This document shows, in pieces, positions 1 to 64,000 of a stretch of DNA of 64,000 nucleotides. Each line of letters begins with the position of its first letter. Within the stretch, counting starts at the first letter, position 1. The translations under genes were made by a program, and so were the position numbers. The stretch is from Yeosuana aromativorans (GTDB lineage Bacteria > Bacteroidota > Bacteroidia > Flavobacteriales > Flavobacteriaceae), in assembly GCF_014646655.1 (NCBI RefSeq), contig NZ_BMNR01000005.1, positions 62,001-126,000 of the forward strand, in the 5' to 3' direction. Below the pieces are notes generated by a model. The model did not search any database, had not been told where the DNA came from, and saw nothing but the letters and a program-made list of their open reading frames with translations.

Positions 1-30
1 GATATAATGAAGAGTGAAAAACAAAAACGA

Positions 31-1227
31 TTATTGCCCTAATGCCTCATATGATTTTGAGGTTACAATGACAATTTTGTTTGAATCATAATCCGTAGTA
101 AAAAACAAGTAGACATTTCCACCATCTTGTATTGCAAATTTCTTTCTGATTTGTTGAACTGTTTCAGGAAAGTTTCTTGTTGTAATATTGGCTTTTTTTA
201 TTCCTGATTTTTGAAGTGTTTTTTTATTGTACGATTGTATGTCCAATATTTTAAAACGTCTACCTGGAAAATCAATTAGTTGTTCGCTGGTATATAGATG
301 TGTATGTTTTTGAATTTTATATACTGGCAACTGCTTGCAAATGCAATTAAAAGCCCCCGCTTTTAAAATAGCTGCATTGGGCTCATATAAATAGGTGAGT
401 GGTTTTGAATAACTTGACTCCAAGTTTTTTTCATCTTCCATAAAAAAATCAAAATGAAACTCTTGCTCTTTTGTAATATTTATGGTTTTCACGTCAATTT
501 TATCAGTGTAATGATTTTCTAAAATCCAAAGTAGTTCTTTAACTTCATTATTTACCGCAACAACATGAATGGTTTTTACAAATTTAAGCTCATTGATTCC
601 TATGGTTAAGTCCAACAAAGGAGACGTTTTGACTATCAGGTTGTTGGTATGATTAAAAATAACATCTAAATGCTCAGGTATATTGGGCAAACAATCAGCT
701 AAAAAGAATACTTTTCCTTTACTTTCATGGCGTCTTGATGGATCTGCATAAACCCAATCAAATGGTTTTGTGGTTTGTTTTAAAAATTCAATTCCGTCAA
801 CGGCTTGGGTCTGAATGTTATCAATTCCAAGTTGTTTATAATTATTGGCAACAAGTTCAGATAGATGGGTTTCTAATTCACAATGAACAACATCTTTAAA
901 CCGTTTTGAAAAATAATAACAATCCACTCCAAATCCACCGGTAATATCAATAATGGTGTTTCCTTCAATACATTTTGATTTATAGTCCGCAGTTATTTCT
1001 GATGAGGATTGCTCAATGTTTAATTTGTTGGGATAATAAATATTTTTGGTTTGAAACCAGGTTGGTAATTTTGTTTTGCATTTTTTTTTGGCTTCAATTT
1101 GTTCAATAATAGCTTTCGTGCTTACTGAATTAAATGACGTGCCTTTTAATAAAATTGAAGTTATATCAGAATCAATATTATTATTTATAAAATTTTGAAT
1201 ATCAGTATTTAAAATATATTTATTCAA
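31..1227 (-). CDS. Class I SAM-dependent methyltransferase, THUMP-like (PG_1098 type)
   Basis: 398 aa. A Rossmann methyltransferase core is visible: SAM-binding motif I IDITGGFGVD (residues 93-102) and a catalytic-loop motif DPSRR (162-166). The C-terminal third resembles the ferredoxin-like/THUMP-like tail of a Bacteroidetes methyltransferase family typified by PG_1098. The DPxRR loop suggests a nucleic-acid or nucleotide substrate, but the real substrate is not known to me. It is the last gene of a minus-strand run that starts with tsaD, only 7 bases downstream of the AI-2E-type permease gene, so it is probably co-transcribed with RNA-modification genes. Family is confident; exact function is not. 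Confidence 0.8.
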   Translation of the reverse strand: MNKYILNTDIQNFINNNIDSDITSILLKGTSFNSVSTKAIIEQIEAKKKCKTKLPTWFQTKNIYYPNKLNIEQSSSEITADYKSKCIEGNTIIDITGGFGVDCYYFSKRFKDVVHCELETHLSELVANNYKQLGIDNIQTQAVDGIEFLKQTTKPFDWVYADPSRRHESKGKVFFLADCLPNIPEHLDVIFNHTNNLIVKTSPLLDLTIGINELKFVKTIHVVAVNNEVKELLWILENHYTDKIDVKTINITKEQEFHFDFFMEDEKNLESSYSKPLTYLYEPNAAILKAGAFNCICKQLPVYKIQKHTHLYTSEQLIDFPGRRFKILDIQSYNKKTLQKSGIKKANITTRNFPETVQQIRKKFAIQDGGNVYLFFTTDYDSNKIVIVTSKSYEALGQ

Positions 1228-1234
1228 ACTTATA

Positions 1235-2323
1235 CTATAAGTCTTTAGTAAGTTTTTTTACGATTTCATTTTCAGATAAAAACTCTTTTAAAACCACCTT
1301 TATAGCTGTATAAGCAGGAACAGCGACTATAAGCCCAATTACACCAAACAGAATGCCAGCAATTAAAATAACCAAAAAGATTTCCAATGGATGCGACTTG
1401 ACACTTTTGGAAAATATAAAGGGCTGGCTGCCAAAATTGTCTACCAATTGCCCGAAGATGAAAACCACGAAAACCCAAATGGTTTTTGAAAAGATAATTT
1501 CAGAAAAATCCTGACCAAGATTACTGGTCATCGTTAAAGTGAGCATTAAAAAACCGCCCACCAAAGGCCCAACATATGGAATAAGGTTAAGTAAGGCACA
1601 CAAAAAGGCAATCACAACCGCATTTTCTACACCTACAATTAGTAACCCGGTAGTATAAATTATAAAAAGGATTAAAATTTGAAAAATAAGACCCACAAAA
1701 TACCTGGAAAGCAAATCCTTGATTTTGTTGTATGAATTTGTTAAACGGGTTTCCTTGGATTCTGGAATAAAAATCAAAACACCATTTTCAAACAGCTTGC
1801 TGTCCTTTAAAAAGAAAAAGGATATAAATAGAACCGAAAACAGTCCAACGCTAAAACTTCCCAATCCACTAATAACAGAGTTTAAAAAATCAGGAATGAT
1901 GGAATAATCTATTTTTGAAAGTAAGCTAGAGCTTTCAAAGGATTGCTCGATATTGATGTTATTAACTTGAAAATATGAAATAACCTGTTCATAAAGACTT
2001 TCAATGTTGGTCTGCAATTTTTCTATATCCAAAAGCGACAGATTATGCCCTTGTTCAACAATTAAAGGAATAAAAAGAAGTACCAATCCCACAAAACACC
2101 CCAAAAGGAGCAGCATGGTGACTATAACGGCAATGGTGTTTTTAAATTTAAGCTTATTTTGTAAAAACATAACAATTGGCCTGCCAATTAAAGAAATAAC
2201 AACGGCGATGGCTATGTAAACGATAACCGATTCTATTTTGTAAAAAAAATAAAATACCAAGGCTATTCCAAGAACAATCCCTAATGCCCTTAATATACCG
2301 TTTGCTATGGTTTTTGAATTCAT
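1235..2323 (-). CDS. AI-2E family transporter (PerM/YdiK-like permease)
   Basis: 362 aa integral membrane protein. Two hydrophobic segments lie near residues 13-45 and one around 60-85. A hydrophilic loop of about 60 residues follows (roughly 90-145). The C-terminal half contains at least four more membrane spans and the family-typical block NLIPYVGPLVGG near residue 245. Length matches the AI-2E transporter (UPF0118) family. Members are exporters or channels of varied and mostly unproven substrates; autoinducer-2 transport should not be assumed. It sits 22 bases after the TrmH-like gene and 7 before the methyltransferase gene, so it looks co-transcribed. Confidence 0.88.
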   Translation of the reverse strand: MNSKTIANGILRALGIVLGIALVFYFFYKIESVIVYIAIAVVISLIGRPIVMFLQNKLKFKNTIAVIVTMLLLLGCFVGLVLLFIPLIVEQGHNLSLLDIEKLQTNIESLYEQVISYFQVNNINIEQSFESSSLLSKIDYSIIPDFLNSVISGLGSFSVGLFSVLFISFFFLKDSKLFENGVLIFIPESKETRLTNSYNKIKDLLSRYFVGLIFQILILFIIYTTGLLIVGVENAVVIAFLCALLNLIPYVGPLVGGFLMLTLTMTSNLGQDFSEIIFSKTIWVFVVFIFGQLVDNFGSQPFIFSKSVKSHPLEIFLVILIAGILFGVIGLIVAVPAYTAIKVVLKEFLSENEIVKKLTKDL

Positions 2324-2345
2324 TTAGTAAATATAAGAAAACGGT

Positions 2346-2846
2346 TTACAAAAGTTGCTTTGTGATTTCATATAACGCAATATTTGTAGCTTGTACAACA
2401 TTCATACTGCTGTTTTGACCAAACATGTCTATATGAATTTGAGCATCTGATAGATTTAAAATAGCTTCTGAAACACCAAAATTTTCATCGCCAATAATCA
2501 GTGCTATGGGGGTTTCTTTTGAAAATTCAAATAAATGAATTGGTTTGCTTTGGTTAGTGATTTCTAAAGAAATAATTTGAAATTTGCTATTCTTTAATGA
2601 TTCAACCACTTCTAAAGCAGAATTGTGCAATTCATAGTTAACTACTTTTTCAGTAGCTCTTGAGGTTTTGGTCATTTTTCTTCCTAAATTGATGTGTTCT
2701 CCACAAAGTATGAGCTTTTCAATTCCAAACGCATCGACTATCCTAAACAAACTGCCAATATTGGATGCATTGGTCACATTTTCAGACACTAAAGTAATAG
2801 GAAACGTTTGCTTTTTAAAGTTTGTATTGTAATGGTTGAGCTGCAA
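2346..2846 (-). CDS. TrmH/SpoU-family RNA 2'-O-methyltransferase
   Basis: 166 aa, SPOUT superfamily. All three SpoU motifs are readable: motif 1 with N26, G31, R35 and AFG (39-41); motif 2 IIGDENFGVS (117-126); motif 3 NSSMNVVQA (145-153). These form the knotted SAM-binding site and supply the catalytic Arg and Asn. There is no N-terminal RNA-binding extension, so this is a minimal catalytic protein; the target could be tRNA or rRNA and cannot be chosen from sequence. It lies between DUF4159 (32-base gap) and the AI-2E permease (22-base gap) in a probable operon with the RNA-modifying enzymes RsmE and TsaD. Confidence 0.87.
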   Translation of the reverse strand: MQLNHYNTNFKKQTFPITLVSENVTNASNIGSLFRIVDAFGIEKLILCGEHINLGRKMTKTSRATEKVVNYELHNSALEVVESLKNSKFQIISLEITNQSKPIHLFEFSKETPIALIIGDENFGVSEAILNLSDAQIHIDMFGQNSSMNVVQATNIALYEITKQLL

Positions 2847-2878
2847 TTGGAATAATTAGTTTTTAATAAAATCAGGAG

Positions 2879-3523
2879 TTAATGCTCAAAAACGTATGTA
2901 ATGATATTGGCACCCATTTTCAAGGCTTTTTCCCTGACTTCAATGGGATCATTGTGAACGTCCTCATCTTCCCAACCATCACCTAAATCGCATTCATAGG
3001 TAAAGAGCAAGACCAATCTATCCTTGTAGAAAAGCCCAAACGCTTGAGCGCGTTTTCCGTCATGCTCATGGATTTTTGGTAGTCCGTTAGGAAACGAATA
3101 AGCCGCACTAAAAATAGGATGATTTGCAGGAAGTTCAATAAGATCTTGGTCAGGAAAAATTTTCTTAAGTTCCTTATCAAGATAGGGTTGCATGCCATAG
3201 TTGTCATCAATATGTAAAAAACCGCCCGACATGAGATAATTACGGAGGTTTTCAGCTTCGTCATCACTAAAAAACACATTACCGTGCCCGGTCATGTGCA
3301 GAAACGGAAATTGAAAAATGTCTGTACTTCCAGGTTCAACAGTCTGTGGGTTTGGATTTATTTTTGTTCCAATATTGATATTGCAATATGCAATTAAATT
3401 GGGCAGGGAGGTTGGGTTTGCATACCAGTCACCACCGCCTTTGTATTTTAACAAGGCAATCTCTTGGGCGCTTAAAGTTAAAAGTGTCAAGTTAAAAGTT
3501 AAAAGTAGGACTACCTTTTTCAT
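2879..3523 (-). CDS. DUF4159 domain exported protein
   Basis: 214 aa. It starts with a signal peptide (MKKVVLLLTFNLTLLTLSA, cut before QE), so it acts outside the cytoplasm. The remainder matches what I know of DUF4159: conserved blocks around FPFLHMTGHGNVFFS, MSGGFLHIDDNYG and NHPIF, an alpha/beta fold related to glutamine-amidotransferase-like domains. No catalytic role is established. It begins one base after rsmE ends, so it is tightly coupled to rsmE and tsaD on the minus strand, although an exported protein has no obvious link to tRNA/rRNA modification. Confidence 0.8.
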   Translation of the reverse strand: MKKVVLLLTFNLTLLTLSAQEIALLKYKGGGDWYANPTSLPNLIAYCNINIGTKINPNPQTVEPGSTDIFQFPFLHMTGHGNVFFSDDEAENLRNYLMSGGFLHIDDNYGMQPYLDKELKKIFPDQDLIELPANHPIFSAAYSFPNGLPKIHEHDGKRAQAFGLFYKDRLVLLFTYECDLGDGWEDEDVHNDPIEVREKALKMGANIITYVFEH

Positions 3524-3524
3524 A

Positions 3525-4232
3525 TTAGTCTTGATTTACAAACGCTACGCTATGGCAGGCCACAATAGCAGCTGTTTCTGTTCGCAATCTGGTATTTCCC
3601 AAAGTTACAGGAATAAAATGATTTGCAAGAGCGGTTTCAATTTCTTTAACACTAAAATCACCTTCTGGACCAATTAAAATGGTAACGGTTTGATTGGGTT
3701 GTAATTGCTGTTTTAAGGATTTTTTATCGGTTTCTTCGCAATGCGCTATAAATAATTGCCCGTTATGCGATTTTTCAATGTACTCTTTAAAGGTAATCGC
3801 TTCATTGAGTTTGGGCAGATAACAATTTAGGGATTGCTTCATGGCTGATTGCAAAATTTTTTCAAATCTATCAAGCTTGAGAACCTTTCGTTCGCTGTGG
3901 TCACAGATAATAGGGGTGATGCTGTCAATACCAATTTCAGTGGCTTTTTCTAAAAACCATTCATAACGGTCATTCATTTTGGTTGGTGCAACGGCCAGAT
4001 GTAACGTGTAATTATGTTTTCTTTTGAATTCTTTTGAAACAACAGTTGCCATGCAATTCTTTATATCAGAAATCACAATTTCGGCAGTAAATAACCAACC
4101 GTTTCCATTGGTTATATGCAGTATATCGCCAACCGTTTTTCGCAATACTTTCGCAATATGCCTGCTTTCTTCTTTGTCAAAAAAAAATTGTGTAGTGGTT
4201 TCAGTTATGTTTGGATTATAAAAAAGCTGCAT
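3525..4232 (-). CDS. rsmE: 16S rRNA (uracil(1498)-N(3))-methyltransferase RsmE
   Basis: 235 aa, the usual RsmE length. An N-terminal PUA-like region (about 1-70) is followed by a SPOUT methyltransferase domain with the signatures GPEGDF (188-193) and LGNTRLRTETA (211-221), which form the knot and SAM site. Known role: methylation of U1498 in helix 44 of 16S rRNA using SAM. It begins one base before tsaD ends and lies one base from DUF4159, so it is clearly inside one operon. Confidence 0.95.
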   Translation of the reverse strand: MQLFYNPNITETTTQFFFDKEESRHIAKVLRKTVGDILHITNGNGWLFTAEIVISDIKNCMATVVSKEFKRKHNYTLHLAVAPTKMNDRYEWFLEKATEIGIDSITPIICDHSERKVLKLDRFEKILQSAMKQSLNCYLPKLNEAITFKEYIEKSHNGQLFIAHCEETDKKSLKQQLQPNQTVTILIGPEGDFSVKEIETALANHFIPVTLGNTRLRTETAAIVACHSVAFVNQD

Positions 4233-4233
4233 C

Positions 4234-5256
4234 TTATATTTTTAATCGCGCCGAAGCGGTGACAGTTTGTTTGGAAAAATCACCTTCCAGATATTTTAGA
4301 TACCCTACTATGGCAATCATGGCGGCGTTATCGGTTGTAAATTCAAATTTTGGGACATAGGTTGTCCAGCCAAATTTTTGTTCGCCATCCTTTAAAGCTT
4401 GTCTAATTCCCGAATTAGCCGATACGCCTCCACCAATGGCTATATGTTTGATACCAGTTTGTTTTGAGGCTGTTTTCAACTTATCTATCAATATGCCAAT
4501 GATGGTATATTGAATAGAGGCACAAATATCATTCAGGTTGTCTTCAATAAAACGTGGGTTTTTCTTTGTCTCGTTTTGAACAAAATATAGAATAGCTGTT
4601 TTCAGGCCAGAGAAACTAAAATTCAATCCATCCACTTTTGGTTTAGTGAATTTAAAGGCTTTTGGGTTTCCTAACTTGGCTCTTTTATCTATTTCTGGTC
4701 CGGCAGGATATCCTAAACCCAATATTTTCCCACTTTTATCAAAAGCCTCGCCAACGGCATCATCAATGGTTTCACCAATGACTGTCATATCAAAATAGCT
4801 GTTAACCCTAACAATTTGTGTATGGCCACCAGAAATGGTCATGGCCAAAAACGGAAAAGGCGGTTTATTAAAACCTTCTTCTTCTATGTAATGCGCTAAA
4901 ATATGGGCTTGCATGTGGTTTACGTCAATTAATGGGATGTTTAAACCGTAGGCCAATGATTTGGCAAATGAGGTTCCAACTAAAAGCGACCCCATTAATC
5001 CTGGTCCGCGGGTAAACGCTACAGCATGAAGTTTATCCTTGGTGATATTGGCTTTGGCCAAGGCTTGTGCAACAACCGGGACAATGTTTTGCTGGTGGGC
5101 TCTGGAGGCCAATTCGGGCACAACGCCACCGTATTCTTCATGGATTTTTTGATTGGCTATAACGTTGCTTAAAATTTTACCATTGTGTATTACACTAGCA
5201 GCCGTATCATCGCAGGATGACTCAATTCCTAGTATAAAAATATTTTGTTCAGCCAT
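4234..5256 (-). CDS. tsaD: tRNA N6-adenosine threonylcarbamoyltransferase TsaD
   Basis: 340 aa. The ASKHA-fold Kae1/TsaD family is recognised from the start (ILGIESSCDDTAAS, residues 8-21), the iron-binding motif HMQAH (114-118), a SGGHT block and the C-terminal GGGVSANSGIR and TTDNAAM blocks. With TsaB and TsaE it transfers threonylcarbamoyl from TC-AMP to A37 of ANN-decoding tRNAs. It is the first gene of a six-gene minus-strand run, divergent from tamB. A -7-like element at 5332-5339 could drive the operon. Confidence 0.97.
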   Translation of the reverse strand: MAEQNIFILGIESSCDDTAASVIHNGKILSNVIANQKIHEEYGGVVPELASRAHQQNIVPVVAQALAKANITKDKLHAVAFTRGPGLMGSLLVGTSFAKSLAYGLNIPLIDVNHMQAHILAHYIEEEGFNKPPFPFLAMTISGGHTQIVRVNSYFDMTVIGETIDDAVGEAFDKSGKILGLGYPAGPEIDKRAKLGNPKAFKFTKPKVDGLNFSFSGLKTAILYFVQNETKKNPRFIEDNLNDICASIQYTIIGILIDKLKTASKQTGIKHIAIGGGVSANSGIRQALKDGEQKFGWTTYVPKFEFTTDNAAMIAIVGYLKYLEGDFSKQTVTASARLKI

Positions 5257-5331
5257 TACTTAGAATTAGGCACAATAATTGTTAATTTTGAACTTAGATA
5301 AAAGTCTGTCAAGTTTTTTTATTCGTAGATA

Positions 5332-5339
5332 CAAAAGTA
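5332..5339 (-). promoter_or_regulatory. Candidate -7 promoter element for the tsaD operon
   Basis: On the minus strand the bases read TACTTTTG, a full match to the Bacteroidetes TAnnTTTG -7 element, about 75 bases upstream of the tsaD start. I do not find a good TTTG -33 element at the usual 19-21 base spacing, so only the -7 half is supported. Confidence 0.4.
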
Positions 5340-5415
5340 GTTTTTTCTCAATAAAATCATAACTTTAAAAATTATCAAAAAAATTCTAAAAATAATATCA
5401 AAGATAGCAGCGGTT

Positions 5416-8400
5416 TTGTTGCTGTTGTTCATCATTTTGGTGTTGATAATTTCTATTCCAGCCGTTCAAACAAGTCTAGGGAACTACGCTACAAAAAAAC
5501 TCAACGACTCTTTTGGAACACACATAAACATTGATAAAGTTGGATTACAGTTTAATGGTGATGTTGAGCTTAAAAACATTTATATTGAAGATTACAAACA
5601 AGATACATTAATAAATATCACAGAACTGAATACGTCTATTTTAAATTTCAGAAACTTATATAAGGGCAAATTGGTGTTTGGTGATATTGATATTTATGGC
5701 CTGCTGTTCAATATCAAAAAATATAAAGGATCTGAAGATACCAATCTGGATATTTTTGTAGCCAAGTTTGAAGATGACAATCCCAGAAAAGAGAAGAGTG
5801 GCTTTTTACTCTCATCAAGCGATGTTTCTATATATGATGGTATTTTTATGTTATCGGATGAAAACAAAGAAAATCCCAAAAAACTTGATTTCAGTAATTT
5901 AAATATCAATGCCACCAATTTCTTAATCAATGGTAGCGACGTTAGTGCCAGGATAAATACCCTAGCGCTCAAGGATAGTAGGGGTGTGACCATCAAAAAT
6001 ATGATGACCAATTTTTCATATACTTTGACGGATATGACCTTTGATAATCTTGAGATAAAGACCGAGAATTCCATTTTAAAGGGAAATGTCAAATTTTCTT
6101 ATAATCGTGAGGATTTTAAATTTTTTGAGGATAAGGTTAAAGTATCTGCCCATTTTCAAGATTCAAACATACTTCTTAATGAGCTTAATACATTTTATGA
6201 TGAGTTTGGCGATAACCAATATGCTAAGTTTACTGTTGATTTATCGGGCACATTAAATGACTTGCATGCCAATAATTTATATCTCAACACCAGTACCAAT
6301 TCGCGAATTGTTGGAGACTTTAACTTTAAAAATTTATTCAATCAAGAGGAAAATAATTTTTATATGTTTGGTAGATTCAGCAATCTATCATCTACCTATA
6401 AAGATTTAAAAGCCTTACTTCCAAACGTTTTAGGAGCCTCTATTCCATCATCATTTGATAGGTTGGGTAAATTCACTTTAGTTGGGCAATCTGAAGTAAC
6501 TCCGTCAACAATAAACGCTGATTTGGAAATTGAGACAGAACTGGGTTTTGTTAATTCGAATTTAAGCATGAGCAGGGTCAACAATATTGATAATGCTTCA
6601 TACACCGGAAATATCATTTTCAAGGATTTTGATTTAGGTGTGCTCATGAACGATCCCAATGTTGGAAAAGCATCCTTGAATCTGGATGTTGATGGTAACG
6701 GATTTGTTGCTGAAACCATTAACACACAAGTAAAAGGGGATATCTATCAATTAGAGTTCAACCATTACAATTACAAAAACATTAAAGTAGCAGGAAATGT
6801 TAGGAATAGAATATTTGATGGTAATCTTATAGTAAACGACAATAATTTAAAACTTAATTTTACCGGTCTTGTTGATTTTTCAGAAAAAGTTAAGAAATAT
6901 GATTTTGAAGCCAAAGTATTTTATGCCAATCTTAAAGATTTGAACTTTGTAAAAAACGATAGCATTTCAATATTCCAAAGTAATGTTAAAATGAATATGA
7001 ATGCCAGTAGTTTAGACGATGCTTATGGGCAAGTGGCATTTAAGAATACATCTTACAAAAATCAAGTAGATACTTATTATTTTGATGAGTTTGCCATTTC
7101 CTCTCGGTTTGTTGATGATACAAGATATATTGAAATAAATTCACCGGACATTATGGAAGGCAGCCTTAGTGGTCACTTTGTTTTTAATGATTTGGGTAAA
7201 TTGTTCAAAAATGCTGTAGGAAGTATATACACTAACTACATACCTTATATGGTTGAAAAAAACCAATCCTTAAAATTTAATTTTAAAATTTATAATAAAA
7301 TTATTGAAGTGTTTTATCCTGAAATCAAGCTTGGAAAAAATACGTTTATAAAAGGTCAGGTTGAAAGTAATGAGAAAGGCTTTAAATTAACGTTTAAATC
7401 ACCTGGAATAAAATATCTTGATAATTTTGCCCAAAACATAGAATTGCAAGTTGATAATAACAACCCGCTTTTTAACACCTATGTAGAGGTTGATAGCATC
7501 AAGACAAAATACTACAACGTATCAAAATTTAACTTGATTAATGTCACGGTTAATGACACCTTATTTATGCGTTCTGAGTTTAACGGCGGAAAGCAAAACA
7601 AGGACAGTTATAATCTGAGTTTTTATCATACCATCAATGAAGAAAACCAATCGGTTATAGGTTTTAAAAAGTCCGATGTCACTATAAAAGACCATGTTTG
7701 GTTTATAAACGAAGCCAAAGATAATTTCAATAAGATATCGTTCAATAAAGATTTGACGTCATTTAACATTGATAAAATCAGGGTCAATCATAACAATGAG
7801 GAAATTTTATTGTCTGGATTTATAAAAGATTCCACCCAAAAAGATGTAAGGCTTAAATTCAAGGATGTTGACCTAGCCAAGATAGTTCCGGATATAGATA
7901 GCTTGTCACTTGCAGGAAATGTAAATGGTAAACTGGATATCCTTCAAAAAAATGGCAGTTATTTACCAAATTCAACAGTAACCATTGATGATTTTAAAGT
8001 AAATGATTTTGAATTAGGGTCTTTTGATGCCAATATTGAAGGCAATCAAACCTTGACCAATTACTTGGTAAATGTTACCATCAAGGATGACTTTTCAAAA
8101 TCGTTTAGTGCTACCGGAAACATTAATGTAACAGATAGTCAGTCTAACATTGATGTGGATTTGAACTTTAATAAATTCAATTTACAGCCATTAAACCCGC
8201 TGTTGCATGACGTTTTAAACAACATTAGAGGCACGGTAACAGGTCAAGCCAATGTGAAAGGCAATTTAAAAAAACCTGATATAACCGGTAGTCTAGAGGT
8301 CAACAATGGCGGATTTAGAATCCCATATCTCAATGTGGATTATGCCATTGCCAATAACACCGTTGTAAAGCTAAAAGATCAAAGTTTTATATTTAACAAA

Positions 8401-9816
8401 TTAGAACTCACAGATACTAAATTCAAATCAAAAGGAGAACTTAGTGGAGTTTTAAGCCATGTTAACCTCTCAGATTGGAGCATGGATTTTGATTTAAATA
8501 CGCCTAGATTATTAGTGTTAAATACTACCGAAACTGAAGATGCTTTATATTACGGAACCGGTTTTGTTGGTGGTAACGCAAAAATCAGGGGACCTGCAGA
8601 CCAGTTGACCATAAATGTTAACGGAGAAACCAAAGCAGGAACCGTGTTTAAAATTCCTTTAAATGACACTGAATCCTTTGGGGATAATTCCTATATACAT
8701 TTCTTGACACCTGAAGAAAAGCAAGCTCGGGTTAATGGCATGGATTTTAATTTTGATAATATAAAAGGGTTGGAACTCGATTTTGATTTGGACATTACCG
8801 AAGATGCAGAAATTGAAATCATTATCAATAAAAATACCGGACATGCACTTAAAGGTCGTGGACGAGGCGGTATGTTGGTTGAAATAAACACCAACGGTAA
8901 ATTTAATATTTACGGTGACTTTTCTGTGTTTGAAGGTGTTTACAATTTTGCCTATGGTGGGTTAATTGGTAAAAAATTCATTGTTCAACCCGGCGGAACA
9001 CTAGCTTGGGATGGAGATCCTTTAAAAGCCCGAATCAATATGGAGGCGGTATATAAAACCCAGGCCAATCCATCGCCGTTGTTGGATAACCCTATCAATA
9101 AAAGTATTCCAGTTGAACTAAATATTAATTTAACGGGAGAGCTGGAACAACCAGATCCAAGTTTTGAGTTTGAATTTCCTAATGTGAATTCAACCGTAAA
9201 ATCTGAGTTAAATTATAGATTAGAATCTAAAGATGATAGACAGAACCAAGCACTGTATTTGTTATCAACCGGCTCATTTTCTAGAGGATTAAGTGAATTG
9301 AACTTTTCAGGAACCATTGCTGAACGCCTCAATGGTATTATCAATGGTATTTTTACAAGTGGTGACAGTAAGCTTAACATCGGGCTTAATTATGAGGTAG
9401 GTGAAAACAGGCCAGATTACAAAACAGATGATAGGGTAGATTTAACATTGCAAACCCAAATAAGTGACCGTGTACTTATAAACGGTAAAGTGGGTGTTCC
9501 TGTAGGTGGTGAAACACAAACGGTCATAGCTGGTGACGTACAGGTTGATTTCTTGTTGAATGAAGAAGGTACCTTGCGGGCAAAAGTGTTCAATCGAGAA
9601 AATAGTATTCGTAATTTTGGAGAAGAAATAGGGTATACCCAAGGCGTGGGTATTTCTTATAATGTGGATTTTGATACGTTTAAGGAATTGCTTCAACGCT
9701 TATTTACAAATGCTAAAAAAACAGAGAAAAATCCAAGCCCTGAAAAACAGGAAAAAAAAGATGAAACATTGCCTGAATTCATCAGCGTTAAAACGTCTAA
9801 AAAACAAGACAATTAA
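5416..9816 (+). CDS. tamB: Translocation/assembly module protein TamB-like (AsmA-like, DUF490)
   Basis: At least 1466 aa. One N-terminal membrane anchor (LLLFIILVLIISIPA) is followed by over a thousand residues of beta-rich repeats typical of AsmA/TamB bridge proteins. A C-terminal TamB (DUF490) domain spans roughly residues 1050-1440. TamB spans the periplasm and serves outer-membrane protein assembly and/or phospholipid transport. The coordinates use the only canonical start in frame (TTG), but this removes the basic segment normally preceding the anchor. The frame stays open upstream to 5341, and an ATT at 5371 would give a natural IKKILKIISKIAAV head. It is divergent from tsaD. No TamA (Omp85) gene is adjacent. 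Confidence 0.9.
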   Translation: MLLLFIILVLIISIPAVQTSLGNYATKKLNDSFGTHINIDKVGLQFNGDVELKNIYIEDYKQDTLINITELNTSILNFRNLYKGKLVFGDIDIYGLLFNIKKYKGSEDTNLDIFVAKFEDDNPRKEKSGFLLSSSDVSIYDGIFMLSDENKENPKKLDFSNLNINATNFLINGSDVSARINTLALKDSRGVTIKNMMTNFSYTLTDMTFDNLEIKTENSILKGNVKFSYNREDFKFFEDKVKVSAHFQDSNILLNELNTFYDEFGDNQYAKFTVDLSGTLNDLHANNLYLNTSTNSRIVGDFNFKNLFNQEENNFYMFGRFSNLSSTYKDLKALLPNVLGASIPSSFDRLGKFTLVGQSEVTPSTINADLEIETELGFVNSNLSMSRVNNIDNASYTGNIIFKDFDLGVLMNDPNVGKASLNLDVDGNGFVAETINTQVKGDIYQLEFNHYNYKNIKVAGNVRNRIFDGNLIVNDNNLKLNFTGLVDFSEKVKKYDFEAKVFYANLKDLNFVKNDSISIFQSNVKMNMNASSLDDAYGQVAFKNTSYKNQVDTYYFDEFAISSRFVDDTRYIEINSPDIMEGSLSGHFVFNDLGKLFKNAVGSIYTNYIPYMVEKNQSLKFNFKIYNKIIEVFYPEIKLGKNTFIKGQVESNEKGFKLTFKSPGIKYLDNFAQNIELQVDNNNPLFNTYVEVDSIKTKYYNVSKFNLINVTVNDTLFMRSEFNGGKQNKDSYNLSFYHTINEENQSVIGFKKSDVTIKDHVWFINEAKDNFNKISFNKDLTSFNIDKIRVNHNNEEILLSGFIKDSTQKDVRLKFKDVDLAKIVPDIDSLSLAGNVNGKLDILQKNGSYLPNSTVTIDDFKVNDFELGSFDANIEGNQTLTNYLVNVTIKDDFSKSFSATGNINVTDSQSNIDVDLNFNKFNLQPLNPLLHDVLNNIRGTVTGQANVKGNLKKPDITGSLEVNNGGFRIPYLNVDYAIANNTVVKLKDQSFIFNKLELTDTKFKSKGELSGVLSHVNLSDWSMDFDLNTPRLLVLNTTETEDALYYGTGFVGGNAKIRGPADQLTINVNGETKAGTVFKIPLNDTESFGDNSYIHFLTPEEKQARVNGMDFNFDNIKGLELDFDLDITEDAEIEIIINKNTGHALKGRGRGGMLVEINTNGKFNIYGDFSVFEGVYNFAYGGLIGKKFIVQPGGTLAWDGDPLKARINMEAVYKTQANPSPLLDNPINKSIPVELNINLTGELEQPDPSFEFEFPNVNSTVKSELNYRLESKDDRQNQALYLLSTGSFSRGLSELNFSGTIAERLNGIINGIFTSGDSKLNIGLNYEVGENRPDYKTDDRVDLTLQTQISDRVLINGKVGVPVGGETQTVIAGDVQVDFLLNEEGTLRAKVFNRENSIRNFGEEIGYTQGVGISYNVDFDTFKELLQRLFTNAKKTEKNPSPEKQEKKDETLPEFISVKTSKKQDN

Positions 9817-9843
9817 TAATAATTCCCTTTTTTGATTATCAAT

Positions 9844-9870
9844 TTAATAAAAAAGCAGGTTTTTTATTAA
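9844..9870 (+). terminator. A/T-only inverted repeat after tamB, possible terminator
   Basis: A perfect 11-bp inverted repeat: TTAATAAAAAA, loop GCAGG, TTTTTTATTAA. It lies 28 bases after the tamB stop and 100 bases before pfkA. The stem has no G-C pair, so it is a weak hairpin in RNA; the T run in the right arm could still support termination. Confidence 0.45.
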
Positions 9871-9969
9871 CTAAAACGTTGTAGTTTTAACATCCGCGTA
9901 AAAAAAGCAAAATGCTATTAGTTATCTAATTTTTGTTTAGTAATTTTACTGAATAATTACGAAAAATAG

Positions 9970-10956
9970 ATGCCGAAAACAATTAAAAAAATAGGTGTTT
10001 TAACATCTGGTGGTGATGCTCCGGGAATGAATGCTGCCATCCGTTCGGTTGTTAGAACATGCGCTTATCATAAAATTGAATGTGTTGGGGTTTATCGTGG
10101 CTACGAAGGTTTGATGGAAGGGGATTTTAAATCCATGAACGCACGAAGTGTTAAAGATATCATCAATAAAGGAGGAACGATTTTAAAATCAGCGAGATCC
10201 AAAGAGTTTAGAACGGTAGAAGGAAGAAAACAAGCCTACAATCATATAAAGAATGCCAACATAGATGCACTGGTGTTAATTGGCGGTGACGGTACGTTTA
10301 CTGGAGGCATGATTTTCAATCAAGAATTCGATTTTCCTGTTATAGGAATACCAGGAACTATCGACAATGATATTTATGGTACATCGCATACATTGGGGTT
10401 TGACACTGCTTTAAATACGGTAGTTGAAGCCATTGATAAAATACGGGATACAGCTAGTTCCCACAACAGATTGTTCTTTATTGAAGTTATGGGCCGTGAT
10501 GCTGGTCATATTGCACTTAACGTAGGAGTTGGTGCCGGTGCAGAGGAAATTTTAATCCCTGAGGAAGATATGGGACTAGACAGGCTTGTAGAGTCTTTAA
10601 GACGAAGCAGGGAATCTGGTAAAACATCAAGTATTGTAATTGTGGCTGAAGGTGATAAAATAGGAAAAAGTGTCTTTGAGCTAAAAGATTATGTAGATGA
10701 AAACATGGAAGGCTATGATGTTAGGGTTTCAGTATTGGGCCATATGCAACGTGGCGGAGCACCATCATGTTTTGACAGGGTTTTAGCCAGTAGAATGGGC
10801 GTGAAAGCTGTTGAATCACTATTGGCAGGTAAAACAAATTACATGGTTGGTTTAATCAACGGAGAGATAGAACTAACACCTTTGGATAGTGCCATTAAAG
10901 GAAAATCAAAAATAAATTTAGAATTATTGCGTGTGTCAGAAATTATGTCCACTTAA
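9970..10956 (+). CDS. pfkA: ATP-dependent 6-phosphofructokinase
   Basis: 328 aa. The group A phosphofructokinase motifs are intact: GGDAPGMN (14-21, ATP site), GGDGTF (105-110), PGTIDND (128-134, carrying the catalytic Asp), then a GRDAGHIA block and GHMQRGG for substrate binding. It phosphorylates fructose 6-phosphate to fructose 1,6-bisphosphate. The ATG start gives a complete N-terminal strand. gapA begins 18 bases downstream, so two glycolytic genes form an operon that ends at a strong terminator at 11996. Confidence 0.97.
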   Translation: MPKTIKKIGVLTSGGDAPGMNAAIRSVVRTCAYHKIECVGVYRGYEGLMEGDFKSMNARSVKDIINKGGTILKSARSKEFRTVEGRKQAYNHIKNANIDALVLIGGDGTFTGGMIFNQEFDFPVIGIPGTIDNDIYGTSHTLGFDTALNTVVEAIDKIRDTASSHNRLFFIEVMGRDAGHIALNVGVGAGAEEILIPEEDMGLDRLVESLRRSRESGKTSSIVIVAEGDKIGKSVFELKDYVDENMEGYDVRVSVLGHMQRGGAPSCFDRVLASRMGVKAVESLLAGKTNYMVGLINGEIELTPLDSAIKGKSKINLELLRVSEIMST

Positions 10957-11976
<1,020 letters not shown>

Positions 11977-11995
11977 ATATAATTCAGTAATTTAC

Positions 11996-12034
11996 ACCAC
12001 AGGACTGCTTTGTTGGTAGTCTTGTGGTTTTTTT
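11996..12034 (+). terminator. Rho-independent terminator of pfkA-gapA
   Basis: Stem arms at 11996-12008 (ACCACAGGACTGC) and 12016-12028 pair over 13 positions with two G-U wobbles around a 7-base loop. Seven T residues follow (12028-12034). It ends only 12 bases before the next gene, so that gene must either be transcribed by read-through or have its promoter inside this segment. Confidence 0.88.
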
Positions 12035-12046
12035 AATTCAAAACTT

Positions 12047-12928
12047 ATGATTTTAATTGTTGATAGCGGTTCTACAAAATGCGATTGGATTGCAGTAGAT
12101 AAAAACGGAAACCAAGTATTGGAAAAAATGCGTACCAAAGGGCTTAACCCACAAATTCTTACGGAGAAAAAGCTCAAAAAAACAATTAAAAAAAATAAGG
12201 ATTTAAAGGAAAACCGACATATAGTAACCCATGTGTTTTTCTATGGTGCAGGTTGTGGCACAGCTAGAGGCAAAGAGCTTGTTGGTGGTGTTTTAAGAGA
12301 AGTATTTGACAATGCAGAGATAACCGTGGAAGAAGATACTATGGCTGCTGTATATTCAACCATAAATAGTGATGACGAAGCTGCTGTGGTTTGTATATTA
12401 GGTACAGGTTCTAACTGTAGTTATTATGATGGCAAACAATTACGGCAAGACGTTGTATCTTTAGGGTATATCATAATGGATGATGCTTCTGGTAATTATT
12501 TTGGACGCCAGTTGATACGGGATTACTATTTTAATCAAATGCCAGAAGGCATTAAAGTTGCATTTGCCAGTAAATACAACCTGGATGCAGACTATATAAA
12601 ATACAATATTTATAAGCAACCAAACCCCAATGCTTATTTGGCAACTTTTGCCGAATTCATGTTCTTAAATAAAGACTCTGAATATGCTCGTGAGCTTATT
12701 AAAAAGGGGATTCGGGTATTTGCCAAAAACATGATCATGCAATACAAAGAAGAGCTTAAAACTGTTCCCGTCCATTTTGCAGGATCTATTGCGTTTTTCT
12801 CACAAAACGAAATCAAGGAAGTAGCAAAAGAAATGGGCTTTACCGTTGGCAATTTTGAACGTAGACCAATTGAAGGCTTAGTGGCCTATCATGTTAAAAG
12901 CTTAAAAAATAATCCTCTCAACGCTTAA
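12047..12928 (+). CDS. BadF/BadG/BcrA/BcrD ATPase family sugar kinase (GlcNAc/MurNAc kinase-like)
   Basis: 293 aa, ASKHA fold. Phosphate-1 loop DSGSTKCDW (6-14), a central GTGSNCSYYDG block (second phosphate-binding loop) and the adenosine-loop-like VHFAGSIAFF near residue 245. These place it in the BadF/BcrAD family, which in Bacteroidetes is usually annotated as N-acetylglucosamine kinase; related MurK enzymes phosphorylate both GlcNAc and MurNAc. A role in amino-sugar or peptidoglycan recycling is inference. It lies directly after the gapA terminator and faces a PfkB-type kinase gene. Confidence 0.85.
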   Translation: MILIVDSGSTKCDWIAVDKNGNQVLEKMRTKGLNPQILTEKKLKKTIKKNKDLKENRHIVTHVFFYGAGCGTARGKELVGGVLREVFDNAEITVEEDTMAAVYSTINSDDEAAVVCILGTGSNCSYYDGKQLRQDVVSLGYIIMDDASGNYFGRQLIRDYYFNQMPEGIKVAFASKYNLDADYIKYNIYKQPNPNAYLATFAEFMFLNKDSEYARELIKKGIRVFAKNMIMQYKEELKTVPVHFAGSIAFFSQNEIKEVAKEMGFTVGNFERRPIEGLVAYHVKSLKNNPLNA

Positions 12929-12935
12929 TTCGGCC

Positions 12936-12954
12936 AAAATAGATTGTCTATTTT
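12936..12954 (+). terminator. Short inverted repeat between convergent kinase genes
   Basis: Eight-bp arms (AAAATAGA / TCTATTTT) around a TTG loop, 8 bases after the BadF-type gene. Weak, A/T-rich stem with only a short T run, but correctly placed between two convergent genes. Confidence 0.4.
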
Positions 12955-12998
12955 CAGTTGATTATTTTACTTTTAAATGGGGTTAAAAAGGAACGTTT

Positions 12999-14003
12999 TT
13001 ATCTATTAAAACGTCCTGAAATATTGCCATCTAGGATTGCAGTGACTTCATCAACAGTAGCATAATTCACATCACCTTCATAGGTATGTTTCAATGCACA
13101 AGCAGCACTTGCAAATTCCATGGATTTATAATCATCAAATTGTTGTAGACCATAGATTAGTCCGGCAGCAAACGCATCACCGGTGCCAATTCTGTCAATG
13201 ATATGTGTGATATCAAAATCACTGGTTTCCCTGAATTCCTTGCCATTCCACATTCTAGCTCTTATCTTGTGCCAAGAAGAGTTTATGGATGTTCTTATTT
13301 TGTCAAACACTTTTTCAATATTTGGAAACCGTTCCATAAGCTTTTTACTGGCTTCAATAAAATCTTCATTGGAGTAGCCATAACTGGTTTCTAAAACCTC
13401 ATTGATTTCATTAATGCCCCCAATAAAAATGGTGGAATAATTTAACAAATCCGATAGGACATCTTTAGGGTTTTCGCCATATTTCCATAATCCACTTCTA
13501 TAAGTAGGATCGGCAGACACAGCTATTCCTTGTTTTTTTGCTAAAATAAGCCCTTGTTTCAAGGTTTCATATCCACCTTTGCACAAAGCAGGAGTAATGC
13601 CTGTCCAATGAATCCATTTGGCTTTCTTTAGGATATTTTCCCAATCTACCATATTGGGCTGGATATCAGAAAAAGACGAATGTGATCGATTATAAGAGAT
13701 AGAACTAGGGCGCATGACGGCACCAACTTCTAAAAAGTATACACCCAAAGGCTTGTTGGAACGAACAATTGCTGAAGTACTAACGCCAAATTTTTGTATA
13801 TATGAAATAGCCGTATCACCTATAAAATCATTTGATACACAGCTAATGTGTTTTACCTTCCCTCCAAAATTAGCGATTGAAATACCCACGTTGATTTCTG
13901 TACCGCCAAAGTAAAATTCCAGTAAGTTAGCTTGCATGAATTTCTTGTTCCCTTCCGGCGACAACCGCATTAAAATTTCCCCAAATGTTATGATTTGTTT
14001 CAT
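12999..14003 (-). CDS. PfkB-family carbohydrate kinase (2-keto-3-deoxygluconate kinase-like)
   Basis: 334 aa, ribokinase superfamily. It has the N-terminal GEILMRLSPEGNKKF opening usual in KDG-kinase-like members, the FGGTEINVGISIANFGG substrate-side motif, and the second PfkB signature GTGDAFAAG with catalytic Asp276. The likely substrate is 2-dehydro-3-deoxygluconate, but PfkB specificities cannot be assigned safely by eye and no Entner-Doudoroff aldolase lies alongside. It is 62 bases downstream of guaC on the same strand, perhaps co-transcribed. Confidence 0.87.
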   Translation of the reverse strand: MKQIITFGEILMRLSPEGNKKFMQANLLEFYFGGTEINVGISIANFGGKVKHISCVSNDFIGDTAISYIQKFGVSTSAIVRSNKPLGVYFLEVGAVMRPSSISYNRSHSSFSDIQPNMVDWENILKKAKWIHWTGITPALCKGGYETLKQGLILAKKQGIAVSADPTYRSGLWKYGENPKDVLSDLLNYSTIFIGGINEINEVLETSYGYSNEDFIEASKKLMERFPNIEKVFDKIRTSINSSWHKIRARMWNGKEFRETSDFDITHIIDRIGTGDAFAAGLIYGLQQFDDYKSMEFASAACALKHTYEGDVNYATVDEVTAILDGNISGRFNR

Positions 14004-14065
14004 GTAATATATCTCAGTGTTTAGTTTAAAAAATAAAGAACTGGTCTCAGTTACGTTTTAATCAA

Positions 14066-15106
14066 TCATTCTTCGTAAACTCTGTTTTCTTGTTCTGCAA
14101 CCCTAATAAATGTGGTACGTTTAGTCAGTTCTTTTAAACGTTGTGCACCGACATAGGTACATGTACTGCGTAAACCGCCTAAAATATCCTGCAAGGTAGA
14201 TTCTACTTTCCCTCGGTAGGGAACTTCAACTGTTTTGCCTTCACTGGCTCTATAATCTGCCACACCACCAACATGTTTTTCCATAGCCGTAGACGAACTC
14301 ATTCCGTAGAATTTTCTAAATGATTTTCCATTGCGTTCTATGATTTCCCCGCCACTTTCATCATGACCTGCCAACATACCACCAAGCATCACAAAATCTG
14401 CACCAGCACCAAAGGCTTTAGCAATATCGCCTGGTGTGGTACAGCCGCCGTCACTGATGATTTGCCCACCTAATCCATGAGCGGCATCTGCACATTCAAT
14501 AATGGCGGATAGTTGCGGGTAGCCAACTCCTGTTTTAATGCGTGTTGTACATACCGAACCAGGACCAATACCTACTTTGACAATATCGGCACCAGATAGC
14601 AACAATTCCTCAACCATTTCACCTGTTACAACATTACCGGCAATAATGACTTTATCAGGATAATGTTCTCTTGTCTTTTTTACAAAATCAGCAAAATGCT
14701 CTGAATAGCCATTGGCAACATCAATGCAAATAAATTTTAATTGCGGGTTGGTACTAAAAATAGCGGCTAACTTTTCAGAATCTTTTTTGCCAGTACCTGT
14801 GCTAATAGCAATATAGTTTTCAATATGTTTTGGTGCATTAGTGCAAAACACATTCCAATCGGTTACAGAATAATGTTTGTGAATGGCCGTAAATAATGTT
14901 TTGTTGGCTAACGCAACAGCCATATCAAATGTGCCAACCGTATCCATATTGGCCGCCATGATAGGAATTCCTTTCCAAATTAAAGGGCTGTGCAAAAATT
15001 TGAATTCACGCTCTAGGTTTACTTGGGATCTGCTTTTCAATGTTGACCGTTTTGGGCGGATCATGACATCTTTAAACCCCAGTTTTAAATCATATTCTAT
15101 ACGCAT
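14066..15106 (-). CDS. guaC: GMP reductase
   Basis: 346 aa, nearly the length of E. coli GuaC. TIM-barrel IMPDH/GMPR family with the catalytic loop GPGSVCTTR (Cys186), the phosphate-binding [15 protein letters not shown] block and [19 protein letters not shown]. There is no CBS domain insertion, which together with the N-terminal [15 protein letters not shown] favours GMP reductase over IMP dehydrogenase. It converts GMP to IMP with NADPH, salvaging guanine nucleotides. Divergent from the sensor-kinase gene. Confidence 0.94.
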
Positions 15107-15132
15107 TTGTGCATTAAATTATGGGTATATTC

Positions 15133-15140
15133 CAAAAGTA
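15133..15140 (-). promoter_or_regulatory. Candidate -7 element for guaC
   Basis: Minus strand reads TACTTTTG, a full TAnnTTTG match, 27 bases upstream of the guaC ATG. It is followed by GAATATACCCA. The divergent gene has a near copy, TACTTTTATATACCCA, at 15209. No clear -33 TTTG. Confidence 0.5.
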
Positions 15141-15208
15141 TTATTTTTAAAATTGAAATATTACTAAAATCCTATAAATTATATAAACCCGTTGTTATTA
15201 TTTAATAT

Positions 15209-15223
15209 TACTTTTATATACCC
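15209..15223 (+). promoter_or_regulatory. Candidate -7 element for the hybrid sensor-kinase gene
   Basis: TACTTTTATATACCC; the first eight bases differ at one position from TAnnTTTG. It mirrors the guaC element on the other strand (TACTTTTGGAATATACCC). Predicted transcript start is about 70 bases before the ATG at 15295. Weaker than the guaC match. Confidence 0.3.
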
Positions 15224-15294
15224 ACTAAAAATTATAAATTACATAATAAAAACGAATATTAATAACAGTTTTGGGAATTACATCAAATATAAAT

Positions 15295-17262
15295 ATGTTT
15301 GTAAAAAATAAGCTGAAGATGGCATTTCTTTTTCGATCAATGCGATCCTTTAAAGTAAGGATTACATTGATTTTTTTCTCCTTAATTTTCTTGGCAATAA
15401 TTCTTTTTATTGGATTTTTTCAAATAGAAAAGCAAAACAACTATTTATTGAATGATATCAAAAGCGTAGAACAAATTACTGAGGATTTTTATACAAGTAC
15501 TTTAAATCTTCAATCTGCTTTAATATTTAGTGATGATACTGAAAGTTACCAAGAACCTACACAATCATATCAATCAAATTTAGAAAATTACAAGGCCAAA
15601 CTTGAAAGTTTACAAAACAGTCTTGGTGATCATAATATTGTATTTGATAATGAGTTCAATTCTATATTTCAGGAGCTGGGTTCCATTGAAAAAATAGTGA
15701 GTGATAATAACTTAAAACCATCATCTTCAAAAGATTTTTATAAAGTAGTGGAAGAAGCCAGATTGCGTTTGACCAGTAACTTAAAATCCCTGAACACTAA
15801 GCTTGTTGATACTGTTAATAATAAAGATAGTATGCTTAAAAAGAATGCTTTAGTGTTCTTTATCATGCTTGGAATTCTGTTTATTGGAATCATTTACTAT
15901 TTAGCGCACAGGTTGACACGCGATTTAAGAAACTTGAAACATAAAATAGATAAATTACAAGAGGCTAACACCAATTTTAAGGAAGAACCCTTGATTTCAA
16001 ATATTGAAGAAGTCAATAATCTGGATAAGAGTTTTGAATATATAAAGTCAAAATTAAGAGAATTGGAATCTGATTTGGAAGAAGCCAGTAAGATAAGCGA
16101 ATACAAATCGGTATTTCTGGCAAATATGAGTTATGAAATAAGAACGCCGCTCAATTCTGTGTTAGGTATGATAAACATGCTTAAGCAGAGCCAATTGACT
16201 ACCGAGCAGCAAATACAATTGGAAATTGCAGAATATTCATCTGAACACGTGTTGCAACTGGCAAATATGATTTTGGACAATTCTAAGGTTGAAGGCGGCA
16301 ATATAGAACTTGAATTGTCTGCCATTGATTTAAAATCTGATTTATCAAAACTGGTCAAGGTTTTTGAATATGAGGCATGGGACAATGATTTGGAATTTGA
16401 ATTCAAGTTACTGGCCGATGAAAGTCAAAAGTTCTTATTATTGGGCGATTTAAAACGGATTAAACAGATTTTAACAAACTTACTGAGCAACGCTATAAAA
16501 TTCACCAATGCGGGTAAAGTTTCTTTGATTATTGACCAAACAGTTGGCCCAGATGATTTTCAAATAGTAACATTTTATATTAAGGATACGGGTATTGGAA
16601 TTCCACCAGAAAAGGCAAAACGTATTTTTAAAGATTCCAAAAACAACCATCTATCCATTATGGATTATTATGGAGGCACTGGTTTGGGTCTTACAGCATC
16701 TTGCCAACTTATAGAACTCATGGGCGGAGAGCTAAAATTGGAAAGTAAGGAAAATGAAGGGTCTATATTTTATTTTAGTATTCAATTACAAAAAACCTTA
16801 AATCTTGAACGTGAAAAACCAGAACCTGCTCCTGTATTGCTTAATAAATTTGACTACAAGTTTTCGGTTTTAGTGGCTGAAGATAATACCATGAACCAAA
16901 AGGTCATTAAATTCCTATTGGAGCAACAAGGCGCTGATTGTACATTTGTCAAGAATGGTTCAGATGCTGTGAAACTGTTTAATATTCTTGATTTTGACAT
17001 GGTATTTATGGATATATTCATGCCAGAGATGGATGGTTATGAAGCCACCAGAAGAATCAAGAAAAGCCAAAAATATGCAGAACATAATATTCCTATAATT
17101 GCCGTGTCTGCAAGTGCTTTTGAAGAGGATATTAAAAACGCCAAAGATGCCGGTATTGATGATTTTTTAGCCAAGCCAATAGAAACCAAACGATTGAAAG
17201 AATTGTTGGTCAAATATGCTCCAGAGAACAGTGTGATTGATGAATCCTCAGAAACAAATTGA
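15295..17262 (+). CDS. Hybrid sensor histidine kinase/response regulator with Tyr in place of the phosphoacceptor His
   Basis: 655 aa from the ATG used here; a TTG at 15271 would add eight residues. Order: membrane span (about 25-45), extracytoplasmic region, second span (about 182-204), HAMP/coiled linker, HisKA dimerisation helix, HATPase_c, receiver. In the HATPase the N-box LLSNAIKFT, G1 DTGIGIPPEKA and G2 GGTGLGLT are intact. The receiver keeps its acidic pair and phospho-Asp573 (MDIFMPEMDG) and Lys in AKPI. The H-box reads ANMSYEIRTPLN: Tyr280, codon TAT, stands where family members have His. No other gene of a two-component system lies beside it. Either it works by another route or it has lost autophosphorylation. 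Confidence 0.9.
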   Translation: MFVKNKLKMAFLFRSMRSFKVRITLIFFSLIFLAIILFIGFFQIEKQNNYLLNDIKSVEQITEDFYTSTLNLQSALIFSDDTESYQEPTQSYQSNLENYKAKLESLQNSLGDHNIVFDNEFNSIFQELGSIEKIVSDNNLKPSSSKDFYKVVEEARLRLTSNLKSLNTKLVDTVNNKDSMLKKNALVFFIMLGILFIGIIYYLAHRLTRDLRNLKHKIDKLQEANTNFKEEPLISNIEEVNNLDKSFEYIKSKLRELESDLEEASKISEYKSVFLANMSYEIRTPLNSVLGMINMLKQSQLTTEQQIQLEIAEYSSEHVLQLANMILDNSKVEGGNIELELSAIDLKSDLSKLVKVFEYEAWDNDLEFEFKLLADESQKFLLLGDLKRIKQILTNLLSNAIKFTNAGKVSLIIDQTVGPDDFQIVTFYIKDTGIGIPPEKAKRIFKDSKNNHLSIMDYYGGTGLGLTASCQLIELMGGELKLESKENEGSIFYFSIQLQKTLNLEREKPEPAPVLLNKFDYKFSVLVAEDNTMNQKVIKFLLEQQGADCTFVKNGSDAVKLFNILDFDMVFMDIFMPEMDGYEATRRIKKSQKYAEHNIPIIAVSASAFEEDIKNAKDAGIDDFLAKPIETKRLKELLVKYAPENSVIDESSETN

Positions 17263-17643
17263 TTACTTCATGGCAATCATACTAATTTCAACATGCACGT
17301 TTTTAGGTAATTTGGCTACTTGAACAGTTTCCCTAGCAGGAGCGTTATCATTGTCAAAATAACTTCCGTAAACGTCATTGATTTCAGTAAAGTCATTCAT
17401 ATCGGTTATGAATATGGATGTTTTAACCACATCTTGAAAAGTCAAATCAGCGGCTTCTAAAACCGCTTTTAGATTTTTCATGACCTGATCGGTTTCAGAT
17501 TTAATATTGTCTAATACTAATTCACCAGTTTCGGGATTAATTGCAATTTGTCCTGAAGTGAATAAGGTATTTCCCTTTAAAACAGCTTGGCTATAAGGAC
17601 CAATAGGGGCAGGAGCGTTCTTACTAGTTATAATTTTTCTCAT
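17263..17643 (-). CDS. ridA: RidA family reactive intermediate/imine deaminase
   Basis: 126 aa, standard length. RidA head APAPIGPYSQAV (10-21), GQIAINPETGEL, and the C-terminal signature APARETVQVAKLPKNVHVEI with the key carboxylate-binding Arg104. It hydrolyses reactive enamine/imine intermediates from PLP enzymes. Its stop codon touches the stop of the convergent sensor kinase with no spacer. It lies 30 bases downstream of lptD and is probably read from the same transcript. Confidence 0.95.
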   Translation of the reverse strand: MRKIITSKNAPAPIGPYSQAVLKGNTLFTSGQIAINPETGELVLDNIKSETDQVMKNLKAVLEAADLTFQDVVKTSIFITDMNDFTEINDVYGSYFDNDNAPARETVQVAKLPKNVHVEISMIAMK

Positions 17644-17673
17644 ACTAATGTTATTTAAAAACCAAAAATCCGT

Positions 17674-20409
17674 TTAAAGTTGTAAGTCTGGTTGTTTTCG
17701 TTTGTCATATTTCAAGTCTTTCAAGATACTTGATTTTATTCCTATAAAGAAATACCACGAACTTCTGGAGCTAAATGGAACCCAACTAAAGTTCATTCGC
17801 CAACTCAACAAATCACGCTCAAAGCGCAGTTGTGTATAAGTGAACCCTTGGTTTTTTAAATCGTAACCAGAAGACGCCCCAAAGGACCATTTGGGGGATA
17901 AATCAATATCACCAGAAAACATCAAGGAATGTGATGATATCTCATTTTGCCGGCTTGAGTTACTGTAATTTACGGCGTATGCTACACGTAGGCTCCAAGG
18001 GATTTTAAAATTATAAAAATTACTGTTATCCTCTTCTTTTTTCTTGTCCTTATCTTCATCAAAACGTTGACTGGTAAAATCATCAGAACGACCAAATAAA
18101 TCATCATCACGGCCACCACTTCTTAGGTTTTCTTGAATACTTGGGTCATTTTTATTGTCTTTTTTGTCTCCGTCTTTACTGGAAAAAGACATACTGGCGG
18201 TTATATTAGCACTTGTCAACCTGAATAGGCTTCCGCCATTATCAATATTGAATTTATTAATCTTTCTATTGTTATTGTCTAGTGCATATGGGTCTAAAGT
18301 GGCCCCAAAATTAATACTCAATTTATTTTTAAAAAGCTGTGTGCCACCACTCATTCTTACGGGGCTCCACTGCAACGAATCGCCTGCTAAATTATATGAT
18401 GTAGAAAAGTTTAAATTGTTAAGTAGGGTTATTTTTTTAGGTTCGGTTGCTGTAGAATCCCTATCTTTTACTTTAGCTTCAAAGTTATTGGATAATGAAA
18501 TACCAATTGAACTTGAGAAATTCTTACTTGGTGAACCAAAAATACCATTGTCAAAACGTGTATACAATAAATTACTATTTTGTTCTATGTCTTCTAATTC
18601 TCCCACAGTTAATCCATCTGCATTAATAACTTCGGCTCTTTCATAATATTTATCAAATGCAGGATTTATACTATAACTTATGGATGGCCTCATTACATGA
18701 CGTATAGCTTGTATTTTCGGGTCTTTACCTTCCTTTTTAAAGTCAAACATACCGTAAATGGTGGTTCCTAAACTGGCGCTAAAGTTATAGGTTCTAAAAG
18801 CATCAAAACCGTTGATGGTATCCGTCACTTGGATTCTTTTAGTGGAAGCGTCATATGATTTTTTTATGGTCTTAAACGTCCATACTTCATTATAGTTGGT
18901 ACTGGCGCTTAAACTAAAATACTTAAACAGTTTAAAGTTGGTGCTTAATGGAATGGAGTGTTGAAAACCCGTTTTGGCATCTTTAAACATTTCTTTTTTA
19001 AAGAATAAGGAATCCGTTGTTTGTATCCTATTTTCACCTCTTATATTATATTGAAAATTGATGTTTTGGATAATACCCTTTTTGGTTCCTGTTTTTGGTG
19101 CAAACGGAAAAACCCTACCAACGCTACCTTGAAAAGTTGGCAAGGTCATGTTAATTTGTTTGGTATTGGTGTTTTGTGAATGTGTTGCCGTTAAGCTAAA
19201 GTTGACTTGAGGCTCACCCTGAAAGGTCTTTGAATAAGAAACAGATGATGACAGTGTATTGTTTAAGAAATTACCCGTATTGACCTGATTGAGCGACGTC
19301 CTATAATAGGTGCTACTTCCTAGGTTTACAGATGCAGAAAACCGAGAGTTTGGACTGGATTTGCCGTCTTTACTGTGCGACCAACGTAAATTGTAAACCG
19401 TTGATTTGGTGTAGTCTGGGAAACCACGCTCGCTACCAATCAGGTTTTCATAACGGAAACCAAAATTTCCCCTAAACTTGTAACGTAACGCATAATTGCT
19501 TTCTAAACGAAACCCGTAACTTCCGTTGGTGTAATAATCCCCTAAAACGGCTAAATCCGCATAATCACTAATGGCAAAATAATAACCTCCGTTTTGTAAA
19601 AAATACCCTCTGTCATTCTGTTCGCCAAATGTGGGGATGATAATTCCAGAGGTTTGCTTTTCAGATTGAGGAAAAAATCCAAATGGCAATCCAATAGGCG
19701 TGGGGACGTCATAAATAAATAGGTTGGCCAGCCCAGTAACTATTTTTTTACCGGGTACAACCTTGGCTTTTCGTAGCAAGATGTAATATTCTGGGTCATC
19801 CAGATTTTCGGATGTTGTATATTTTCCTCTGTAAATAAAATACACCGAATCATTTTCTTTCTTGGTTATCTTAGCAATAACAGTTCCGCCAGACTGTTCC
19901 GTTTTAGAATTATATATAAGCGCTTTCTGGGTTTTGGTATTGAACAAAATAGAATCGGGTTCCACAACATTACTGCCTTGCTTGAAAACTGGAGCCTGTG
20001 TGTATTCTCCTATGGAATCCGTAATTCCTTTGGCATACACCTCATTTTTACTGTAGTCTATGGTAATGCTGCCAGCCTTAATGTTCATATCACCATAAGT
20101 GATTTCGGCCTCATTATATAAGTACAGTTTTTGTTTTTTTTGGTTAAATGTTGTGTAATCAATTGCCGAGTAGTCAACAATGTGTTCCAATAGACCCTTT
20201 TTTGGTTTAATGGAATCTTTCAAAGTGCTGTCTTGTTCTTTTTTTGCCGTTTGAAGTGTGTCAATGACTTTTGAGTTCAAAATCAAGCTATCTTTAACAG
20301 AAGGATTAATGGCTTCGTTCTTTTTTGGGATATCTTGTGCGAAGCTCAACATGTTTATAAACACTGTAAAACTTACCGCAAAAAGTAATTGAAAGTTGTT
20401 TGTACGCAA
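17674..20409 (-). CDS. lptD: LptD-like LPS assembly outer-membrane protein
   Basis: 911 aa with the start chosen here. An N-terminal signal peptide (LLFAVSFTVFINMLSFA) is followed by an OstA/LptA-like domain (LYLYNEAEITYGDMNIKAG region), then a large beta-barrel containing the LptD-typical GLPFGFFPQSEKQTSGIIIPTFGEQNDRG-like segment. It would insert lipopolysaccharide into the outer leaflet with LptE. A longer frame starts at a TTG at 20460, but a -7 promoter match (20458-20465) overlaps that codon, and a TTG at 20409 opens a clean signal peptide. A roughly 50-residue acidic/Lys-rich insertion (KKDNKNDPSIQ to KDKKKEEDN) lies in the barrel. Divergent from the amidase gene. Confidence 0.88.
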   Translation of the reverse strand: MRTNNFQLLFAVSFTVFINMLSFAQDIPKKNEAINPSVKDSLILNSKVIDTLQTAKKEQDSTLKDSIKPKKGLLEHIVDYSAIDYTTFNQKKQKLYLYNEAEITYGDMNIKAGSITIDYSKNEVYAKGITDSIGEYTQAPVFKQGSNVVEPDSILFNTKTQKALIYNSKTEQSGGTVIAKITKKENDSVYFIYRGKYTTSENLDDPEYYILLRKAKVVPGKKIVTGLANLFIYDVPTPIGLPFGFFPQSEKQTSGIIIPTFGEQNDRGYFLQNGGYYFAISDYADLAVLGDYYTNGSYGFRLESNYALRYKFRGNFGFRYENLIGSERGFPDYTKSTVYNLRWSHSKDGKSSPNSRFSASVNLGSSTYYRTSLNQVNTGNFLNNTLSSSVSYSKTFQGEPQVNFSLTATHSQNTNTKQINMTLPTFQGSVGRVFPFAPKTGTKKGIIQNINFQYNIRGENRIQTTDSLFFKKEMFKDAKTGFQHSIPLSTNFKLFKYFSLSASTNYNEVWTFKTIKKSYDASTKRIQVTDTINGFDAFRTYNFSASLGTTIYGMFDFKKEGKDPKIQAIRHVMRPSISYSINPAFDKYYERAEVINADGLTVGELEDIEQNSNLLYTRFDNGIFGSPSKNFSSSIGISLSNNFEAKVKDRDSTATEPKKITLLNNLNFSTSYNLAGDSLQWSPVRMSGGTQLFKNKLSINFGATLDPYALDNNNRKINKFNIDNGGSLFRLTSANITASMSFSSKDGDKKDNKNDPSIQENLRSGGRDDDLFGRSDDFTSQRFDEDKDKKKEEDNSNFYNFKIPWSLRVAYAVNYSNSSRQNEISSHSLMFSGDIDLSPKWSFGASSGYDLKNQGFTYTQLRFERDLLSWRMNFSWVPFSSRSSWYFFIGIKSSILKDLKYDKRKQPDLQL

Positions 20410-20457
20410 CGCTTTTAAATGTATTTTTGTAAAAGTATGGCTCGGTTTTTGAAAAGT

Positions 20458-20465
20458 CAAAATTA
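20458..20465 (-). promoter_or_regulatory. Candidate -7 element for lptD-ridA
   Basis: Minus strand TAATTTTG, full TAnnTTTG match. Transcription would begin near 20452, inside the longest possible lptD reading frame. This argues for the TTG start at 20409. No good -33 partner seen. Confidence 0.45.
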
Positions 20466-20547
20466 CAATATTTTTTTTGGGATTATTTCTTTATCAAATA
20501 AAATTTAAAATTAAAATAAACCATGCTTTTAAGTCGTTAAAACCAAT

Positions 20548-21663
20548 ATGAAAACGCTCAAAATCTTACTTTTCGTATCTTTTATAATACTATTCACAAC
20601 GCTTTCATTTGCAATAGATAATGATCATAAACCATACCACAAGTTTGTAGTTGTACTGGATGCAGGGCATGGCGGACATGACCCTGGAAACTTGGGAAAT
20701 GGTTTTAAGGAAAAGGACATTGCTTTAAAAATTGTACTGGATATTGGTAAGGAACTGGAGAAAAATCCGAACATTAAAGTTGTTTACACGCGTAAAACTG
20801 ATGTTTTTGTTGACTTGTTTGAAAGGGGCAAAATAGCCAACAAAGCAAATGCAGATTTGTTTGTATCGGTGCATTGCAACTCCCATAATTCCAGTGCTCA
20901 TGGAACCGAGACCTTTGTTTTGGGTACGCACAGAAACCAAACAAATTTTGAGGTTGCCAAAAAGGAAAACTCCGTTATTTTCCTTGAGAATGATTATGAA
21001 AGCAAGTATGCGGGTTTTGACCCTAATTCGCCTGAATCTGTTATAGGTCTCACTTTGGCCCAAGAAGAATATTTAGACCAAAGCATCAGATTGGCCAAGG
21101 CCATACAAAATAATTTTACCACAACATTAAAGCGAACAGACAGAGGTGTAAAACAAGCTGGATTTATTGTATTGCACCAAACAGTAATGCCCAGTGTGTT
21201 GGTAGAAACTGGTTTTTTAACTTATAGGGATGAAGGTAGATATTTAAATTCACAAAAAGGGCAAAAGGAAATTGCCTCATCTATTGCAGATGCTATTATT
21301 GAATACAAAAAGTCATTGGACCAAAATGTAGGTGAAGACATTTTTGAAGAAGAAGAGGCGCAACAAGAGGCTATTTCTCATGCAACTGCTGATGAATCCA
21401 ATATTATTTTTAGGGTACAAATTGCCGCCGGTTCAAGAAAAATTGAAACCAAGCCTTATAATTTCAAGACTTTGGAAGATATTTCAAGAGAGCAGGAGGG
21501 GAACTTGTACAAGTATTATTATGGCTCTACCCATAGTTATGATGAAGTCACTAAACTGGAAGAAATTGCCAAATCCAAAGGCTATAAGTCTAGTTTTATA
21601 GTGGCATTCAAAGATGGAAAAAGAATCTCACTGGCCGATGCCTTAAAAACATCTGCCAATTAA
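20548..21663 (+). CDS. N-acetylmuramoyl-L-alanine amidase with SPOR-like C-terminus
   Basis: 371 aa. Signal peptide (about 1-22), then an Amidase_3 domain: zinc ligands His41 in LDAGHGG, Glu55 and His109 in SVHCNS, and catalytic Glu220 in VLVETGF. A Glu-rich linker (about 263-280) leads to a C-terminal domain (about 288-371) resembling SPOR/SPOR-like peptidoglycan-binding domains of Bacteroidetes amidases. It cleaves the amide bond between MurNAc and the stem peptide during cell division. It is divergent from lptD and upstream of mlaD, all envelope genes. Confidence 0.93.
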   Translation: MKTLKILLFVSFIILFTTLSFAIDNDHKPYHKFVVVLDAGHGGHDPGNLGNGFKEKDIALKIVLDIGKELEKNPNIKVVYTRKTDVFVDLFERGKIANKANADLFVSVHCNSHNSSAHGTETFVLGTHRNQTNFEVAKKENSVIFLENDYESKYAGFDPNSPESVIGLTLAQEEYLDQSIRLAKAIQNNFTTTLKRTDRGVKQAGFIVLHQTVMPSVLVETGFLTYRDEGRYLNSQKGQKEIASSIADAIIEYKKSLDQNVGEDIFEEEEAQQEAISHATADESNIIFRVQIAAGSRKIETKPYNFKTLEDISREQEGNLYKYYYGSTHSYDEVTKLEEIAKSKGYKSSFIVAFKDGKRISLADALKTSAN

Positions 21664-21664
21664 G

Positions 21665-21690
21665 TCCATTCTTTTTATCCATTCTTTTTA
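21665..21690 (+). repeat. Tandem 13-bp direct repeat upstream of mlaD
   Basis: TCCATTCTTTTTA occurs twice in perfect tandem (21665-21677 and 21678-21690), between the amidase stop and the mlaD promoter. Small duplication, possibly replication slippage; function unknown. Confidence 0.7.
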
Positions 21691-21699
21691 AATTTATTT

Positions 21700-21707
21700 T
21701 AAATTTG
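21700..21707 (+). promoter_or_regulatory. Candidate -7 element for mlaD
   Basis: TAAATTTG, full TAnnTTTG match, 22 bases before the TTG start of mlaD. A -33 TTTG is not evident; the tandem 13-bp repeat occupies that area. Confidence 0.45.
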
Positions 21708-21729
21708 TTTCATCTTAAAGCCAATTACT

Positions 21730-22683
21730 TTGAAAATATCAAAAGAAGTTAAAACAGCCATACTTGTATTATTGGGAATAGCCCTTTTTATTTTTGGGTA
21801 CAATTATTTAAAAGGTAAGAACTTATTTGAATCAGATAGTCTTTATTATACCGAATTTGATTATAATGCCTTGAGTAAATCATCGGTGGTTACTGTAAAA
21901 GGTAATACTGTTGGTAAAGTTCAGGACATTATCTATGATTATAAAACCGGAAAAACAAAAGTAGCTTTTTCAGTAAATGAGCAATTAAAATTCTCAAAAA
22001 ACAGTATAGTTAAGATGTATCAAACGGGTTTGATGAGTGGCAATGCTTTAGCAATTCAAATAAGTGAAGAAGGAGAGCTTGCCAAGCCGGGAGATGTTTT
22101 AAAATCTAAAGTTGAAGTTGGAATCATAACAAGTCTCTCTAAAAATTTCACAGGAGTAAGTTCAGATTTAAATACAACATTAAAAACCACAGATACCCTT
22201 TTAGGAAACATAAACAAAATAGTTGTTGATGAATCTGACGAGGGTTTAAAGAAGACTATAGCTGAATTGAATGCTACTTTAAAAAGCTTTAAAGAACTAT
22301 CGCTTTCAGCAAATAGTTTGATTGCACAAAATGATCAAAATATAGCAGCTATTATAGATAATTTCAAGAACACGAGCCAAAATTTATCTCAATTATCTGA
22401 ACAGTTGAAAGAAGCAAACCTAGATGACACCTTAAAGAATCTGAATACAGCCGTTGCAAGCTTGAATAATATGCTATCAACTATTGATAACGGTGAAGGT
22501 TCCATAGGAAAATTATTAAAAGATGAAGGGTTGTACAACAATTTAGAAGGTGCAACTTTACAGCTAGAGCAGTTGTTACAAGATATGAAACTGAATCCAA
22601 AACGCTATGTTCATTTCTCTTTGTTTGGTAAAAAAGCAAAGCAATACGATGCTGAAGGCAATGAAATAAAAGATAAAGAATAA
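21730..22683 (+). CDS. mlaD: MlaD/MCE family lipid-transport protein
   Basis: 317 aa starting at TTG. The opening KISKEVKTAILVLLGIALFIFGYNYLKG is the standard flavobacterial MlaD head with one membrane anchor (about 8-26). An MCE domain follows (about 35-115, VTVKGNTVGKVQDI), then a long helical coiled-coil tail. MCE proteins form the periplasmic lipid-binding ring of Mla-type ABC transporters for outer-membrane lipid asymmetry. The MlaE/MlaF genes are not in this window. It begins 66 bases after the amidase and 11 bases before the Fe-S gene. Confidence 0.92.
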   Translation: MKISKEVKTAILVLLGIALFIFGYNYLKGKNLFESDSLYYTEFDYNALSKSSVVTVKGNTVGKVQDIIYDYKTGKTKVAFSVNEQLKFSKNSIVKMYQTGLMSGNALAIQISEEGELAKPGDVLKSKVEVGIITSLSKNFTGVSSDLNTTLKTTDTLLGNINKIVVDESDEGLKKTIAELNATLKSFKELSLSANSLIAQNDQNIAAIIDNFKNTSQNLSQLSEQLKEANLDDTLKNLNTAVASLNNMLSTIDNGEGSIGKLLKDEGLYNNLEGATLQLEQLLQDMKLNPKRYVHFSLFGKKAKQYDAEGNEIKDKE

Positions 22684-22694
22684 ACCATTTTTGT

Positions 22695-23996
22695 ATGGAT
22701 TACTTACCAAATATACTTTTTGCTCTAGCGTTATTTATTGGGATTGGATATTTTGCAAAAAACGTTAAAAAGCTAAGGCGCAATATAGGGTTAGGGCAAG
22801 ATTTAGATATCTCAGACAACAAACCTGAACGTTGGAAAAATATGGCCCGTATTGCTTTGGGACAAAGTAAAATGGTGCGTCGTCCCGTAGCTGGTTTATT
22901 GCATGTTATTGTTTATGTTGGGTTTATAGTAATCAACATTGAGGTTTTAGAGATTATCATTGATGGGCTTTTGGGCACGCACAGGATTTTTTCCTCCATT
23001 GGCTCTTTATACGGCGTTTTAATTGGAACATTTGAAATTTTAGCCGTCTTGGTGTTTGTCGCCGTTATTGTGTTCTGGATTCGCCGAAACATTATTAAGC
23101 TTAAACGTTTTTGGAATTCCGAAATGACCAGTTGGCCAAAAAACGATGCCAATTATATTTTATATTTTGAAATGGTATTGATGACCTTATTTTTGGTGAT
23201 GAATGCTACCGACATACACTTTCAAGAAATGCATTCGGGGAATGTTATCAGTCAATTTATAGCACCTTGGTTCAGTCATTTTTCAGAAGGTACTGTTCAT
23301 TTGATAGAACGTTCAGCTTGGTGGCTACATATTTTAGGTATTTTGATATTTTTAAATTATCTCTATTTTTCAAAGCATCTGCATATTTTATTGGCATTTC
23401 CCAATACATTTTATGCGAGTTTGAAACCTAAAGGAGAATTCAATAACCTGGAAGCGGTTACCAAAGAAGTAAAGATGATGATGGATCCCAATGTAGATCC
23501 TTTTGCGGCTCCAGCTGAAAATGCCGAGGTGCCTGCCAAATTTGGCGCCAGTGATGTTCAGGATTTAAATTGGTTGCAATTATTAAACGCCTATACCTGT
23601 ACTGAATGCGGTCGTTGTACTAGCGAATGTCCTGCCAACCAAACAGGTAAAAAATTATCACCTCGCAAGATCATGATGGATACTAGGGATAGGTTAGAGG
23701 AAGTTGGAAAAAACATAGATGCAAACAAAGGAACTTTTGTAGATGATGGTAAACAATTGCTGGACGACTACATAACACGAGAAGAATTATGGGCTTGTAC
23801 ATCATGCAACGCTTGTGTAGAGGCCTGTCCGGTAAGTATTAACCCACTGTCTATTATATTGGACATGAGACGCTATTTGGTAATGGAACAGTCAGCTGCT
23901 CCAACTGAGTTAAATAACATGATGACCAATATTGAAAATAATGGTGCTCCATGGCCTTACAATCAAATGGATAGATTAAACTGGAAGAACGAATAA
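22695..23996 (+). CDS. Membrane-bound (Fe-S) oxidoreductase subunit, HdrD/GlpC-like
   Basis: 433 aa. The N-terminal half has about five membrane spans, like cytochrome b-type/NarI-like anchors, and several His residues that could bind haem. The C-terminal half has two [4Fe-4S] motifs: Cys302/305/308/312 (CTECGRCTSEC) and Cys368/371/374/378 (CTSCNACVEAC). With the following CCG-domain protein it forms a heterodisulfide-reductase-like pair that moves electrons between the quinone pool and an unknown partner. The two genes are 10 bases apart. Confidence 0.9.
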   Translation: MDYLPNILFALALFIGIGYFAKNVKKLRRNIGLGQDLDISDNKPERWKNMARIALGQSKMVRRPVAGLLHVIVYVGFIVINIEVLEIIIDGLLGTHRIFSSIGSLYGVLIGTFEILAVLVFVAVIVFWIRRNIIKLKRFWNSEMTSWPKNDANYILYFEMVLMTLFLVMNATDIHFQEMHSGNVISQFIAPWFSHFSEGTVHLIERSAWWLHILGILIFLNYLYFSKHLHILLAFPNTFYASLKPKGEFNNLEAVTKEVKMMMDPNVDPFAAPAENAEVPAKFGASDVQDLNWLQLLNAYTCTECGRCTSECPANQTGKKLSPRKIMMDTRDRLEEVGKNIDANKGTFVDDGKQLLDDYITREELWACTSCNACVEACPVSINPLSIILDMRRYLVMEQSAAPTELNNMMTNIENNGAPWPYNQMDRLNWKNE

Positions 23997-24006
23997 ACAC
24001 AACAAC

Positions 24007-24798
24007 ATGAGCGAATTATTGAATGTGCCAACTATGGCGGACTTTATGGCTCAAGGCAAGCAACCTGAGGTGCTGTTTTGGGTTGGTTGTGCTGGAAGTT
24101 TTGATGATAGGGCCAAAAAAATTACCAAGGCATTTGTGAAATTGTTGAATAAAGCCAAGGTAGATTTTGCCGTTTTGGGAACAGAGGAAAGTTGTACCGG
24201 TGACCCTGCCAAACGCGCAGGTAATGAATTTTTATTTCAAATGCAGGCTGTTACCAATATTGAGGTCATGAATGCGTACGAAGTTAAGAAGATTGTTACC
24301 GCCTGCCCACATTGCTTTAATACCATTAAAAACGAATACCCAGAACTTGGTGGTAATTATGAGGTTATGCACCATACACAATTTTTAAAGGACTTACTGG
24401 ATGAAGGCAGACTTAGCATTGAAGGTGGTCAGTTTAAAGGTAAACGCATCACATTTCATGACCCTTGTTATCTTGGGAGGGCTAATAATGTGTATGAAGC
24501 CCCTAGGGATTTAATTCAAAAATTGGAAGCAGAACTTATTGAAATGAAGAACTGCAAAAAAAATGGTTTGTGCTGTGGAGCAGGAGGCGCCCAGATGTTT
24601 AAGGATGCTGAAAAAGGGGATAAAGAAGTCAATGTTGAACGTACCGAACAAGCACTGGACATGAAACCGGAAATCATTGCTGCGGGTTGTCCATTCTGTA
24701 ATACGATGATGACCGATGGTGTAAAGGCAAAAGAGCGTGAAGATGACGTAAAAGTTATGGACATAGCCGAGCTGATTGCCAATGCTCAGGATTTATAA
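24007..24798 (+). CDS. CCG-domain (Fe-S) oxidoreductase subunit, HdrB-like
   Basis: 263 aa. Two cysteine-rich CCG modules are visible: FWVGCAGSFDD plus TACPHCFNT, and FHDPCYLGR plus NGLCCGAGGAQ with AAGCPFCNTM. These modules hold the active-site non-cubane cluster in HdrB/GlpC/LutA-type proteins. It is the cytoplasmic partner of the membrane Fe-S subunit just upstream. The electron donor or acceptor is unknown from sequence. Confidence 0.9.
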   Translation: MSELLNVPTMADFMAQGKQPEVLFWVGCAGSFDDRAKKITKAFVKLLNKAKVDFAVLGTEESCTGDPAKRAGNEFLFQMQAVTNIEVMNAYEVKKIVTACPHCFNTIKNEYPELGGNYEVMHHTQFLKDLLDEGRLSIEGGQFKGKRITFHDPCYLGRANNVYEAPRDLIQKLEAELIEMKNCKKNGLCCGAGGAQMFKDAEKGDKEVNVERTEQALDMKPEIIAAGCPFCNTMMTDGVKAKEREDDVKVMDIAELIANAQDL

Positions 24799-24817
24799 TT
24801 AAATATACTAGATCATC

Positions 24818-25414
24818 ATGAAGCACTTAGTATTTTGTTTGACCTTTTTAGTGTTAAGCTATGGACAATCACAGGAATCTGCAATTGATAAGATAGCTCA
24901 AAAAACCTGCGAGTATATGAATAGTGATGAAATGACTAATTTAGATAAGAGTCAAAAAACAGCAAAATTGGGAGTTTTTATTATCGGTCAATACGGTGAA
25001 TACAAAGAAGAATTAGCTAAAGAAGGAATAGAAATTGATTTTTCAGAAGAAAATTCAAGTAGAAAATTTGGAGAGAAAGTTGGTTTTGCAATGGTAGATG
25101 TTTGTCCAAATACGTTAATTGCATTAGCAGAAACAGATAATTTAAATGGTAATGAAGCTTATTTAAGTTTTGCAGGAAACCTTGTTTCTGTAACAGGAGA
25201 GGACTTTAGTTTTGTTCAAGTAAAAAATTCAGAAGGTATTGTCCAGAATTTTTTATGGCTTTCAAATTTTAAGGGATCGGAACGATTAATATCTGATAAT
25301 TCGGTGATTGGAACTGAAGTTAAAATTAAATATAAAAACACCGAATGCTTTTCTCCTAAACTTAAAGAGTATATCAATAGAAAAGAGATTGTAGAAATAG
25401 AATATTTAGATTAA
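24818..25414 (+). CDS. Hypothetical exported protein
   Basis: 198 aa. An N-terminal signal peptide (MKHLVFCLTFLVLSYGQS) is followed by a mixed helical/beta region with no motif I recognise. Cys at about 32 and about 99 could pair. It overlaps the next gene by one base (TAATG), so the two are translated together. 19 bases separate it from the CCG-domain gene. Conserved-hypothetical status cannot be checked here. Confidence 0.75.
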   Translation: MKHLVFCLTFLVLSYGQSQESAIDKIAQKTCEYMNSDEMTNLDKSQKTAKLGVFIIGQYGEYKEELAKEGIEIDFSEENSSRKFGEKVGFAMVDVCPNTLIALAETDNLNGNEAYLSFAGNLVSVTGEDFSFVQVKNSEGIVQNFLWLSNFKGSERLISDNSVIGTEVKIKYKNTECFSPKLKEYINRKEIVEIEYLD

Positions 25415-25899
25415 TGCTAGTAGATTTTAATACATTACCCGATGAATCAAGAGTTTGGATATACCAAGCCAATCGGTCATTTACAGATAAGGAAATTGAA
25501 GAGATTTCATCCAGATTGGATGGATTTATAGAAAATTGGACCGCTCATGGTGGTGATTTAGAAGCAGGTTATTCCATTAAATACAAGCGGTTTATAATTA
25601 TTGGTTTAAATCAAAACTTAAACAAAGCTTCTGGCTGTTCTATAGATGCATCGGTTCATTTCATTCAACAATTGGAAAATGATTACCAAGTTGATTTAAT
25701 GGATAAAATGAATGTGTCATACAAACAAGGTGACTTTATAGCTTACAAACCGCTATTGGATTTTAAAAAAATGGCCAAGGAAAAAGCCGTTTCCAAAAAT
25801 ACTATTGTATTCAATAATTTAGTGACCACTGTTGCTGAATTCAATGAAAACTGGGAAGTGCCGGCCAGTGAAAGTTGGCACAGTAGGTTTATTAAATAG
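25414..25899 (+). CDS. Conserved flavobacterial protein, often labelled ABC transporter ATPase
   Basis: 161 aa, soluble. The opening (LPDESRVWIYQANRSFTDKE) and the block NWTAHGGDLEAGYSIKYKRF are typical of a small flavobacterial family usually labelled ABC transporter ATPase in databases. I see no Walker A, no ABC signature and no Walker B, and the protein is too short for an ABC ATPase, so that label looks wrong. Function unknown. Its start overlaps the stop of the preceding exported protein by one base. Confidence 0.82.
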   Translation: MLVDFNTLPDESRVWIYQANRSFTDKEIEEISSRLDGFIENWTAHGGDLEAGYSIKYKRFIIIGLNQNLNKASGCSIDASVHFIQQLENDYQVDLMDKMNVSYKQGDFIAYKPLLDFKKMAKEKAVSKNTIVFNNLVTTVAEFNENWEVPASESWHSRFIK

Positions 25900-25987
25900 T
25901 TTTCATTTTTAGTTTAAACCCCAAAAATTTTCATATATCAAATAGATTATTGATTTTTACCGCTTTTTTAAGAGTAAGTGCAAAATT

Positions 25988-27211
25988 ATGGCTAAAGATA
26001 TTTTTTTATTGAATATTTCAGGGCAGGATAAGCCAGGATTGACTTCTGGATTAACAAGTGTATTATCAGAATATGATGCCAAAGTGTTGGATATTGGGCA
26101 AGCGAATATTCATGATACCTTGTCACTAGGGATGTTATTTGAAATTCAGTCTGGAGAAAAATCCTCGGCCGTACAAAAAGATTTACTTTTTAAGGCTTAT
26201 GAGCTTGGTATTACAGCTAAGTTCACGCCCATTACGCTTGAGGATTATGAACACTGGGTAAGCCTTCAAGGTAAAGACCGTTACATTATAACAATTTTAG
26301 GAGAAAAGCTATCTGCTAGGCAAATATCAGAAGTTACGAAGGCCATTTCAGAAAAGAACCTAAACATCGATGCCATTAAACGTCTTACAGGACGTACCTC
26401 ACTTATCAAAGAAGAGGAATATCCCAGGGCGTCTATTGAGCTCTCCATAAGAGGAAAAATAGATAACAAGTCAGCGCTCACAGAAAAATTCATGCAAATT
26501 TCGAGGGATTTGGATGTTGATATTGCCTTTCAGGAAGATAACATTTACCGACGTAACAGACGATTGGTATGTTTTGATATGGACTCGACGCTTATTCAAA
26601 CAGAAGTTATTGATGAACTGGCAGAACTGGCCGGCGTTGGTACTGAAGTAAAAGCCATTACAGAAGCTGCTATGCAGGGAGACATAGATTTTAATGAAAG
26701 TTTTGTGAGACGTATGAATCTTTTAAAAGGCTTGAGTGAAGCAGTACTGCATGACGTTGCTGTTAATTTGCCCATAACCAAAGGCGCTAGAAGACTTATT
26801 GATACCCTAAAAAGCTATGGTTTTAAAACAGCTATTTTATCGGGTGGGTTTACTTATTTTGGCCACTATTTACAAAAGGAATTGGGTATTGATTATGTAT
26901 ATGCCAATGAATTGGAAATTAAAGATGGTATTTTAACGGGCAAACATATTGGTGATATCGTTAATGGGAATAAAAAGGCTGAATATCTCCAAGACATAGC
27001 ACTAAAAGAAGGCATCAATATTAACCAAACCATTGCAATTGGTGATGGCGCCAATGATTTACCCATGCTCAATGTTGCTGGATTGGGTATTGCGTTTCAC
27101 GCAAAACCTACAGTAAAGGACAATGCGCAAAGTTCCATATCAAGTATTGGTTTGGATGGAGTATTGTATTTATTGGGTTACCACGATAGGTATATTGACC
27201 TTTTGGACTAA
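25988..27211 (+). CDS. serB: Phosphoserine phosphatase SerB with N-terminal ACT-like domains
   Basis: 407 aa. Two ACT-like regulatory domains (about 1-85 and 95-175) precede a HAD phosphatase domain with motif I DMDST (Asp197 nucleophile, Asp199), motif II SGG in LSGGFTYF, and motif III/IV GDGANDLPML. It makes L-serine from phosphoserine. It ends 11 bases from the convergent TonB-receptor gene, with no strong terminator between them. The 88-base gap before it contains no promoter I would call. Confidence 0.95.
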   Translation: MAKDIFLLNISGQDKPGLTSGLTSVLSEYDAKVLDIGQANIHDTLSLGMLFEIQSGEKSSAVQKDLLFKAYELGITAKFTPITLEDYEHWVSLQGKDRYIITILGEKLSARQISEVTKAISEKNLNIDAIKRLTGRTSLIKEEEYPRASIELSIRGKIDNKSALTEKFMQISRDLDVDIAFQEDNIYRRNRRLVCFDMDSTLIQTEVIDELAELAGVGTEVKAITEAAMQGDIDFNESFVRRMNLLKGLSEAVLHDVAVNLPITKGARRLIDTLKSYGFKTAILSGGFTYFGHYLQKELGIDYVYANELEIKDGILTGKHIGDIVNGNKKAEYLQDIALKEGININQTIAIGDGANDLPMLNVAGLGIAFHAKPTVKDNAQSSISSIGLDGVLYLLGYHDRYIDLLD

Positions 27212-27222
27212 TTGATAACTTT

Positions 27223-29517
27223 TTACCAATACATCCTAAACAAAAAGTTTGGCGTTAGATTAAGTGAATAATAATCTTGAATTACAACCGGGTCATCTGC
27301 AATGTTGTTTCCTGTGTATTCCCTACTCAAATGATTTTTTTGGTTATACAGATTCCAAATAGACAGCCCAACTTTACCTTTGATATCTGATTTTTTTGAA
27401 AACCAAAAATTATAGACCGATGAGAGATCAAGTCTATGGTAATTAGGAAGTCTTTCAGTATTCACACCTACCAAACTTACATCGTCATCATTTGGGTTTA
27501 CAGTTGAGAGGGTGTATGGTTTTCCTGTATGCCATTTCCAACCTAAGGCAACTTGCAATTTTTTGGTTTTGTAGGATATAGAAGCTGATATAGCATGGGC
27601 TATTTCATTACTGGCCGTAAAATAACGATTGTTATTGATGCCATCAAATCTAGCATCGATTTGATTTATTGAATAGCTTATCCATGTTTTGATTGATTTA
27701 AAATCTTTTTTGGTATAAAAGTCCAAACCATAGATGTTTTGTTCACCTTTCAAATATTTGGTATCATCTTCATTGTAAAAACCTAACGGAAGCGAGCTGA
27801 TTCCTGTTACTTTTTTATAATATGAATCAAAATCAAAACTCCATCCATTTTTATGATATAACGCACCAAGTGATAAGTGGTTGCTGTTTAAAATGGGTGC
27901 TTCCTTACCATCGGATAATCGCCAAAGCTTATTTTCCAAAGACAAATCACTATAAACGGTTTCATCAATTTGGTAAATAACTTGGTTTTTAATTTCACCA
28001 GAGGCCTGTATTTTTAGATTATCATTTATGTTTTTTACAATTAAAAGTCTTGGCTCTAATCTCAATGTATTTAACTGGCGATAATAATTCGCTCTCATTC
28101 CTATATCAAAATTGAATGATTTTGATTGTCTGTTGGAGTAATTTGCAAACAAGGCATGCGTATTTATTTTTGAATCGTTTTGGTCAAGTACAATAGGTGA
28201 GTCTGTAGTTTCAACAAAGGAATAACCAACATGTTTAAAACTGGTTTGATAGCCCAAACTTAATGTATTGTGCAATGAAAGTTCAGTAGAAAAATCAAAG
28301 TCCCTAATTTTGTTTTCCTTATCAAATTTTGATAATTGAGTGTTATCTTCTTCTGTAACAAAATCATACTGCAACATATAATCTGAAAAACTGACCTTTG
28401 TAGTTTGTTTGACATTTGAGTTCCAATTTTTGTTCCAATTTAAACTATAGCCGTTGTTTTCAGTGTCAATATAATCTTGGTAGAATATATTGTTGTTAAA
28501 ATCTTGATAGTCATGTAGCAAATCATTGTCAATATGTATGAGACTGCCCGATAAGGTATTATTGCTGTTTAATTTGTAATTTAGTTTGACGTTATAATCT
28601 TTAAAATGAAAGTTTTCTTCAGAAGTTTCATTGTCCAATATGGATGAATTTTGAAACACTTTCTGCTCCATTTTTTTGAAGGTATTGGTCTCAAATAGAT
28701 TCTCATAAGATTTTCTATAAGCCACCAAAACACTCAATTTGTTTGGTATGATTGGTGTTTCAAAAAAAGCATCGGCACTTATCCCGTTAAATCCAAATCC
28801 CATATTTATTTTCTCAGTAATATCATTACTTGTTGAAATGTCAACAACACTGGAAATTCTTTCACCAAAACGAGGATTTGTACCTTTATTGTAAAACGTT
28901 ATGTTTTGGGTAATGTTTGGGTTGAATGACGAAATCATACCAAATAAATGCCCACTGTGGTACATGGTTATTCCGTCCCAAATTATGTGATTCTGATCTG
29001 GAGTTCCACCTCTTACACTTAGGCCTGTAGCTGTTTCGTTTGGACTTATTACTCCGGGTAATTCCTGTAGACTTACCAAAACATCAGCTTCAATCAGGCC
29101 TGGTAAGATGTCCAGTTGTTTGGGCTGTATCTTGTAGGTTGCGTCCATGTTTTTTGAAATCCCTCGGGTTAAATATTCATTAATAATAACCGTATTCAGT
29201 TGCTGGTAATTAAAGGTTTCTTCTTCAGCTTTATTGACCACGATGTATCGCTGATTTATAATTTTGAAATGAATGTTGAGTAAGGAGGATAATTCATCCA
29301 AAGTTTCATTTAACGTGCGTTTTTTTTCTTCTAATGAAACGGTCTTGCCATCAATAAGCTTGTTTGGGTATGATATTTTTACATTATAAGCCTTTTCCAA
29401 AGTTATTATGGCATTGGCCGCTTCAACGTTGTCAAAATGAATTAAAGGTGTTACTGGTTCCTGTGAAAAGGCAATAAAAGGTAGAAATAGAAACAAAAAA
29501 TATAAGGGTAACTTCAT
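27223..29517 (-). CDS. TonB-dependent transducer receptor with N-terminal STN domain
   Basis: 764 aa. Signal peptide (about 1-18), then an STN domain (about 25-98: TPLIHFDNVEAANAIITLEK), the module that touches a FecR anti-sigma factor in the periplasm. A plug domain follows (LPGLIEADVLVSLQELPGV region, GLSVRGGTPDQN) and then a 22-strand-type barrel ending in an aromatic residue (FLFRMYW). It is shorter than SusC proteins and has no SusD partner, so it looks like a FecA-type signalling receptor. The ligand is unknown. Four bases separate it from fecR. Confidence 0.92.
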   Translation of the reverse strand: MKLPLYFLFLFLPFIAFSQEPVTPLIHFDNVEAANAIITLEKAYNVKISYPNKLIDGKTVSLEEKKRTLNETLDELSSLLNIHFKIINQRYIVVNKAEEETFNYQQLNTVIINEYLTRGISKNMDATYKIQPKQLDILPGLIEADVLVSLQELPGVISPNETATGLSVRGGTPDQNHIIWDGITMYHSGHLFGMISSFNPNITQNITFYNKGTNPRFGERISSVVDISTSNDITEKINMGFGFNGISADAFFETPIIPNKLSVLVAYRKSYENLFETNTFKKMEQKVFQNSSILDNETSEENFHFKDYNVKLNYKLNSNNTLSGSLIHIDNDLLHDYQDFNNNIFYQDYIDTENNGYSLNWNKNWNSNVKQTTKVSFSDYMLQYDFVTEEDNTQLSKFDKENKIRDFDFSTELSLHNTLSLGYQTSFKHVGYSFVETTDSPIVLDQNDSKINTHALFANYSNRQSKSFNFDIGMRANYYRQLNTLRLEPRLLIVKNINDNLKIQASGEIKNQVIYQIDETVYSDLSLENKLWRLSDGKEAPILNSNHLSLGALYHKNGWSFDFDSYYKKVTGISSLPLGFYNEDDTKYLKGEQNIYGLDFYTKKDFKSIKTWISYSINQIDARFDGINNNRYFTASNEIAHAISASISYKTKKLQVALGWKWHTGKPYTLSTVNPNDDDVSLVGVNTERLPNYHRLDLSSVYNFWFSKKSDIKGKVGLSIWNLYNQKNHLSREYTGNNIADDPVVIQDYYSLNLTPNFLFRMYW

Positions 29518-29520
29518 TGA

Positions 29521-30456
29521 CTATTCAGACAATAATATTTTTTTGTCTAAAATAGTATATTTAATGTTAACTGTATCAAAAACCGATGAAAGAGCGGTAT
29601 TTAAATCCTTATTATCAAAACTTCCAGTAAACAAAACGGTGTCATCTATGTTTTTGGCGCTGAATGTTATGTTGAACTGTTTTTCAAGGGCCATCATAAC
29701 TTGTTTCAATGGCACTCGTCTAAAGCTGCTTTCCCCATGAATCCAAGATGGATTGGCATCCAGTTCATGTAATGTCTCTTTTTCAAAAACGCCATTGGTG
29801 TTTCTTACTGATAGATTTGGAGTCAGTATGAATTCCTTATTGTTACTGGTAACTTTTACTTTTCCTTTGTAGCAGGTAACCTCAAAGAAAGACGGACTTG
29901 TATTTACATTAAACTGCGTGCCCAGAACAGTTACGGTTCCATTTTTGGTAACCACGGTAAAGGTTTTGCCTTTGGTTACTTTAAAAAAGGCCTCACCATC
30001 CAAAAACACCTCTCGTTTATGTTTCCAATCTTTTTTATTGTATTTTAAATTTGATTTGGCATTAAGAATGACTTCAGAACCATCTAAAAGTGCAACGGTT
30101 TTCAACTCTCCAAAGTTGGAAGCATATTCAACATTGCTGGTTTTTAAAAAGAAAGTTGCACTTAAAAATAGAACTATTGTTGCTGCTATTGCCATAGCAA
30201 CTTTGACATATAGATTTATGGTTTTTGTTTTAGATTGAGCATTTCTTTTATCTTTTATCCTAGCTTGAATTTTTGCATAGGTATCATCAAGTGGTTTTTG
30301 TAAATGCTCATAAACACCAATCCCAGCTTTGATTTTATTGTATATTTTAAACTCTTCATCACCAACTACTTTTTTAAAGGCAGAGTCAGAAAGCTGGCCA
30401 TCCATCCAATGTGCCAAAAATACATCATGCTCGTTTTTAGTAGTTTTCATGTCCAT
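29521..30456 (-). CDS. FecR family anti-sigma factor
   Basis: 311 aa. The cytoplasmic N-terminus (about 1-85) would bind the sigma factor; one membrane span (about 86-107, VAMAIAATIVLFLSATFFL) follows. The periplasmic FecR domain (about 115-215) has GEAFFKVTKGKTFTV-type sequence, and a C-terminal DUF4974-like STN-fold domain follows (about 240-311). It carries a signal from the TonB receptor across the inner membrane to the ECF sigma factor. A bipartite element (30479-30506) lies just upstream. Confidence 0.93.
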   Translation of the reverse strand: MDMKTTKNEHDVFLAHWMDGQLSDSAFKKVVGDEEFKIYNKIKAGIGVYEHLQKPLDDTYAKIQARIKDKRNAQSKTKTINLYVKVAMAIAATIVLFLSATFFLKTSNVEYASNFGELKTVALLDGSEVILNAKSNLKYNKKDWKHKREVFLDGEAFFKVTKGKTFTVVTKNGTVTVLGTQFNVNTSPSFFEVTCYKGKVKVTSNNKEFILTPNLSVRNTNGVFEKETLHELDANPSWIHGESSFRRVPLKQVMMALEKQFNITFSAKNIDDTVLFTGSFDNKDLNTALSSVFDTVNIKYTILDKKILLSE

Positions 30457-30478
30457 AAATTCTCGTAATCAATTAGTA

Positions 30479-30506
30479 ATACAATTTAAAACCATAAAAC
30501 CCTACT
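30479..30506 (-). promoter_or_regulatory. Candidate ECF sigma promoter, copy C (upstream of fecR)
   Basis: Minus strand: AGTAGGGT (30506-30499), 15 bases, TGTAT (30483-30479). The same two blocks with the same 15-base spacer occur at 31081 and 31258. It lies in the 53-base gap between the sigma and fecR genes, with a transcript start near 30472, placing fecR and the receptor under sigma control separately from the sigma gene. Confidence 0.6.
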
Positions 30507-30509
30507 TTA

Positions 30510-31022
30510 TTAAATGTTTCCAATTTTTTCTCGCAATACCAAAAGGGCGCCATGCATGCGTTTTTCTACTGCTTTGACCGATAGACCCAACTCTTCGGCA
30601 ATGTCTTTGTACTTCTTTTTTTCTATCCTGTTCAGTAAAAATACTTCACGCTGTATTTCGGGCAAATCTTTAATGGCTTTTTCCAATTTTATTAAAAACT
30701 CTTCTTCCAATACTAAAAATTCCGGGGATTCATTGGTGCTTGTTTTACCATTTATTTGTTGGTGTGCATGCACAACTTTATTGTGCTTTACAATGTTTAA
30801 GAATAAATTATTGGCAATGGTATACAAGTAATTTTTAACGGTATCAAAGAGTACCTTTTCACAATCTTCCCAAATTTTTACAAACGCATCTTGAACAATG
30901 TCTTCTGCTATTTGGGCATCTCTTGTTTTAGAAAAAATATAACGTTTGATGTCTTTTGCATAACTCTTGAAAATACTTTCAAAAACTTGATCATCACAAA
31001 CATTTTTTGATTTAATACCCAT
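30510..31022 (-). CDS. ECF RNA polymerase sigma factor (FecI-like)
   Basis: 170 aa. Sigma region 2 (about 13-78; IAEDIVQDAFVKIWE and FDTVKNYLYTIANN) and region 4 (about 118-165; LPEIQREVFLLNRIEKKKY, KDIAEELGLSVKAVEKRM) are readable. There is no region 3, as expected for ECF sigma factors, and it belongs with the Bacteroidetes FecI-like group by its FecR neighbour. FecR would hold it inactive until the receptor binds its ligand. It appears to have its own housekeeping-type promoter (31050-31057). Confidence 0.94.
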   Translation of the reverse strand: MGIKSKNVCDDQVFESIFKSYAKDIKRYIFSKTRDAQIAEDIVQDAFVKIWEDCEKVLFDTVKNYLYTIANNLFLNIVKHNKVVHAHQQINGKTSTNESPEFLVLEEEFLIKLEKAIKDLPEIQREVFLLNRIEKKKYKDIAEELGLSVKAVEKRMHGALLVLREKIGNI

Positions 31023-31049
31023 GCATTAATTTATTGTACTTTGAGTTTT

Positions 31050-31057
31050 CAAAACTA
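31050..31057 (-). promoter_or_regulatory. Candidate housekeeping -7 element for the ECF sigma gene
   Basis: Minus strand TAGTTTTG, full TAnnTTTG match, about 28 bases before the sigma ATG. No clear -33. It differs from the GTAGGGT element, suggesting the sigma gene is expressed by the main sigma factor while fecR and the receptor are not. Confidence 0.5.
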
Positions 31058-31080
31058 AATAAAAAAAATATAAGAATCTT

Positions 31081-31108
31081 GGTAGGGTATTTTTTTTAAT
31101 GCTTGTAT
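31081..31108 (+). promoter_or_regulatory. Candidate ECF sigma promoter, copy A
   Basis: GGTAGGGT (31081-31088), 15 bases, TGTAT (31104-31108). Same blocks and spacing as copies B and C. It points right, into a segment that has no protein gene and ends at two terminators (31175 and 31224). Confidence 0.55.
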
Positions 31109-31123
31109 AAGTTAATGATTACT

Positions 31124-31175
31124 AAAGATTGTCTTACTATAGATCTCTCATAATAGCTGGTAGCAATCTTTTTTT
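31124..31175 (+). terminator. Hairpin with T run, first of two
   Basis: AAAGATTG (31124-31131) pairs with CAATCTTT (31164-31171) across a 32-base loop holding a smaller CTAT/ATAG pairing. Seven T residues end at 31175. The large loop makes it weaker than the next one. Confidence 0.4.
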
Positions 31176-31190
31176 GTGTTGATTGGTAGT

Positions 31191-31224
31191 AGAAAAGCCT
31201 TATAAATTAAGGCTTTTCTTTTTT
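31191..31224 (+). terminator. Strong rho-independent terminator without an upstream gene
   Basis: Perfect 12-bp stem AGAAAAGCCTTA / TAAGGCTTTTCT with a 5-base loop (31203-31207) and a T run at 31219-31224. It points right, yet the nearest plus-strand gene upstream is serB, 4 kb away beyond three minus-strand genes. Confidence 0.85.
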
Positions 31225-31257
31225 AAATTAAAAAATGAGGATTTTAATAATTTTTTT

Positions 31258-31285
31258 GGTAGGGTTTTTATTTTTTAAACTGTAT
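31258..31285 (+). promoter_or_regulatory. Candidate ECF sigma promoter, copy B (thioredoxin-apbE operon)
   Basis: GGTAGGGT (31258-31265), 15 bases, TGTAT (31281-31285). Predicted start near 31292, ahead of a weak reading frame at 31306 and the thioredoxin gene at 31548. Same spacing as copies A and C. Confidence 0.6.
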
Positions 31286-31305
31286 TGGTATAAAACTTAA
31301 CCTAA

Positions 31306-31506
31306 ATGAGAAAAATAACTTTTGCTATTATAATTTGGTTAGCAGGAATGTGTTCAACAGAAAAACCGCTTTCAAATAACCCAATTAGGAAACCTTGTAA
31401 GAGACTTTATCTACAAACGTTTTATAAATTTTATTTCGCTGATGCGATGATTCAAAACAAGCAATCAAAGAATTCGATGTTAAATAAAATCTCATTAGTA
31501 TCCTAA
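31306..31506 (+). CDS. Possible small protein or leader peptide (uncertain)
   Basis: 66 codons from an ATG about 14 bases after the predicted start of promoter B. The N-terminus (MRKITFAIIIWLAGMCS) looks like a short signal or lipoprotein-type sequence; the rest is Lys/Asn-rich with no motif. The 41-base gap to thioredoxin and the position favour a leader or small secreted protein, but composition alone could be chance. No family recognised. Confidence 0.3.
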   Translation: MRKITFAIIIWLAGMCSTEKPLSNNPIRKPCKRLYLQTFYKFYFADAMIQNKQSKNSMLNKISLVS

Positions 31507-31547
31507 ATTCCAATAAATAATCCTTTTAAATTATAAATCCACAATCA

Positions 31548-31994
31548 ATGAAAAAAATATTTTGTTTTAGTATAGTCGCTTTGGTCTTTAATTTCAGTAT
31601 GCTTGGCCAAAATTGGGAGACAAATTTCAATAAAGCCAAAGAAGAGGCTTCAAAGACCAATCATGATATTGTCCTGGTATTTCAGGGATCTGATTGGTGC
31701 GGTCCGTGCATGAAGTTGGAAAAAGAAATTTGGAGTTCTCCAGAGTTTCAAAAACTAGCTAAAGACCGCTTTGTTATGCTTAAAGCTGATTTTCCCAGAA
31801 GAAAAGCCAATAAACTATCTGATGAACAGGCAGCTCAAAACGCCAAACTAGCCGAAATGTATAATGAACAAGGCTTTTTCCCACTGGTAGTTGTATTGAA
31901 TTCAAGCGGAAAAGTTTTGGGTAAAATGGGATATGAAAAATTATCACCCAAGAGCTATTACAATAAATTAATCTCTTTTGATCCTTCGCTTTGA
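31548..31994 (+). CDS. Exported thioredoxin-like protein
   Basis: 148 aa. Signal peptide (about 1-20, ending LGQ), then a thioredoxin fold with the redox motif WCGPC (Cys51, Cys54) and a cis-Pro region (FFPLVVVLN). It resembles Thioredoxin_7-type periplasmic reductases. It overlaps apbE by three bases (TTGA) and leads an operon apbE-DUF4266-DUF3570. It may keep cysteines of the DUF4266 lipoprotein (GGGCGCN tail) or another partner reduced; that is inference. Confidence 0.9.
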   Translation: MKKIFCFSIVALVFNFSMLGQNWETNFNKAKEEASKTNHDIVLVFQGSDWCGPCMKLEKEIWSSPEFQKLAKDRFVMLKADFPRRKANKLSDEQAAQNAKLAEMYNEQGFFPLVVVLNSSGKVLGKMGYEKLSPKSYYNKLISFDPSL

Positions 31995-32974
31995 GACATA
32001 TTTTTTTAGGAATATTATTGTTATTCACATCGTTTGCGTTTTCGCAAGAGGTTTACAGAAGAACCTTGAAACTCATGGGAAGTCGTTACGATATATCTGT
32101 AGTAGCTGATAATCAAGCTGAAGGCGAATCGTATATAGATATTGCAGTGAATGAGATATCACGAATAGAAAAAATGATATCCTCATGGGATCCTACCACA
32201 GAAACATCTGAAATCAACAGAAATGCTGGAATAAAACCAGTAGTGGTTGATGAAGAGCTTTTTAATTTGATTCAACGAGCCATAAAGATTTCAAAATTAA
32301 CAGAAGGTGCTTTTGACATCAGTTATGCATCCATGGATAAGATATGGAAGTTTGATGGTAGTATGACTGAAATGCCTAGTGAGGAAGCCATAAAAAATTC
32401 GGTTGCTAAAGTAGGTTACCAAAATATCATTTTAAATGAAGCCGATCATTCTGTCTTTTTAAAATTGAAAGGCATGAAGATTGGTTTTGGTGCTATTGGT
32501 AAAGGCTATTCAGCAGATAAGGCCAAGGCTTTATTGATAAGTAAAGGTGTTAAGGCCGGAATTATCAATGCCTCAGGCGATTTGACCACTTGGGGTACAC
32601 AACCAGACGGAAAGGATTGGATGGTTGCCATTGTAAACCCAATTAACAAAGACAAAGTATTTGCTTGGTTACCTGTGCATAATTCGGCAGTAGTCACTTC
32701 AGGCAATTATGAAAAATATGTCAAGTTTAATGGCGTGTTGTACACACATATTATAGACCCAAGAACGGGATATCCTGCAACAGGGCTTTTAAGTGCATCT
32801 ATATTTACAGCCAATGCAGAATTAGCTGATGCATTGGCAACTTCTGTGTTTGTAATGGGCGTAGATGTAGGTTTGGATTTTATCAATCAATTAAAAGGAG
32901 TGGAATGTATCCTTGTTGATAAGGATAACAAGGTTCAAACATCAAAAAACATGAATTTAAAACAGTTGAATTAA
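31991..32974 (+). CDS. apbE: FAD:protein FMN transferase ApbE
   Basis: 327 aa starting at TTG that overlaps the thioredoxin stop. A signal peptide (LGILLLFTSFAFS) exports it. ApbE blocks are present: SSWDPTTETSEINR, GFGAIGKGYSADKA, NASGDLTTWG and HIIDPRTGYPA, the last carrying the Mg-binding Asp. ApbE covalently links FMN to Thr/Ser of target proteins outside the cytoplasm. No Rnf/Nqr/NosR target with a clear S/T-G-A-T/S motif is next to it, so the substrate is open. One base separates it from DUF4266. Confidence 0.94.
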   Translation: MRHIFLGILLLFTSFAFSQEVYRRTLKLMGSRYDISVVADNQAEGESYIDIAVNEISRIEKMISSWDPTTETSEINRNAGIKPVVVDEELFNLIQRAIKISKLTEGAFDISYASMDKIWKFDGSMTEMPSEEAIKNSVAKVGYQNIILNEADHSVFLKLKGMKIGFGAIGKGYSADKAKALLISKGVKAGIINASGDLTTWGTQPDGKDWMVAIVNPINKDKVFAWLPVHNSAVVTSGNYEKYVKFNGVLYTHIIDPRTGYPATGLLSASIFTANAELADALATSVFVMGVDVGLDFINQLKGVECILVDKDNKVQTSKNMNLKQLN

Positions 32975-32975
32975 C

Positions 32976-33182
32976 ATGAAAAAACTGGTTATAATACTAG
33001 TAGCTATGTCTTTTACGTCTTGTATGGCCGTTAAAGAATACGAAAGAGTAAATATAAATGATCCCGATATGGCTTTATCAAGAAAGAAGTCTGATAGGTT
33101 TGAGAGGAACTTCCAAGTGTATCGAGAAGGCGCGTCTGGCGCTAATGGCGGAAAATCAGGTGGTGGTTGTGGTTGTAATTAA
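32976..33182 (+). CDS. DUF4266 small lipoprotein with C-terminal GGGCGCN
   Basis: 68 aa. A lipoprotein signal with Cys16 (SFTSC) leaves a mature peptide of 53 residues. The tail is very Gly-rich, with two Cys: EGASGANGGKSGGGCGCN. This matches DUF4266, which in flavobacteria travels with apbE and DUF3570. The tail could be a metal-binding, redox or modification site, perhaps served by the thioredoxin or ApbE; no function is established to my knowledge. It sits one base after apbE and 47 bases before DUF3570. Confidence 0.85.
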   Translation: MKKLVIILVAMSFTSCMAVKEYERVNINDPDMALSRKKSDRFERNFQVYREGASGANGGKSGGGCGCN

Positions 33183-33229
33183 TCCATATTTCAAAAATAC
33201 AATTCCCAATATCTTTATAAAGCTAATTC

Positions 33230-34714
33230 ATGAAAGCAACATATAAATTAATGATTTTTGCAATATTACTGTCTTCAGTATCTTTTGCACAACAAAATAA
33301 TACAAGTACATATAAAAAGCGCGTTTTGGATAATACAGAGGCAGAATTTTTGACCAGTTATTATAACCAAGACGGAAGCAATGCCTCAGTAACGGGTGGT
33401 ATTGGTAGTGAGAAACTTAATGATTTTACTCCAACTGTAGTTGTAAGCGTGCCTTTAAATGATGACGATGTATTAACTATAGATGCGGGAATTTCAACAT
33501 ATTCTTCGGCTTCTTCAAGTAATTTAAATCCTTTTGATAGAACAATAAAAGTTCCAAAATCAAGCACAACGGTTATAACGTCTGCCTCAAAAGGAACCAC
33601 AAAAACCATAACGAAATATGCAAAAGTAAGCTCTCCAACCCCTTGGGCAGCATCTTCAGGTGCATCACGGGCTGACATTTGGGGCAACATAACAGGTAGT
33701 TATGCCCATAGCTCAAATAGCAGAAATACTATTTGGGATGCTGATTTGTCTTTGTCACACGAGTTTGATTACAATTCGCTTGGATTGGGAGTTGGTCTCA
33801 CGCAATTGCTCAATGATAAAAATACAACGCTGGGTTTAAGTGCCAATGTGTATTTGGATAAGTGGAACCCTAAATATCCAACAGAACTGCACTGGTACTT
33901 ATTGGGAAATAAAAGCTTAAACAGTAACTATTTTCAGGGCGTACCTATTTATAACCAGAATGGAACTGAAATTGACAAGACAGGCAATACAACAACTGTT
34001 TGGAATCCATTAAATTATAGTTTTATTCAAAACACTTCAAGAAACTCATATTCTGCCTCTTTTAGTTTTTCACAGATATTAAATAAAAACGCACAGTTTT
34101 CCATATTCTTCGATGTAGTAAAGCAACAAGGTTGGTTGTCAAATCCCATGCAACGTGTTTATTTTGGTGACGTTGAAAATTTTTATATCGGAAATCCAGC
34201 TACCATTCCAAATTATACATCGCGAAGTAACAATGATGTGTTCCAGCTGGCTGATGACATGGAACGTTTGCCAAGTTCACGTTTAAAACTACCAATAGGG
34301 ATGAATTTTAATTATTATTTAAACGAAACCTTTGTTTTGCGCACGTATTACAGATATTATACTGATGATTGGGGTATTAAATCAAATACGGCAAATATAG
34401 AAATACCAATTAAAATAAGTCCTAAATGGACGGTATACCCATCATATAGATATTATGATCAAACAGCGGCGGATTATTTTGCGCCGTATGAACAAAACTT
34501 ATCTACTAGTAAATATTATACATCCGATTACGATTTATCAAAATTTAATTCCAATCAGTATGGTTTTGGCTTTGGGTATACAGATGTTTTTGCCAGTTGG
34601 CATCTTTGGGGTTTAGGCTTAAAAAATATAGATTTAAAATATTATAACTACAAAAGGAGCACTGGTTTGAATGCTAGTATTATTACTGCGGGGATTAAAT
34701 TTATTTTAGATTAA
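33230..34714 (+). CDS. DUF3570 outer-membrane beta-barrel protein
   Basis: 494 aa. Signal peptide (about 1-20, MIFAILLSSVSFA). The mature protein is rich in alternating aromatic/polar strands (YSFIQNTSRNSYSASFSFSQ; LRTYYRYYTDDWG) and ends in a hydrophobic strand (AGIKFILD), as in outer-membrane barrels. The arrangement fits DUF3570. It is the last gene of the thioredoxin-apbE-DUF4266 operon. An outer-membrane protein here suggests the operon builds an envelope redox or uptake device. Confidence 0.87.
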   Translation: MKATYKLMIFAILLSSVSFAQQNNTSTYKKRVLDNTEAEFLTSYYNQDGSNASVTGGIGSEKLNDFTPTVVVSVPLNDDDVLTIDAGISTYSSASSSNLNPFDRTIKVPKSSTTVITSASKGTTKTITKYAKVSSPTPWAASSGASRADIWGNITGSYAHSSNSRNTIWDADLSLSHEFDYNSLGLGVGLTQLLNDKNTTLGLSANVYLDKWNPKYPTELHWYLLGNKSLNSNYFQGVPIYNQNGTEIDKTGNTTTVWNPLNYSFIQNTSRNSYSASFSFSQILNKNAQFSIFFDVVKQQGWLSNPMQRVYFGDVENFYIGNPATIPNYTSRSNNDVFQLADDMERLPSSRLKLPIGMNFNYYLNETFVLRTYYRYYTDDWGIKSNTANIEIPIKISPKWTVYPSYRYYDQTAADYFAPYEQNLSTSKYYTSDYDLSKFNSNQYGFGFGYTDVFASWHLWGLGLKNIDLKYYNYKRSTGLNASIITAGIKFILD

Positions 34715-34797
34715 AAACTGTTTAAAAACTAGTTATAAATCTATCTTAAAGTTTTTATTGTTCTTTTTAAAAGTAGTATTTTGGCATGGTTTTTTAA

Positions 34798-34811
34798 TTA
34801 ACGGTCGTTAA
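34798..34811. promoter_or_regulatory. 14-bp palindrome upstream of the GH3 fusion gene
   Basis: TTAACG, GT, CGTTAA: perfect 6-bp arms, 22 bases before the ATG at 34833. Could be an operator for a dimeric regulator; no other copy seen. Confidence 0.3.
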
Positions 34812-34832
34812 CTTAAAAATCATTGTTAAACC

Positions 34833-37757
34833 ATGTCTATGCGCTATTTTTTTTATACAATCTCTATTTTATTTTTAGTCAATCCTGTTTTTAGTCAACA
34901 ATCAAAAGACCCGTTGTTGGCTTCTAACCCTGAATTACAGAAAAAATGGGTAGATAGTGTCTACAATACCATGACGCTTAAAGAAAAAATTGGTCAATTA
35001 TACACTATTCAGGTGTTTTCAAATGAAGATGAGGAAACTAAAAAGGCAACTATTGATTTAATAAAAGAATATCATGTTGGTGGCATTATCTATTCAAAAG
35101 GCGGACCGGTAAGGCAAGCCAAGTTGAATAATGAACTGCAAAGTATTTCAAAAGTGCCATTATTGGTTAGCATGGATGCCGAATGGGGCTTGAATATGCG
35201 ATTGGATTCTACCTTTGCTTTTCCTTGGAACATGACATTGGGAGCAATAAAAGATAACAAGCTTATAGAACAAGTTGGTAAACAGATTGGTGAGCATTGC
35301 AAACGTTTGGGTGTGCAATTGAATTTTGCGCCCGTAGTTGATATCAATACTAACCCTAAAAATCCAATCATAGGAAATCGTTCCTTTGGAGAAGACCGCG
35401 ACAATGTTACCGAAAAAGCCTTGGCTTTTATGAAAGGTATGCAAAGTGTAGGTGTATTGGCCAATGCCAAGCATTTCCCTGGACATGGAGATACATCAAC
35501 AGATTCCCATAAAACGTTGCCAACCATTGATTTTGATGAAAAGCGTATTGATTCAGTAGAAATGTATCCATATAAGCGGCTTATTAAAGAAGGACTTTCA
35601 AGTGTTATGGTGGCACATTTAAATGTACCCAGTTTAGAGTCTAGATCTAATTATCCGTCATCATTATCAAATCACATTGTTACTGATATTTTAAAAGATT
35701 CACTGGGATTCAAAGGCCTTGTGATTTCCGATGCATTAAATATGAAAGGTGCAGCAGATTTTGATGAATCAGGAGAGATTGATTTGGCGGCTTTTTTAGC
35801 GGGAAATGATATTCTTCTCATTTCTGAAGATCCACCAATGGGAATCTCTAAAATTACTGATGCTTATTATGAAGGTAAAATATCTGAAGACCGTTTGGCA
35901 CATTCTGTAAAGAAAATCCTGATGGCTAAGTATAAAGTAGGATTGAACCACTACAAACCTGTTGAACTGACCAATTTAGTTTCAGATTTAAACAGAATTA
36001 AAGATGATGCATTGTACGAAGACCTGACGGAAAACGCTTTGACGGTAGTAAAGAACAAATCAGATCTTTTGCCGCTTAGACGATTGGAAACAAAAACCAT
36101 TGCGTATGTAAAAATGGGTGATGATGATGGTTCTGCTTTTTTTGATGAATTAAAGAAATATGCTAAGATCCATGAAGTAAAAGCTGATAAATTAGATGAA
36201 ATGTTGACTCAATTGCAATCCTATAATACGGTTATTATTGGGTTTCACCGCTCCAATGAAACCCCATGGAAATCGTATGAGTTTACAGATCAGGAATTGG
36301 TTTGGCTCTATGAAATTGCCAGAACCCACACGGTTATTCTAGATGCGTTTGTAAAACCGTATGCGCTTTCTGATTTTCATAGTATTGAAAATATTGAAAG
36401 TATTATTGTAAGCTATCAAAACAGTGACATAGCACAGCAAAAATCGGCACAGTTGATTTTTGGTGCCATTCCATCAAAAGGGATACTGCCAGTTTCAGTA
36501 GGGGATTTTTTTAAGGTTGGAGATGGCATACAAAATAATTCATTGAAACGATTAGCTTATACCATTCCGGAACGTGTTGGCATGAGCTCCAAAAAACTTG
36601 AGAAAGTGGACTCTCTGGCCAACTATGCCATTGATCAAAAAATGACTCCGGGCATTCAGCTGTTAATAGCCAGAAAAGGAAAAGTGATTTACAGTAAAAA
36701 CTTTGGTTATCACACCTATGACGATAAAGAAAAGGTAACATCAAATGATGTGTATGATGTCGCCTCGCTGACCAAAATACTGGGAACCCTACCATTGCTT
36801 ATGGAATTGGAAGAGCAGGGCATTGTTTCGCTAGACATCAAACTGTCCAGTTTATTGCCAGAATATAAAAATTCAAACAAAAAAAATATCACACTCAAGC
36901 AAATGCTATCACATTATGCTAGATTGATTCCGTGGATACCATTTTATGTTGCCACTTTAGATTCTGTCACGCATCAACCGAATCCCAAATACTACAGGCA
37001 TGAGTACAGCAGTAAATTTAATATTGAAGTGGCCAAGGATTTGTATTTAAGGAGTGATTATCCAGACACCATGCAGACTATCATTAAAGATAGCAAGCTT
37101 TTGGATCGGCTACATTATAGATATAGTGATTTACCGTATTATATTTTAAAGAAATTTATTGAGAAACATTACGACAAACCTCTGGACGAGCTAGTACAAG
37201 ATCATTTTTATGAATCGTTGGGAGCTAATATGACTATGTATAACCCATATCACAAATTAAGTGGCAAGAATATCATTCCAACTGAAATAGATAATTATTT
37301 CAGGCATCAAGAAGTTCACGGCTATGTGCATGATATGGGCGCAGCCATGCAAAATGGAGTAGGTGGGCACGCTGGAATATTTAGCAATGCCAATGATGTT
37401 GCCAAAATCATGCAAATGTATTTGCAAAAAGGATATTATGGTGGCAAGCGTTATTTTAAGCCTGAAACAATAGACAAGTTTAACACTTGTTATTATTGCA
37501 ATAAAGATAACAGGCGTGGCGTGGGTTTTGATAAACCACAATTGGAAGATGAAGGGCCAACTTGTGGATGTGTATCCATGACAAGTTTTGGACATTCCGG
37601 TTTTACAGGAACCTATGCCTGGGCAGACCCTGATAAAGAAATTGTGTATGTGTTTTTAGCTAATAGAACCTACCCAGATTCATCAAAAAATGAATTGCTT
37701 AAAGAGGATATTAGAACCAAAATTCAACGCTTGATATATGAAGCGATTATTGACTAG
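34833..37757 (+). CDS. GH3 beta-N-acetylglucosaminidase (NagZ-like) fused to a beta-lactamase-type serine hydrolase
   Basis: 974 aa. Signal peptide (about 1-21). GH3 domain (about 30-390) with the NagZ signature KHFPGHGDTSTDSH starting at residue 213 and nucleophile Asp300 in ISDALNM. A C-terminal-type GH3 segment (to about 560) follows. The last third is a class C beta-lactamase/esterase fold with SLTK (Ser645, Lys648), RYSD in the Tyr-x-Asn position and GHSG near the end. Such fusions are known in Bacteroidetes. Likely periplasmic action on peptidoglycan fragments: removal of GlcNAc plus a second hydrolysis. bshA follows 15 bases later. Confidence 0.93.
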   Translation: MSMRYFFYTISILFLVNPVFSQQSKDPLLASNPELQKKWVDSVYNTMTLKEKIGQLYTIQVFSNEDEETKKATIDLIKEYHVGGIIYSKGGPVRQAKLNNELQSISKVPLLVSMDAEWGLNMRLDSTFAFPWNMTLGAIKDNKLIEQVGKQIGEHCKRLGVQLNFAPVVDINTNPKNPIIGNRSFGEDRDNVTEKALAFMKGMQSVGVLANAKHFPGHGDTSTDSHKTLPTIDFDEKRIDSVEMYPYKRLIKEGLSSVMVAHLNVPSLESRSNYPSSLSNHIVTDILKDSLGFKGLVISDALNMKGAADFDESGEIDLAAFLAGNDILLISEDPPMGISKITDAYYEGKISEDRLAHSVKKILMAKYKVGLNHYKPVELTNLVSDLNRIKDDALYEDLTENALTVVKNKSDLLPLRRLETKTIAYVKMGDDDGSAFFDELKKYAKIHEVKADKLDEMLTQLQSYNTVIIGFHRSNETPWKSYEFTDQELVWLYEIARTHTVILDAFVKPYALSDFHSIENIESIIVSYQNSDIAQQKSAQLIFGAIPSKGILPVSVGDFFKVGDGIQNNSLKRLAYTIPERVGMSSKKLEKVDSLANYAIDQKMTPGIQLLIARKGKVIYSKNFGYHTYDDKEKVTSNDVYDVASLTKILGTLPLLMELEEQGIVSLDIKLSSLLPEYKNSNKKNITLKQMLSHYARLIPWIPFYVATLDSVTHQPNPKYYRHEYSSKFNIEVAKDLYLRSDYPDTMQTIIKDSKLLDRLHYRYSDLPYYILKKFIEKHYDKPLDELVQDHFYESLGANMTMYNPYHKLSGKNIIPTEIDNYFRHQEVHGYVHDMGAAMQNGVGGHAGIFSNANDVAKIMQMYLQKGYYGGKRYFKPETIDKFNTCYYCNKDNRRGVGFDKPQLEDEGPTCGCVSMTSFGHSGFTGTYAWADPDKEIVYVFLANRTYPDSSKNELLKEDIRTKIQRLIYEAIID

Positions 37758-37772
37758 AATAAAATTATTACT

Positions 37773-38909
37773 ATGAGAATAGGTATTGTATGCTATCCTA
37801 CGTTTGGCGGAAGTGGCGTTGTGGCAACCGAACTTGGTATTGAACTCTCAAAAAGAGGCCATCAGGTTCATTTCATTACATATAACCAACCGGTTAGATT
37901 GGAACTATTAAGCAATCATGTGCACTATCATGAGGTTACCGTGCCTGAATATCCCCTATTTTTATATCAACCGTATGAATTGGCCTTGTCAAGCAAATTG
38001 GTGGATATGGTAAAACTCCATAAAATTGAGGTTTTACATGTTCATTATGCCATTCCACATGCATACGCTGCGTATATGGCAAAAAAAATGCTGCATGAAG
38101 AAGGCATTGATGTTCCAATAGTCACGACGCTTCACGGAACTGACATTACATTGGTTGGAAGCCATCCTTTTTACAAACCGGCCGTTACCTTTAGTATCAA
38201 TAAATCGGATGCGGTAACTACCGTTTCACAAAGCTTGAAGGAAGACACCCTTCGATTGTTTGATATTACTAATGATATTACGGTTGTTCCTAATTTTATA
38301 GATCTAGACAAGTATAATCACACTTTCAAGGATTGCCAACGCGCCATGATGGCAGATGATAAAGAAAAAATAATCACACACATCAGTAACCTGAGACCCG
38401 TAAAGCGTGTTCAAGATGTCATCAAGGTGTTTTATAATATTCAGAAAGAAATCCCAGCCAAACTCATGTTGGTTGGAGAAGGCCCTGAACGAGAGAATAT
38501 TGAATTGCAATGTAGGAGATTGGGCATTTCCGATAAAGTTATTTTCTTTGGGAAAAGTAATGAAATTGATAAAATATTAAGCTTTAGTGATTTATTTTTA
38601 TTGCCCTCTGAAACAGAGAGTTTTGGATTGGCTGCCCTAGAGGCCATGGCATCAAGTGTTGCGGTTATATCAAGTAATACGGGCGGCATACCAGAGGTCA
38701 ATATTCAAGGTGTTTCGGGGTTTTTAAGTGATGTTGGTGACGTTGATGACATGACAAAAAACGCCCTTTATATTTTAAGCGACCAAAACAGATTGGAAGC
38801 TTTTAAAGCTAGTGCCAGAAAAGAAGCACTAAAGTTTGATCTTCATAAGATTGTACCTCAATATGAAGCTATTTATGAAGACACTTTGGCTAAATGCTTG
38901 ATGGCATAA
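37773..38909 (+). CDS. bshA: N-acetyl-alpha-D-glucosaminyl L-malate synthase BshA
   Basis: 378 aa GT4 glycosyltransferase. The opening GIVCYPTFGGSGVVATELG (3-21) and VPEYPLFLYQPYELALSS are typical of BshA. The GT4 C-terminal domain has GEGPERENIE and the E-x7-E block PSETESFGLAALEAMA. It joins UDP-GlcNAc to L-malate, the first step of bacillithiol synthesis. BshB and BshC are not in the window. It is 15 bases after the GH3 fusion gene, which may be coincidental. Confidence 0.93.
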   Translation: MRIGIVCYPTFGGSGVVATELGIELSKRGHQVHFITYNQPVRLELLSNHVHYHEVTVPEYPLFLYQPYELALSSKLVDMVKLHKIEVLHVHYAIPHAYAAYMAKKMLHEEGIDVPIVTTLHGTDITLVGSHPFYKPAVTFSINKSDAVTTVSQSLKEDTLRLFDITNDITVVPNFIDLDKYNHTFKDCQRAMMADDKEKIITHISNLRPVKRVQDVIKVFYNIQKEIPAKLMLVGEGPERENIELQCRRLGISDKVIFFGKSNEIDKILSFSDLFLLPSETESFGLAALEAMASSVAVISSNTGGIPEVNIQGVSGFLSDVGDVDDMTKNALYILSDQNRLEAFKASARKEALKFDLHKIVPQYEAIYEDTLAKCLMA

Positions 38910-38987
38910 ATAGGTTTGTGGTTTTAATTATTAATTTTTTATGTTGTATATTTAAAATTGTTAACTAACATTTTAAATAAAAACGAT

Positions 38988-39302
38988 ATGAAAAAACCAG
39001 TATTTTATTTAATAATAGTTTTATTATTAAGTGTTTGTCCTAGTACGGCCATGGCTTCCGAAAAAAATCCGATGGCTATGGAAAAGCCAGCAACAGAAAT
39101 CCCTAAAGACATTAAAAATATGATTGATCGCTTAAATGAGATTAAGGATATGGATAAGTCTGATTTAACATCTTCTGAAAAACGAGAACTCAGGCGAGAG
39201 GTAAGAGACATAAAAAAAACAATAAAACGATCTGGTACTCGAGGGATATTTATATCAACAGGTGCCATTATCATTATTTTGTTAGTTCTATTGATAATCT
39301 AA
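38988..39302 (+). CDS. Small membrane protein with signal peptide and C-terminal span
   Basis: 104 aa with the ATG at 38988; a TTG 30 bases upstream would add ten residues but leaves a poorer signal peptide. An exported head (FYLIIVLLLSVCPSTAMAS) is followed by a charged helix (about 40-80, KDMDKSDLTSSEKRELRREV) and a hydrophobic C-terminal span (IFISTGAIIIILLVLLII). This resembles small flavobacterial proteins of unknown function. A terminator palindrome follows immediately. Confidence 0.75.
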   Translation: MKKPVFYLIIVLLLSVCPSTAMASEKNPMAMEKPATEIPKDIKNMIDRLNEIKDMDKSDLTSSEKRELRREVRDIKKTIKRSGTRGIFISTGAIIIILLVLLII

Positions 39303-39316
39303 TAGGTAATGTTCAA

Positions 39317-39354
39317 ACATAAAAAAAGTGCCAAATTTGGCACTTTTTTTATGT
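39317..39354. terminator. Perfect 38-bp palindrome, bidirectional terminator
   Basis: Two 19-base arms meet at 39335/39336 with no mismatch. The core GTGCCAAATTTGGCAC is flanked by seven A on one side and seven T on the other. It lies between a plus-strand gene ending at 39302 and a minus-strand gene ending at 39367, so it can terminate both. Confidence 0.9.
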
Positions 39355-39366
39355 TTATAGATAATT

Positions 39367-39846
39367 TTAGAACTGATATCGAATACCTAAAGCAATATCA
39401 AAAACCGTGTTATCGGTAAAATCGTTATTGCCAAATTCTGGTCTAAAATCCAAAGAAAGCATCAATGGTATATCAAAATTATATTCAATACCAATATCAC
39501 CGGCAGCAAAAATAGATGTGTCACTTACACCGTTTAATTGGTTTTTACCATCAAAAGATGCTATGCCACCACCAGCTCCAACATACCAGTTAAAAGAACC
39601 GTCCAAAGGGAATACCCATTGGTATAATCCAGTGAGTTTATAGGCACTGTAGTCATTGCCATTTCTCCATCCTAAATCAACTTCCAAACGGTTTGCAGTT
39701 CCAAGAGCATGTTGGTATGAAATTTCTGAACCAAAACCATCACTATCTCCTAATCGTAATCCAATGGCATTGTTTGAAATGTCTTGTGCATTTGATACTG
39801 TTGTAAAGCCAATAAACGCTATGGCTATTAAAAATAATTTCTTCAT
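39367..39846 (-). CDS. Small outer-membrane beta-barrel protein
   Basis: 159 aa. Signal peptide (about 1-20, LIAIAFIGFTTVSNA), then eight-strand-type barrel sequence (GLRLGDSDGFGSEISYQH; YVGAGGGIASF; DIGIEYNFDIPLMLSLDFRPEFG) ending in an aromatic residue (GIRYQF), the usual outer-membrane sorting end. It resembles OmpA-barrel/porin-like family members. Ligand or role unknown. It stands alone between two intergenic regions. Confidence 0.85.
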   Translation of the reverse strand: MKKLFLIAIAFIGFTTVSNAQDISNNAIGLRLGDSDGFGSEISYQHALGTANRLEVDLGWRNGNDYSAYKLTGLYQWVFPLDGSFNWYVGAGGGIASFDGKNQLNGVSDTSIFAAGDIGIEYNFDIPLMLSLDFRPEFGNNDFTDNTVFDIALGIRYQF

Positions 39847-39883
39847 AAGTTTGTAGTTTTTGTTTATTTAATATACGGTTCAA

Positions 39884-39910
39884 ATATCAAAAAAGATTTT
39901 TTTTTGATAT
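39884..39910. repeat. Perfect 11-bp inverted repeat upstream of the barrel gene
   Basis: Arms ATATCAAAAAA and TTTTTTGATAT around a 5-base spacer, 38 bases before the barrel gene start on the minus strand. Position suits an operator or a leader hairpin; A/T-rich like the repeat at 9844. Confidence 0.5.
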
Positions 39911-40105
39911 TGTCATGTCATGAAACAAAAATAACGCCAAAATTTTATTAATATTTAATTTTGGTATAGATTTTTGTGCCGAAGTATTAAATATAATCTG
40001 TTAACTCCTGATTTGTAGAAGCCTACTTTTTAAAAACAATATCAAGACTTTATCAAATTTCCTTAAAAAACTATGTGTTTTTTCTTGAAATAGGGTGTTT
40101 CAATT

Positions 40106-40135
40106 TTTGTTTCTCTCAGAATAGATTTACTTTAG
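40106..40135 (+). promoter_or_regulatory. Candidate promoter of aroC
   Basis: TTTG (40106-40109), 18-base spacer, TACTTTAG (40128-40135), one mismatch to the -7 consensus. Transcript start about 10 bases before the ATG at 40153. Confidence 0.5.
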
Positions 40136-40152
40136 CGCAAAATAATTGATTT

Positions 40153-41217
40153 ATGGCTGGAAATTCCTTCGGAAAACTCTTTAATCTTACCACGTTTGGT
40201 GAGTCACATGGTACGGCTTTGGGCGGCATTATTGATGGATGCCCATCAGGCTTGACTTTAGATATTGAAGCAATTCAGAAAGAACTAAACAGAAGAAAAC
40301 CTGGGCAATCAGAGATTGTTACACAGCGTAAGGAACCCGATACCGTTCAGTTTTTATCAGGAATTTTTGAAGGTAAAACAACCGGGACATCCATTGGTTT
40401 TATCATTGAAAACGCCAACCAAAAATCAAAAGACTATTCACACATTAAAGATGTTTATAGGCCCAGTCATGCCGATTACACATATGACCAAAAATATGGT
40501 ATACGGGATTACAGGGGAGGTGGCCGTAGTTCAGCTCGCGAAACCGCTTGTCGCGTTGTGGCTGGAGCCATTGCCAAACAACTTTTAAAAGACGTTAAAA
40601 TACATGCATTTGTCTCATCCGTTGGTGATATTTTTCTGGAAAAGCCTTATCAAGAACTGGATTTCAATTTAATTGAATCCAACATTGTGAGATGTCCAGA
40701 TGAAGCTGTTGCAGAGCGGATGATTAATAGGATCAAGGAAATTCGTAAAGAAGGGGATACCATTGGTGGTACCGTAACCTGTGTCATTCAAAACGTACCA
40801 GCAGGCTTGGGCGAACCGGTTTTCGATAAGTTACACGCCGAGCTAGGCAAAGCCATGCTATCCATAAATGCTGTAAAAGGATTTGAATATGGCAGTGGAT
40901 TTTGTGGTGCCAAAATGAAAGGCAGCGAGCACAATGATATATTTAATGCAGACGGAAGCACTAAAACAAATTTGTCTGGTGGTGTTCAAGGCGGTATTAG
41001 CAATGGCATGGATATTTATTTTCGTGTAGCTTTTAAACCAGTTGCAACCATTATGCAAAACCAAGAAACCATTGATAGCGAAGGACATGTGGTTGAAATG
41101 CACGGTAAAGGTCGTCATGACCCCTGTGTAGTTCCACGTGCTGTGCCAATTGTAGAAGCCATGGCAGCATTGGTCATTGCCGATTACTTGTTGCAGAACA
41201 AGGTCACGAAATTGTAA
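40153..41217 (+). CDS. aroC: Chorismate synthase
   Basis: 354 aa, normal length. Signatures: [20 protein letters not shown] (residues 11-30), [14 protein letters not shown], the [19 protein letters not shown] block and the C-terminal [18 protein letters not shown]. It converts EPSP to chorismate with reduced FMN, the last common step of aromatic synthesis. It stands alone and is followed by a degenerate repeat element. Confidence 0.97.
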
Positions 41218-41220
41218 CGT

Positions 41221-41303
41221 TCTTTTTTGTAGCTATTTCCTGCTTTCGGCAGTCGCTTTTTTGTAACCAAAAAGAGCTCCATCAAAGCCTCAATCAGGGC
41301 TAT
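41221..41303. repeat. REP-like intergenic repeat (flavobacterial type), degenerate
   Basis: The text AGCTATTTCCTGC near the left and TCAATCAGGGCTA at the right resemble a palindromic intergenic element I associate with flavobacterial genomes. Inside are two hairpins: CTGC/GCAG (41240-41252) and GCTTTTTT/AAAAAGAGC (41255-41277). Recognition is from memory of the family; a genome-wide copy count would decide. Confidence 0.5.
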
Positions 41304-41327
41304 TAAAATTATACAAAACAACAATCT

Positions 41328-42773
41328 ATGAAAAATCTTGCACTACATTGGAAAATCCTAATCGGTATGATACTCGGTATCATTTGGGCTCTATTGTCAA
41401 GTACTTTAGGGTGGAGTGCCTTTACCATAAACTGGATTGATCCATTTGGTACTATTTTTATTAATCTTTTGAAATTGATAGCTGTTCCGTTAGTGTTGTT
41501 CTCTATTATCAGTGGGGTTGCCAATATAGGTGACCCAGCTAGTTTAGGAAGAATGGGGGGCAAGACCCTGCTCATCTATCTTATTACCACGGTTATGGCC
41601 ATTTCCCTGGGTCTTTTGCTGGTCAATACCATTAAACCGGGTAAATTGATTGACCAACAAAGCAGGATTGATAATAGGATTAGTTATGAAATTTGGGCCA
41701 GTTCCCAAGGTTATCAAATAAAAGATGGCATAAACTATTTGCAAGATCCTGCTTTTTTTGAGCGGGCCCAGGAAATCTCAAAATTATCCCATGCCGAATT
41801 GAAAGAGGCATCGGTCTCAGATAAGTTGGAAAAAGCCAATAAACGCAAGGAAACATCGCCATTACAACCGTTGGTGGATATTGTACCGGATAACTTTTTT
41901 TATTCGCTTTCCAATAATGGATTGATGCTACAAATCATCTTTTTTGCTATATTTTTTGGAGTTTGTTTATTGTTTATTCCAAATGACAAGTCGCAACCTG
42001 TTTTAAACTTAGTAGATGGAATCAATGAAGTGTTTTTAAAAATGGTGGATTTGGTAATGCAAGCAGCACCATTTTTTGTATTTGCTTTATTGGCTGGTGT
42101 GGTAAGCAAAATGGCCGGTGATGATATTGGAAAAGTTATTGAAATATTTAAAGGCTTAAGTTGGTACTCATTAACGGTGCTTATAGGCCTTCTATTAATG
42201 ATCTTCATTGTATATCCAAGTATTTTAAAAGGGTTTGTAAAAAAGATTCCATATACTGGATTTTTTAAGGCCATGAGCCCTGCGCAAACCTTGGCATTTT
42301 CAACTTCCAGTAGTGCAGCTACATTGCCCGTAACTATGGAATGCGTGGAGCAAAACTTAGGTGTTGATAAAAAAGTAAGTAGTTTTGTGTTGCCTATTGG
42401 AGCTACGGTCAATATGGATGGAACCAGTTTATACCAAGCTGTTGCCGTGATTTTTTTAGCACAATTGCACATGATAGATTTAACCTTCGGCCAGCAATTA
42501 ACCATCGTGCTTACTACAACTTTGGCATCAATTGGATCTGCCGCAGTACCTAGCGCGGGATTGGTAATGCTTATCATTGTATTGGATTCTGTGGGATTAA
42601 ATCCTGCTTGGATAGCGATTATTTTTCCTGTTGATAGAATCTTAGATATGTTCAGAACGGTGGTAAATGTAACAGGTGACGCCACGGTATGCTCCATCAT
42701 TGCAGATGGTGAAAACATGTTGGATTACCATGCAGACAAAGATCCAACAGAAACCTTTGATTTAGATTCTTAA
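41328..42773 (+). CDS. Dicarboxylate/amino acid:cation symporter (DAACS/SLC1 family)
   Basis: 481 aa with about eight membrane spans. SLC1 signatures: serine-rich hairpin FSTSSSAATLPVTMECVEQN, the NMDGTSLYQ substrate/sodium motif (NMDGT), second hairpin IGSAAVPSAGLVM, and VDRILDMFRTVVNVTGD for substrate binding. It would import glutamate, aspartate or C4-dicarboxylates with Na+ or H+. An insertion of about 70 residues after the third span (about 105-175) is larger than in many GltP proteins. The sulfurtransferase gene starts two bases after its stop. Confidence 0.94.
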   Translation: MKNLALHWKILIGMILGIIWALLSSTLGWSAFTINWIDPFGTIFINLLKLIAVPLVLFSIISGVANIGDPASLGRMGGKTLLIYLITTVMAISLGLLLVNTIKPGKLIDQQSRIDNRISYEIWASSQGYQIKDGINYLQDPAFFERAQEISKLSHAELKEASVSDKLEKANKRKETSPLQPLVDIVPDNFFYSLSNNGLMLQIIFFAIFFGVCLLFIPNDKSQPVLNLVDGINEVFLKMVDLVMQAAPFFVFALLAGVVSKMAGDDIGKVIEIFKGLSWYSLTVLIGLLLMIFIVYPSILKGFVKKIPYTGFFKAMSPAQTLAFSTSSSAATLPVTMECVEQNLGVDKKVSSFVLPIGATVNMDGTSLYQAVAVIFLAQLHMIDLTFGQQLTIVLTTTLASIGSAAVPSAGLVMLIIVLDSVGLNPAWIAIIFPVDRILDMFRTVVNVTGDATVCSIIADGENMLDYHADKDPTETFDLDS

Positions 42774-42775
42774 AT

Positions 42776-43606
42776 ATGTCAAAATTGATAATTTCCGAAC
42801 CAGTTGTATCTGTGGAATGGCTTCATGCCAATTTAAATGCTGAAAATGTAATCATTTTAGATGCCAGCATCAAAAAGGTTGGTGGTCCTGACGATTCTAA
42901 ATCTGACATTCAAATACCAAACACACGTTTTTTTGATTTAAAAGAAGCGTTCAGTGATACATCTGCACCATTTCCAACAACTTTTCCTTCAGAGGAACAA
43001 TTTACTAAATCGGCTCAAGCTTTGGGAATCAATAAGGATAGTGCTATTGTAGTTTATGATGATAAAGGTATTTATTCAAGTGCAAGAGCATGGTGGTTAT
43101 TTAAAGCTATGGGACACAACAGTGTGGCTGTTTTAGATGGCGGATTGCCCGCATGGATTCAAGCAGGTTATAAAACGGAGTTAAAACAAGAATCACAATT
43201 TAATAAAGGTGATTTCCAAGCGCATTATAAACCTGAACTTATGATGTTTTTTAATGATGTTAAACGAGTTTCAGAAACAAAATCACACATCATTATTGAT
43301 GCGCGTTCTGAAGCCAGATTTAAAAGCTTGGTTCCAGAACCAAGAGCTGGATTGCGAAGTGGAACCATACCAAACTCTGTTAATTTACCGTTTGAGGATT
43401 TATTAGATGATAATGTTCTAAAATCTAGTGACGTTATTGAAGCTAAATTTAAAAAATTAGCCAACAAAGAGACGTCTTTGGTTTTTTCGTGTGGCTCGGG
43501 AATTACAGCTTGTGTTTTGGCTTTGGGAGCTGAAATTTCTGGATATAAAAACATCTCTGTTTATGATGGCTCTTGGACAGAGTGGGGAAGTCTAGTGCCA
43601 GAGTAA
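42776..43606 (+). CDS. Sulfurtransferase (3-mercaptopyruvate/thiosulfate type), two rhodanese domains
   Basis: 276 aa. The N-terminal rhodanese domain is inactive-type; the C-terminal domain has the active loop CGSGIT with Cys239. CGSG(V/I)T is the form seen in 3-mercaptopyruvate sulfurtransferases, while thiosulfate sulfurtransferases usually have CRKGVT, so mercaptopyruvate is the likelier donor. It is two bases after the symporter and probably co-transcribed. Convergent with the DCC-family gene two bases away. Confidence 0.9.
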   Translation: MSKLIISEPVVSVEWLHANLNAENVIILDASIKKVGGPDDSKSDIQIPNTRFFDLKEAFSDTSAPFPTTFPSEEQFTKSAQALGINKDSAIVVYDDKGIYSSARAWWLFKAMGHNSVAVLDGGLPAWIQAGYKTELKQESQFNKGDFQAHYKPELMMFFNDVKRVSETKSHIIIDARSEARFKSLVPEPRAGLRSGTIPNSVNLPFEDLLDDNVLKSSDVIEAKFKKLANKETSLVFSCGSGITACVLALGAEISGYKNISVYDGSWTEWGSLVPE

Positions 43607-43608
43607 CT

Positions 43609-44025
43609 CTAATTCAAAAATTTGCTTTTTAAGTCTGGTGTAGGAATCATACACTGTTCTTTTTTACCAAACCATTTGTACCGGTTTTTGGCGATATAAT
43701 CATATACCCAGTTTCTGATAAAAGCAGGAACAATTAAAAATGCGCTCATCAAACTATTTGGAAACCCTAAATAATACGCTATTTTTAAAGCTGCGGTGGA
43801 TTTATAACTTATACCATCTTCAGAAGTGTACAACAAAATTGAATCAGTTTTTTTTGTATCAATGTGATGGTCTTTTATAAATTGTTTTCCAAATTCACTT
43901 TGTAAAGCGGCAAACATAAAAACATTCTTTTTGTCGTGCTTTATAACATATTGTACCGAGCTGTTGCAAAGATTGCAAACGCCATCAAATAAGATTAGCT
44001 TTTTATGTTTGGGAAGTTCAATCAT
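43609..44025 (-). CDS. DCC family thiol-disulfide oxidoreductase (YuxK-like)
   Basis: 138 aa. The DCC motif FDGVCNLCN (about 13-21) contains a CxxC redox pair in a thioredoxin-like fold; the family's DxxCxxC pattern is intact. The C-terminal part has a hydrophobic segment (YLGFPNSLMSAFLIVPAFIRN). Biological role of the family is poorly defined. Its start overlaps the mutS2 stop by three bases, so it is translationally coupled to it. Confidence 0.87.
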   Translation of the reverse strand: MIELPKHKKLILFDGVCNLCNSSVQYVIKHDKKNVFMFAALQSEFGKQFIKDHHIDTKKTDSILLYTSEDGISYKSTAALKIAYYLGFPNSLMSAFLIVPAFIRNWVYDYIAKNRYKWFGKKEQCMIPTPDLKSKFLN

Positions 44026-46187
44026 TTTTTGGCTTCAACCAATTCTAACTGTTCCAAACTCACATTAGTTGTGAACATACCATAATTAACAACGGCTTTG
44101 TTTTTTTCAATTTTATCAATGCTGCCAATAGCACGACCATCCTCCATCCGTACACGGTCTCCAATTTTTAAAATGGGTTTTGGTTTCGGTGCCTCAATCT
44201 TTTTCTCTTTTGCTGCTTTTTTCTTTTTCCTTATAACACTAACAACTTTTTCAGCTTCTAGCTTTACTTTTTCCTCTTTAGCTTTTATTATCTGTTTTTG
44301 TTTGATGGATACTTTTTTTCGTTTGGAATTTTCTATTTGGACTATTTTAAAAAACTCTGCCATAAGCTCACGCTTTTGCTTGTTTTCAAAATATTTTTCA
44401 GCGATATCATTGATTTTTTGGCCTAAATAAATCAAACGTTGGTTGCTGTCGTACAACTCTTGATAGCTTTCCAACTTTTTTTGGATTTTGGCATTAATTT
44501 CCTCCAACTTATCTGCTTCCTGAATTTTTTTCTTTTCGTTTTGTCGTAAGGATTCCCCTGTTTTTTCCAATTTAGACCGCTCTTTTTGAAGTTTGGCAAT
44601 GGTGGCGTCAAACCGTACTTTGCTACGTTCTATCTTTTTTTTCGCTCGATTGATTAAACTAAACGGAATGCCATTTTTTTGAGCCACTTCAAAAGTGAAC
44701 GAACTTCCAGCTTGACCAACAACCAATTTAAATAAGGGTTCTAGGGTCTTTTCGTCAAAGAGCATATTGGCATTGACCATGTAGGGCATTTCATTGGCCA
44801 GCATCTTTAGGTTAGAGTAGTGGGTCGTAATGATTCCAAAAGCTTCCCGATGGTAAAATTCCTCCAAAAACGTTTCGGCCAAGGCACCTCCTAGTTCTGG
44901 GTCACTTCCCGTTCCAAATTCATCAATTAAAAATAAGGTGTTTTTATTGCATTTTTTTAGGAAATAGTTCATTTGCTTGAGCCTGTAGCTATAGGTGCTC
45001 AAATGATTTTCAATGGATTGGTTATCACCAATATCGCTTAAAATTCTATCAAAAATACAAACTTTACTGCGTTCGTGTACCGGAATGAGCATACCACTTT
45101 GCAACATTACCTGCAATAAGCCAATGGTTTTGAGTGTAATGCTTTTTCCTCCTGCATTTGGCCCTGAAATGACAATAACCCGTTTCTCTGGATTGAAATC
45201 TATGGATTGTGGATAGGTGGTTTTTTTGTTCTTGAGGTTGCTTAAATAGAGCAGAGGATGGTAGGCATCTTTTAAGACCATATTTCTGTCATCTGAGATT
45301 TCTGGAAGAATGGCATTCATGGATTTGGCATATTTTGCTTTAGCTGCTATGACATCCATTTCTACCAAAAAATTTTGATAGTCATGTAACAGTGGCAAAA
45401 AAGGGCGAATAAAATTGGTAAGCTCTTTTAAAATCCGAATAACTTCCTCTTGTTCTTCATACTCTAAATTATTGAGTTCTCTTGAAAATTGAAGGGTTGT
45501 TTCGGGTTCAATGTAAACAATGCTTCCGGTTTTACTGCCACCCATAATAGCACCTTTAACCTTACGTCGGTACATAGCTTTTACAGCGAGCACACGTTTA
45601 TTATCAACAACCGATTCCCTGATGTCATCTAAATAATCCAGTTGGTGATAGGCATTTAAGGCTGTGGCAAAACTTTGGTTTATTTTGCCTTTTATTTTGT
45701 TGATGGATTGGCGCAAATCAAATAAAGTTGCAGATGCATTATCTTTGATATCTCCAAACCTATCCACTATAGTGTCTACCTTTTCTATAATGGCTTTAGT
45801 GACCTCAATATGGGAGGCGAAATTGTTTAATGCCGGGTAATACTCTTCAAATTTTTTAAGAAATGTAACAATGTCATTGGTTGTCAATGAAATGGATACG
45901 ATTTTTTTTAAGCTATGAACCTCTAAATACGTGTTTTCTATCCGTAAGAGTTGAAGTTCCTTGGTAATGGCATCAAAACCATGATTAGGTATTCTATTTT
46001 CATTGTACAATGACGCTACATACTCATTGGTTAATTGCAAGGCAACTTTAAGTTCACCCAAATTTTTATAAGGTGAAATTTTTAGTGCTTTTTCATTCCC
46101 TAAAGGCGTGATACAATGTTCACTTACCTGTTGTAAAACAGTTGGAAACTCCAAATCCTGTAATGTCTTTTCGTGAATGTTTATCAT
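44022..46187 (-). CDS. MutS2-family DNA-binding ATPase lacking a Smr domain
   Basis: 721 aa with the ATG at 46187. A longer frame from a TTG at 46220 is unlikely because a -7 promoter element covers that codon. MutS core and clamp regions precede the ATPase: Walker A SGPNAGGKS near residue 340, Walker B LFLIDEFGTGSDP, and the ITTHYSNLK His-loop. A very charged coiled coil follows (about 510-660), then a short KOW/SH3-like end (KIGDRVRMEDGRAIGSIDKI). B. subtilis MutS2 (about 785 aa) ends in a Smr nuclease domain; none is visible here. Its role may be recombination control or collided-ribosome rescue, as proposed for MutS2. Confidence 0.88.
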   Translation of the reverse strand: MINIHEKTLQDLEFPTVLQQVSEHCITPLGNEKALKISPYKNLGELKVALQLTNEYVASLYNENRIPNHGFDAITKELQLLRIENTYLEVHSLKKIVSISLTTNDIVTFLKKFEEYYPALNNFASHIEVTKAIIEKVDTIVDRFGDIKDNASATLFDLRQSINKIKGKINQSFATALNAYHQLDYLDDIRESVVDNKRVLAVKAMYRRKVKGAIMGGSKTGSIVYIEPETTLQFSRELNNLEYEEQEEVIRILKELTNFIRPFLPLLHDYQNFLVEMDVIAAKAKYAKSMNAILPEISDDRNMVLKDAYHPLLYLSNLKNKKTTYPQSIDFNPEKRVIVISGPNAGGKSITLKTIGLLQVMLQSGMLIPVHERSKVCIFDRILSDIGDNQSIENHLSTYSYRLKQMNYFLKKCNKNTLFLIDEFGTGSDPELGGALAETFLEEFYHREAFGIITTHYSNLKMLANEMPYMVNANMLFDEKTLEPLFKLVVGQAGSSFTFEVAQKNGIPFSLINRAKKKIERSKVRFDATIAKLQKERSKLEKTGESLRQNEKKKIQEADKLEEINAKIQKKLESYQELYDSNQRLIYLGQKINDIAEKYFENKQKRELMAEFFKIVQIENSKRKKVSIKQKQIIKAKEEKVKLEAEKVVSVIRKKKKAAKEKKIEAPKPKPILKIGDRVRMEDGRAIGSIDKIEKNKAVVNYGMFTTNVSLEQLELVEAKK

Positions 46188-46217
46188 GCTCTTTTTGAAA
46201 TCTAAAACCAGAAAGGA

Positions 46218-46225
46218 CAAAGTTA
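46218..46225 (-). promoter_or_regulatory. Candidate -7 element for the mutS2-like gene
   Basis: Minus strand TAACTTTG, full TAnnTTTG match, about 30 bases before the ATG at 46187. It overlaps the TTG that would open a longer frame and so decides the start. Confidence 0.5.
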
Positions 46226-46271
46226 CATATTAAGTTTGAAAAGTAAGAAAAGTTGATATTAGGTTTATCGA

Positions 46272-46748
46272 TTAATCATTTAATTCATCAAGCATCTGTT
46301 TGTAGTCATATTGCAAGTCTTCATGCAGTGTTGAAACAATTTTTTTTATAAGAAGTATTTGTCTTTCATAAATATTGGTAAGCGTTACATTGTGCTTAAT
46401 AGACGGTTTAAAATGTATCAGTTTTTGGCAGAAATACAGAAGCAATTCTACTTCGGTTTCTTTTTTAAGGGAATATCGAGCAAATTTTTTGATGCTTCTC
46501 AATATTTTCCGGACACTCTTTTTAATATAAAAGTAACTATTGATATTAATCAGTTCAAATTGCTCATCAACTTCTTGTTTTACAGTCTCTATGTATCCCG
46601 TTTCATCATGGGATTCAAACAGTAAATAGGTGAGAAGCTCTTTGTTTTCTTTTTTGAATTTTGAAAGGCGTAAGCAAAGCTCGGTAAGCTCTTCAGAAGG
46701 GAGATGCTGCAATTCTTTTTTTATGGTTGCTACAGAAACGGCTTTCAA
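46272..46748 (-). CDS. Hypothetical helical protein (DUF6155-like?)
   Basis: 158 aa, soluble, almost all helical and rich in Lys/Glu/Leu. The opening (VATIKKELQHLPSEELTELCLRL) and the helical repeats faintly recall the Bacteroidetes family DUF6155; I am not sure. No catalytic motif seen. It lies between the E1 gene and the mutS2-like gene on the same strand, 58 and 84 bases from them. Confidence 0.7.
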   Translation of the reverse strand: MKAVSVATIKKELQHLPSEELTELCLRLSKFKKENKELLTYLLFESHDETGYIETVKQEVDEQFELININSYFYIKKSVRKILRSIKKFARYSLKKETEVELLLYFCQKLIHFKPSIKHNVTLTNIYERQILLIKKIVSTLHEDLQYDYKQMLDELND

Positions 46749-46806
46749 AGAGTCTATTTTTAAATGATGAAATAATTATTCCAGCGCTTTTCCGGTTGAT
46801 GTTTGT

Positions 46807-49218
46807 TTATCTCAATTTTGGAAAGTCATTAGGACTTAATTCGTGCATGATGTTATAAACCGCTTCAAAAACATCTTCAATAGACGGTTTTGAAAAGTAA
46901 TCCCCATCAGTTCCGTAAGCTGGTCTATGTTCCTTAGCGGTCAGTGTTTTAGGTTGGCTGTCCAAAAATTGATAGGCATTTTGTGTGTTCAATATTTCGT
47001 TTAAAATATAGGCCGATGCGCCACCTGGAACATCTTCATCAATGACCAAAACCCGATTGGTTTTGGAAATGCTTTTTACAATATCATGATTGATGTCAAA
47101 TGGCAATAAAGACTGTATGTCAATCACTTCAGCATCAATATCAACCATTTGCAGTTCTTTTGCGGCTTGCTCCACAATGCGAAGGGTTGATCCATAGGAA
47201 ACCAAGGTAATATCATTGCCATGTTTTACGGTTTCAACTACACCAATTGGGGTTTTGAATGCACCAATATTGTTGGGCATTTTTTCCTTAAGCCTATAAC
47301 CGTTAAGACATTCTACTACCAGAGCGGGCTCATCACTTTGCAAAAGCGTATTGTAAAATCCGGCAGCTTTGGTCATATTTCTTGGAACCAAGACATGAAT
47401 TCCTCTTACTAAATTTAAAATACCACCCAATTGTGAGCCTGAATGCCAAATACCTTCCAATCGGTGACCACGGGTTCTAATTATCAACGGTGCTTTTTGG
47501 CGTCCTTTGGTTCTGTAATGCAAGGTAGCCAAATCATCACTTATTATCTGTAAGGCATACATTAGATAATCCAGATACTGAATTTCTGCTATAGGCCTCA
47601 AACCTCGCATAGCCATGCCTATGCCTTGACCAACTATAGTAGCTTCACGAATACCGGTGTCAGCAACACGTAATTCACCATATTTATCCTGAAGTCCCTC
47701 TAGGCCTTGGTTAACATCACCTATATGACCAGTGTCTTCACCAAAAATCAAGGTTTCTGGATATTTATTAAAAATAAAATCAAAATTATCCCTGATTATG
47801 ATTCTGCCATCTACCAATTGGGATTCTACATCATAAGTTGCTTTAACTTCTTTGATGTTTTTGGCTGATTTATCGGTTTCAGAATATAAGTGAGAACTAA
47901 ATTTTGGTTGTGTTTCTTTAAAGTTTTTGTTAATCCAATTGGCTAGATTATCTCTTTCAATGGAAGCGTTGTCAATGTTATGATGCAGTACTCTTCTGGC
48001 CGTTGAAAGCACATCTTTTCTGGTTGGTTCTTCAAGTGCCAATAAGCTGTTTTTGGCTTTGATGATATAATCTGCATTTCTACTTTTAGAAGCCAAAGCG
48101 GTTAAAAGCGTAGCAAGTTCTTGCCTATCTTTGATTACAGGCGCTAAAAAAGTATCCCAAGCAGCTTTTTTGCCGTCTCTAACTTCTCGTTTTATAGTTC
48201 GTTCTATATCTGTTAAGACCTCATTGGTAGCAATTCCGCTTTCAATCATCCAAGCTCGCATTTTGGCATTGCAATCATGCTCTGTTTCCCAATTTAAACG
48301 ATTCTTGGTTTTGTAGCGTTCATGAGAACCTGAAGTAGAATGACCTTGTGGCTGGGTGAGTTCCAATACATGAATCAATACAGGAACATGTTCTTCCCGT
48401 GCTATGGCAGCAGCTTCTTGATAAGTTTCAACCAAGTTGGCATAATCCCATCCTTTCACACGAAGGATTTCATATCCATTTTTATCAGAGCTACGTTGAA
48501 ACCCTTTTAATATTTCTGATATGTTTTCTTTTGTTGTTTGGTGTTTTGCATGTACAGAAATGCCATATTCATCGTCCCAAATACTAATTACCATGGGAAC
48601 CTGTAAAACTCCTGCGGCATTAATGGTTTCAAAAAACAACCCTTCACTGGTACTGGCATTGCCAATGGTTCCCCAAGCTACTTCATTACCGTTTATTGAA
48701 AAATTGTCTGCATCAATTCCTTGAACGTTTCTGTAAATCTTAGATGCTTGTGCCAAGCCTAATAATCTGGGCATTTGCCCAGCAGTAGGAGAGATGTCGG
48801 CACTTGAGTTGTATTGTTTGGTTAAATCTTTCCAATTACCATGCTCATCCAAACTATGCGTTGTAAAGTGGCCTCCCATTTGACGTCCAGCAGACATAGG
48901 TTCTAGTTCTAAATCGGTGTTGGCGTACAATCCTGCAAAAAACTGTTCAATGGTTAGTTCACCTAGGGCCATCATAAAAGTTTGGTCACGATAATAACCC
49001 GAGCGAAAATCACCCTTAAAAAAAGCTTTCGCCATTGCTAATTGCGGAACTTCTTTTCCGTCACCAAAAATTCCAAACTTTGCTTTGCCTGTTAAGACTT
49101 CTCGTCTGCCCAGTAAACTGCATTCACGACTTGTCACAGCAATTTTATAATCATTTAAGACTTCTGTTTTAAAGTCTTCAAATGACATGTTGTTTTTCAA
49201 ATCTGGAATTGTTTGCAT
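46807..49218 (-). CDS. 2-oxoacid dehydrogenase E1, alpha and beta subunits fused
   Basis: 803 aa. The N-terminal half is E1-alpha-like (GYYRDQTFMMALGELT; TPP-binding region GTIGNASTSEG). The C-terminal half from about 470 is E1-beta-like: transketolase pyrimidine domain (EDTGHIGDVNQGLEGL; ADTGIREATIVGQGIGMAMRGLRP) and the C-terminal domain. The substrate is most likely branched-chain 2-oxoacids, as commonly assigned to this fused form in Bacteroidetes. No E2 or E3 gene is in the window. An alternative start at the internal Met of MSFEDF would remove ten residues. Confidence 0.92.
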   Translation of the reverse strand: MQTIPDLKNNMSFEDFKTEVLNDYKIAVTSRECSLLGRREVLTGKAKFGIFGDGKEVPQLAMAKAFFKGDFRSGYYRDQTFMMALGELTIEQFFAGLYANTDLELEPMSAGRQMGGHFTTHSLDEHGNWKDLTKQYNSSADISPTAGQMPRLLGLAQASKIYRNVQGIDADNFSINGNEVAWGTIGNASTSEGLFFETINAAGVLQVPMVISIWDDEYGISVHAKHQTTKENISEILKGFQRSSDKNGYEILRVKGWDYANLVETYQEAAAIAREEHVPVLIHVLELTQPQGHSTSGSHERYKTKNRLNWETEHDCNAKMRAWMIESGIATNEVLTDIERTIKREVRDGKKAAWDTFLAPVIKDRQELATLLTALASKSRNADYIIKAKNSLLALEEPTRKDVLSTARRVLHHNIDNASIERDNLANWINKNFKETQPKFSSHLYSETDKSAKNIKEVKATYDVESQLVDGRIIIRDNFDFIFNKYPETLIFGEDTGHIGDVNQGLEGLQDKYGELRVADTGIREATIVGQGIGMAMRGLRPIAEIQYLDYLMYALQIISDDLATLHYRTKGRQKAPLIIRTRGHRLEGIWHSGSQLGGILNLVRGIHVLVPRNMTKAAGFYNTLLQSDEPALVVECLNGYRLKEKMPNNIGAFKTPIGVVETVKHGNDITLVSYGSTLRIVEQAAKELQMVDIDAEVIDIQSLLPFDINHDIVKSISKTNRVLVIDEDVPGGASAYILNEILNTQNAYQFLDSQPKTLTAKEHRPAYGTDGDYFSKPSIEDVFEAVYNIMHELSPNDFPKLR

Positions 49219-49244
49219 ATGAAATGGCTGGTTTACACTTTCGA

Positions 49245-49275
49245 CAAATTTAGGTAAAGTTTATGGGTTTTACAA
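49245..49275 (-). promoter_or_regulatory. Candidate promoter of the E1 fusion gene
   Basis: Minus strand: TTG (49275-49273), 20-base spacer, TAAATTTG (49252-49245), a full -7 match with a -33-like TTG at the expected distance. Start about 20 bases before the ATG at 49218. Confidence 0.6.
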
Positions 49276-49394
49276 TAATTATTATTAAGGGTTATTAAGG
49301 GATTCTTAACAATACTATTTTTTTAAGCGTTTTGATTGATTTTAATACAATAAAAACTCAAAAAATCAAATTATTTTTCAAAAAATTAACACTT

Positions 49395-52238
49395 TTAATA
49401 CCAGCGTCTTCTGAATAATCCAAATAATGATTTTGGGTCGACTGTAAATTTAAAACGTATTTTTTGGTCATAATGTGGTTGCCCAACCTCCCAACCTAAA
49501 TTGGAATAGACTGGAAAATAAATCTCAAAATAATCTGTTACTAGATTGACCCTTATACCCGAATCATAAACAAATTTAGGATTGTTTAATTTATTTTTAA
49601 CTAGACCAACATCTGAATAAGCCAATACATATTTCCACAAAGTAGTGCTTACATTGAGAGTGGAAATCCATTGGTTTGCAAAAGGAGGTTGTAGTTTTGA
49701 TTTAAATCCGCCTTCTGCATCAATGTATTGTTGACTGAAAATCCCTGTGGATTCAGACCGACCTAAATAGGCATAATCAAATAAATAATCTGTTGGCCTG
49801 TCCAAGGCAAAGCTAAAGTAATCAGAATCTATATTATTTGTGTTTGAAAGAAACGTTCCCGCAAAAAAGCGCATGTTCAATTGCCTGTTATTTTCAAACA
49901 AGCGTCTGTATTCGTAATCAAAAGAAAGCTTACTGAATTTTTTGGCTATTTGAAGGTCAATATACCAACTGTCATAGTGGATTAGATTATCATTTGAATC
50001 AACAAACCTTAGGTTAAAAATGCTATAGTTTGGTTCATCGGTATTTAAAATGTTATTGATATCTTTATCTCTATTGATATCTAAATACCTGAGATAGATG
50101 GCCTTCCTCTTATTGGATCTGAAATCCTCGTCTTCCCTGAAGAAAAAGGACAGATAGGGCGTAATTTGCCTGACAAATAAGTTTGGTGCGTATGAGTCAT
50201 AGCTTGAGCGAATTCCATAATTTAACGAATATAGGTCTGTGTTTTCAAAATCATGTATGTTGTAGATGTTTACTCGCCCTGTAATGGATTTTGACTTCAA
50301 GGAATATTTTGGCTCAATTTTATAATTGAAATGTTTTCTAAGAAGTGTCTTGTTATATGTTTTGATGCCCAGCGCCAATCCATCGTAAATATTGTTGTAT
50401 TCTATAATGGGCATGAAAAAAACCTGATTGTAATTTGGATCTTCAATGTCCTTAAAAAGCCTGAACTGCAATGGTTTATTATTAAAAAAGAACCCTTTTA
50501 ATGATTTCCAGTTATCTCTTGAATTGATTTCAGGAATGACGTTTTCATAGTTTAAAACCAATTTATTGGCATCATGCCTAGGTATTGTTATGGTCTTGCT
50601 TTTTGATACGTTTTCAATCCATGTTTTTGAAACAATGCTATCATCATTTAATGTATATAATGATATGGGCATGTTATTGTCAACCTTGTTTTTTATGGTT
50701 AAGGTCACGGAATCATCCGTTTTTATAACATCTTTTATTTTAAAATCAATTTTCTTTCTAGTGCTTAAGTAGTCATTAAAAAACCAATCGATATTCTTAT
50801 CGGTTTTACTTTTTAAATAGATTTCAAAGTCCTTGGCCTTGATTTCCTTTAATTTGTTTTTTTCTAAAAAGGAATGAATGGTTGTTTCTAAAACATTGGA
50901 ATTAATAAAATCATCAAGATATTTCAATCCAACACCAGCTTTGTATTTGTTGGCAATGCTCTTGTTAAATTTCAACAAGGAATCCTTAGCCATGGTTAGT
51001 GGTTGGTCCCTGTTGGTTCTGGCCATTGCTAAATAGGCTAGGGTGTATTTGTCATTAAAATCCAAATCAGCGGCATGGAAAGCGCGAACACCCCAAAAAT
51101 TGGCCAATGACCCTAAGAATTTCATATCAGGGTAATTTTCCTCAACATATTTCATAAGGAAATATATCTGAAGGCCATCCAACAACCATTGATCCTTTCT
51201 TGGGTTGACAAGTAAGGTGTTTTCTAAATAATTATATAAAGCTACTTTTGCCAACTTCAATTCATACTGAAAATTTTCAGGATAGGGATGTATGAACTTT
51301 GGAAGGAAATTTAAACCGTAAATAGGATCTTTTTTGTAATCTATGTCCGTTAAAAGTAGTTTTTCATGTGGGTATTCTCCAAGGTTATCAATAAGAAATT
51401 TTGTGATTTTCTCATTGATCAAAACCTTGTCCAAAACGGCCAAATTAGGGTCTTTAATGTTAGAAACAATGGCAAAATCATCACCTTCAATAGTATTAAA
51501 ATCAGACTTTTTACTTAAAAACAATTTGGTGTTAATCCTATTTTTTCCTTCAAGTTTAATAGTTTGATTATTAATGCTTTGAATAGCTTTATTTGTATTT
51601 AATTCTGAAGTAACAATATAATTTTTTGGACATACTATTTCAATGGATACATCTGCTTTTGGAATATATAAATCATCTAAATCCTTGTTACTGAAATAAT
51701 GCCATTTACCGTCATAAACGGCAGGGGTGACATACCAATAACGCAAGTTAATATCACCTGAGGATGTGATGCCATAACTTGTGAATTTATCATTGGGGAT
51801 TTGAACAATGTACGATAGGTTGATTTTATAGTATTCGTTAGGATTTAAAGGGCTTTCCAGTTCAACTTTAAGCACATCCAATTGGCCAGGCAAATTTTCA
51901 AAAATCAAGTCTTTATGGTCTTGTTTTATGGAAGTGATGACCGAGAAGCCACGATCTTCATTTTTAGCCAGATGAAAATCATTTTTATATTCTTCTGCCA
52001 TTCTATGTGCCAAGGGTGTTTTTTTGGTTGCGTAACTGTTGGCCCAATTATTCAAATAGATAGTATGAAGCGTATCGTTAGTGGTGTTTTGATATTGGAT
52101 GGTTTGCGAAATTGCTATCTGTTTTTTTTGAACATTGAAAACAGCCCTGAGATCAATGATGTTCTGACCAATTAGAGAGACATGGCTTAAAAAGCACACA
52201 ATAACAAAGCTTAAAAAACGTAACTTCAATTTAGACAA
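49395..52238 (-). CDS. M1-peptidase-like protein without HExxH, fused to an outer-membrane barrel
   Basis: 947 aa, TTG start. Signal peptide (about 1-24, FLSFVIVCFLSHVSLIG). Residues about 25-500 follow the M1 aminopeptidase layout: beta domain, a peptide-binding segment (DPIYGLNFLP, where active enzymes have GxMEN) and the zinc-helix region. There the sequence reads KVALYNYLENTLLVNP followed by QWLLDGLQIYF; the family's HExxH and downstream Glu are absent. Residues about 575-947 are strand-rich and end RRRWY, like a BamA/surface-antigen type barrel. It is probably a binding or chaperone-like outer-membrane protein rather than a protease. The start could lie a few codons further in. Confidence 0.8.
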   Translation of the reverse strand: MSKLKLRFLSFVIVCFLSHVSLIGQNIIDLRAVFNVQKKQIAISQTIQYQNTTNDTLHTIYLNNWANSYATKKTPLAHRMAEEYKNDFHLAKNEDRGFSVITSIKQDHKDLIFENLPGQLDVLKVELESPLNPNEYYKINLSYIVQIPNDKFTSYGITSSGDINLRYWYVTPAVYDGKWHYFSNKDLDDLYIPKADVSIEIVCPKNYIVTSELNTNKAIQSINNQTIKLEGKNRINTKLFLSKKSDFNTIEGDDFAIVSNIKDPNLAVLDKVLINEKITKFLIDNLGEYPHEKLLLTDIDYKKDPIYGLNFLPKFIHPYPENFQYELKLAKVALYNYLENTLLVNPRKDQWLLDGLQIYFLMKYVEENYPDMKFLGSLANFWGVRAFHAADLDFNDKYTLAYLAMARTNRDQPLTMAKDSLLKFNKSIANKYKAGVGLKYLDDFINSNVLETTIHSFLEKNKLKEIKAKDFEIYLKSKTDKNIDWFFNDYLSTRKKIDFKIKDVIKTDDSVTLTIKNKVDNNMPISLYTLNDDSIVSKTWIENVSKSKTITIPRHDANKLVLNYENVIPEINSRDNWKSLKGFFFNNKPLQFRLFKDIEDPNYNQVFFMPIIEYNNIYDGLALGIKTYNKTLLRKHFNYKIEPKYSLKSKSITGRVNIYNIHDFENTDLYSLNYGIRSSYDSYAPNLFVRQITPYLSFFFREDEDFRSNKRKAIYLRYLDINRDKDINNILNTDEPNYSIFNLRFVDSNDNLIHYDSWYIDLQIAKKFSKLSFDYEYRRLFENNRQLNMRFFAGTFLSNTNNIDSDYFSFALDRPTDYLFDYAYLGRSESTGIFSQQYIDAEGGFKSKLQPPFANQWISTLNVSTTLWKYVLAYSDVGLVKNKLNNPKFVYDSGIRVNLVTDYFEIYFPVYSNLGWEVGQPHYDQKIRFKFTVDPKSLFGLFRRRWY

Positions 52239-52343
52239 GAAACATTAAAACGGTTAATATTCTGGATAATAGGCTCGGCAAGATACTAAAATTAATGATT
52301 ATAATTTGTTTTAATGAAAACGTATAAAATCAAGCTTGTAGTA

Positions 52344-53033
52344 TTAAAAGTTAGGACTAAATTCAGACTCTTTATAAAAGGCATCCAAAATGGCAATGAC
52401 TTCATCTTCAGTATCAACAATGTTTATGAGGTCTAAATCTTTTTCGCTGATATTGCCAAACTCTGCCAATAGAGTTGTCTTTACCCATTCAAATAAGCCT
52501 TTCCAAAATTTTGTTCCTACCAAAATAATGGGGAATTTTTCAATTTTGTGGGTTTGTATCAAGGTAATGGCTTCAAATAACTCATCCAATGTGCCAAAGC
52601 CCCCAGGCATGACTACAAAACCTTGTGAATATTTTACAAACATGACCTTTCTAACAAAGAAATAATCAAAGTCCAAATTTTTATCAGAATCTATGTAAGG
52701 GTTGTCATGTTGTTCAAATGGTAATTCAATATTTAAGCCAACCGATGTGCCACCACCTAGATGAGCTCCCTTGTTTCCGGCTTCCATGATACCGGGGCCA
52801 CCACCTGTAATGACACCATAACCAGCTTCTACTATACGTTTTGCTATTTTTTCGGCCAACAAATAATATTTGTCATGTGGCTTTGTTCTTGCTGAACCAA
52901 AAATGGATACGCAAGGCCCTATTTTGCTCATTTTCTCAAAACCACTCACAAACTCGCCCATAATTTTAAAAATGGCCCAGGAGTCGTTTGTTTTTACTTC
53001 ATTCCACCCTTTTGGATGTAGTTCTTGTCTCAT
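52344..53033 (-). CDS. LOG family protein (nucleotide 5'-monophosphate nucleosidase/lysine decarboxylase-like fold)
   Basis: 229 aa. LOG signatures GGGPGIMEAGNKGA (about 88-101) and PGGFGTLDE (about 151-159) are intact, with the Arg/Glu active site expected for nucleotide phosphoribohydrolases. Older names call such proteins lysine decarboxylases, which is wrong for most. Bacterial members release nucleobase from nucleoside monophosphates, including cytokinin-type ones. 22 bases downstream of uvrA, possibly co-transcribed. Confidence 0.92.
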   Translation of the reverse strand: MRQELHPKGWNEVKTNDSWAIFKIMGEFVSGFEKMSKIGPCVSIFGSARTKPHDKYYLLAEKIAKRIVEAGYGVITGGGPGIMEAGNKGAHLGGGTSVGLNIELPFEQHDNPYIDSDKNLDFDYFFVRKVMFVKYSQGFVVMPGGFGTLDELFEAITLIQTHKIEKFPIILVGTKFWKGLFEWVKTTLLAEFGNISEKDLDLINIVDTEDEVIAILDAFYKESEFSPNF

Positions 53034-53055
53034 GTCAAATAGAATTTAAAACGTG

Positions 53056-55887
53056 CTAATTTAATTCTTTTTTAAGGAATTGTGCCGTGTAGCTTTTTTT
53101 ATGTGTTGCAACTTCTTCGGGGGTGCCTTCAACAATAATTTTTCCGCCGCCTTTACCTCCTTCATATCCAATGTCAATGATGTGGTCAACGGTTTTAATA
53201 ACATCCAAATTGTGTTCAATAATAAGCACCGTATTGCCTTTGTCAACCAATTTGTTCAAAACCAACATCAATACCCTGATATCTTCAAAATGAAGACCGG
53301 TAGTAGGTTCGTCAAGAATATAAAAGGTATTTCCGGTATCTCGTTTACTCAATTCTGTTGCCAATTTTATGCGCTGGGCTTCGCCACCAGATAAGGTGGT
53401 GCTTTGTTGCCCTAAGGTAATATAGCCCAAACCAACATCCTTAATGGTTTTAAGCTTATTATGTATTTTAGGGATATGCTCAAAGAAGTCCACGGCTTCA
53501 TTAATGGTCATATCCAACACATCGCTAATGGATTTTCCTTTGTACCGAATTTCCAAGGTTTCTCGGTTAAACCGCTTACCTTGACAGGTCTCGCATTCTA
53601 CATAAACGTCTGGTAGGAAATTCATTTCTATCACCCGCAATCCGCCACCTTGACAGGTTTCACAACGGCCTCCTTTTACGTTAAAACTAAACCTGCCTGC
53701 CTTGTAACCACGTATCATGGCTTCTGGTATTTTGGCAAACAAGCTTCGTATCTCACTAAAAGTCCCTGTATATGTTACAGGATTGCTCCTGGGTGTTCTT
53801 CCAATAGGGGATTGGTTAACATCAATTACTTTATCAATGTGTTCTAATCCTTCAATGCTTTTGTATGGCATGGGCTTTTTAACACCGTTAAAATAATGCG
53901 CGTTTAAAATAGGGTAGAGTGTTTCATTGATCAATGTGGATTTTCCACTGCCGGAAACACCTGTTACACCAATCATTTTGCCTAACGGAAATGAAACCGT
54001 TACATTTTTTAGATTGTTGCCCGTGCAGCCTTTAAGTGTAATGGAATGACCATTTCCTTTGCGGCGTTTTTTTGGGACTTCAATTTTTTTTGTTCCGTTT
54101 AAATAGTCAGCCGTTAAGGTGTTATGTGTTTTTAATTCTGCAGGTGTTCCAATACTGATTATTTCACCACCGTGCTTTCCTGCTTTTGGGCCAATATCAA
54201 TAACATAATCAGCGCGTTCAATCATATCCTTATCGTGCTCAACCACAATGACCGAATTTCCAATATCACGCAAGGATACCAACGAATTGATAAGTTTGTT
54301 GTTGTCACGTTGATGCAGCCCGATGCTTGGTTCATCCAAAATATATAATACGCCTACCAATTGCGAGCCAATTTGAGTTGCCAATCTGATGCGTTGCGCT
54401 TCACCACCGGACAAGGATTTTGAGCTTCTGTTAAGTGATAAATACCCTAATCCCACATCCAATAAAAACTGAAGTCGTGCTTTTATTTCCTTGATAATTT
54501 CCTCAGCTATTTTTAATTGTTTTTCAGATAACTGATTCTGTAACGTGTCAAACCATTTGGCAAGTTCAACAATATCAATACTCGACAACTCTGCAATATT
54601 TTTATCGTTTACTTTAAAGTAGAGGGATTCTTTTCGCAATCTGGACCCTTCACATTCCGGACAGGTTATTTTGTCCATGTAATCTTTTGCCCAGCGTTTT
54701 AACGATGTGGAATCGGCTGTTTTGTATTGGTTTTCTATAAAGTTAGCCACACCTTCAAAATCAATTTTATAATCCCTGGTAACTCCCAATGTTTTGCTTT
54801 CTACAGAAAACTTCTCATTACCACCGTATAAAATCATGTGCTTGGCCTCTTCTGGAATATCTTTGTAGGGATCTGTTAATTTAAAATTGAAGCGTTGCGC
54901 TATGGTTTCCAGTTGTTTGAAAATCCAGCTGTTTTTTTCAGGGCCGTGTGGTGCCAAAGCACCATTTTTTATGGAAAGCGAATCATCTGGAACGATTTTT
55001 TTTTCATTTACTTGATATAGGGTGCCAATACCATTGCAATTAGGGCAAGCACCTTTTGGTGAGTTAAATGAAAAATTATTAGGCTCTGGATTTGGGTATG
55101 ATATCCCTGAAGTTGGACACATCAGGTTTCTGCTAAAATATCTGGTTTGTTGTGTGTCTTGGTCTATTACCATAAGCACATCTTCTCCATGGTACATGGC
55201 CGTATTGATGGATTCCGTTAAGCGTTTGTCATTATCAGCCGTACTATCAATAACCAATCTATCAATTACTATTTCTATATCATGGGTTTTGTATCGGTCC
55301 AGTTTCATGCCTTTGGTAAGGTCTTTAATCTCACCATCGGTTCTTACTTTAACAAAACCTTGCTTGGCAATTTGCTCAAAAAGTTCTCTATAATGCCCTT
55401 TTCTGGAACGTACAACGGGTGCCAATATATTGATGCGTTTTCCCTTAAAATCAGAGATGATGAGCTCCTTGATTTGCTCATCACTATAACTTACCATTTT
55501 TTCGCCAGTGTTATAACTATAGGCATCACTTGCCCTTGCATATAACAACCGTAAGAAATCATAGATTTCCGTAATGGTTCCAACCGTAGAGCGTGGTGAC
55601 TTGCTGGTTGTTTTTTGCTCAATGGCAATAACTGGTGACAATCCATCAATCTTGTCAACGTCAGGACGTTCCAAACCTCCTAAAAATTGTCTTGCATAGG
55701 CTGAAAAGGTTTCTATATACCGACGTTGGCCTTCAGCATAAATGGTATCAAAAGCCAAAGAGGATTTACCACTGCCAGACAATCCTGTGATAACCACTAG
55801 TTTTTCCCTGGGAATGGTGACATCAATATTTTTAAGGTTATGCACTCTAGCGCCTTTAACCTCAATATGTTCTTCAAAATGGCTCAT
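53056..55887 (-). CDS. uvrA: Excinuclease ABC subunit A
   Basis: 943 aa, full length. Two ABC modules: Walker A GLSGSGKSSLAFD (about 34-46) and GVSGSGKSTLINE (about 640), signatures LSGGEAQRI twice, and Walker B ILDEPSIGLH / ILDEPTTGLH. The C-terminal zinc module (CETCQGG to ECETCQGK) is intact. In the N-terminal zinc module the first pair reads CPTSG instead of CPxCG, so one Cys is missing; I believe this is common in Bacteroidetes UvrA. It scans DNA and loads UvrB for nucleotide excision repair. Confidence 0.98.
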   Translation of the reverse strand: MSHFEEHIEVKGARVHNLKNIDVTIPREKLVVITGLSGSGKSSLAFDTIYAEGQRRYIETFSAYARQFLGGLERPDVDKIDGLSPVIAIEQKTTSKSPRSTVGTITEIYDFLRLLYARASDAYSYNTGEKMVSYSDEQIKELIISDFKGKRINILAPVVRSRKGHYRELFEQIAKQGFVKVRTDGEIKDLTKGMKLDRYKTHDIEIVIDRLVIDSTADNDKRLTESINTAMYHGEDVLMVIDQDTQQTRYFSRNLMCPTSGISYPNPEPNNFSFNSPKGACPNCNGIGTLYQVNEKKIVPDDSLSIKNGALAPHGPEKNSWIFKQLETIAQRFNFKLTDPYKDIPEEAKHMILYGGNEKFSVESKTLGVTRDYKIDFEGVANFIENQYKTADSTSLKRWAKDYMDKITCPECEGSRLRKESLYFKVNDKNIAELSSIDIVELAKWFDTLQNQLSEKQLKIAEEIIKEIKARLQFLLDVGLGYLSLNRSSKSLSGGEAQRIRLATQIGSQLVGVLYILDEPSIGLHQRDNNKLINSLVSLRDIGNSVIVVEHDKDMIERADYVIDIGPKAGKHGGEIISIGTPAELKTHNTLTADYLNGTKKIEVPKKRRKGNGHSITLKGCTGNNLKNVTVSFPLGKMIGVTGVSGSGKSTLINETLYPILNAHYFNGVKKPMPYKSIEGLEHIDKVIDVNQSPIGRTPRSNPVTYTGTFSEIRSLFAKIPEAMIRGYKAGRFSFNVKGGRCETCQGGGLRVIEMNFLPDVYVECETCQGKRFNRETLEIRYKGKSISDVLDMTINEAVDFFEHIPKIHNKLKTIKDVGLGYITLGQQSTTLSGGEAQRIKLATELSKRDTGNTFYILDEPTTGLHFEDIRVLMLVLNKLVDKGNTVLIIEHNLDVIKTVDHIIDIGYEGGKGGGKIIVEGTPEEVATHKKSYTAQFLKKELN

Positions 55888-55902
55888 AAATCAGCAAAAG
55901 TG

Positions 55903-55910
55903 CAAAGGTA
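55903..55910 (-). promoter_or_regulatory. Candidate -7 element for uvrA
   Basis: Minus strand TACCTTTG followed by CA, a very typical flavobacterial -7 element, about 16 bases before the uvrA ATG. No clear -33 at normal spacing. Confidence 0.55.
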
Positions 55911-56012
55911 CAATTTTAGTTGCTAAATTTTTGTTAAGTCAATCCAGCATTTTTTATAGATTAAATAAAGAATGCTCTGATATACCAGAGCATTTCAGAA
56001 AGAATATTTAAT

Positions 56013-56381
56013 TTAAGTTTTTAATATTGACAATTCACCACTTTCCAATGATTTTGTATAGTTAGCTCTTACCTTTTTTATACAACCAAAGAATTTTTTA
56101 CCGTTCTTTCTCACTAAATGGACATAAACATCCCCAATTTTATTGGTTTCAACCTTTTTGATTATGGCGTGATTTCCTTCAACAATATTGTAATTGGCTA
56201 AGCCACCTCTTTTGGATATAATATTTAAGTTAGGAAAGAAAATGTGCTTATAACCGTTAGCATTGGTTTTATTAATAATCAAGACATCACCTACCTGAGG
56301 ATCAGAATTACTTAAATCAATATTATTGTTTGCTAAGGTAATACTAGCTAACAAAAACAAACAGTAGCAAATTTTTTTCAT
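56013..56381 (-). CDS. Hypothetical exported protein
   Basis: 122 aa. Signal peptide (about 1-17, ICYCLFLLASITLA), then a small basic beta-rich domain (SDPQVGDVLIINKTNANGYKHIFFPN; KIGDVYVHLVRKNGKKFFGCIKKVRANY). No family recognised. It stands alone between uvrA and a plus-strand gene. Confidence 0.72.
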   Translation of the reverse strand: MKKICYCLFLLASITLANNNIDLSNSDPQVGDVLIINKTNANGYKHIFFPNLNIISKRGGLANYNIVEGNHAIIKKVETNKIGDVYVHLVRKNGKKFFGCIKKVRANYTKSLESGELSILKT

Positions 56382-56740
56382 AGACTGAATTTTTATAGGT
56401 TTTTCACTAAATTATGCTATTTAAATTAAAGTTGCAAAGGGTTTAAAACACAACAATTTACAGGCTTTTAGGATGTTTTTTGTGAACACCCCTTTTTTTT
56501 TAATACCACAACAAAATTAATTTGTTTATTTTTTTAAGAGAGTTTTTTTTAGGTGGGTCTGTGTCTTTATTTTGAAATTATTAATGGGCAATACCCTTTA
56601 AAAAAACAGGTTGTGAAGATTTTTTAAATAGCAGTTTTTAACAATTATTTAATATTCTATTTGTTTTTGATTTAATGCTTTTATAAAGAATTTTTATCGA
56701 AAGTTTAGTATCATTGTGATATGAATTTAAAAAAATAAAT
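56382..56740. other. Intergenic region between divergent hypothetical genes
   Basis: 359 A/T-rich bases with long T runs. I see no tRNA, no clear gene and no strong hairpin. TATCATTG at 56709-56716 is a one-mismatch -7 element 25 bases before the ATG at 56741; confidence in it is low. Confidence 0.5.
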
Positions 56741-57265
56741 ATGAAGATATTAGGAATAGGCTCTAGGATCAAACATGCAGATTACGGAAAAGGCGTTGTG
56801 ACCAATGTATCATCAAAACATTACTGGGTGACTTTTATTGAAAGCGGTTTGGAAACCATTGATTTAGATTCAGAGTTTGAAATTATTGAAGCTGCTGAAG
56901 ATGATGTGGATACGGTTAGTTTTTTTGATGTGGAACGTAGCCTAACCGAAATCCTTAAAAAATGGAGCGATGTCACAGAAATAGTCCCAATTGCTGACAA
57001 ATGGAAGGGCGGCAAACTTATATTGGAGCCGGGTGATACCAGTTTAAAAGCAAGTGAAATACCTATTGATACATTTTTCCATAAAATCACCATGGTGCGG
57101 GATCGTTTGCGGGTTATGGAACAAAAAGTAAACTCCAGCAACTTGGATGAACAGGAAAAAATAGATTTGCAGCAATATATTACACGTATTTACGGAAGCT
57201 TAACCACGTTTAATGTATTGTTTAAATTAAAAACACAACAGTTTGTAGGACAAAAGTCTAGTTAA
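56741..57265 (+). CDS. Conserved protein with UvrD-C/Tudor-like N-terminus
   Basis: 174 aa, soluble. The first 45 residues (GSRIKHADYGKGVVTNVSSK, then WVTFIESGLETI) resemble the small SH3/Tudor-like domain at the C-terminus of UvrD/PcrA/Rep helicases, which binds RNA polymerase. The rest is acidic and helical, ending in a likely coiled coil (about 120-165). No catalytic motif. Convergent with the next gene, six bases apart. Function unknown; the domain match is by eye. Confidence 0.72.
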   Translation: MKILGIGSRIKHADYGKGVVTNVSSKHYWVTFIESGLETIDLDSEFEIIEAAEDDVDTVSFFDVERSLTEILKKWSDVTEIVPIADKWKGGKLILEPGDTSLKASEIPIDTFFHKITMVRDRLRVMEQKVNSSNLDEQEKIDLQQYITRIYGSLTTFNVLFKLKTQQFVGQKSS

Positions 57266-57271
57266 GATTAT

Positions 57272-57988
57272 TTAATATGTTCCTTTAATGTTGGTGATTT
57301 CAATTCCCAAGAAGAAAATATTATGAAATGTAGGAAGCATGGCACCACTTTCGGTTGTTGTCCAATTACTCCATGAAGATTCCAAACCCTTTAGTGGTAA
57401 GATTGATACCCACATTTTAAAACTTTTGGGTTTGCCGCTTTCATCAAATAACCAAAGATACGAATCGCCAGGTGTTGAGCCTCCTTTGGTGTAAGTCACC
57501 AATAATGCAGGGTCGCCATTATATTGAGTTACATAGCGTCGTTCTGTACCATAGTCAAACACTTTATAAGGTGCAACCAACCAAAAAGAATCGTTATTGA
57601 AATATGAAATAGCTTTTTTAATCAGATCTTTGCCCATATCACTTTCAATATTGAATCCGTGGACATAGGCTTTGCTTAAAGCTTTGTCGTTTAAGTTTAA
57701 ATCCACTTTATAGTCTTCCCAATACACTGAACATAGGCTTTCATTTTTCTTCCATTTATAGTGGTGTTTCCTTTTAAATGTCCACTCCAAATAATTGGTG
57801 TTCTTATAGGCATCATAATTTAAGGCGTCCAACATGTTGTAGGCTAATGCATCTGCTTGTTGGCCTTGTTCACCGGTAGGAAGGTCATCATTGTATTTGA
57901 AAAACATAAACACAAAAAACAAAATACTAGGCAGTGTTAAAAACACAATAAACCCAGTAATTATTTTAAATGTTTTTTTTACTTTCAT
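57272..57988 (-). CDS. Hypothetical membrane-anchored protein
   Basis: 238 aa. One N-terminal membrane span (about 9-31, IITGFIVFLTLPSILFFVFMFF) with a positive cytoplasmic end. The rest lies outside: an aromatic-rich alpha/beta domain with no motif I know (KRKHHYKWKKNESLCSVYWE; YSW-type strands). No signal cleavage site obvious. It lies 88 bases after ggt on the same strand but is probably not an operon partner. Confidence 0.72.
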   Translation of the reverse strand: MKVKKTFKIITGFIVFLTLPSILFFVFMFFKYNDDLPTGEQGQQADALAYNMLDALNYDAYKNTNYLEWTFKRKHHYKWKKNESLCSVYWEDYKVDLNLNDKALSKAYVHGFNIESDMGKDLIKKAISYFNNDSFWLVAPYKVFDYGTERRYVTQYNGDPALLVTYTKGGSTPGDSYLWLFDESGKPKSFKMWVSILPLKGLESSWSNWTTTESGAMLPTFHNIFFLGIEITNIKGTY

Positions 57989-58075
57989 AAGTTTAGGGTA
58001 TAGATATTTTAATCATAACATTCTATAAACCAGCGCTAAAATATTAAATAGAATTGATTCAATTATGGAATTGAA

Positions 58076-59779
58076 TTAAAAACCGACAGCCGTATCATCC
58101 CCTCGATGATCTGCACCACCCTCAAGCGTTTTATCGGATAAAACCATGATTCCATCTACCTTGCCAATTACTGGAGAATTTTTTTCATTGATGTTATATC
58201 CCTTGTCTTGCAACTGATGGATTAAGTTTTCATCAAACGAATGCGGTTCCATTTCAATCTCATCCGGAAGCCATTGATGATGAAACCGAGGGGCGTCAAC
58301 AGCCTCTTGCATGGTCATATTGTATTCATGAACATTAAGGATGGTTTGCAAAACCGAGGTTATGATAGTGGAGCCTCCTGGTGTTCCAACAGACATAAAT
58401 AAACTCCCGTTTTTTTCAATGATTGTTGGAGTCATGGAACTCAACATGCGTTTTTCTGGCTGAATACTGTTGGCTTCAGCACCAATAAGCCCAAACATAT
58501 TGGGTACGCCCGGTTTGCTGCTAAAATCATCCATTTCGTTATTTAGGAAAAACCCGAGTTCTGAGCAATATAATTTGGAACCGTAGGCACCATTAAGAGT
58601 AGTGGTAACAGAAACAGCATTACCAAATTGATCAATAATTGAATAGTGAGTTGTTTCATTACTTTCAACAACTTCAACATTGCCATGCGTTACATCACTT
58701 GATAAGGTAGCTTTGTCAAATGAAAAATCAGCCATTCGGCCTTTTAAATACGCATCACTAATCAAAGCTTTTCCTGGAATGGACACAAAATCCGGATCAC
58801 CCAAATAGTAACTTCTGTCAGCATAAGCACGACGTTCGGCTTCTGTAATCACTTGAATGCTCTTCAATGAATTATGTCCATATTCGTGCAGATCATAGGG
58901 TTCTATCATTTTCATGATTTGTGCCAAACAGATTCCGCCACTGGATGGTGGTGGCATGGAAATAATTTTTAAATCATCATAATTAAATGTAATGGGAGTT
59001 CGCCATTTGGCTTTATACTTAGCCAAATCCTCTTCTGTAATTAGGCCTCCATTGTCTTGAATAAATTTAACCAGTATTTTGCCGGTTTCGCCTTTGTAAA
59101 ACTCATCTTCGCCATTTTTTAAGATACGTTCCAAGGTTTTTGCCAAAGCAGGGTATTTTATGGTATCCTGTTCTTTCCAAACTTTGTAGAACAAGAGAGA
59201 GTCTTTATTGACCAAACGGAATTTGGATTGGTAATAATTAAACCTTTCAGCTTGGTTTTTGGTGACAACCACACCTTTTTTAGCAAGAGCAATTACAGGT
59301 TCCAAAATATCTTTCATGGGCAGCTTTCCAAATTTTTTGTGGACTTCAAACATACCGGCAACACTTCCAGGAACACCAATGGCCAATGAACCTAGTGTGC
59401 TTTTATCAGGTATGACATTGCCTTGCTCGTCTAGGTACATGTTCTTTGAAGCCGATAAAGGTGCTTTTTCCCTAAAATCGAGACTGCCAATATCGCCGTT
59501 TGATTGTCTATAAACCATAAAACCGCCGCCGCCCAGGTTACCAGCAAACGGATACGCAACAGCCAGGGCTAGACCGGTTGCAGCCATGGCATCAAACGCA
59601 TTACCGCCTTTTTTTAAAATATCAGCTCCTATTTGTGAGGCTTCCACACGAGCAGAAACCACCATGGCATGATGGGAGAGGAGCCCTCTGTTACTAGTTG
59701 ACGTATTTGGTGTTTCATTCTTTTTATTACAAGAAAAGCACAATGAAATAAATAAAAAAGTAAAAATAATTCGTTTCAT
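58076..59779 (-). CDS. ggt: Gamma-glutamyltransferase
   Basis: 567 aa. Lipoprotein-type signal (FLFISLCFSC, Cys17). Large subunit followed by the autoprocessing site: catalytic Thr in ESNETTHYSIID (around residue 370), then the conserved TTTLNGAYG-type oxyanion region and MLSSMTPTI, GGSTIITSVLQ. The precursor cleaves itself before that Thr. It hydrolyses or transfers gamma-glutamyl groups from glutathione-like peptides in the periplasm. Overlaps acpH by four bases, so translation is coupled. Confidence 0.95.
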   Translation of the reverse strand: MKRIIFTFLFISLCFSCNKKNETPNTSTSNRGLLSHHAMVVSARVEASQIGADILKKGGNAFDAMAATGLALAVAYPFAGNLGGGGFMVYRQSNGDIGSLDFREKAPLSASKNMYLDEQGNVIPDKSTLGSLAIGVPGSVAGMFEVHKKFGKLPMKDILEPVIALAKKGVVVTKNQAERFNYYQSKFRLVNKDSLLFYKVWKEQDTIKYPALAKTLERILKNGEDEFYKGETGKILVKFIQDNGGLITEEDLAKYKAKWRTPITFNYDDLKIISMPPPSSGGICLAQIMKMIEPYDLHEYGHNSLKSIQVITEAERRAYADRSYYLGDPDFVSIPGKALISDAYLKGRMADFSFDKATLSSDVTHGNVEVVESNETTHYSIIDQFGNAVSVTTTLNGAYGSKLYCSELGFFLNNEMDDFSSKPGVPNMFGLIGAEANSIQPEKRMLSSMTPTIIEKNGSLFMSVGTPGGSTIITSVLQTILNVHEYNMTMQEAVDAPRFHHQWLPDEIEMEPHSFDENLIHQLQDKGYNINEKNSPVIGKVDGIMVLSDKTLEGGADHRGDDTAVGF

Positions 59780-60381
59780 TTTGAGTTGGTTTTAAGTTCA
59801 ATTTCTTTTAGTTTTTGTTTGGAAAATGTAATGAGCTCTCCAAAAAAGAGCGTGAATTCGTTTTCAAAAGCTGTATAAAACGTTTCCAATTCATTAACTG
59901 CTTCATTCATGCTCGAACGGTTTTTTGTTCGCCTATTCATGCCTTCCAACGCTTTGGTAATGCCTTCAATAGAAGCGTAGCTCACTAACCAATTATCAGC
60001 TATCATATAAGGCATCATTTTTTGAATACGAAGCGGCAGCACATCGTAATGGTCTTCCAAGGAATCATAAAAAGATTCCACATAAGTTTCTAAAGAATCG
60101 TCACAATACTTGCTCCAGTTTTTCGCCAAAAAATGATCATAAAGCATATCCACAATTATTCCTGAATAATGTCCGTATTTTTCATGTAATCGTTTGGTGC
60201 TCATTCTAACGGTTTCATGAGCATCGGTAAATGTATCAATGTTTCTGTGCAGCAAAATACCTATTTGTATATCCGTTGGGTACTTTTTGTAATTCTTTCC
60301 TTTAATGCCATCAGCAATAAAATTACCAATGGTTACCAGGTCATTGTCGCCAGAAAGATATATATGAGCTAAGTAATTCAT
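59776..60381 (-). CDS. acpH: Acyl carrier protein phosphodiesterase (AcpH-like)
   Basis: 201 aa. The opening MNYLAHIYLSGDNDLVTIGNF and HRNIDTFTDAH with the metal-binding His/Asp pattern match ACP phosphodiesterase (ACPH family, HD-like). It removes the 4'-phosphopantetheine from holo-ACP. Starts a two-gene minus-strand unit with ggt and is divergent from glmM. Confidence 0.9.
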   Translation of the reverse strand: MNYLAHIYLSGDNDLVTIGNFIADGIKGKNYKKYPTDIQIGILLHRNIDTFTDAHETVRMSTKRLHEKYGHYSGIIVDMLYDHFLAKNWSKYCDDSLETYVESFYDSLEDHYDVLPLRIQKMMPYMIADNWLVSYASIEGITKALEGMNRRTKNRSSMNEAVNELETFYTAFENEFTLFFGELITFSKQKLKEIELKTNSK

Positions 60382-60428
60382 TTGTGAAATTTACGAATTA
60401 CGATTTAAGAATTACAATTTTGTAATTG

Positions 60429-60436
60429 TATATTTG
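60429..60436 (+). promoter_or_regulatory. Candidate -7 element for glmM
   Basis: TATATTTG, full TAnnTTTG match, 23 bases before the ATG at 60460. TTTA at 60404-60407 is a weak -33 at 21 bases. Confidence 0.45.
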
Positions 60437-60459
60437 TTTTCGAATTTAAAAAAAGACAT

Positions 60460-61848
60460 ATGACACTCATAAAATCAATTTCAGGAATCAGGGGTACCAT
60501 TGGTGGAACAGTAGGCGATAATTTAACACCTATTGATGCCGTTAAATTTGCCGCAGCATATGGCACATGGATTAAACAACAGCGCAATAAAGAGCATTAT
60601 AAAGTTGTGGTTGGGCGAGATGCCCGAATCTCTGGTGAGATGATTCAGAAATTGGTTATGAATACGTTGGTGGGCATGGGTATTCATGTAGTTGATTTAG
60701 GATTATCGACAACACCAACGGTGGAATTGGCCGTTCCTATGGAACATGCAGATGGTGGGATTATCTTAACGGCTAGCCATAACCCCAAACAATGGAACGC
60801 CTTGAAATTATTGAACACTAAAGGGGAGTTTTTGGATGGCGATGAAGGCGCCAAAATTCTGGAAATTGCCGAAAGTGATGCAATGACCTTTGCCGATGTG
60901 GATAGCTTGGGGAAAATAACAAAAAACAAAGCCTACATTGATCTACATATTATTGAAGTGTTGGATTTACCCTTGGTTACTGTAAAACCCATTGAAGAAA
61001 GACGATTTAAAGTGGTTGTGGACGGTGTAAACTCAACGGGAGGTATTGCTATCCCGTTGCTTTTGGAACGCTTGGGTGTTGATGTTATCAAGTTGTACTG
61101 TGAGCCAAATGGACACTTTCCACACAATCCAGAACCATTGAAAGAGCACTTAACCGATTTGTCTGAAGCCGTTAAAAAGCACAAAGCTGATTTTGGTATT
61201 GTGGTTGACCCTGATGTGGATAGGCTGGCTTTTATGGATGAAAATGGTGAGATGTTTGGTGAAGAATATACCTTGGTAGCCTGTGCCGACTATGTATTGA
61301 GCAGAACGCCAGGCGATACAGTGAGCAATATGAGCTCTACACGGGCCTTGCGTGATATCACTGTAAAACATGGTGGTATGTATGAAGCTAGTGCCGTTGG
61401 GGAAGTGAATGTGGTAAAGTTGATGAAGAAAAATAAGGTAGTCATAGGTGGCGAGGGCAATGGTGGTATTATTTATCCAGAATCGCATTATGGAAGGGAC
61501 GCCTTGGTTGGCGTGGCATTATTTTTAAGTTTGTTGGCCGATAAAAACATGACGGTGAGTGAATTGAGAAAAACCTATCCCAATTACTTTATGAGCAAAA
61601 AGAAAATCGAATTGACCCCAGGACTGGATGTGGATGGTATTTTAAAGGAAATAGAGAAGCGTTACCAAAACGAACAATTAACCACGATTGATGGTGTGAA
61701 AATTGATTTTCCTGAAAGCTGGGTACATTTACGCAAAAGCAACACAGAACCTATTATCAGGATTTATACGGAAGCCAAATCGCAAGCCGAAGCAGATGCA
61801 TTGGCAGATGATTTTATTAATGAAATTGGCGAGATAGCAAAAATATAA
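60460..61848 (+). CDS. glmM: Phosphoglucosamine mutase (alpha-D-phosphohexomutase)
   Basis: 462 aa. Phosphoserine loop TASHNPKQWNALK (around 104-116), metal loop DPDVDRLA, sugar loop GEGNGG and phosphate-binding RKSNTEPIIRIYTEA at the C-terminus. It interconverts glucosamine 6- and 1-phosphate for UDP-GlcNAc. The protein may alternatively be a phosphomannomutase/phosphoglucomutase; GEGNGG fits GlmM. It is followed by a REP-like inverted repeat before the lpxL-type gene. Confidence 0.9.
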   Translation: MTLIKSISGIRGTIGGTVGDNLTPIDAVKFAAAYGTWIKQQRNKEHYKVVVGRDARISGEMIQKLVMNTLVGMGIHVVDLGLSTTPTVELAVPMEHADGGIILTASHNPKQWNALKLLNTKGEFLDGDEGAKILEIAESDAMTFADVDSLGKITKNKAYIDLHIIEVLDLPLVTVKPIEERRFKVVVDGVNSTGGIAIPLLLERLGVDVIKLYCEPNGHFPHNPEPLKEHLTDLSEAVKKHKADFGIVVDPDVDRLAFMDENGEMFGEEYTLVACADYVLSRTPGDTVSNMSSTRALRDITVKHGGMYEASAVGEVNVVKLMKKNKVVIGGEGNGGIIYPESHYGRDALVGVALFLSLLADKNMTVSELRKTYPNYFMSKKKIELTPGLDVDGILKEIEKRYQNEQLTTIDGVKIDFPESWVHLRKSNTEPIIRIYTEAKSQAEADALADDFINEIGEIAKI

Positions 61849-61929
61849 CGATTACCAGGAGCGCTTAGCGACAAAGTAATCTCATGTGAAAAACTAAGAA
61901 ACAGATTGCTTCGTTACTTTCGCAATGAC
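61849..61929. repeat. REP-like imperfect inverted repeat between glmM and lpxL-like gene
   Basis: 81 bases filling almost the whole gap between two convergent genes. The right arm (CAGATTGCTTCGTTACTTTC, then GCAATGAC) is the reverse complement of a motif, GTCATTGCGA...GAAGCAATCT, common in flavobacterial intergenic repeats. The left arm (GGAGCGCTTAGCGACAAAGT, then AATCTCATG) is its degraded partner. It can form a long hairpin and may end both transcripts. Confidence 0.75.
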
Positions 61930-61932
61930 TAT

Positions 61933-62802
61933 TTATTTAGCGTGTTTCCACCGCTTATGGGTCCAAAAATAATATTCTGGGGCTTCATGAATTTGTTTTT
62001 CAACCTCGCGCAAAAACATATCCGTTAATTGGTAATCTTGGTAGCCTAATGAATTTTCAGCCAAGGTTAAAATCTCAGCTTCATAATAGCCGCGTTTTAC
62101 TTTGCTCACTTTTAAAAAAGCCGTAGTGAAATCCAATTTTTTGGCTATTCGTTCAGCTCCCGTAAAACATGGTACTTTAATGCCCATAAAATCTTGCCAA
62201 TACACTTCACTAGTAACTTTTGGAGACTGATCACTTAAAAACCCGGTAATGCTTTTTACATTGTTATGCTCCAAATCATTTATGTAAGCAATGGTTTCCT
62301 TTGTGCTGATAAGCGTGGTATTGAATTTTGAGCGAATATTTCTAACCAATTTATCAAAATACGGATTCGCCAATTTTTTATAAACGGCCAATCCTTTAAA
62401 ATTAATATAGTTTTCAATAACAATGGACCATTCCCAACTGGCATAATGCCCAAACATAAGGATGATACTTTTGTTAAGGGCTTCCAAGCGTTTGAACTCG
62501 TCAGGATTGTTAATTTTAAATCGTTTTTTTAATTCGCTACTGGAAATGGTCATGGTTTTTATCATTTCCAAGAACATATCACATAAATGGTGATAGAATT
62601 TTTTTGTAATATGGTTGATTTCACCATCGGTTTTATCAGGAAACACAAGTTTTAAATTGGCATCCACAACCTTTTTTCTGTAGCCAATAATGTAGTAAAC
62701 CAGTACATAAACACAATCTGAAAATACGTACAGTAACCTAAAGGGAAGTATGGAAATTACCCATAGAAATGGATAAACAAGTATATAAACAAGAAATTGC
62801 AT
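61933..62802 (-). CDS. Lipid A biosynthesis acyltransferase (LpxL/HtrB family)
   Basis: 289 aa. Membrane anchor (about 5-22). The acyltransferase H-x4-D/E motif appears as HYASWE (about 118-123); downstream blocks around SDQSPK and PCFTGAERIAKK are as in LpxL-type enzymes. It transfers a secondary acyl chain to lipid A on the cytoplasmic side of the inner membrane. Convergent with glmM across a REP-like repeat; divergent from the rhomboid gene. Confidence 0.9.
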   Translation of the reverse strand: MQFLVYILVYPFLWVISILPFRLLYVFSDCVYVLVYYIIGYRKKVVDANLKLVFPDKTDGEINHITKKFYHHLCDMFLEMIKTMTISSSELKKRFKINNPDEFKRLEALNKSIILMFGHYASWEWSIVIENYINFKGLAVYKKLANPYFDKLVRNIRSKFNTTLISTKETIAYINDLEHNNVKSITGFLSDQSPKVTSEVYWQDFMGIKVPCFTGAERIAKKLDFTTAFLKVSKVKRGYYEAEILTLAENSLGYQDYQLTDMFLREVEKQIHEAPEYYFWTHKRWKHAK

Positions 62803-62850
62803 GAATTAATTTTAAATTTGCACCAACAAACCGATATAAAATTTGTCAGG

Positions 62851-62858
62851 CAAATATA
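62851..62858 (-). promoter_or_regulatory. Candidate -7 element for the lpxL-like gene
   Basis: Minus strand TATATTTG followed by C, full TAnnTTTG match, about 49 bases before the ATG. A -33 is unclear. Confidence 0.4.
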
Positions 62859-62892
62859 CACAAACCGCATGAGAAATTTTATTGGTAGGTTA

Positions 62893-62927
62893 CCTGTGAC
62901 CTAGTTATCAAATAGTTTATTCACAGG
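62893..62927. repeat. 7-bp inverted repeat upstream of rhomboid gene
   Basis: CCTGTGA (62893-62899) and TCACAGG (62921-62927), 21 bases apart, in the gap between divergent lpxL-like and rhomboid genes. Possible operator; may be chance. Confidence 0.3.
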
Positions 62928-62964
62928 AAATATATGTTATAAATTATTTAAACGTTTACACCTT

Positions 62965-63615
62965 ATGGGCAAATTAGATATAGTTACCATAATTATCATA
63001 GCGGCCAACGTCATTATTTCGTACAAAGGTTTCAGTGATTTTGGGTTTTTTGAAAAATATAAGTTCCACGTTGGAGCTGTAAGACGTGGCGAACAGTTCA
63101 GGTTATTTAGCTGTGGTTTTTTACATGCCGATACGGCCCATTTGTTCTTTAACATGTTTTCCTTGTACTTTTTTGCCAATGTGGTTATCGGTTATTTAGG
63201 CGTTGTAAGTTTTTTGATTATTTACGTGGGCAGTTTGTTATTGGGTAGTTTGCTGTCGCTTTACTTTCATAAGGACGAATACCATTACAGTGCGGTTGGT
63301 GCGAGTGGCGCCGTTATGGGCATTATTTATTCGGCCATTTTATTACAGCCTGGTATGAGTTTGTATATCTTTTTTATTCCTATACCAATTCCTGCTTATA
63401 TCTTCGGAATAGGGTATTTACTCTATTCTATTTATGGTATGAAAAACAGGATTGGCAACATTGGTCACGATGCTCATTTTGGAGGCGCTGTTGGCGGTTA
63501 TGTCATTACCTTGATTTTGGCGTCCTGGCTATTTGAAGAAAATTTAATGATGATTGCTTTACTGGCCATACCCATCGTGTTATTATTTGTATTGAAAAAA
63601 ACAGGAAAAATTTAG
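62965..63615 (+). CDS. Rhomboid family intramembrane serine protease
   Basis: 216 aa with about six membrane spans. HLFFNMFS holds the oxyanion Asn, GASGA the catalytic Ser114, and GHDAHFGGAVGGY the catalytic His171, so the dyad is intact. It cleaves membrane-protein substrates within the bilayer; the substrate is unknown. The ATG start lies just before the first hydrophobic segment. Confidence 0.94.
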   Translation: MGKLDIVTIIIIAANVIISYKGFSDFGFFEKYKFHVGAVRRGEQFRLFSCGFLHADTAHLFFNMFSLYFFANVVIGYLGVVSFLIIYVGSLLLGSLLSLYFHKDEYHYSAVGASGAVMGIIYSAILLQPGMSLYIFFIPIPIPAYIFGIGYLLYSIYGMKNRIGNIGHDAHFGGAVGGYVITLILASWLFEENLMMIALLAIPIVLLFVLKKTGKI

Positions 63616-63737
63616 TGGCACTTCATTATGGCATGGCAATTGAAATTATAGTTATAGTAAATCGTCTATTTATTGTTTAAAGTATTGATTTACAAAAATT
63701 TAATTTTTTAGATAACAATTATAAAAAAGAACCAATA

Positions 63738-63750
63738 GTCATTTAATGAC
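63738..63750. promoter_or_regulatory. 13-bp palindrome upstream of lon
   Basis: GTCATT, T, AATGAC; 20 bases before the lon ATG. A possible operator site; not a CIRCE element. Confidence 0.3.
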
Positions 63751-63770
63751 ATATTGACTTGAAAATATAT

Positions 63771-64000
63771 ATGAAGAAATCCGATTTTATAAGTCTTGAC
63801 AGTTTGTCATTTCAAGAGTTTGATGAAAATTCAGAATTAATACCCTTGATGACCCCTGAAGATGAAGAAGAAATAAACAAAGAAAACCTGCCCGAAACCT
63901 TACCCATATTACCATTGCGAAACACTGTGTTGTTTCCAGGCGTAGTGATTCCCATAACGGCTGGACGTGATAAATCAATCAAATTGATTAATGATGCCAA
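63771..64000 (+). CDS. lon: Lon protease (endopeptidase La), N-terminal part, truncated by window end
   Basis: 76 complete codons to the window edge. After an acidic N-terminal extension of about 43 residues typical of Bacteroidetes Lon, the LonN substrate-binding domain starts with LPILPLRNTVLFPGVVIPI. The AAA+ and Ser-Lys protease parts would lie beyond 64000. Lon degrades misfolded and regulatory proteins. A 13-bp palindrome (63738-63750) lies directly upstream. Confidence 0.92.
   Translation, partial: MKKSDFISLDSLSFQEFDENSELIPLMTPEDEEEINKENLPETLPILPLRNTVLFPGVVIPITAGRDKSIKLINDA

Follow-up and report, generated by a model that had tools for sequence, protein, structure and literature searches.

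A conserved bipartite element beside a FecI-type sigma factor gene of Yeosuana aromativorans is a predicted ECF promoter

Organization of the locus

The window analysed here is a stretch of 64,000 nt from Yeosuana aromativorans. A sequence-only reading of this DNA had proposed an ECF sigma/FecR locus next to a redox operon, and this gene context was borne out by Pfam and NCBIfam. SerB is followed, on the minus strand, by a TonB-dependent receptor with an N-terminal signalling domain, FecR and the ECF sigma factor. The plus strand carries, in this order, genes for a thioredoxin-like protein, ApbE, DUF4266, DUF3570 and a GH3/beta-lactamase-fold protein. The features considered in this study are:

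27223..29517, minus strand: TonB-dependent receptor, 764 aa, with an STN-like N-terminal domain, presumed surface sensor (Pfam)
29521..30456, minus strand: FecR-type anti-sigma factor (sigma regulator), 311 aa (Pfam FecR, 6e-18)
30479..30506, minus strand: predicted ECF promoter 1, driving fecR-receptor; -35 box GTAGGGT at 30505-30499, -10 box TGTAT at 30483-30479 (conservation; matrix score 33.8)
30510..31022, minus strand: ECF sigma factor of the FecI type, 170 aa (NCBIfam TIGR02985)
31050..31057, minus strand: predicted -7 element TAGTTTTG for housekeeping transcription of the sigma gene, at a distance of 24 bp from the divergent -35 box
31081..31108, plus strand: predicted ECF promoter 2, divergent; -35 box at 31082-31088, -10 box at 31104-31108 (matrix score 25.7)
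31115..31225, plus strand: predicted short transcript, about 110 nt long, with no conserved ORF and a terminator at its end
31191..31219, plus strand: intrinsic terminator, 12-bp stem and T tract (1 found versus 0.4 expected in shuffles)
31258..31285, plus strand: predicted ECF promoter 3, driving the thioredoxin-apbE operon; -35 box at 31259-31265, -10 box at 31281-31285 (matrix score 28.4)
31306..31506, plus strand: 66-codon ORF between promoter 3 and the thioredoxin gene, without Pfam match
31548..31994, plus strand: exported thioredoxin-like protein (Pfam Thioredoxin_7)
31991..32974, plus strand: ApbE, FAD:protein FMN transferase, with a TTG start at 31991 (Pfam)
32976..33182, plus strand: small DUF4266 protein with a C-terminal CGC (Pfam)
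33230..34714, plus strand: DUF3570 protein (Pfam; SGAS motif read by eye)

The sigma factor scored 127.3 bits against TIGR02985, just over the cut-off of 126.4, and stayed below the cut-offs of the models for E. coli FecI (61.9 of 185 and 61 of 260 bits). In the receptor, Pfam detected a FecR_C-type N-terminal domain (E 9e-9), while the Plug domain (1.3e-4) was just under the cut-off. The best PDB match of its predicted structure was full-length FpvA, and FoxA and FecA were matched as well; since the model is poor (mean pLDDT 55.5), these matches support the class of the protein only. A PDB sequence search with the receptor returned three chance antibody matches only. Clusters of ApbE, DUF3570, thioredoxin-like and DUF4266 genes have been assigned to flavin-based extracytosolic electron transfer, and flavinylation was shown for the DUF3570 family (PMC8238504). 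The DUF3570 protein of the window is likely flavinylated by ApbE. The protein adjoining the DUF3570 operon (34833-37757, plus strand) has a GH3 domain followed by a beta-lactamase-fold domain, and a protein of this kind is also found beside the DUF3570 operon in the loci L045, L048, L054, L104 and L106.

Three exact copies of the element in the window

The sequence-only reading had described three copies of GTAGGGT-N15-TGTAT around this locus. Pattern search confirmed exactly three exact copies in the window, at 30505-30479 (minus), 31082-31108 (plus) and 31259-31285 (plus). All three have A or G directly before GTAGGGT and a spacer of exactly 15 bases, and the spacers are unlike in sequence, in agreement with the claim that their length but not their sequence is conserved. 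The copies lie upstream of fecR-receptor, of the terminator-bounded gap and of the thioredoxin-apbE operon as described, except that the 66-codon ORF between the third copy and the thioredoxin gene had been omitted. This ORF was not found in the two nearest relatives, L104 and L106, and is probably not a conserved gene.

Shuffling the 1.2 kb region by dinucleotides produced the exact element in 0 of 2000 cases. Shuffling the whole window (n=200) gave 2 exact elements in total and no shuffle with three. With two mismatches allowed, the window has 8 matches compared to a mean of 3.8 expected, and 3 of 100 shuffles reach 8. Five exact copies are present in the genome (3.76 Mb, 34 contigs); the two besides those of the window both lie within long open reading frames, and exact copies outside coding sequence are found only at the window locus. 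With one mismatch the element has 14 matches in this genome and the backward control pattern 22, so that such matches mean nothing by themselves. As the mismatch-tolerant counts are unremarkable, our case is built on exact copies, position and relatives. One such one-mismatch site (L013), which has AGTAT at the -10 position, precedes a 264-aa gene. It was not counted as a member of the regulon, as TGT hardly varies among the homologue loci, being present in 78 of 79 gap copies.

Conservation of the element beside related sigma genes

Relatives were collected by protein similarity to the window sigma factor alone (356), and the best 80 loci were used. Of these best 80 of 356, 79 have GTAGGG on the sense strand in the gap between sigma gene and fecR and none has it on the reverse strand; in 78 it is followed by TGT after the 15-base spacing. 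A divergent GTAGGG upstream of the sigma gene is present in 76 of the same 80 loci (reverse strand: 5), with TGT at N15 in 74. The values 78, 76 and 74 are from a recount, the first count having given 77, 75 and 73; the loci, being related, are not independent of one another. Across the loci the two boxes thus keep a fixed -35/-10 spacing and are oriented to the gene start, while the bases of the spacer are variable and A/T-rich. GTAGGG-N16-TGT occurs 154 times within the two gaps of the 80 loci versus 3 times elsewhere in them. Scanning the genome and its relatives, as the sequence-only reading had proposed, found the element beside related sigma genes across many marine flavobacteria. L129 has two extra GTAGGG-N16-TGT sites (5517 and 5747, minus strand) outside the usual two positions.

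Four of the 80 loci lack the divergent GTAGGG (L144, L170, L172 and L179), and L170 lacks the GTAGGG in the gap as well. L163 is without TGT at both places and has CGTTT as divergent -10 sequence. L104 and L106 have TGTAA as the last bases of their thioredoxin-side sites, and L106 has it in its other divergent site too. From 148 sites, with the congeneric loci L104 and L106 left out, a matrix was trained that ranks the three sites of the window first (33.8, 28.4 and 25.7), the next window position scoring 5.4.

The distance from the -10 box to the fecR start codon is 10-34 nt in 78 of 78 measured loci, and 15-16 nt in 39 of them, which fits a promoter whose leader is very short. For promoter 1 of the window the predicted start is at about 30472 and the fecR start codon at 30456. 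The sigma gene itself was claimed to have a housekeeping -7 element instead, which corresponds to TAGTTTTG at 31057-31050 on the minus strand. The element is of the type TAnnTTTG, and the loose pattern CAAAnnTA for it occurs on the opposite strand somewhere upstream in 73 of the 80 loci. Of 72 loci in which the distance to the divergent GTAGGG was measurable, 49 have 32 nt from start to start and 56 have 31-33 nt, and this fixed distance in the homologues is in line with the claim.

Sites upstream of redox operons in genomes with and without the sigma factor

The genus is represented by 7 genomes, of which 3 have an orthologue of FecR (69-100% identity) and 4 have FecR paralogues only. The thioredoxin-ApbE operon is present in 6 of the 7. 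ECF sites upstream of the thioredoxin-ApbE-DUF3570 operon were found in 3 of 3 genomes with the sigma cassette and in 0 of 3 without it. Even at two mismatches there is no site upstream of the thioredoxin operon in the three cassette-less genomes, one of which offers about 330 bases of upstream contig.

A further site of this kind lies elsewhere in the genome. On contig C4 an intergenic GTAGGGT-N15-TGTAA precedes an operon (L227, G000:C4:238000-246471) for a putative membrane protein, a ferredoxin/FAD oxidoreductase and two multihaem cytochromes c, the families having been read on the copies of Yeosuana marina. In Yeosuana marina an exact site precedes the same operon. The site is thus present in 2 of 2 genomes with the sigma factor and in 0 of 2 without it, and both with/without comparisons, of 6 and 4 genomes, are confined to one genus. 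The two sigma-less congeners keep the operon without the site, their oxidoreductases being 86 and 90% identical; in one of them (G125) a single GTAGGG, without TGT at 15, lies upstream of it on the other strand. By this comparison the predicted regulon gains a further operon, that of the multihaem cytochromes. A search of 23 genomes for the oxidoreductase of this operon gave matches at E 1e-60 or better in 4, all belonging to this genus.

In G120, which by its coordinates is Yeosuana marina, all 4 GTAGGGT-N15-TGTAW sites of the genome are at the locus and at the thioredoxin and multihaem targets, compared to 4 of 6 in the genome of the window and, with the fourth site unclassed, 3 of 4 in the third cassette genome. 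Winogradskyella eximia has an intergenic site before a dihaem cytochrome (TIGR03806) gene. In 14 homologue genomes there are 29 exact TGTMT sites, which by hand assignment fall into 18 at the locus, 2 at cytochrome operons, 6 in coding sequence, 2 before fecR genes of other Kordia loci, and 1 unclassed (L210/L289, near a contig start). The backward control has 9 matches in those genomes. Thirteen genomes taken as orthologue-free, 4 by FecR search and 9 only because none adjoins their DUF4266, have 7 sites, 5 of them in coding sequence and 2 at a paralogous FecI-FecR locus.

A tblastn search with the window FecR (1e-5) found none beside DUF4266 in 42 family genomes (of 119 others searched), some of these loci being truncated by contig ends. 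SerB and the thioredoxin gene are separated by 0.14 kb in L045, about 0.2 kb in the congeneric G125 and 1.4 kb in L046. In the lineage of the window the sigma-FecR-receptor cassette therefore stands between SerB and the operon.

A lipoprotein gene behind the predicted divergent promoter in most relatives

Downstream of the divergent site a lipoprotein gene was found in 64 of the 80 loci with a loose lipobox pattern, and in 3 more by eye. Two of these lipoproteins were tested against Pfam and gave no match; some resemble Kazal-like or calcium-binding repeats by eye, a resemblance only. In four loci (L105, L108, L109 and L163) the lipoprotein gene is followed by the thioredoxin-ApbE operon. A Rieske-like protein precedes this operon in L144 (Pfam) and L107 (by eye); because L144 lacks the divergent GTAGGG, its tie to the operon is neighbourhood alone. 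A terminator-like hairpin was read by eye between the lipoprotein and thioredoxin genes of L105, L109 and L163 and may attenuate the redox genes of these loci.

The window, L104 and L106 lack a lipoprotein gene. The divergent site is followed instead by about 110 bases with a terminator-like hairpin, a second site and the thioredoxin gene. On a quick FecI-FecR tree the sigma factors adjoining the redox operon (9 of 81 rows) cluster, with 2 changes versus 8.7 in shuffles, and the cluster spans two families. Since a lipoprotein gene stands behind the divergent promoter in most relatives, the window and its clade appear to have been rewired to redox targets. Our reading is that this clade exchanged its target or added to it, the predicted short transcript occupying the former lipoprotein slot.

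In our view, the product of the divergent promoter (31115-31225) is rather unlikely to be a functional regulatory small RNA. The site, a hairpin with T tract and the absence of an ORF are common to the window, L104 and L106, the terminator scan having been applied to the window only, and the alignment of the window with L104 is better than that of shuffled sequences (z 4.7). However, the values for the window and L106 (z 2.5) and for L104 and L106 (z 1.1) are weak, no Rfam family was matched or came near a gathering score, and the same promoter precedes a lipoprotein gene in most homologues, so that the short transcript may be the remnant of a lost gene. The receptor, its anti-sigma factor, a small RNA and the redox operon had been proposed to form one regulon. 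Our comparative data agree with this for fecR-receptor and the redox operon and leave the small RNA doubtful.

In the Kordia loci L173, L176, L181 and L183 a region lacking an ORF lies downstream of the divergent ECF site and looks conserved among the four by eye. This region (e.g., about 6700-6930, minus strand, in L176) ends in a GGCAGCAAAG...CTTTGTTGCC hairpin with T tract. It is possibly an ECF-driven non-coding RNA; the L176 sequence reached no gathering score in Rfam (best 25.2 of 44 bits).

Distribution of the predicted promoter code among FecI-type sigma factors

A looser version, GTAGG-N17-TGT, was examined in 30 FecR loci from 30 family genomes, one per genome of many FecR matches. 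The sample includes one paralogue of the own genome and one close match to a locus of the best 80. The looser element was found in the sigma-fecR gap of 20 of 21 loci with at least 45% sigma identity and in 0 of the 9 others, the cut-off having been set after seeing the data, with no locus between 40% and 47%. A divergent looser copy is present in 18 of these 21 loci. In a phylum-wide sample, in which 28 of 29 loci were examined and L316 was left out because its sigma was not recovered (chance match only), the code was found in 4 of 4 loci at 49% identity or more, 0 of 1 at 45%, 1 of 1 at 41% and 0 of 22 at 35% or less. L317 and L318 of this sample have no site. As exceptions, L265 (51% sigma identity) and L294 (45%) lack the site.

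Two FecI paralogues of the own genome have related sequences, found by eye and script: GTAGGAA-N15-TGTTW on C8 (L231) and GTAGGGA-N15-TGTCT on C13 (L232). Both are FecI-FecR-receptor units, each with a divergent lipoprotein-like gene. The differing last bases of the -35 box suggest a possible address per sigma factor, and the similarity of the sites makes crosstalk possible. M156 and H157, which we take to lie in the region-4 recognition helix on the basis of ECF structures, are among the four sigma columns that best separate GTAGGGT from GTAGGA sigma factors. This comparison omits 3 GA-type sites, and we do not rely on the covariation of residues and promoters, because the second class consists of only 6 sigma factors, possibly of one clade.

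The element as a very probable promoter of the adjacent sigma factor

Conserved position, strand and spacing, absence from target operons of genomes without the sigma factor, and the short distance to the fecR start all support the earlier claim that the adjacent FecI-type ECF sigma factor recognizes the element. We consider this very probable from comparative sequence data. The same promoters could be read mainly by the paralogous FecI proteins of C8 or C13, or by several sigma factors together. The shared architecture of the paralogous sites would fit this, as would GTAGGGT-N15-TGTCT, which Kordia and G049 have before fecR of other FecI/FecR loci. Yet the four congeners without orthologue keep FecR paralogues and their operons are without sites (thioredoxin 3, multihaem 2), and the last -35 bases differ between paralogues. 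We therefore regard such a reading as improbable.

Still less credible is an operator role of the bipartite element, to which an activator or a repressor would bind. Its two parts and the strongly conserved G-rich box would suit an operator, but the element is asymmetric and faces the downstream gene (reversed in 0 of 80 fecR gaps), has -35/-10 spacing, lies 10-34 nt before the fecR start codon and accompanies a FecI sigma factor. Moreover, of ten window proteins searched in the 80 loci, only sigma factor, FecR and receptor recur in nearly all. Chance, or a dispersed repeat without regulatory role, has a negligible probability: the one-mismatch genome count does not exceed its backward control and the two-mismatch window count is only slightly above shuffles, but the exact copies in shuffles (0 of 2000), the enrichment in the gaps (154 versus 3) and the unlike spacers led us to reject it.

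In FecI-FecR systems the receptor senses a ligand, FecR relays the signal and the sigma factor recruits RNA polymerase (PMC9249621). If the element is a promoter of the adjacent sigma factor, it would consist of a -35 box (A/G)GTAGGGT, 15 bases, and a -10 box TGTAT (family consensus TTGTMTTA), with transcription starting about 7 bases further on. The sigma gene would be transcribed by the housekeeping sigma factor. Sensing of a ligand by the TonB-dependent receptor would be signalled via FecR and free the sigma factor, and polymerase would then fire at the three sites of the locus: fecR-receptor, the divergent short transcript, and the thioredoxin-ApbE-DUF4266-DUF3570 operon. Promoter 1 would provide feedback on anti-sigma factor and sensor, and the fourth site would fire the operon for the ferredoxin/FAD oxidoreductase and the multihaem cytochromes c. 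With both operons as targets, the regulon would build an electron-transfer pathway of the envelope. The opposed promoters, 24 bp apart, might exclude each other.

More tentatively, and with somewhat more doubt than belief, we propose a general scheme. Flavobacterial FecI systems may follow a grammar in which GTAGG-N17-TGT stands at two fixed spots, one in the gap between sigma gene and fecR and one opposed to the housekeeping promoter of the sigma gene, and the bases behind GTAGG and the fourth base of the -10 serve as address of each sigma factor. The clade of the window may have kept this grammar and swapped the lipoprotein for an envelope-spanning conduit of flavin, thiol and multihaem electron carriers, so that a TonB-dependent sensor would switch extracellular electron transfer, and the 24-bp gap may let the active sigma factor shut off its own gene.

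Comparison with known systems

The recognition sequence of the E. coli fecA promoter differs from the window element. The locus resembles the E. coli FecI-FecR-FecA system, the surface signalling system for ferric citrate, in its ECF sigma factor, FecR and TonB-dependent receptor with N-terminal signalling domain, and in the predicted arrangement with the sigma gene on a housekeeping promoter and the receptor on an ECF promoter (PMC9249621). In E. coli fecIR is one transcript and not autoregulated (PMC9249621), while here an ECF promoter is predicted between sigma gene and fecR, which would place FecR and receptor under control of the sigma factor. The predicted targets are redox operons, unlike the ferric citrate importer of E. 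coli Fec.

Bacteroides polysaccharide loci have ECF sigma/anti-sigma pairs of the same phylum and the same surface-signalling logic (PMC3878776, PMC11501099). In contrast to those loci, no SusD family was found among ten window genes, and the GH3 protein is the sole glycoside hydrolase among these. A regulon reconstruction described the prediction of ECF promoters in Bacteroidetes as challenging and dependent on start-site data (PMC3878776), whereas the promoter here is defined by comparison; the 22 sigma factors of at most 35% identity in the phylum-wide sample are without its code. The SM6 promoters of Flavobacterium psychrophilum, described with a start-site map, are ECF promoters of the same family, but they have a CGT -10 box and T9SS targets (PMC9723704), and the window element differs; the main text of that paper has no word beginning GTAGG. 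In the available text of PMC12596196, PMC11501099, PMC3646045 and PMC3497265 the motif is not described, GTAGGGT being part of primer sequences in the latter two. We found no description of it in the literature searched, which comprised few subscription papers and had the group motifs of the 2021 ECF reclassification outside its scope. Bacteroidota carry many FecI-type sigma factors, and a readable code would let flavobacterial surface-signalling regulons be read from sequence.

The redox operon is similar to the DsbD-type flavinylation cluster in that the same four kinds of gene stand together (PMC8238504). DsbD was not found among ten window genes run against Pfam, and 316 flavinylation clusters without DsbD were counted in PMC8238504. 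The main text of that study does not mention a sigma factor or FecR, whereas here the cluster is placed under a dedicated FecI system. The role of the DUF3570/ApbE/thioredoxin electron-transfer cluster has been called uncertain (PMC8238504), and our analysis provides it with a candidate dedicated sensor and a putatively co-regulated cytochrome operon.
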